Shown: piece after piece, positions 1 through 22,128 of the stretch
How positions within the stretch are numbered: position 1 is the first letter of the stretch
How the letters are laid out: each line of letters begins with the position of its first letter
DNA from: a virus
IMG/VR virus record: IMGVR_UViG_3300028925_006087
Coordinates: 1-22,128 of that record
Length of the DNA: 22,128 bases
Reading direction: 5' to 3' (one strand)
Notes under the pieces: model-generated
What the model saw: only the letters and a program-made list of their open reading frames with translations
What the model was told of the DNA's origin: nothing
The model's database searches: none
Translations under genes and position numbers: made by a program

Positions 1-772
1 CTACAACATTAGCCAAAGAAGCAGCTACCGCAGCGAACACTGGGACTGAACCTGCTCCTTGCGATTTAAGAAAATGCCCGGACGTTCCAGCCGCTACCGT
101 TGTCGCTGCTGCGTCAGCACCCCATGTGATTAGTTGCCCGTCTGTTCCTGCTGCAAGGTCAGCTACATCTACATTACTTAGGCTGTTCCCTGTAGCGTTT
201 GCATCAAAAGTCTTATTGGTTAAAGAATCAGTAGAACTTGCCGTGATACCAACATCCGTCCCAACATTTAACAACTGGAATCGAGTGCCGTCATAAGCGA
301 TCTCAAACATCGTACTAGCAGGAATATCCCCAGCCGCTAATGCTGTAGTCCCTTTCTTTGTTATTGCCTTCGCGCCCAAGCTATTTAGGTTGATAGTCGT
401 TGCTCCAGTATTTGCCCCGGCTGCCATCTTTATTCTAAAAGTTTGCCCAGCCGCATAAGCCGTTATGGCTGGAGCCATTGTTGCCACAATCGTGTTAGTC
501 CCTGACCCAGTAGCATATTGAGATCCACTATTTTGCGATTGACCCAATGTTGTAGAATCAGTGTTTACGGTTCCGACAGCTAAAGCCGTGATTTTAGTCG
601 AGCCAGCATTCTGATTCCCCGTCCAAGTCTTTTTCCCTGAGACTTCAAGCGAAGCTGATATCTCCGTTGCGATATCGTTTAGCTCAGAATTGATCTGAGT
701 CTCTTGGATAACTGTATTAAACGCATAATCTGATTGCGTCCTTGAATATGTACCTGATCCATTTCTTGCCAT
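1..772 (-). CDS. Tail fibre / receptor-binding-like protein, truncated at the left window edge
   Basis: An open frame starts at ATG 772 and runs off the left edge after 257 readable residues. The ATG lies 4 bases past the upstream stop codon, and a GGGAG ribosome site sits inside the end of the upstream gene. The N-terminus (MARNGSGTYSRT, then a QINSELNDIATEIS stretch) is the usual start of a podovirus fibre or spike protein that anchors to the virion. After about residue 45 the chain is rich in Gly, Ala, Thr and Asn in repetitive beta-type segments such as TINLNSLGAKAI and SLTNKTFDANATGNSLSN, typical of trimeric fibres. Being last in the late operon and next to ejection genes fits adsorption to the host. 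The missing C-terminus would carry receptor specificity, so the target cannot be inferred. Whether it is a fibre or an enzymatic tailspike is open. Confidence 0.8.
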   Translation of the reverse strand, partial: MARNGSGTYSRTQSDYAFNTVIQETQINSELNDIATEISASLEVSGKKTWTGNQNAGSTKITALAVGTVNTDSTTLGQSQNSGSQYATGSGTNTIVATMAPAITAYAAGQTFRIKMAAGANTGATTINLNSLGAKAITKKGTTALAAGDIPASTMFEIAYDGTRFQLLNVGTDVGITASSTDSLTNKTFDANATGNSLSNVDVADLAAGTDGQLITWGADAAATTVAAGTSGHFLKSQGAGSVPVFAAVAASLANVV

Positions 773-776
773 TTAT

Positions 777-2840
777 TTATCTCCCTGAGTTATTTGAGCC
801 AATCCCTACGGATGCACCAGATAGCAGTCGTTGTGCTAGTTTCCCTTGACCTGCATTGCTCATCTCTTTAGCAATAACGTGTTTTTCTAATGCGCTAACA
901 TCTCGCCCTGTTAATAACTCTGATAACTTCCTCGATGTACCGGGGGAGGTCAGAGTTTTATCTTTTAATCCACCAAATATATTTAACGCACCAGCTAACC
1001 ACGACACTGGGCTACCTCTTTTTAACTGTTCATATCCTGTCATAACCTTGCTCACAGGCTTAGAAAGTTCATCTATAGTTGCCGTATTGCTACCTGTCTG
1101 TGAGCCTTGAGTTCTTTTAAATGTACTATACATCTGATTTTCATTCACAAGATCATCTATATATTTCTTGAATATATCTTTATCCCCAAAAATATGTTTG
1201 AGTCTATCTTCAATGTTTTTCTTGCCCATCAATTGTTGGGTGGCATTAGCCGTGGGGGATGAGTTCTCGACTGTTTTTTTAAGAGCCTGAACTGCACCTA
1301 CTCTAAAATTATGCAACTCATGTGGTGTCATAACTTCAAGAGTCCCAGACATCTCCTTTGAATCAATGCCCTCTCGCATAAATTTAAGACCTTTGTCCAA
1401 CGCCCTCTGGTTGCCAATATTATCCCCTGCAACCTTCCTTGCTTCCCTATAAAATCCAGTGGTGTCTGCTTCATCAAGAGCTTCTGTTAGTTCCCTACGA
1501 ATAGAATTGTATGCGTTGCTAAGTTGTGTACTTTTCCCAGTTGTTGCATTTTTAGCAGCTTCCTCAAAATCCCATAATACTTTCTTAACTTCGTTGAGAA
1601 ATTCTAGTTTGAGTCCTTCTCCAATTTTCCCCTTGCCACCACCCTCTATAAAATCCTCTGTTGCCTCTTTGCTATACTGGCTGACGTTTTTCCCCTCCAT
1701 ACGCATTCCATCACCTGCTTTTTTCATAACTTCATCCATGTTCGGTCTACGCAACAATTTGTCAACAGTGTCGTTCTTTATCACTAAATTGGCATCATTC
1801 GCTTTCTTATACAATTCACTTGCTAATTTTTGGGCTTTGTCAAACGATGATCTATCATGGTATCCAGTCCCAAATGGCATATCTTCAAGTGTTTGGTAGA
1901 CCCTATTGGTGTTACCACCAATTAAGTTATTATCAATATCCCTTGTCCCGATGTGACGATCATTAACCCAATCTAAGGCTTTCTTTTGACCACCACCCGG
2001 TCTAGCTGCTTGAGCATAGAATAAATTCTGTGGATTCACACCAAGATCAGCGATAGTTGCGTTTGGTCCTATTTTTTTCATTTTTTCCAATGCAGATTTC
2101 GGGGTAAGCCCCTCTTTTTTAAGTGCTTCTGAAATCTGTCTTGCTGCGTTGGATGTTTGCGTATTAGAACCACCCCATCCTAAAACTAAATCCTTTACTG
2201 ATTTAGCCCCTTTATTAACACCAGAAACAACTCCGGGGATTGCTCCCCCAGTAACTGCCCCAATTATAGCTGCATCCTTTCCTTTTTGTAATCGCTCTGA
2301 TAGAGATCCTTCAGACTCACCAGCAACTTGAAGCCCACTACCTGCTCCCCCTACAACAGAGCCTTTACCTATTTTCGGGAGCAACTTTTTCCCTGCCATT
2401 GCCAAGTTCCCTGCACCTCTCAACAATGGGTTCCCCACCCCAGATAAGATTGAAGTGATTAATGCCGTTGTCGGGTTTCTGTCTTTAAATTCATCTCTTA
2501 CTTGTTTGCTTGTTCTGCTATCAGGGGATGGCAACATATCAAACTTTTCTCGCCACTCATTTTCTTTTTCTTGCGCCCAATCAGCTAATCTATCCGTCTG
2601 ACCAAAAGTCATACCACTCCCAGCAGTACGAACAAACCCTTTGACATCTTCTTGCCAAGGAACTTCTCCTTGATCTGGTTGTTGTTGCTGTTGCAATTGT
2701 TGTTGTTTCTGTGGTGGTGAAGGTTGCACAATCTCTGACGATATTCCACTTTCTTCGTCCAATACTGCCTCAATCTCCTGTGGACTCATATTGTCTGGGA
2801 ATTTAATCTTTCGCCCATCCTGCATTGTAACAGTTTTCAT
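777..2840 (-). CDS. Large internal virion / DNA-ejection-type protein (687 aa)
   Basis: This long gene starts at ATG 2840 with an ATGA overlap on the upstream gene and an AGAGGTC ribosome site. The N-terminal 30 residues (DGRKIKFPDNMSPQEIEAVL) form a short module often seen at the start of large podovirus internal proteins. A Gln-rich linker (about 45-54) follows. Residues about 125-215 are rich in Gly, Ala and small hydrophobics (GVGNPLLRGAGNLAMAG, then AAIIGAVTGGAIPGVVSGV), the kind of segment that can insert in a membrane. The rest is mostly charged helix. Its place between the gp10-like connector region and the tail fibre matches the ejection proteins of P22-like phages, which leave the head with the DNA and help it cross the envelope. 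Function is inferred from position and composition; I see no enzymatic motif. Confidence 0.7.
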   Translation of the reverse strand: MKTVTMQDGRKIKFPDNMSPQEIEAVLDEESGISSEIVQPSPPQKQQQLQQQQQPDQGEVPWQEDVKGFVRTAGSGMTFGQTDRLADWAQEKENEWREKFDMLPSPDSRTSKQVRDEFKDRNPTTALITSILSGVGNPLLRGAGNLAMAGKKLLPKIGKGSVVGGAGSGLQVAGESEGSLSERLQKGKDAAIIGAVTGGAIPGVVSGVNKGAKSVKDLVLGWGGSNTQTSNAARQISEALKKEGLTPKSALEKMKKIGPNATIADLGVNPQNLFYAQAARPGGGQKKALDWVNDRHIGTRDIDNNLIGGNTNRVYQTLEDMPFGTGYHDRSSFDKAQKLASELYKKANDANLVIKNDTVDKLLRRPNMDEVMKKAGDGMRMEGKNVSQYSKEATEDFIEGGGKGKIGEGLKLEFLNEVKKVLWDFEEAAKNATTGKSTQLSNAYNSIRRELTEALDEADTTGFYREARKVAGDNIGNQRALDKGLKFMREGIDSKEMSGTLEVMTPHELHNFRVGAVQALKKTVENSSPTANATQQLMGKKNIEDRLKHIFGDKDIFKKYIDDLVNENQMYSTFKRTQGSQTGSNTATIDELSKPVSKVMTGYEQLKRGSPVSWLAGALNIFGGLKDKTLTSPGTSRKLSELLTGRDVSALEKHVIAKEMSNAGQGKLAQRLLSGASVGIGSNNSGR

Positions 2841-4447
2841 TTCTGACCTCTTTTCTCAGGAATCACCCCTTTGCCTTTCACATAAACAAAATTCTTTTCT
2901 TCGCCACTTGTCCCCGGTATCGCTGTTGGTGTCGGAGTCTCATCCATTGACTCTTTGCCATAGTTGTTCCTGATCGTGTCGATCTGGAATTTTCTTATCA
3001 TAACAGCCCTCTTGTTTACGGCTTGCAATTCCTTGAGGCGTTGAGACACATAATCCTCATCGCTGATACCGTCAATTAATTCTTTCCATATCCTCAGAGC
3101 ATCGCCCTCTGTCTGGATACCCTTGTTTAGACGCAAAGAATCGTTACGCATTTTCTCAAGGCTAGTCTTAAAAGAACTATAATTTCTACTTTGCTCATCT
3201 CCACCAAACCCTGTATAGGTTTTAGCTGCATTAAGAGGGTTGGCAAAAAAACCTAGATCAAGTTTCCCACTTGTAATCATCTCGTCCCACTTTCCCAAGT
3301 CAGCGTCAAGCCCTTTAGCAGTCCCAATTGCGTCAATGTGGTCTTCTTGCATCTTTAGGGCCGCTGTTGGTAGTGGTTTGGATTTAGTTGCTTCATCCCT
3401 AGCTTCAGTCTTTATCTGTGCTTTTTCCCTTTCCACATCTGCATCAAAGAAAGACTTTGATGCTCGCCCCCGAGTTACCGCCTGTTCCTGTGACGCTACT
3501 GATCTTAGGTTTTTATCGAATGGGACCCCATCATCAACCCACTCACCTCCGACATAGTTCTGTCTTTGAACCAGCCCATTAGCCAAGAATTTTTCTTGCG
3601 TTTTTGGAGCCGTTGATCCTATCCTTTTATCCCGATCCTCAACCGCATAGCCTCTATCTCTTGTTGCATCAGCAAGTTTCTGATCTCTAGCAGTCCCAGC
3701 CAAACGTGAAGCTGCGTCCGTTTGCATTTGGTTCATCATCAAGCCTTGCAATAACCTTTGTGCGTATGGGTTGTTTTCCAGCCCTCGCAAGTTTTGCATT
3801 GAGTAATCCAGTTGAGGCATTTTTTTGTCTAATACATTTTGTTCGCTTGCCTCTCGTTGACGCGCAATCTCTTTATCAACAAAAATGTCTCTATCGCCTT
3901 TGCCAATTGCCATCTGGTCATTGAACCTATCCCCATACTGATCAATCATGTCATTTGCATTTGCGATACTATTGTTTTCAAATTCGATACGCTTATCTCT
4001 ATCTGCTGGGTTATTATAAACAGTTCCGGGATTGTTCGCCTCCTTTATACGGTCTTCTGCCTGTGTGATTCTGTCTTGTTGCTTACCGATTCTTCTCACA
4101 TTTTCCTGTACCATCGGGCCTTCCATCAGGTTCTGGTCGTTATATTGATCCAATATAGCACCAACCTGATTGCTCCCTCTAGCCTGTTCTTCACTTATCA
4201 TAGGCTGTCTCGTGAATGAATCAGCTTCCACTTTTGTAAATGCTTCGTTAGCTGCATTCTGGTTTTTCCGATCTCGCCCTGCTAAATAACCTCCAGTTAG
4301 ACCTTGGGCTATCCTTCCCAAAGTATCAGACCAATGATAAGCTGGCCCTTTCCTAGCACTTTCTTGCATTAACAATTCAGACAGTTTCCTATCAGGTGAA
4401 ACGTATTTATCCCCTAACCTATAACTTCCTATTCCTCTTCCTCTCAT
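2837..4447 (-). CDS. Internal virion / ejection-type protein (536 aa), helical
   Basis: The start is ATG 4447, overlapping the upstream stop as ATGA with GAAGAGG as the ribosome site. Residues 31-62 (ARKGPAYHWSDTLGRIAQGL followed by TGGYLAGRDRKNQ) are a segment I recognise from internal-protein genes of many podoviruses, where a short amphipathic Gly/Ala helix precedes a long hydrophilic region. The rest is strongly charged and Gln/Arg-rich, with probable helices and coiled coils at about 100-230 and 320-420. No catalytic motif is visible. It sits directly between an S74-tailed structural protein and the 687-aa protein, so all three are probably made together as late virion parts. The likely role is DNA ejection or a core component; a tail accessory protein is possible. 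Confidence 0.65.
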   Translation of the reverse strand: MRGRGIGSYRLGDKYVSPDRKLSELLMQESARKGPAYHWSDTLGRIAQGLTGGYLAGRDRKNQNAANEAFTKVEADSFTRQPMISEEQARGSNQVGAILDQYNDQNLMEGPMVQENVRRIGKQQDRITQAEDRIKEANNPGTVYNNPADRDKRIEFENNSIANANDMIDQYGDRFNDQMAIGKGDRDIFVDKEIARQREASEQNVLDKKMPQLDYSMQNLRGLENNPYAQRLLQGLMMNQMQTDAASRLAGTARDQKLADATRDRGYAVEDRDKRIGSTAPKTQEKFLANGLVQRQNYVGGEWVDDGVPFDKNLRSVASQEQAVTRGRASKSFFDADVEREKAQIKTEARDEATKSKPLPTAALKMQEDHIDAIGTAKGLDADLGKWDEMITSGKLDLGFFANPLNAAKTYTGFGGDEQSRNYSSFKTSLEKMRNDSLRLNKGIQTEGDALRIWKELIDGISDEDYVSQRLKELQAVNKRAVMIRKFQIDTIRNNYGKESMDETPTPTAIPGTSGEEKNFVYVKGKGVIPEKRGQK

Positions 4448-4452
4448 GAGAG
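4441..4452. repeat. Perfect 12-bp palindrome over an ATGA overlap
   Basis: CTCTCATGAGAG is perfectly self-complementary and is centred on the overlap of the stop codon of the S74-tailed protein and the start codon of the 536-aa protein. In RNA the arms could pair only weakly because there is no loop. It may be chance. Confidence 0.4.
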
Positions 4453-5739
4453 TACCTCTTCATAATTGACCATATCATATCCACTAGGATGAACTATAAC
4501 TGCATGAGGTTTGATCTTCCTAACCTCATCCGACATGACCCCGATTTGTTGAGGGCCACCCCAAATGTAATTAAACATATAAACAAAAAGACCGTTAGCG
4601 AGTTGACCAATCTTTCTGATGTTTTCTTTGACCCGTCTATCTGACATATACAGCTGCGCCCCAGTACCAGCCAAAGATGCGAGAGTGCTACCCATAGACC
4701 CCTTGCCAGCACTGTCTGCTTGTCGTTGTTGGTTGTAGGCGTTGTTTGCAGCATTATAATTAGCGTAAGTCGCGCCCTGAATATCCCCTGCTTGCATCGA
4801 TTGTTGTGGCGTGTTCAGGAAAGATGGACCTTGAACCTGTGATCCAGACAACATGGCAGCCAACTCATTGAGTGGGATCTGCCTCTGTTGGACTAACTCA
4901 TTAACACCTCGATCTCTTGCGTTAGCGTCTAATCTATATTGCGCTTCTATATCTCTTAAACCTCTATCTCTTGCCTGATTGCTAAAATCAAATTGCTGAC
5001 CTATCTCGTTAGTAGCTCTCCCTCTTTGGTCAGATTGGAGTCCGTACAATTGAGACATTTGGTTTAAGGCTTGGTTGTCTGCCGCTAGGTTAAAATCATT
5101 CAATCCTCTATTGTAATCAAACATAGCATCTGAATAAGCCTTTGACCCTTGGGCAATCCCCTGTGTATCTAACCGACTTCGTAACTGATCGAGTTTTCTT
5201 TCTTGATAAGGTTGTTCCCGGTCTTGGATAGATTGTCGTACTGTTTGCCTTGTCTGTTCGTTAGCTACTGGGGCCGCACCCAAGTTATTAAAGTTTGCTG
5301 TGGGAGCTTGACCAAGAGTGCTTAAATCCGCTACTGGGGCCGCGCCTAATCCACTGAAGTCAACAGGGGCTGATAACTGGCCTGAAACTTGGTTAAGTTG
5401 TGCGTTTGCAGTCTCCCCATATTTCTCCCCTGCTTGGTTTGTTAGATCAAGTTGCCTTTGTCCTGATGGGCTAAGTGTTGAGGTAGCTGTATATTGTGGA
5501 GTATCAGCAGCAGAAGTCCCAGTTTGGTCGTAGTCTAAATTTCCGAAAGGACTCACTTGGTTTATCATGTTTAATTCTTGCGAGGCAACAGCAGCTTCTT
5601 TATTAGCAGCACCTTGTGCTCGGGCCGTAGCTACTGGGTCAGGGGCTGGGGGAGGAGAATAATAACCACCACCACCTTTCTTCTGATCCAATTTTGCAAA
5701 GAATCCTTCTAGTTGCTTAAAGTCTAAAGTTGTTATCAT
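4444..5739 (-). CDS. Virion protein with C-terminal S74-type (intramolecular chaperone-like) segment (431 aa)
   Basis: ATG 5739 directly follows the upstream TAA; GGAG in the end of the upstream gene is the ribosome site. The N-terminus is Gly/Pro-rich (GGGGYYSPPPAPDP). Residues about 110-165 contain short repeats of the type LGAAPVA/LGQAPTA. A Gln/Asn/Arg-rich helical middle follows (AQGSKAYSDAMFDYNRGLND near 196). The last 66 residues, from about 366, read SDRRVKENIRKIGQLANGL and later QIGVMSDEV and GYDMVNYEEV. This is the signature of the peptidase S74 / intramolecular chaperone family, with the Ser-Asp and Arg-x-Lys elements at the point where longer homologues self-cleave. Here the domain is a short version on a protein that is not an obvious fibre. 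A podovirus structural or ejection-related role is likely; self-cleavage is not shown. Confidence 0.7.
   Translation of the reverse strand: MITTLDFKQLEGFFAKLDQKKGGGGYYSPPPAPDPVATARAQGAANKEAAVASQELNMINQVSPFGNLDYDQTGTSAADTPQYTATSTLSPSGQRQLDLTNQAGEKYGETANAQLNQVSGQLSAPVDFSGLGAAPVADLSTLGQAPTANFNNLGAAPVANEQTRQTVRQSIQDREQPYQERKLDQLRSRLDTQGIAQGSKAYSDAMFDYNRGLNDFNLAADNQALNQMSQLYGLQSDQRGRATNEIGQQFDFSNQARDRGLRDIEAQYRLDANARDRGVNELVQQRQIPLNELAAMLSGSQVQGPSFLNTPQQSMQAGDIQGATYANYNAANNAYNQQRQADSAGKGSMGSTLASLAGTGAQLYMSDRRVKENIRKIGQLANGLFVYMFNYIWGGPQQIGVMSDEVRKIKPHAVIVHPSGYDMVNYEEVLS
5262..5350. repeat. Degenerate tandem repeat inside the S74-tailed gene
   Basis: The plus strand shows GCTACTGGGGCCGC at about 5264 and again at about 5330, with a related unit between them. 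On the coding strand these units encode LGAAPVA/LGQAPTA repeats. Three imperfect copies are visible in the protein. They look like slippage-derived linker repeats. Confidence 0.55.
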
Positions 5740-6180
5740 TTATTTATTTCTCCACATTCTTTCATAATCTGGTTTGAACATCCTTTTAATAACAGCGTGT
5801 CTTTTCTTCCCAAATTGGTGAGCCATTATACCCTCTTTAGTAAAACCGACATGATCTGTCATTTGTAATGATCTCTTATTATCCGATGGAATCGTAAGCC
5901 AACATTTAAAAACATCGACTTGGTAAAATGGATAAGCTAACAAATCTTTAATCACTTCTTTCCTCGCCCACATTGGGTTCGTCGCTGCAATGTTCAACTG
6001 TATTGTTTTATACTCTGGTTGCCATTCATTGTAAACAACCCCTGCTATTAACTTTCCTTGAGAGATAACACCTATTGCTGTTGCTTCCTTAAAACCATTA
6101 TTAACTTCTGGAATATGTCGAGACACCCAATCAGACACCTCTTCAGACTCTCCATAAAGTAATGTCGGTGAGCTCCTCAT
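5740..6180 (-). CDS. GNAT-family acetyltransferase-like protein in the tail gene cluster
   Basis: 146 residues starting at ATG 6180, overlapping the upstream stop. The layout is that of a small GNAT: an early strand (ATAIGVISQGKLIAGVVYNEW, about 33-53), a central strand (TIQLNIAATNPMWARKEVIKDLLAYPF, about 64-90, where the acetyl-CoA loop is expected), a third strand (VFKCWLTIPSDNKRSLQMTDHVGFTKEG, about 94-121) and the C-terminal HQFGKKRHAVIKRMF. The N-R-x-x-x-x and GFTKEG elements match the last GNAT motif. Such genes recur in podovirus structural operons, where the substrate is unknown. Candidates are a virion protein or a host target. There is no evidence for a specific substrate, and the acetyl-CoA loop is not a perfect match. 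Confidence 0.65.
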   Translation of the reverse strand: MRSSPTLLYGESEEVSDWVSRHIPEVNNGFKEATAIGVISQGKLIAGVVYNEWQPEYKTIQLNIAATNPMWARKEVIKDLLAYPFYQVDVFKCWLTIPSDNKRSLQMTDHVGFTKEGIMAHQFGKKRHAVIKRMFKPDYERMWRNK

Positions 6181-6524
6181 ATAATGTGCCAGTTAGCTCC
6201 ATCAGAAATAATAGTTAAAGTATCATACTGGGTGCCTAGTGTTTTCGTTGTTGCTCCATCAATTGTTTCAGATCCAGCCCCATCAATTGTGATAGTCGCA
6301 CCTGCCAATCTTTTGACAATAATTCTCTGGTCTTTGTTCCCTACAGCCGTGAACAATGTGGCCGTTCCTGTTGCCATTAAAATGACACCATCTGTCGTTA
6401 ACACTCCATAGCTCCCTGCTGGTGTTTGGATATCCCCACCAACACAATCAATCAGCACATTGATTTTTTCTTTCGCTGGTCTATCCCTAATATCTCTAGG
6501 AAACAATTTTTGGATATCAGTCAA
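6177..6524 (-). CDS. Small beta-rich virion-like protein (115 aa), TTG start
   Basis: The start is TTG 6524, forming a TTGA overlap with the stop codon of the gp10-like gene. GAGGTGG sits 6 bases upstream, and no ATG in this frame is better placed, so the TTG call is well supported. Residues about 40-115 are a run of short beta strands rich in Thr, Gly and Ile (GVLTTDGVILMATGTATLF, then IIVKRLAGATITIDGAGSE, ending TLTIISDGANWHII). The final DGANWHII-type strand is common at the ends of beta-sandwich or fibre-like phage proteins. Being sandwiched between connector and tail genes suggests a small decoration, connector or fibre-accessory subunit. I cannot name a family with certainty. Confidence 0.6.
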   Translation of the reverse strand: MTDIQKLFPRDIRDRPAKEKINVLIDCVGGDIQTPAGSYGVLTTDGVILMATGTATLFTAVGNKDQRIIVKRLAGATITIDGAGSETIDGATTKTLGTQYDTLTIISDGANWHII

Positions 6525-8077
6525 ATTTGACCACCTCGAACAAATGTGTAATTAGTAGAAACCCATGAAGGTCTTGAGATAGAAGTAGTAACCCTTACTC
6601 TTAAGGAAGCTGCTCTCCCATGACCACGGACACCCAACCACCCTTTAAAAACTTGATCTGCTTTTCCCCAAAGAGAGACACCCCATCTTGCAACGCCCCA
6701 TTGTCCTGCACTGTTAGGTAAAGGTTGAGGCTGTCCGACAGGAGCGTAAGTAGTAAAATCCACGTTTAAATCCAGAGCAGGGTTTGGATTGCCTGTACTT
6801 ATAAAAATGGGCTCGACTAATTTAAAAGCCTTTTCACTTCCTTTTGAACCAAAGTAACTGAAGGCTGCCATTGCGTCTCCAGTAATCGCTGTCCCAGCAT
6901 CTGAAGGGTATGTATCCCCATTGGCATCAACCCCATCAAATTCGTGGACTGTCCCATCCGTCTTACCAAAAAACATTTTATCACCTCGCATTCCCCAACA
7001 AAGTGCATTTAGACCTTTAAATCTACAAGGCGCACCAGTTAAGGAATTAAAAACATATTGGTGCATTTCTGTTGCACTGATTGGGATGTTAAATATTAAC
7101 ATCTGTGATTTAGGGAACACGATGGGTTGCCACCCGAATAAATCCCCATAGCTTTTAACCGCGCTATTAACAGCATCATTAATTTGTTTAGATATAGCCA
7201 CATTCTCAGAAGACGATCTATCCACAGAAAGAATGCTTGAAACGTCTTGGAACCCATTTTCTGAGATCAAAGCAAGCGAACTTCCGACCTTCGTTACGCA
7301 ACGCCTACCGACAGGCCTCCCATGTTGGAAGACACCAACCAAAGCCCATGTACTAGCACTCGATGGGTCAGTCCCTGAGTAGACAGCAATCTCTCCCTCA
7401 CTTGAATAAAATACAGCAACATCATCGGGGCCAGAACCTCCATCTCTTGTCCAGCTTCCCATTGCCATGATATAACCACCCCTTTTAAAAATACCATCAA
7501 GAGCAAATTCCAACGCTGCCCCATTTATTGTCCGGGTGCTTAAATACCAGAAAGAAAGACTATTTTTTTCACCAAAGAATATCCTTGCTTGGTGAGTAGT
7601 ACACCATATCAAATTTGCAATAGTGGGGCCTGATACCGTAGAGTTCGCCCATGCAGATCCGTTATACGTTTGGGGAGTGTCTTCACCATTACAGGCAAAG
7701 AGAAATTGTCCTCCAGCCGTACCAATTTGAGTATGTTGAAATCTGTTATTTGACCGACTTGAAACAACCGCTGCCCCTACCGACCCTGAGTCTGTAACCT
7801 CGTAAATGCTTCCGTTGTTACAAGCATATAATTCATTAACTCCCGTCAATGGTGCATATTCCATTAGAGTCTCAACATTCCCACTCATACCCGTTGCATA
7901 AGATATAGAACCACCACGGAGCGTAACGTGTTCAGTCTCAGGGAAAAAATTATCTAAGATCACTGCATTATCTGAAGGCATGGATGCTAATGCGTGCCTA
8001 GTATCCCATCCCCCCGTTGGAGCAGGTAATGTTTTAGATACGGATGAAGGTCTTGTTCTCGTGATACCAAGGGTCAT
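6521..8077 (-). CDS. Packaged-DNA stabilisation protein, P22 gp10-like (518 aa)
   Basis: ATG 8077 overlaps the upstream stop as ATGA. The N-terminus (PAPTGGWDTRHAL at about 18-30, LDNFFPE at 41-47, RGG near 54) is the pattern shared by gp10-type proteins and related podovirus connector proteins, where it docks on the neck. The rest reads as repeated beta blades with Trp, Gly and Asp turns (ELYACNNGSIYEV, FLFACNGEDTPQTYNGSAW, ALISENGFQDVS), as expected for a propeller. Length is close to the roughly 470 residues of P22 gp10. In P22 this hub closes the portal channel and supports the tail, and the gene order coat, gp4-like, gp10-like agrees. The assignment rests on pattern and order, not on an alignment. 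Confidence 0.75.
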   Translation of the reverse strand: MTLGITRTRPSSVSKTLPAPTGGWDTRHALASMPSDNAVILDNFFPETEHVTLRGGSISYATGMSGNVETLMEYAPLTGVNELYACNNGSIYEVTDSGSVGAAVVSSRSNNRFQHTQIGTAGGQFLFACNGEDTPQTYNGSAWANSTVSGPTIANLIWCTTHQARIFFGEKNSLSFWYLSTRTINGAALEFALDGIFKRGGYIMAMGSWTRDGGSGPDDVAVFYSSEGEIAVYSGTDPSSASTWALVGVFQHGRPVGRRCVTKVGSSLALISENGFQDVSSILSVDRSSSENVAISKQINDAVNSAVKSYGDLFGWQPIVFPKSQMLIFNIPISATEMHQYVFNSLTGAPCRFKGLNALCWGMRGDKMFFGKTDGTVHEFDGVDANGDTYPSDAGTAITGDAMAAFSYFGSKGSEKAFKLVEPIFISTGNPNPALDLNVDFTTYAPVGQPQPLPNSAGQWGVARWGVSLWGKADQVFKGWLGVRGHGRAASLRVRVTTSISRPSWVSTNYTFVRGGQI

Positions 8078-8772
8078 AGCGTGGTTGTCCCTCCTGTTGG
8101 TTTGCCACCAAAAATATCCCCAGCTAACAATGTTCCAGATGAAGGTTGATCGTTTTTAGCAAGCAATTTAAACATGTCTAAATATGTTTTTGCTGCCGAT
8201 ACCGCAGGGAGACCATCCCCATCAAGGTACTCGTATATTATGCCCAACGTCAAAAGTTCTGAATTAATCAATGGGATGTCAGTGTCTAAAGTGAATGCCA
8301 CTTTTGGAGTTCCTGATGCTGCGATATCTACCCACTTATTTGAGACATACTCATAAGCGTAAGCCAACCCAGCCGTAGGTGTTGGGATAACTAAAATAGA
8401 ATCTCCTCGCAATCTAAACTTTCTACTTCCTGTATTGTTGTAATCTGTGGCCTTGAGATTTTGCCATTCTTTAGGAGTGGTTGGACCCGTCATTAAAAAA
8501 GCGGCTGTCCTGTCCCAAAATGTTTCAGGGATAAAACGATCAAAATCTGCCTCCAGTATTGTTGACGTTTGTGTTTCGCTTGCGACTGAAGTAAAAGTCT
8601 TTTCTTTTGTGAGGATTTGCCAATGGAAAGACTTCATTAATGCGTTGCCAACCTTGTCAGCGTATCGGATCATTTTCAAAGTCTCAACCGCACCATTACC
8701 AATACCCGTGGCTGGTTGAGCAAGCCCGATTTCATCAGCCGCATTTTGAATTATCTTTAAAAAATTAGCCAT
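8074..8772 (-). CDS. Head-tail connector / tail accessory protein, P22 gp4-like (232 aa)
   Basis: ATG 8772 opens a frame whose start MANFLKIIQNAADEIGL and following helical region (ALMKSFHWQILTKEKTFT, about 48-65) match the family of podovirus connector proteins that bind below the portal. FDRFIPETFWDR at about 77-88 and FRLRGDSILVIPTPTAG at about 118-134 are also typical: many homologues have a Trp/Arg-rich central part and a beta strand of this kind. It is somewhat longer than the 166-residue P22 gp4. The only GGAG is 13 bases from this ATG but suits another ATG at 8782, which opens a five-codon reading frame ending across this start. Expression may therefore rely on termination and reinitiation. 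No lysozyme motif is apparent. Confidence 0.65.
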   Translation of the reverse strand: MANFLKIIQNAADEIGLAQPATGIGNGAVETLKMIRYADKVGNALMKSFHWQILTKEKTFTSVASETQTSTILEADFDRFIPETFWDRTAAFLMTGPTTPKEWQNLKATDYNNTGSRKFRLRGDSILVIPTPTAGLAYAYEYVSNKWVDIAASGTPKVAFTLDTDIPLINSELLTLGIIYEYLDGDGLPAVSAAKTYLDMFKLLAKNDQPSSGTLLAGDIFGGKPTGGTTTL

Positions 8773-8782
8773 GCTCTGCCAT
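8765..8782 (-). CDS. Possible five-codon leader ORF before the gp4-like gene
   Basis: On the coding strand GGAGATA is followed directly by ATG and the codons for MAEHG. The TAA stop overlaps the gp4-like start region (ATGGCTAA). The good ribosome site belongs to this start, not to 8772. It may be a coupling leader or chance. Confidence 0.3.
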   Translation of the reverse strand: MAEHG

Positions 8783-8785
8783 TAT

Positions 8786-8826
8786 CTCCAGTTTAAGATG
8801 GAGGGGAGCCTTTGCAAGCACTCCCC
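8786..8826 (-). promoter_or_regulatory. Two adjacent RNA hairpins between coat and gp4-like genes
   Basis: On the coding strand GGGGAG and CTCCCC (8826-8821 and 8808-8803) form one hairpin with a 12-base loop. CTCCA and TGGAG (8803-8799 and 8790-8786) form a second, which hides the only Shine-Dalgarno site before the gp4-like gene. There is no U-run after the first stem, so it is not a classic terminator. Either hairpin could lower connector expression relative to the abundant coat protein. Confidence 0.5.
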
Positions 8827-8834
8827 AACATGAC

Positions 8835-10043
8835 TTAGTTACTTCCAATACGAACTGCTTCTTGCTCACGGATAGTTTTATATCCATAAAGCACATCTAA
8901 ACGACAAGGAAATTTATCGTCTGCAATTGTGTACTGACGAACAACTCTCATAGAGATGCCATCCATCACTTCACGGGCTGAGAAATCCACGCCTTTAGGC
9001 ATGATTAGATCAGCCGTTGCAAATGCAAAAGCATTTTTACCATATCCCAATGATATGCCGTAATCAGCAGCGTTCCCAACTGCCGTTGATCGATCAGACT
9101 CAAGGCATGATACTGCTGCATTATTAGCAGGGACATTCGTTACATTTGCCTTGGCCCCTGTTGCGGTCAATGACGGCGTGATGGTGATAGTAGTCGCTGA
9201 AGTTCCAGTTGTAGCTGCAACTGCAAACTGCTTGAGGATACCAGTACTGGCCTTAGTCTCTGGGTGGACGCTATAAACTCCAGCGAAAACTATAATATCC
9301 CCTTTAACTAATGTTCCTGCGCCTGTATCAACTGTAATAGACGCGCCAGACTCACTCCCACCATTGACAAGGTAGTCACCAGTGCCATCATCAGTCCCAG
9401 TGGTATGGATAGGCATCAGAGTGTTCTGAAAAACGTCCGTATAGCCAAGGAAGTTATTAGCAACCATACCTTTACGGTAGTTATCAGACAACTTAGCAGG
9501 ATCATTGAACAACCCCTTGAGTGCATCAACCAAATCAACATTTGCTTGAGTGTTCAGGAGCAAAGTTCGATCATCACTCGCTAGAGCATCTGTAAGTTCT
9601 TTGCTAGAGTTGAGAACGTCCGTAATGGAACAAGCTGCCCCAATGTCAGAAACTTCCTTTGAGACATCTCTATACATTGAAAGAGCATCGCTCTCAATAG
9701 CTGCACCCAATACTGACATAGCTGGCTTTAGAATACGGTCAGAGAAATCATCTAAGTCCGTTGTTAGATCAGAAGATAAAAAGCTAAGATCAACACCTTT
9801 CTGAGTTGCAACTTGTAGCGTTTCAGTGGCTTCAGTTGTGTCCTGAGTCGATAAAGCTGCCCCAGTACGAACTACATACTCATTAGGTAATCTGATTGAT
9901 AGACTATCGCCAATCTTTGCACCACTCTTTGCAAAGCGGTCATCGTATTGTCGATTAATTGAGCCAATGAATGATAATTTCTGATGTAAAATCCGCAAGG
10001 CTTCACGGGTTACTGCGGTTGGTGTGATCAGTGCATTTGCCAT
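8835..10043 (-). CDS. Major capsid (coat) protein, P22 gp5 family (402 aa)
   Basis: ATG 10043 follows AAGGA. The N-terminus (MANALITPTAVTREALRILH, then NRQYDDRF at 30-37) is the standard opening of P22-coat-family capsid proteins in podoviruses. A GDSLSIRLPNEYVVRTG strand (45-61) and the alpha-rich middle fit the HK97-fold core. Residues about 215-295, including VKGDIIVFAGVYSVHP and TTITITPSL, match the extra beta domain region of the P22 coat. Length is close to the 430 residues of P22 gp5. It follows a scaffold gene, as expected, and would form procapsids around it. A phage-encoded GroES in the same window may assist its folding. No cleavage propeptide or protease is seen, consistent with P22-type assembly. 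Confidence 0.85.
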   Translation of the reverse strand: MANALITPTAVTREALRILHQKLSFIGSINRQYDDRFAKSGAKIGDSLSIRLPNEYVVRTGAALSTQDTTEATETLQVATQKGVDLSFLSSDLTTDLDDFSDRILKPAMSVLGAAIESDALSMYRDVSKEVSDIGAACSITDVLNSSKELTDALASDDRTLLLNTQANVDLVDALKGLFNDPAKLSDNYRKGMVANNFLGYTDVFQNTLMPIHTTGTDDGTGDYLVNGGSESGASITVDTGAGTLVKGDIIVFAGVYSVHPETKASTGILKQFAVAATTGTSATTITITPSLTATGAKANVTNVPANNAAVSCLESDRSTAVGNAADYGISLGYGKNAFAFATADLIMPKGVDFSAREVMDGISMRVVRQYTIADDKFPCRLDVLYGYKTIREQEAVRIGSN

Positions 10044-10072
10044 TATATATTTTCCTTAAATAATTATTATTA

Positions 10073-10090
10073 AACGGGTTCTACCCCGTT
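10073..10090 (-). promoter_or_regulatory. Hairpin over the scaffold stop codon
   Basis: AACGGG and CCCGTT pair around a 6-base loop; the loop contains the TAG stop of the scaffold gene. The coding strand then reads TTAATAATAATTATTT. It could be a weak attenuator or an mRNA-stability element between scaffold and coat. U-richness is too low to call it a terminator. Confidence 0.4.
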
Positions 10091-11019
10091 CTTTTTCTTA
10101 GTTGAGCGTTACGTTTTGCAAGCCAAGACTTTGCCGAATCTTTATCTGTGGGGGTGTTTGATTTATGTCTGCCACCTTTACCCTTAACAGGTTTTGATTC
10201 TGTTGCAGTTGCTGGACTTATTTTGCTACCCTTTTTGACGTTTGCTTTCATCTTGTCAAACATCATCGCCTTGTATGCTAGTTCAGTCACTACTGGATCA
10301 GACCGCCACCCCGCTTCTGTTGCTTTTTTATCAGCCCCAAAAGTTTTGCAGAAGTAGTCGATAACATCACCCACTTTTTCGGTAAATTGCGGAATTCTGG
10401 CATTCAGGGTTTTCTCTCCCTCTGCTTCTCTTGCCTGTTTATCCGCTTGCTTAGTTTGGGCCATCTCGCCCTCCTTCGCACTTACCTGCTGGACTGTTGC
10501 GTTAAACTCCTTTGTCTTTTGCGAGATTGCATCTGAAACTTGTCTGGCTTGATCAGGGTTCGATTGCCAAAGCTGATTCAGGTCAATTCCGTTCAATTGG
10601 GCGAGTTCTTGGCGAATAGTTAAACCTTGTGAATACATGTCAAGGGTATCACCTTGCAGAGATAAAAGTTTCTCAGCCGATTGTTCTCTAGCCTCGATCT
10701 GCTTTCTCTGACTTGCTAATTCTTGCGTTTTCTTCGTGTAATCGGATTGTAACCCTTTGCCAAAAGACTCGAATTGTTCCGATTCCTCATCTGATAACGC
10801 CTCCTTGTTTACTTTAAATTTCTTGCCACCAAAGTCGTATTCTCTAACTTCAGGAGCGTCTTCATCTGAATCGTCATCATCATCAGAATAGCCATCTTCG
10901 CTTTCATCAAGGTCTTCTTGCGAATCCTCAACGTCTTCGTCAACGGTTTCTGTGTGTGATTCGTCAGTATTTTCTTCTGTTTCTGTCTCAATTCCGTCTG
11001 CGGCTGTTGAGTCGTTCAT
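10081..11019 (-). CDS. Scaffolding protein (312 aa)
   Basis: ATG 11019 has TAAGGA upstream, overlapping the end of the portal gene. Residues 1-58 are extremely acidic (DSDEDAPE and runs of Asp/Glu). A small beta motif (REYDFGGKKFKVNKEAL, 59-75) comes next. Residues about 85-200 are Gln/Lys/Glu-rich and likely form long helices or coiled coils. The last 50 residues are strongly basic (KGKGGRHKS to AQLRKRTG). The basic C-terminal end agrees with P22 scaffold, whose positively charged helix-turn-helix binds coat protein. Length nearly equals P22 gp8 (303). The gene lies between portal and coat, the classical position. The sequence is too fast-evolving to confirm by residues alone. Confidence 0.8.
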   Translation of the reverse strand: MNDSTAADGIETETEENTDESHTETVDEDVEDSQEDLDESEDGYSDDDDDSDEDAPEVREYDFGGKKFKVNKEALSDEESEQFESFGKGLQSDYTKKTQELASQRKQIEAREQSAEKLLSLQGDTLDMYSQGLTIRQELAQLNGIDLNQLWQSNPDQARQVSDAISQKTKEFNATVQQVSAKEGEMAQTKQADKQAREAEGEKTLNARIPQFTEKVGDVIDYFCKTFGADKKATEAGWRSDPVVTELAYKAMMFDKMKANVKKGSKISPATATESKPVKGKGGRHKSNTPTDKDSAKSWLAKRNAQLRKRTG

Positions 11020-11030
11020 AATTTGATTCC

Positions 11031-12938
11031 TTACTGTTGGGGGATTCCCTGCGGTGGCAATGGCTGTCCCTGTGGTTGTATTGGTTGACCCGTATTTGGA
11101 TCAATTTGTGGAGCTTGCGGTTGTTGAGGGGGTTGCTGTGGTTGTTGAGGTTGTGGCTGTGTAGCCATCCTCATCCTTTCAGCAACTTTCTCAGCACCTT
11201 CAAAGTCCATGTGTTCTAATAAAATATCACCGATAAATTCTGCCGATCCCGGTACTTGTCTCATTATCTCTATCAATGTTTCTCTAGTCTCTTCACGTTG
11301 GGATTCGTATGTTGGCCCTGCTTTCACTGTCACATCATATCGCCCTGTGTTTAGATCATATAATTTTTCTTCTATTTCATTTTCTTCGTTAACTTGGTTT
11401 GGATCTTGTTGGTTTGCAGCATTAGAGTTTACTAGCTGAACCACTTTTTCTTTCTGGTCTGATCCTATAATCCTTAACGTATCTCTTGCCGTATAAACGC
11501 TAGGTATAATCTCGACCAAACACTTGCCAGCGTATTGAATCGCCCTAGACAAGTTATCCACAAAATGAAAGTTAGATACATCAGACTCTTTCTGGCGAGC
11601 AAGGATAGCCTTTCCACTGGTTTCATTTGATCTAGCTCCAAGAGAAGTATCATAAATCCCAATAATAGCTTTCATGTCATCCGCTGCCATCATGGATTCG
11701 TTAATCGCTCCCGATGGGACACCAGCAAAAGGTTGTCTTGTCGGGGCCGCACCTGCTGACGGGTCATATTCCAAAGTGGCGTGGCTTCTGGTATTAGCAG
11801 ATTCCCATTTCTCTGCGTCATCAGGATGAATAAATCCTCTAGGCCCAATGAATGGAGCTTTCGGAGCGAGTGCCACCAATTCAGTAGAAGCTGAACGCCA
11901 AAAGTTGAGCATCATCTGTGAGTCTTTTGCATCATGGATCATTGACCTAAAATGTCTACGTCCATCGTAAATTATTTCTTCTCCCCAAACAGGACAGATC
12001 GGGATTGATTCGCCCGGCCACTCATCTTCCTCCAGAACATCCTTGCCACTTAAAACCCTTCTCATTACTTTATGCGTTTGGACAAGTCTTTCTCTTTTGA
12101 TGTTTACACCTTCCACCAACATCAGCATCCTACCGTCATCGGTTAAAGATGATTCTCGTATAACCATCCCGTTATCTAACTCAAGCAATTTCCTAGTTAC
12201 AGGTTCTCGCAGAAAATACTCTGCAACCTGAATATGTTCCTCATGAATTGAGAAATGGTTTACCGTTCCTCGTTCATCTCCTTGGAAGCTACTTGCTTCT
12301 CGATCAGGCCATTGACTCTCAAATTCGTCCTTAGTAAAGAAGTCACTTACGAAACCATAGTTCCAATCAGAAGCATCAAACTCAGTAGAGTTAACATCCC
12401 AATGGACTAATAATGGATTTGGTATTCTGTGGATTCTAGCCTCTAGGTCAAAAGACTCAGGACTTGCGTAATGAATGCCAATACGGAAAAAACCAAAGCC
12501 ACCTGACACCGCATGATCCAAGGCAGTATCAAAAGCGATATCAGCGTTTGAGTTTCTTTGAACAGCTCTAACCAATCCATTAATAACTTCTGCCGTAGCT
12601 TTATCTGCCCCATTGTCCACAGGTGAAACAATGATTCCCGGTTTATTCTGACGGGCATCGTTTACAACTTGGCGAACAAATGGAGGAATTTTATTGATGG
12701 TCAAGCAGGGTCGAGATTCAAGCTCTCGTTGACGTTTTACATCTCTAGGCCATTGATCACCTAAACGTCCAAAACTTATATCCTCTTCATATCGGTTGCG
12801 ATTAAAGTCAGAGCCATCTTGTGACTCTTCAAACCTTTCAGTCGCACCTTTTATGATGTCGGCTTCTTTGTTAGAATCACCCTTTTTAGGTCTTTCGCTT
12901 TTCTCTGTTTTCTTTTCTTCGTCTTGTATTGCTTCCAT
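11031..12938 (-). CDS. Portal protein, P22-type (635 aa)
   Basis: ATG 12938 opens a 635-residue frame. After a charged N-terminus, residues about 45-110 (NRYEEDISFGRLGDQWP, ESRPCLTINKIPPFVRQVVN, DARQNKPGIIVSPVD) carry the diagnostic start of the P22-type portal family. VSGGFGFFRIG (about 144-154) and the following WDVNSTEFDASDWNYGF region also fit. The last about 50 residues are almost only Pro, Gln and Gly, a low-complexity tail. The portal forms the dodecameric ring at the capsid vertex that DNA passes through and on which TerL docks. P22 portal is 725 residues with a long C-terminal barrel; here the barrel seems shorter or replaced by the Pro/Gln tail. It is preceded by a 77-bp AT-rich gap after the polyvalent protein gene. 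Confidence 0.85.
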   Translation of the reverse strand: MEAIQDEEKKTEKSERPKKGDSNKEADIIKGATERFEESQDGSDFNRNRYEEDISFGRLGDQWPRDVKRQRELESRPCLTINKIPPFVRQVVNDARQNKPGIIVSPVDNGADKATAEVINGLVRAVQRNSNADIAFDTALDHAVSGGFGFFRIGIHYASPESFDLEARIHRIPNPLLVHWDVNSTEFDASDWNYGFVSDFFTKDEFESQWPDREASSFQGDERGTVNHFSIHEEHIQVAEYFLREPVTRKLLELDNGMVIRESSLTDDGRMLMLVEGVNIKRERLVQTHKVMRRVLSGKDVLEEDEWPGESIPICPVWGEEIIYDGRRHFRSMIHDAKDSQMMLNFWRSASTELVALAPKAPFIGPRGFIHPDDAEKWESANTRSHATLEYDPSAGAAPTRQPFAGVPSGAINESMMAADDMKAIIGIYDTSLGARSNETSGKAILARQKESDVSNFHFVDNLSRAIQYAGKCLVEIIPSVYTARDTLRIIGSDQKEKVVQLVNSNAANQQDPNQVNEENEIEEKLYDLNTGRYDVTVKAGPTYESQREETRETLIEIMRQVPGSAEFIGDILLEHMDFEGAEKVAERMRMATQPQPQQPQQPPQQPQAPQIDPNTGQPIQPQGQPLPPQGIPQQ

Positions 12939-13015
12939 TTAGTGTACCCTTTTCGACTACATAATTTGATTTACAATATAACCTTTTTTATTTAATTATT
13001 CTAGTAAGCCTTTCT

Positions 13016-14584
13016 TTAAAACCTCTCGTTTGGATCTTGTCCCATTAGTTGGCTTGCTAAAAAACCTGCTCCTGCACCAGCTAACACGTTTGCTGAGTTT
13101 TTCTTTCTGGGATCAAATTTAGCAAACTTAGAACGTATGTTTTTTGGGTTAAACATCATAAGATTCTCAACCCCTCCCTCCATCAGTTTAGTCCCATCAT
13201 ACCCAAGCTCTTTCAATGCTTGCTGTACGATTTCCTGCTCAATTTTATGTGCATCGCCCCTCGCCACACCACCTTCGAGTACATCCCTAGCATAAGGATA
13301 ATAGCTAACTGCATCGGTGTATGGGTTAGCTTTCGCATGAGCATTTAACTCATCCATCTTGGCAAGAACTGCACTCACCTCATCTTGATTGTTAGCATTA
13401 AATATCTTACCTTTAGCATAAACGGGGGCAATGGGACCAGTGCCGTAAGTAAACTGCTCTGCGAACTCTGGGTCAGATGAGTAAAACGAATCTTTCTTAC
13501 TACGCTTATAATCTTTGTCTGTTCCTCTGTACCATGTTTTATCTACATCAAACCCCATATCCTTAGCCCTTCCCATTCTTAACGATTCATCTAAGCCTTT
13601 TGCTAAGTCTCCAATCGGTTGATCGTTGCGTTCTAATATCTTTGCAATATCATCTGTGAATGAAACAAAGTTTGATGCTCCTTTGCCACCTTGTCTAGAA
13701 CCCTGCTCTCCTCGCATCATATTAGTTAATTTTTTATGTGCTTTTCTAGCTGTCCGTTCCCCTGAATGAGTCATTCGCCCCATTTGCATATGTGGGTTTT
13801 CTTTCATGAATTCTGTCAACAATTCTGTTCCTATTGAATCCCCATGAAAACGCCTTGGCCCTTTTGGGTTAAGAAACACACCAACCGATCCAAACTCATT
13901 AGAGGCATGACCAATAGGCTCTCCATTAAAAAAGGCAGTGATCGTTTGATCTTCAACAGGTAAGCCTTTTGCTTTTATTTCTGAATCTGACAAGGACAGT
14001 GCCAAACCGTCATCTCCCCTAGCAACCTTCTCGTTGGGTCCATCACCGATCATCTTTGTATACGAATTCTTTATGCCAGACTTTCTGAACTCAACTTGTC
14101 CCTGTGGGATATCAATGGTTTTTATTAACTGTGGGTTTGCCTTTATCTCTGTTCCCCACCAATCTGTTTCGTCATAAGCCCCAATAGGGATAGTTCCTGT
14201 TTTATGAGTTTTTATAAACTCGTTCTCTGTTAATTGCATAGGGTCTTTCCCCCCATACCATTTCTTTTTGCTAAGAGGCATTTTCTTTAACATTCCAGCC
14301 AACCCACCCGTATCCATAGCTGGAAGATAATTACCTAAACCCTCCATTAGTTCAGCTTTTGGTGTATTGTCGATTGCTTGCCGTACATCATCGTTTAAGG
14401 CTGGACTCGATCTACTCCATGCTTCTGGGCCAGTAACATCATCATAGAACTGTAACGCTTTGCCAATGAAAGGAACATCCCTCATACGGTGAGCATCATA
14501 CGACATTCGATTAGAGTCCCACTTGCGTTCATCTAGTCGTTGCCGTCTTAATGGGCTATTTCTTAACATATCTGCTAAATTCAT
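13016..14584 (-). CDS. Polyvalent protein with GNAT-like and ADP-ribosyltransferase-like (ART-PolyVal) segments (522 aa)
   Basis: ATG 14584 overlaps the upstream gene's stop by one base. Residues about 214-286 resemble a GNAT core: TITAFFNGEPIGHASNE, the strand SVGVFLNP, then RRFHGDSIGTELLTEF in the acetyl-CoA-loop position. Residues about 335-490 have the pattern of the ART domain of phage polyvalent proteins: MGRAKDMGFD followed by WYRGT (351-355, the Arg motif), SFYSSDPEFAEQF (366-378, the Ser-type motif) and GYDGTKLMEGGVENLMMFNP with KNIRS (461-485, where the Glu motif is expected). A Gly/Ala stretch (LAGAGAGFLASQLMG) lies near the C-terminus. The gene sits between terminase and portal, a place used for proteins packaged in the head and delivered to the host. 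Host modification on infection is plausible. The ART assignment is fairly strong; the GNAT part is tentative. Confidence 0.7.
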   Translation of the reverse strand: MNLADMLRNSPLRRQRLDERKWDSNRMSYDAHRMRDVPFIGKALQFYDDVTGPEAWSRSSPALNDDVRQAIDNTPKAELMEGLGNYLPAMDTGGLAGMLKKMPLSKKKWYGGKDPMQLTENEFIKTHKTGTIPIGAYDETDWWGTEIKANPQLIKTIDIPQGQVEFRKSGIKNSYTKMIGDGPNEKVARGDDGLALSLSDSEIKAKGLPVEDQTITAFFNGEPIGHASNEFGSVGVFLNPKGPRRFHGDSIGTELLTEFMKENPHMQMGRMTHSGERTARKAHKKLTNMMRGEQGSRQGGKGASNFVSFTDDIAKILERNDQPIGDLAKGLDESLRMGRAKDMGFDVDKTWYRGTDKDYKRSKKDSFYSSDPEFAEQFTYGTGPIAPVYAKGKIFNANNQDEVSAVLAKMDELNAHAKANPYTDAVSYYPYARDVLEGGVARGDAHKIEQEIVQQALKELGYDGTKLMEGGVENLMMFNPKNIRSKFAKFDPRKKNSANVLAGAGAGFLASQLMGQDPNERF

Positions 14585-14931
14585 TAGCTGAACATTCTAG
14601 CTAGAGATCCAAGACCACCACTTTTGCCACCACCCTTACCAGATGGGAGCAATTCATCAATACCTCTAGCACCATCAAAAGCTGATCCGATATCGAGATT
14701 ATCGTAGCTTGTGTTACCATTCCCACCATCTCCACCCATTGAACTGTCGTTAGGGTCACCACTAAGCGTTTTTATAGCAGGAACAAGTTTCATCAAGAGG
14801 TCAGCAAAATCCCCAACTGAATCAGCCGTATTCCCTAGTGATGAGCTATCATCAGAATCTTCGGCACTCATTAACCCAATATAACCCAACCCATCTAACT
14901 CATCCCAACCCATTTTTTTTCTTTTAGCCAT
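14584..14931 (-). CDS. Hypothetical acidic, Gly/Ser-rich protein (115 aa)
   Basis: I do not recognise this protein. ATG 14931 has GAGG upstream near the stop of the coiled-coil gene. After a basic start (MAKRKKMGWDELDGLGYIG), residues 22-40 are Asp/Ser-rich. One helix with hydrophobic spacing (VGDFADLLMKLVPAIKTL, about 39-56) follows. A disordered Gly/Asp/Asn region leads to a Gly/Lys-rich C-terminus ending LGSLARMFS. It shares a base with the polyvalent protein's start and is likely translated with it. It could be a virion partner or chaperone of that protein, but only position suggests this. Confidence 0.6.
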   Translation of the reverse strand: MAKRKKMGWDELDGLGYIGLMSAEDSDDSSSLGNTADSVGDFADLLMKLVPAIKTLSGDPNDSSMGGDGGNGNTSYDNLDIGSAFDGARGIDELLPSGKGGGKSGGLGSLARMFS

Positions 14932-14943
14932 TATGCAAAATCC

Positions 14944-15114
14944 TCATTTGTTTGCTTGCTTTGATAACTTTAATTCATATTCAAGATCGTCCATTATTAC
15001 TTTAAGCTGATGATATTCGTTTTTCAAACGCACCATGCTTCTGCCTGTTTGAGATACTGCTTCCTCAAGTTTGCCTTGCATTTCTTTCTGGTCTAATTCA
15101 ATTTGGTTGTTCAT
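14944..15114 (-). CDS. Coiled-coil microprotein after TerL (56 aa)
   Basis: ATG 15114 overlaps the TerL stop as ATGA; the frame runs 56 codons to TGA at 14944. The product is nearly all helix (MNNQIELDQKEMQGKLEEAV, then MVRLKNEYHQLKVIMDDLEYEL) with a heptad-like spacing of Leu, Val, Ile and Met, so it should form a coiled coil. There is no signal or membrane segment. Coupled translation with TerL suggests a late role, perhaps packaging or assembly, but function is unknown. Confidence 0.65.
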   Translation of the reverse strand: MNNQIELDQKEMQGKLEEAVSQTGRSMVRLKNEYHQLKVIMDDLEYELKLSKQANK

Positions 15115-16373
15115 CCTAACCATCCAGTAGCTGCCCGTGGAGTTAATCGTTTCCTAGCAGTAGTTGGTCTTTGCACCAACTTAGGAAACAAATGAGTGAA
15201 TCCCCAAACAAGTGCGTCTACTCTATCGGGTGAGCCTTCTCCTGCATAACCTCCTGCCACCATCTGGCACATTTGATCTTCTAACTCTGGGAACGTACCT
15301 ACATGACTGATACGGCCTAAACTATAAAGAGAGCTGATTGGCTCTGCCCGAACATGCTTGCCTCGTGTTGCCCTAACTTCCACGATTGGCAAACCGGGTT
15401 CAACACTTGTAAGCGTATTTCTACACATATCGCCCCCTTGATTAACCTCAATTACCACTGAGTCAGAATCCCATTTATGAAATATACTCACAGCCCGATT
15501 AGCCCATTGAGATGGTGTACCTTTTAGAGATACATCATCAAGCACATAACCACGCCCATCAGAGCCAATACCCACAACAACAATCCCATGCTCGTTAGAT
15601 TTCTCTTCAGACGAAATTGCTGGATCAATGCTGACAACGATCCTGCCCATCTCTGGCACTTCTTGACGCCTGTTCTGATGAAACGTCTGACGGTCCCAAA
15701 TTGCACCCACCGCAGTAGGTTCATATTCCCCCATCCAGATATGGCTGTACCTATCTCTCTTAGTTTCCTTGTCAAATATTCTTTCATCGTTTAGCTCTTT
15801 AGGAAAAAATTTATTATCATCAAAGTTAACTTTCTTGATGATTGCATTCTTTGGAGTGACTTCACCCCTAAACAACTTATCAACTGGGTCATTTGCGTTC
15901 CTTGGGTTCCAACTAAACCATAACTCACTACCCGGTTGTCTAATCGTTGGTATCAATACCTCTAAAGATCGCTGTGAAATGTTTTGTGCCTCTTCAATCC
16001 AACAACGATTTATTCCCTCTAAAGATTTTATCTGATCTGTAGTCATTGCCCCAAGGCCAGCAAATAAAAACACCGTGCCATTAGCTCCCCTGATTTCATT
16101 CTGCAAAGATGTGTAATGATCCTGCAATCCTAGTATCTCGATCTGATCGTCTAACAATAACTTAACTGAATCTTTAATAGATCGTTGAACCTCTCGACCA
16201 CATAGAATCCTTAATTTCTTTTCATAGCCCTCACACAGTAAAGCTTTTGCAAATGAATGAGACTTTGCTGAACCTCGACCCCCAAAATAAGCTTTATACC
16301 TACAAGGTTTATATAGATCCATGAAAGGCTCAGGGATCTCAACATCAACTTCTTCAGTTAAAATCTGTGTCAT
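15111..16373 (-). CDS. terL: Terminase large subunit (420 aa)
   Basis: ATG 16373 lies inside the end of terS and gives 420 residues; an upstream in-frame TTG at 16391 would add six residues but lacks support. Numbered from the ATG, Walker A is GGRGSAKS (31-38). Walker B with the catalytic glutamate is CWIEEA (124-129), and the coupling motif region is WFSWNPRN (about 152-159). The C-terminal RNase-H-like nuclease shows SIDPA with Asp about 250, VVIEVNQGG with Glu about 309, and PDRVDALVWG with Asp about 383 and 386. This is the Terminase_3/PBSX-like type, usually linked with headful packaging. It pumps DNA through the portal encoded downstream. All main motifs are intact. Confidence 0.93.
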   Translation of the reverse strand: MTQILTEEVDVEIPEPFMDLYKPCRYKAYFGGRGSAKSHSFAKALLCEGYEKKLRILCGREVQRSIKDSVKLLLDDQIEILGLQDHYTSLQNEIRGANGTVFLFAGLGAMTTDQIKSLEGINRCWIEEAQNISQRSLEVLIPTIRQPGSELWFSWNPRNANDPVDKLFRGEVTPKNAIIKKVNFDDNKFFPKELNDERIFDKETKRDRYSHIWMGEYEPTAVGAIWDRQTFHQNRRQEVPEMGRIVVSIDPAISSEEKSNEHGIVVVGIGSDGRGYVLDDVSLKGTPSQWANRAVSIFHKWDSDSVVIEVNQGGDMCRNTLTSVEPGLPIVEVRATRGKHVRAEPISSLYSLGRISHVGTFPELEDQMCQMVAGGYAGEGSPDRVDALVWGFTHLFPKLVQRPTTARKRLTPRAATGWLG

Positions 16374-16926
16374 CTTCGCCTTCAGGCACAACGCCTATAA
16401 TGTTTAAAACCTTAATAGGTTTCTCTCCACCACTAACCTCTAGCTTATCCTTGAACAATCCTAAACTCTTGCCCAACATCTCTGATGCTTTAATTTGGTC
16501 TAGTCTTTTAATTGATTGCCATCCAGTACCATCTGCTGCAAATTGGCTTTTCATCTCACTCACACAACGCTTGGCCCTTGCTGTCATTCCAGAAAAAGAC
16601 TTTGGTATAAACGTACCGTCTGGACCCTGATCAAACATTTCATCCATCGGGGTGTAAGTCAGGTCATGCCAGTATTGCAACAAGTCATCAGCATTGATAT
16701 TAGTTCTCTTCTCACGCTCCTTCAACTTGTCCTTAATAAATTCTTGAACCTTAACATTACTTAGTAATCGGCAAGAGCTTTCACTAGCCCCATTCTCGCT
16801 GTAACCTGCTCTAATATAAGCCTGTGTTGCATTTAGATCAACCAAATACTCACGGCAGAAAACTTTTTGTTTTTCAGTCAACTTATTTATCTGAACAGCT
16901 TCATTCATTGTGCGTTCTTTCCCCAT
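16354..16926 (-). CDS. terS: Terminase small subunit (190 aa)
   Basis: ATG 16926 follows the upstream stop after 2 bases; ATG 16908 (MNEAVQ) is an alternative with GGGGAAAG upstream, so the true start may be six codons later. Residues about 16-66 (LTEKQKVFCREYLVDLNATQ, AYIRAGYS, then SCRLLSNVKVQEFI) are the typical Terminase_2 DNA-binding domain with a helix-turn-helix. The middle (LLQYWHDLTYTPMDEM) and the IKRLDQIKASEMLGKSLGLF segment also match the family. It selects the viral DNA (pac site) and feeds it to TerL. The C-terminus (GEKPIKVLNIIGVVPEGEDD) is the likely TerL contact. The gene overlaps terL. Confidence 0.88.
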   Translation of the reverse strand: MGKERTMNEAVQINKLTEKQKVFCREYLVDLNATQAYIRAGYSENGASESSCRLLSNVKVQEFIKDKLKEREKRTNINADDLLQYWHDLTYTPMDEMFDQGPDGTFIPKSFSGMTARAKRCVSEMKSQFAADGTGWQSIKRLDQIKASEMLGKSLGLFKDKLEVSGGEKPIKVLNIIGVVPEGEDDTDFN

Positions 16927-16928
16927 GA

Positions 16929-17123
16929 TTAGAATGAGTCAAACATTTTATTAGCCCGTTTTTTAATCGTGCCTGTAGACCTAGCTTTAGATGGTTTTGG
17001 TTTTACTTTAGGCTTGGTTGGTTGAGCTAGTTTTTGATTAATCCTTTTCTGTATTCTTGCTTGTGGACTTTTTGCTTTTGCTTTTGCATATGCTGAATTA
17101 AGTTTATTTGCTTTTGTTACCAT
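16929..17123 (-). CDS. Small Lys-rich basic protein (64 aa)
   Basis: ATG 17123 has an AAGGAG ribosome site. The 64 residues are about one third Lys/Arg with many Ala, Pro and Gln (KAKAKSPQARIQKRINQKL, then TKPKVKPKPSKARS). No fold motif is visible; it may bind DNA, RNA or acidic proteins. It lies between the holin and terS, both late genes. Function is unknown. Confidence 0.6.
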   Translation of the reverse strand: MVTKANKLNSAYAKAKAKSPQARIQKRINQKLAQPTKPKVKPKPSKARSTGTIKKRANKMFDSF

Positions 17124-17522
17124 TTATTTCTCCTTTTTTTTCCAACTTTCAATTCCTTTCTCAACCGACCTTCCTGCTATATAGCCACCTATCCCCAGCT
17201 TGAGAAGATCCCACATGTCAGGTGGTATAGGTAGCTGAACTGCCGTGCCACCAAATAATTGTATGTATGGATAGACTAAGTAATTATTAGCTATGATTAA
17301 TACAAACACCAACATGGTTATCGGCCTCCAGTTTCTTGCCAATGAACTCTGGCTTTTTGCTTCTGCTGTGATGATGTCACGTTGGTAGGAAACGAACTGG
17401 ACCTCATGCTCCAGCATTTTCTCTTTGATAGCAGATTCAAGTTTTGTTTTTAGGTCTTTATCTTGTATGAACTTTGAGGCTAATCCTGTTACTGATGAGA
17501 TCATCCCCGGAAAATCAAACAT
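17124..17522 (-). CDS. Holin, 3TM (gene-transfer-agent holin-like) family (132 aa)
   Basis: ATG 17522 has GAGGT 6 bases upstream and is the first gene after the late promoter. Residues about 20-60 form a charged helix (DLKTKLESAIKEKMLEHEVQ). ARNWRPITMLVFVLIIANNY (62-81) is the family's typical Arg-Asn-Trp-Arg-Pro lead-in to a transmembrane helix. PPDMWDLLKLGIGGYIAGRS (100-119) is the second hydrophobic helix, followed by a basic C-terminus. This arrangement matches the GTA-type 3TM holin family. It would permeabilise the inner membrane at the end of infection. No endolysin is recognised next to it, which is unusual. The protein family is fairly sure; the membrane topology is not tested. Confidence 0.75.
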   Translation of the reverse strand: MFDFPGMISSVTGLASKFIQDKDLKTKLESAIKEKMLEHEVQFVSYQRDIITAEAKSQSSLARNWRPITMLVFVLIIANNYLVYPYIQLFGGTAVQLPIPPDMWDLLKLGIGGYIAGRSVEKGIESWKKKEK

Positions 17523-17562
17523 ATGTTTACCTCAGAATATATTCCAGATTACATTCCATTTT

Positions 17563-17591
17563 ATTATGCATTAACTTTCAGGGAATTTCAA
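17563..17591 (-). promoter_or_regulatory. Late promoter (sigma70-like)
   Basis: On the minus strand TTGAAA (17591-17586), a 17-base spacer and CATAAT (17568-17563) form a near-consensus promoter. The expected start is near 17556, giving a roughly 33-base leader before the holin ATG. It would drive the whole lysis, packaging and virion operon. Confidence 0.65.
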
Positions 17592-17690
17592 ACAGATTAT
17601 ATTATGCTAGGAAGTTGGGGTGGGATTGTGTTATGATTTGACATCAATCGAGTTACTCTCAGTTCTCGGTTGTGCCTCCTAAGCACGGAT

Positions 17691-17726
17691 GGGGGGAGGG
17701 CTTCGGCTCCCTCTCCCCGTTTTTTT
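17691..17726 (+). terminator. Intrinsic terminator on the plus strand, opposite to all genes
   Basis: On the plus strand GGGGGGAGGG (17691-17700) pairs with CCCTCTCCCC (17709-17718) around a loop holding a C-UUCG-G element. A G and seven T follow. On the minus strand the same hairpin is preceded by an A-run and has no U-run after it. The T-run overlaps the stop codon of the 80-aa gene. It should stop plus-strand transcripts; none of the genes here lies on that strand. Confidence 0.7.
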
Positions 17727-17967
17727 AATACTCCTCTTCTTTTAAAATTCTCTCAGCTTCTCGAAACGCTACCCCTGAAACAAAGCTATTAAAAGTTATA
17801 TCTCCATAAGCTGATCCTGCATTGATCGCACTTACCACTTTGTGAATCATGTCTCGTTGCTTGTCACTCTTGAACCTGATCTGAACTCTTGGACCTCCAC
17901 TTGACTTTGTCCTGTCAGCCAATTTTAGGGGAGGCCGTCCCAATAGGTAACTATATGTATTTTCCAT
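17725..17967 (-). CDS. Small ribbon-helix-helix-like DNA-binding protein (80 aa)
   Basis: ATG 17967 has GGAGAG two bases upstream. After a 26-residue Pro/Lys-rich arm, residues 27-32 (RVQIRF) form a beta strand. They are followed by a helix (SDKQRDMIHKVVSAI, 34-48) and, after a short loop, a second helix (TFNSFVSGVAFREAERILKE, 58-77). Strand-helix-helix with this spacing is the ribbon-helix-helix (Arc/MetJ/CopG) pattern, where the strand enters the DNA groove. It is last in the small-gene operon and lies about 130 bases upstream of the late promoter, so control of late or divergent transcription is a fair guess. The family assignment is by pattern only. Confidence 0.55.
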   Translation of the reverse strand: MENTYSYLLGRPPLKLADRTKSSGGPRVQIRFKSDKQRDMIHKVVSAINAGSAYGDITFNSFVSGVAFREAERILKEEEY

Positions 17968-17977
17968 AACTCTCCGT

Positions 17978-18070
17978 TTATTTAATTGTTGCGATTAATA
18001 AATGCCCACCGATATATGCAACAGACATAAGAAGTATTCCCCATGCAATTTTTTCAAAATAGTTATTCAT
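17978..18070 (-). CDS. 30-residue single-pass membrane peptide
   Basis: ATG 18070 overlaps the stop of the 53-aa gene as ATGA and has GGGGAGAG upstream with ideal spacing. The frame reads MNNYFEKIAWGILLMSVAYI then GGHLLIATIK and stops at TAA 17978. Residues 8-29 are a continuous hydrophobic helix long enough to cross a membrane, with a short charged N-terminus. Function is unknown; small phage membrane peptides can act in lysis timing, superinfection exclusion or host-membrane changes. Confidence 0.6.
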   Translation of the reverse strand: MNNYFEKIAWGILLMSVAYIGGHLLIATIK

Positions 18071-18228
18071 CTCATCTCTCCCCATTGAAAATTTTTAGCT
18101 TTTTTAGAATGCGATTTGATTGCACAAATATTAATATTACATAATGATTTGCCACCCACCCATTTATACCCACCAATTCCTCTTGAATGCCAATATTGGA
18201 ACACATGGTCTTGATTGTAGTTTGCCAT
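18067..18228 (-). CDS. Small hypothetical protein (53 aa), basic, aromatic-rich
   Basis: I do not recognise it. ATG 18228 is 7 bases after GGAG; another ATG 5 bases upstream in a different frame is too close to the ribosome site. The product begins MANYNQDHVFQYWHSRGIGG, continues YKWVGGKSLCNINICAIKSH and ends NFQWGEMR. It has several Trp/Tyr/His and two Cys but no clear zinc site. It is coupled to the next gene by an ATGA overlap. A second frame from the upstream ATG is also open for 53 codons. Confidence 0.5.
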   Translation of the reverse strand: MANYNQDHVFQYWHSRGIGGYKWVGGKSLCNINICAIKSHSKKAKNFQWGEMR

Positions 18229-18234
18229 CTCATC

Positions 18235-18270
18235 TCTCCCAGTTAGGGGCCGAAGCCCCCTGTTAGTTAA
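18235..18270 (-). repeat. Hairpin plus ribosome-site cassette, copy 2
   Basis: This 36-base element shares identical ends (10 bases on one side, 15 on the other) with the copy at 18426-18461. On the coding strand it reads TTAACTAACAG, then the hairpin GGGGC-TTCG-GCCCC (18259-18246), then AACTGGGAGA, which is the ribosome site for the 53-aa gene. The TAA stop of the preceding gene lies inside it. Confidence 0.7.
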
Positions 18271-18419
18271 TAGTTTTTATCTACAATTTTATTTCTAAAC
18301 TTAATCTTTATTTCACAGTTGCATAGTTTCATTAATGCTTGAGCCATATTTAGCGTTCTAAGTACTGCCCAATATTTTCCATTCTTGCTATAAACTTTGT
18401 ACTGTAGTGGCGATGCCAT
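18267..18419 (-). CDS. Small hypothetical basic protein (50 aa)
   Basis: ATG 18419 is chosen because GGGAG lies 8 bases upstream; a longer in-frame extension to 18602 would overlap the previous gene and cross the hairpin cassette. The product MASPLQYKVYSKNGKYWAVL then RTLNMAQALMKLCNCEIKIK and FRNKIVDKNY looks like strand, helix, strand: YKVYSKNGKYWAVLRTL as two strands, NMAQALMKLC as helix, EIKIKF as strand. It is not a recognised family. It may be a small host-takeover protein, but nothing shows this directly. Confidence 0.55.
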   Translation of the reverse strand: MASPLQYKVYSKNGKYWAVLRTLNMAQALMKLCNCEIKIKFRNKIVDKNY

Positions 18420-18425
18420 TTTGTT

Positions 18426-18461
18426 TCTCCCAGTTGAGGGGGCGAACCCCCTGTTAGTTAA
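18426..18461 (-). repeat. Hairpin plus ribosome-site cassette, copy 1
   Basis: The coding strand has TTAACTAACAG, then AGGGGG-TTCG-CCCCCT (18452-18437, six base pairs), then CAACTGGGAGA, the ribosome site of the 50-aa gene. Ends match the copy at 18235-18270 exactly, while the stem differs but still pairs, which suggests the fold is kept. Confidence 0.7.
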
Positions 18462-18468
18462 ATGTTGT

Positions 18469-18648
18469 TTATACTTCATAGTTATCAAAACATTCTCTTC
18501 TTGAGCCGTTACAAATAATGCTATCTCCATTTTCCCATACTGGTAAACATTCACTATCAATGTATGCTTCCATTTCTTCTTCAGTATTAAATTGTTGTTC
18601 ATCTATAATACAATTGCCATTTGCTACATGTTGTAATGTATATTTCAT
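18469..18648 (-). CDS. Small acidic hypothetical protein (59 aa)
   Basis: First gene after the promoter at 18700-18727. ATG 18648 has GGGGAG 8 bases upstream; an earlier in-frame ATG at 18693 falls at the predicted transcription start and is less likely. The product MKYTLQHVANGNCIIDEQQF, NTEEEMEAYIDSECLPVWEN, then GDSIICNGSRRECFDNYEV is acidic with four Cys and reads as strand, helix (TEEEMEAYIDSE), strand. No family is recognised. A small acidic early or middle protein could be an inhibitor of a host enzyme, but this is only a guess. Confidence 0.55.
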   Translation of the reverse strand: MKYTLQHVANGNCIIDEQQFNTEEEMEAYIDSECLPVWENGDSIICNGSRRECFDNYEV

Positions 18649-18699
18649 TTCATCTCTCCCCGTTAAGTTTGAATTTTGTTTCGTTAAGTTCATACACAG

Positions 18700-18727
18700 A
18701 TCTTATCATATCTGGTTACATTGTCAA
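18700..18727 (-). promoter_or_regulatory. Strong sigma70-like promoter for the small-gene operon
   Basis: On the minus strand a perfect TTGACA (18727-18722) is followed by a 16-base spacer and TAAGAT (18705-18700), preceded by TGA, so it is an extended -10. The start should be near 18693. It lies just after the terminator of the replication operon. Confidence 0.75.
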
Positions 18728-18734
18728 CTATAAT

Positions 18735-18777
18735 CAATAAATAAATAAGGGCTACAGTACGAATAACCGTAAGCCCC
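18735..18777 (-). terminator. Intrinsic terminator after the GroES-like gene
   Basis: On the minus strand GGGC-T-TACGG pairs with CTGTA-GCCC (one bulge, one G-U pair) around a 9-base loop. TTATTTATTTATT follows. It ends the replication operon just before the next promoter. Confidence 0.65.
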
Positions 18778-18797
18778 CACTTATCAACTACTTATAA

Positions 18798-19103
18798 TTA
18801 ACTAATATTTGAATTGCCAACCGTTGCTTGAATGTCTTCCTCTTTCATCATCAAAAATTGTTCGCCTTCAATCTTAATTGGCGCACCCACATGCTTACCA
18901 AAAAACACTCTATCGCCCACCTCAATCCCAACAACATTTTCTGCTCTCCTCACAACCTTGCCTGTACCAGTATGGCTATATATATGTCTATCATCTTCTG
19001 AAACATCCCCTTGTTTTGCTAAGTACAAACCCCCCTTTGTTGTTTCTGGAAGTTCATCTGCTTTTACCAATATCCTTTTTCTAATCATCCCCATTTTAAC
19101 CAT
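18798..19103 (-). CDS. GroES-type co-chaperonin (101 aa)
   Basis: ATG 19103 has GGAG 7 bases upstream. Residues 8-15 (RKRILVKA) match the first strand of GroES. ETTKGGLYLAK (20-30) is the mobile loop, whose GG-L-Y-L replaces the GG-I-V-L tripeptide that grips GroEL. TGKVV (46-51) and VGDRVFFGKHVGAPIKIEGE (62-81) then FLMMKEEDI (83-91) are the remaining family landmarks. Length is near the usual 95-100. Phage co-chaperonins such as T4 gp31 replace host GroES to fold the coat protein; here the P22-like coat is a natural client. It is the last gene of the replication operon. There is no GroEL, so the host one would be used. Confidence 0.88.
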   Translation of the reverse strand: MVKMGMIRKRILVKADELPETTKGGLYLAKQGDVSEDDRHIYSHTGTGKVVRRAENVVGIEVGDRVFFGKHVGAPIKIEGEQFLMMKEEDIQATVGNSNIS

Positions 19104-19113
19104 TTTTGTCTCC

Positions 19114-19728
19114 TCACCAAAAAGTTATTAATTCCTTACCATCCCTGACAATGTGGCCTTGCATTGTGATTCTATGTTCTCCTTCAATATATTTTCTATA
19201 CGGTGAAATCCTATGGGGAGTCATTCCATCGTGGAGCAAAAGTTCACCAACTTTATACTCAACATATTCATCTGAATCTCCCCCTATCTTTACATCCATT
19301 CCACCCCCACCTGTCGGTAACTCAATTGCAATGGTGAAAGCGTAAGCATCTTTTTCTCCAACTCCTAAAGTTTCATGAGGTGAGTCGAGATGCCAGTTCC
19401 CAGCAACAGATAATAGTTTTTTATCAGCAGGGAAAATATGGAAACCGGGTAAAGCCAATTTAGGATTAAACACTATCCACTCACCAAAAAAAGATGATAG
19501 CTTCTTTGTCACCTCTTTGTATAACGGATAAAAAGATCGGAACAACAACGCATTTAAATACTCAGATTCTCGATAGTAAATTTTAGAGTTTCCATCTAGA
19601 TAGGCAGACTTCCCTAGCGTATAAAAAGGGAACTCATTGCTCCGACTTTCCCATTGCCCGATTTTTCTCATTGCCTTAACTTTACTAGCAATGCTCACAC
19701 AATCACAATCTAGCTCAATCCTTTTCAT
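19114..19728 (-). CDS. 2OG-Fe(II)-dependent oxygenase (204 aa)
   Basis: ATG 19728 with AGGGGGAGA just upstream is preferred; a TTG at 19779 would overlap the previous gene by 38 bases. Numbered from the ATG, the iron site is His 113 and Asp 115 (NWHLDSPH) with a distal His at about 172 (MTPHRI), and Arg 186 in EHRITMQGH would bind 2-oxoglutarate. FTIAIELPTGGGGMD and YVEYKVGELLLHDG are the strands of the double-stranded beta-helix. The protein resembles phage prolyl-hydroxylase-like enzymes. The substrate is unknown: a protein side chain, DNA base or small molecule are all possible. It sits between the DUF6378-like gene and the co-chaperonin. All catalytic residues seem present. Confidence 0.8.
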   Translation of the reverse strand: MKRIELDCDCVSIASKVKAMRKIGQWESRSNEFPFYTLGKSAYLDGNSKIYYRESEYLNALLFRSFYPLYKEVTKKLSSFFGEWIVFNPKLALPGFHIFPADKKLLSVAGNWHLDSPHETLGVGEKDAYAFTIAIELPTGGGGMDVKIGGDSDEYVEYKVGELLLHDGMTPHRISPYRKYIEGEHRITMQGHIVRDGKELITFW

Positions 19729-19741
19729 TCTCCCCCTTGTA

Positions 19742-20023
19742 TCAATAAGTATCTTTCTCTTTTGCACAATCTTCTGCAATCGTCAGATAATTCCGACCAT
19801 CCTTATAATTATCTTCAAGGATTGGGTTCCAAGTTGATCTCAATACCTTCAGGATTACCATTTTTAAGGCTGCCAGATGGGCATCATTGATAGTTTCTTG
19901 GTTACTTGATGAAGAGTCAGAGTACTGCTCTAATAATCTACACATCCCACCATACGTTTTAAAGAATAGTTTTGGTGGTCCATATTTACTTTGCCTATCA
20001 ACTAATATTTCATCATCTGTCAT
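19742..20023 (-). CDS. DUF6378-like phage protein (93 aa)
   Basis: ATG 20023 follows GGGGGAG. RQSKYGPPKLFFKTYGGMCRL (10-30) and ALKMVILKVLRSTWNPILEDNY (51-72), then RNYLTIAEDC, match a common phage family. In it, a Tyr-Gly start motif leads to a helix, and Lys/Arg-x-x-Pro-x-x-Asp-x-x-x-Asp lies in the C-terminal helix. The acidic pattern resembles all-alpha nucleotide-handling proteins, but activity is not established. The gene is preceded by a strongly foldable 80-base RNA segment. Confidence 0.65.
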   Translation of the reverse strand: MTDDEILVDRQSKYGPPKLFFKTYGGMCRLLEQYSDSSSSNQETINDAHLAALKMVILKVLRSTWNPILEDNYKDGRNYLTIAEDCAKEKDTY

Positions 20024-20045
20024 GTTTCTCCCCCTAGTTGGTTAA

Positions 20046-20125
20046 TTTTCGGCAGACCCACCCTTTCGGGCAGATCACCACCCATTACTGGCAATTGGGC
20101 TTTGAAACCCCGTGGCTACCGAAAA
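20046..20125 (-). ncRNA. Candidate structured RNA / 5' leader element, multi-branched
   Basis: This gap between the VRR-NUC gene and the DUF6378-like gene folds well on the coding strand. TTTTCGGTAG (20125-20116) pairs with CTGCCGAAAA (20055-20046), 10 pairs with one G-U. The 60 bases inside contain a hairpin CCC-A-ATT/AAT-GGG and a CCC-GAAA-GGG tetraloop. The segment TCTGCCCGAAA repeats as TCTGCCGAAA, so the 5' arm has two possible partners, as in a switch. No U-run follows, so it is not a plain terminator. I cannot assign a known riboswitch or ribozyme class. Role is unproven. Confidence 0.55.
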
Positions 20126-20127
20126 AA

Positions 20128-20481
20128 TTATTTAATCCCCATATAATTGCAAATTACTTTCTTAGCTTCATCAAACCCATAACATACCTTTGCCTCATAG
20201 CCTTCATCCGATAAAGCACTAAGCCACTCAAGCTGGTTTTTGCTAGGCTTATTCTTGCCATATTTTAGCTCGATATATAAACCATGCTTACCGTTTTTAG
20301 CAACGCTCAAAAAAATATCAGGGACCCCAGATTTTACTCCTTCGGCCTTAAGTTTTCTAGCTGTCCCAATGTGGCGTTTTCCCCCATTAGGTATACTAAA
20401 AATTAAAGCCAACTGTGGATAAATACGTTCCATCAACTTGCACCAATTCATCAGCGTGACTTGTTCTGTATGTTCGCTCAT
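20128..20481 (-). CDS. VRR-NUC domain nuclease (117 aa)
   Basis: ATG 20481 with AGGGG four to five bases upstream is favoured over a TTG at 20514 that would add 11 residues. The protein is a single VRR-NUC (PD-D/E-x-K superfamily) domain. HTEQ with Glu 6 lies at the start. SIPNGGKR (29-36) and EGVKSGVPDIFL (47-58) carry Asp 55; GLYIELKYG (67-75) carries Glu 71 and Lys 73. NQLEWLSALSDEGYEAKV with Gln 83 closes the fold. Stand-alone VRR-NUC proteins are frequent near phage replication genes and are thought to cut branched DNA, as in Holliday-junction resolution. Substrate is not shown here. Confidence 0.85.
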   Translation of the reverse strand: MSEHTEQVTLMNWCKLMERIYPQLALIFSIPNGGKRHIGTARKLKAEGVKSGVPDIFLSVAKNGKHGLYIELKYGKNKPSKNQLEWLSALSDEGYEAKVCYGFDEAKKVICNYMGIK

Positions 20482-20488
20482 TGGACCC

Positions 20489-20533
20489 CTATTTGCTAAA
20501 CTTTTTATGACCAAATAAATTAACTGTTTTCAT
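20489..20533 (-). CDS. Possible 14-codon ORF between the winged-helix and VRR-NUC genes
   Basis: On the coding strand GGAGG lies 6 bases before ATG 20533, which overlaps the upstream stop as ATGA. The frame reads MKTVNLFGHKKFSK and stops with TAG just before the VRR-NUC ribosome site. The ribosome site is the best in this part, so translation seems likely. It may be a microprotein, a coupling leader, or the remnant of a longer gene. Confidence 0.4.
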   Translation of the reverse strand: MKTVNLFGHKKFSK

Positions 20534-20883
20534 ATTGCCCTCCAGATTATTTGCTGCCGACCAGAATCACCGTTCCTACATTCACCTGAATCAAAGACAA
20601 ACCCTTTTTTACACATTGGTTTTAATCTTGGAGTAACTGACCGATACTTAATGTCCGTCATCTTGACGATCTCATCTGACGTTGCCCCCATCTCACCAAC
20701 CTCAAGCAGAGCCTCGTAGATACTCTCCTCAATTTTATTCAGTGATGGCGTAATCAACTTAGCTGCCTCATGCGATGTAACTGGGTCTGTTTTTCTTGCA
20801 CGGGCTTGGTCAAACATAGGTGGGTCATCTGCATGTAATCTTGACTCGACATTAAACCCAAAACTGTTTTGTTTTTCTTTCAT
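20530..20883 (-). CDS. Winged-helix / HTH phage protein (117 aa)
   Basis: ATG 20883 overlaps the upstream stop as ATGA. Residues 28-40 (ARKTDPVTSHEAA) are a frequent opening in phage HTH proteins of replication modules. A helix (LNKIEESIYEALLEVGEMG) leads into a helix-turn-helix (ATSDEIVKMTDIKYRSVTPRLKPM, about 67-90) and a final beta wing (GFVFDSGECRNGDSGRQQIIW). It probably binds DNA at the origin or regulates replication genes. The N-terminal 25 residues look unstructured. The target is unknown. Confidence 0.7.
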   Translation of the reverse strand: MKEKQNSFGFNVESRLHADDPPMFDQARARKTDPVTSHEAAKLITPSLNKIEESIYEALLEVGEMGATSDEIVKMTDIKYRSVTPRLKPMCKKGFVFDSGECRNGDSGRQQIIWRAI

Positions 20884-21272
20884 TTGAAAACCTCCCTTAG
20901 CATAGCTTTGATTTTAGCTTTATTTTCTTCAGCCTCTTCCTCAGTTCCACCAAATGATTCTTTGATCTGCTTGCAGTCAGCTTCATATCTTTCTTTTTCA
21001 AGTTGCAAACGATTTCTACACGCTAAAAGATTATCAGCCTCTTTCTTTTCTTCAACAAGATTTAATATAATGCTAGGGATATTATCAGTAGGCCAAAATT
21101 TGCTGATCGTTTGAGTCATTGTTAAAACTGCATCACTAAGTTGCTTTTGAGTGGTGTTCTTGTCTGAAATAGCCCTGTGCCACATTTTAAGTTCCCATTC
21201 GTCACGTTGCTCCATCCCAAAAGCGTACAAGGTTGCTATCTGTTCAATAAACTCTTTATAGGTAACAGTCAT
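20880..21272 (-). CDS. Possible helicase-loader-type protein in the replication cluster (130 aa)
   Basis: ATG 21272 overlaps the stop of the replication protein as ATGA. Residues about 5-65 (YKEFIEQIATLYAFGMEQRD, WELKMWHRAISDKNTTQ, then ISKFWPTDNIPSIILN) are helical. The W-x-x-x-I/L spacing and a late P-S/T-I element recall the N-terminal domain of G39P-type helicase loaders and inhibitors. The C-terminal half is a charged coiled coil (EEKKEADNLLACRNRLQLEK on to KAKIKAMLREV). Its position after a replication initiator fits. The match is weak, so treat it as hypothetical; no Walker motif is present. Confidence 0.5.
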   Translation of the reverse strand: MTVTYKEFIEQIATLYAFGMEQRDEWELKMWHRAISDKNTTQKQLSDAVLTMTQTISKFWPTDNIPSIILNLVEEKKEADNLLACRNRLQLEKERYEADCKQIKESFGGTEEEAEENKAKIKAMLREVFK

Positions 21273-22084
21273 ATCTCACCCCCTATTTGTAAGGGTGCAT
21301 CATCTTCTTTTGATAGCAAATGTTCAATCTGTTTTCTCTTTGCAGAGCCTGATGTTTCTTTTTGTTTAAACGGTAAAGGATTGGAAACAGCTAAGTCCTC
21401 CCAATTCCTAAAAAAAGTCTCACCATGTTTTAAATATTGTGGATCATCGACACTATCAACGTAAGCATCCATTTTTAGCAGGAACTCTTTTCGCTTATTC
21501 AATCCGACTGATTTAATATAAAACCCTCTAGCCTTTTTCTTATCCCCTGCTTTTCTAGGATATCGCCCCCAATCTTCATTGAAATTTTCATCAACTAAAT
21601 TTGAGTTTGTTCCATTATTACTTAAATCTCTTAAGGGTATGGGTAAGGGTAAGGGTAATGAACCCTTTGGTAAGGGTTGGTCAAGGGTTGAGAAAAGCGT
21701 TGTATAATAAGGATTAGCTTCTAAAAACAAATTCCAGAGTGGAGTCTTTGCATTTTCAAGAAATTGTTTAACAACACCCTTATCAACTTGGCTTGGGTTC
21801 CCACCTTGGCTGTATTTTTTTAAACGATTGACCAGAAACACCATCTCGTTTTCAATATCATAAATCACATTCTTGATTGAACCGTTGGTCAACACTTGCT
21901 TAACTGTTGAGGAAGGGATGCCAGTTTCATAAGCAATTGTGCTTAATGGAATCTCATAAACTCCACTTATATGAATTGCATCATTTGTGGTGAGATATAA
22001 AAATATTAGTTTTTCATCTTTGGAGGACTTTAGGAAGTCTTTATCCTTCCATATTTTTTGATATATCGGGGAATATTTTGACAT
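21269..22084 (-). CDS. Phage replication-initiation protein, DnaD/O-like (271 aa)
   Basis: ATG 22084 has AGAGGTG upstream. Residues about 5-70 form a winged-helix domain (KDKDFLKSSKDEKLIFLYLT, GVYEIPLSTIAYETGIPSST with the recognition helix near 55-65). A Pro/Leu repeat linker (QPLPKGSLPLPLPIPLRDL, 136-154) follows. The C-terminal part (NEDWGRYPRKAGDKKKARGF, 169-188, and QYLKHGETFFRNWEDL, 216-231) is the standard C-terminal motif of phage initiator proteins: Phe/Trp...Tyr-Pro-x-Lys...Trp. Such proteins bind the origin and recruit helicase. The origin may be in the linker-coding DNA, as in lambda O. It is the first gene in the window; its promoter is not visible. Confidence 0.75.
   Translation of the reverse strand: MSKYSPIYQKIWKDKDFLKSSKDEKLIFLYLTTNDAIHISGVYEIPLSTIAYETGIPSSTVKQVLTNGSIKNVIYDIENEMVFLVNRLKKYSQGGNPSQVDKGVVKQFLENAKTPLWNLFLEANPYYTTLFSTLDQPLPKGSLPLPLPIPLRDLSNNGTNSNLVDENFNEDWGRYPRKAGDKKKARGFYIKSVGLNKRKEFLLKMDAYVDSVDDPQYLKHGETFFRNWEDLAVSNPLPFKQKETSGSAKRKQIEHLLSKEDDAPLQIGGEI
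21632..21692. repeat. TAAGGGT iteron-like repeats inside the replication gene
   Basis: On the plus strand TAAGGGT occurs at 21632, 21644, 21650 and 21671, with ATGGGT in the run and CAAGGGT at 21682. The spacing is partly 6 bases. The repeats encode the Pro/Leu linker, but their placement inside an initiator gene is typical of phage origins. Confidence 0.6.
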
Positions 22085-22128
22085 GGTTGCACCTCTTTCT
22101 TTTATAATTGATTGAAGAAAGGCCCCCC

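Follow-up and report, generated by a model that had tools for sequence, protein, structure and literature searches.

We propose that a 522-aa protein encoded among the late genes of a P22-like phage is probably a short polyvalent-type effector, in which a GNAT-fold domain is joined to a divergent ADP-ribosyltransferase (ART) domain resembling ART-PolyVal. The protein appears to be produced alongside the head and packaging proteins and would enter the host with the DNA. Computation established an ART-like fold with matching kinship for one domain, GNAT-like kinship for the other, and the late-operon position. The window, that is the whole stretch of DNA analysed, comprises the 22,128 bases of a virus record, and the virus is a podovirus. 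The gene and the neighbours needed here are:

13016..14584, minus strand: two-domain protein gene, 522 aa, an ATG-TAA frame; library matches for the whole protein are without significance
14584..14931, minus strand: gene for a Gly-rich protein of 115 aa, upstream of the two-domain gene; no Pfam or PHROG match
15111..16391, minus strand: terminase large subunit (terL), context; PF04466 7.9e-33, phrog_3717
11031..12938, minus strand: P22-type portal, context; PF16510 E 7.2e-177, phrog_156

The genes run terL, two-domain gene, portal, then scaffold and coat on one strand (minus), in agreement with the sequence-only reading, which had placed the gene between terminase and portal. The plus strand is closed across 13016-14584. 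The ATG of the two-domain gene overlaps the stop of the upstream 115-aa gene (TAATG), and the two genes are probably translationally coupled. Promoter and terminator scans gave results at or below chance. In relatives of Octadecabacter Antarctic DB virus 2 (OANV2), a small Gly-rich gene likewise lies directly upstream of the ART gene, comparable to that at 14584-14931.

We compared the terL-portal junction with that of six related phages carrying P22-type portals. In these phages the two genes are adjacent or at most about 0.4 kb apart, with only small genes between them, and the 1.57-kb two-domain gene is thus an addition, an extra cargo at this junction. In G+C, overall and at third positions, it does not differ from its neighbours, so that composition gives no mark of a recent foreign origin. 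Three sister contigs (L003, L004 and L005) are nucleotide-identical to the window at about 13000-15000 and differ from it in terL and in the 18.5-19.7 kb region. This identity across the two-domain gene may reflect recent exchange or assembly collapse, and because the region holds no differences, selection tests with the sister contigs were unusable. Another GNAT-like protein, this one free-standing (phrog_4470, E 8.3e-28), is encoded among the late genes at 5740-6180 on the minus strand, with a homologue in the related podovirus contig L013.

Profile searches of Pfam, PHROGs and NCBIfam with the 522-aa protein itself returned nothing significant. The match to PF18760 or a GNAT profile for which the sequence-only reading had proposed a Pfam search was therefore not found with the protein itself, and both halves were placed via relatives. 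A phmmer search against PDB gave one weak match (E 0.48), which we set aside as chance.

The C-terminal half corresponds to:

13100..13579, minus strand: ART-like domain, residues 336-495; 18 relatives at 19-38 % identity, all with PF18760, and an AlphaFold model aligning to ARTs

In 2.3 Gb searched by tblastn, residues 330-501 matched OANV2 gp6 (29 % identity, E 3e-4), itself a match to PF18760 ART-PolyVal at an E of 7.7e-4 that falls below the curated cut-off. An IMG/VR scan with the two-sequence alignment of the window domain and gp6 gave 24 loci, and the ART alignment used below consists of the window domain and 18 IMG/VR relatives (19 sequences). All 18 relatives match PF18760, the best at 5.6e-13, and the window domain itself has no match to it at E up to 1. 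Kinship to PF18760 members by tblastn and blastp ranges from E 1e-20 to 3e-4; blastp against the L013 ART protein gives E 5e-20.

The order of motifs is GRAKDMGFD (residues 338-346), WYRG (351-354), SFYSSD..FAEQF (366-378), GYDG and ENLMMFNPKNIRS (to residue 485). The sequence-only reading had noted ART motifs in the right order after GRAKDMGFD, and these are present, with eight residues invariant in all 19 aligned sequences: R336, R339, A340, G344, F345, D346, G354 and R484 in window numbering.

The AlphaFold model of residues 336-495 has a pLDDT of 79.8 and a pTM of 0.74. By VIA-align, its first match is the anti-CRISPR protein 6kyf (Z 7.1, rmsd 4.2, 128 residues), followed at Z 4-6 by NatT, MbcT, diphtheria toxin, cholix, exotoxin A, tankyrase, PARPs and KptA. 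A VIA Z below 8 can come from common arrangements and each of these values is modest, but the run of matches is to one superfamily. In a viral structure library the model's best match, at E 2.3e-9 and 28 % identity, was to a phage protein carrying the name N-acetyltransferase domain-containing; several proteins named ART-PolyVal rank below it. Taken together, the predicted structure and the PF18760 matches of the relatives uphold the proposed ART-like domain, and we regard an ART fold in the C-terminal half as almost certain.

In the ART-PolyVal family, strand 1 contributes H to the catalytic set, strand 2 Y and strand 5 D (Iyer et al. 2017, PMC5512222). The corresponding places in the window are:

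13523..13534, minus strand: ART strand 1, WYRG 351-354, with R353 in the place of the family histidine (alignment of 19 sequences)
13472..13489, minus strand: ART strand 2, SFYSSD 366-371, with F367 at the tyrosine column (model strands and alignment)
13151..13171, minus strand: late ART strand, VENLMMF 472-478, with E473 or N474 close to where an acidic residue is expected (model strands and alignment)

Histidine fills the strand-1 column in 17 of the 19 sequences; L013 has S there and the window R. Among the relatives, mixed aromatic residues predominate in the strand-2 column and the strand-5 acidic column varies; judged from the alignment, the only clear exception in the putative active site of the window is the His-to-Arg change. 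We considered an R-S-E type ART made from R353 and SFYSS and dropped it, since the alignment places F367 and not a serine at the second position. The domain shares the RAKxMGFD lead-in and the P..IRS..A.FDP end with ART-PolyVal (PF18760, Tox-ART-HYD2 clade). Because it does not match the PF18760 model and has R353, F367 and E473/N474 in place of H-Y-D, we file it as a divergent relative of ART-PolyVal and not as a bona fide member.

The N-terminal half holds the second domain:

13715..14269, minus strand: GNAT-like domain, residues ~106-290; kinship to L006 and L054, hhalign, low-confidence model
13829..13855, minus strand: position of the acetyl-CoA loop, residues 244-252, RRFHGDSIG, from alignments with L006 and L054

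Residues 106-281 align with the 364-aa L006 protein at 40 % identity (E 7e-32), which bears out the GNAT-like core seen upstream by the sequence-only reading. In the L006 protein a clear NUDIX domain (PF00293 3.4e-13) comes after the GNAT-like domain (Acetyltransf_7 0.0021). Two copies of the window domain in the L054 protein have 35-43 % identity to it (Acetyltransf_7 0.0013 and 0.0057) and lie next to clearer GNAT domains. The Acetyltransf_7 scores of these L006 and L054 relatives (0.0013-0.0057) are below the curated cut-off. A four-sequence GNAT alignment compared by hhalign with other phage GNAT segments aligned the acetyl-CoA loop (P 2.8e-4). Scanning 84,980 species genomes of bacteria and archaea twice with GNAT alignments brought up no relative.

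A full-length alignment had put the L006 GNAT onto the ART, and the ART and GNAT domains were consequently modelled apart. Structure prediction, proposed as a check by the sequence-only reading, supported the ART fold and left the GNAT half at low confidence (pLDDT 59.4). The top VIA matches of this GNAT model are acetyltransferases (Z 4.8-6.8), as are essentially all of its 50 VIA rows apart from one unnamed structural-genomics entry. The acetyl-CoA loop of the window differs from QGSGIG and QRQGIG of the relatives by a four-residue insertion and has S for the first loop G. The loop consensus Q/R-x-x-G-x-G/A is found in L006 and L054, and the window sequence (HGDSIG) departs from it. We regard a GNAT fold as probable, and the assignment of residues ~106-290 as a GNAT is likely, short of proof.

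For the ART and GNAT halves the fold is supported and catalysis is not: the His-to-Arg change and the altered acetyl-CoA loop may mean lost or changed catalysis, and that both sites are catalytically active is somewhat doubtful. One alternative explanation is that the folds have been kept while one or both domains lack catalysis, leaving a binding or scaffold protein or an internal virion protein. The arginine where 17 of 19 sequences keep histidine would fit such a loss, as would F at the Tyr column, E or N at the acidic column, and the insertion and serine of the GNAT loop. However, the Tyr and acidic columns also vary in relatives that match PF18760, and the L013 protein has WYRG as well, in its first ART copy, for which hhalign gives a match to the ART profile at E 4.7e-6. 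The acetyl-CoA loop, too, varies in known GNAT enzymes such as GNA1. ART classes with an active-site Arg, namely the R-S-E class and T4 Alt, are active (PMC5512222). We consider this explanation a minority possibility. It is also conceivable, at a still lower probability, that a sub-branch of phage polyvalent ARTs with the His-to-Arg change (WYRG, also in the first L013 copy) uses a different catalytic set and is paired with a GNAT whose acetyl-CoA loop has been remodelled, the result being an injected protein whose chemistry is altered or non-canonical.

Another alternative, to which we give the same low weight as to retained folds lacking catalysis, is that the enzyme acts late in the producing cell and is never packaged. 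Its co-expression with terminase and portal would then be operon position only, or it would shield the packaging proteins from host immunity. The link to the virion comes from gene position and protein class, the ART gene of L013 lies elsewhere among structural genes, and the same alternative has been offered for ARTs beside terminase and portal genes (PMC9503650). Against it, packaged proteins, for example T4 Alt and P1 DdrB/DarA, are the model for the polyvalent class (PMC5512222). A further alternative is that an unrelated structural protein resembles ARTs and GNATs in its motifs by chance, for which the missing direct profile match could be cited. This explanation is largely refuted and very improbable: two proteins with domains scoring as GNAT and as ART are matched at E values of 7e-32 and 5e-20, and an ART fold is predicted.

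Under the favoured reading of an injected effector, the protein would be made late, together with the head and packaging proteins, would be taken up into the head and would enter the host along with the DNA. Early in infection it would covalently modify host proteins by ADP-ribosylation and/or acetylation, perhaps blunting defence or retuning transcription, as T4 Alt does after injection. We infer packaging, injection, catalysis and targets; for virion delivery, gene position and class make us lean moderately in favour. Papers on OANV2 and podovirus virions yielded no virion proteomics for an ART homologue, the OANV2 paper making no mention of mass spectrometry. CRISPR effectors are disabled by the phage ART AcrIF11 and the phage acetyltransferase AcrVA5. 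By analogy, these two enzymes and T4 Alt could serve as models for the target, with no pointer to any one.

ARTs and GNATs are protein-modifying domains of polyvalent proteins, and the window protein carries two effector domains, GNAT-like and ART-like, in one phage polypeptide, in keeping with the polyvalent definition of at least two. The sequence-only reading had held a GNAT and an ART in one late protein to be uncommon. In one polyvalent GNAT family, however, an ART is the typical neighbour in the same polypeptide, and virion packaging of such proteins has been proposed (Iyer et al. 2017, PMC5512222). The combination recurs in three further phage proteins (L018, L030 and L032). The pairing is thus not new, and the 522-aa protein is a compact further example of a described class. 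Like the proteins of Iyer et al., to which we liken it by the described pairing, it has both domains in one phage polypeptide, a late structural context and an ART of the ART-PolyVal kind by kinship; unlike them, it is short, with two recognisable domains, and has the His-to-Arg change in its ART. Phage ARTs next to terminase and portal genes, likely packaged, have already been described, about 44 % of phage ARTs being in contexts that suggest packaging (PMC9503650).

The late-gene setting is also seen in the OANV2/DB2 gp6 and L013 relatives. OANV2 gp6 is likewise a podovirus gene soon after terL, with an ART-PolyVal-like C-terminal half; it differs in that no GNAT was recognised, its middle being ParB-like by eye, and in that tail genes come next and the portal lies elsewhere. 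The AcrIF11-type anti-CRISPR ADP-ribosyltransferase 6kyf is the best solved structure for the window ART model, but at 9 % identity and with nothing pointing to an anti-CRISPR role. T4 Alt, a phage ART that acts on RNA polymerase (Iyer et al. 2017, PMC5512222) and on MazF (PMC10286901), is our proposed functional model of a packaged, injected modifier of host proteins; it differs in belonging to another clade (R-S-E) and to a myovirus, and in having no GNAT.

In an OANV2-like family (L002:2752-4233, L028:442-1737, L030:3056-4660 and L032:1206-2693) the N- and C-terminal ends are kept and the middle is swapped. The middle is ParB-like by eye in OANV2 and has a weak GNAT score in L030 and L032, and the insert is absent from L028; from the sequences, this looks like effector-cassette exchange inside one protein frame. 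L013 has five other late genes in common with the window and carries its tandem-ART gene (5299-6555; first copy WYRG, second YSG) at a different late position, between homologues of window 8074-8772 and 6521-8077 and not at terL-portal. The L006 gene (5968-7062), with the same GNAT family plus NUDIX, comes from a phage contig of 28.8 kb that also carries many short paralogues in tandem (NPESLYGYKDRFKI). On L054, likewise a phage contig, positions 2-6991 encode a fragment of a protein that has at least 2,329 aa and contains the window GNAT family twice, besides at least two other GNAT domains. Two YRG stretches in L054, considered as ARTs, had weak or no support.

The 522-aa protein extends the set of phage polyvalent proteins by a compact two-domain form, and its GNAT and ART modules also occur recombined with NUDIX, ParB-like and other domains. 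The His-to-Arg change is a warning that motif order alone is no proof of activity. At 522 aa, the protein would be much easier to express and assay than forms of 1,000-3,000 aa, and host modification after injection would be testable there.
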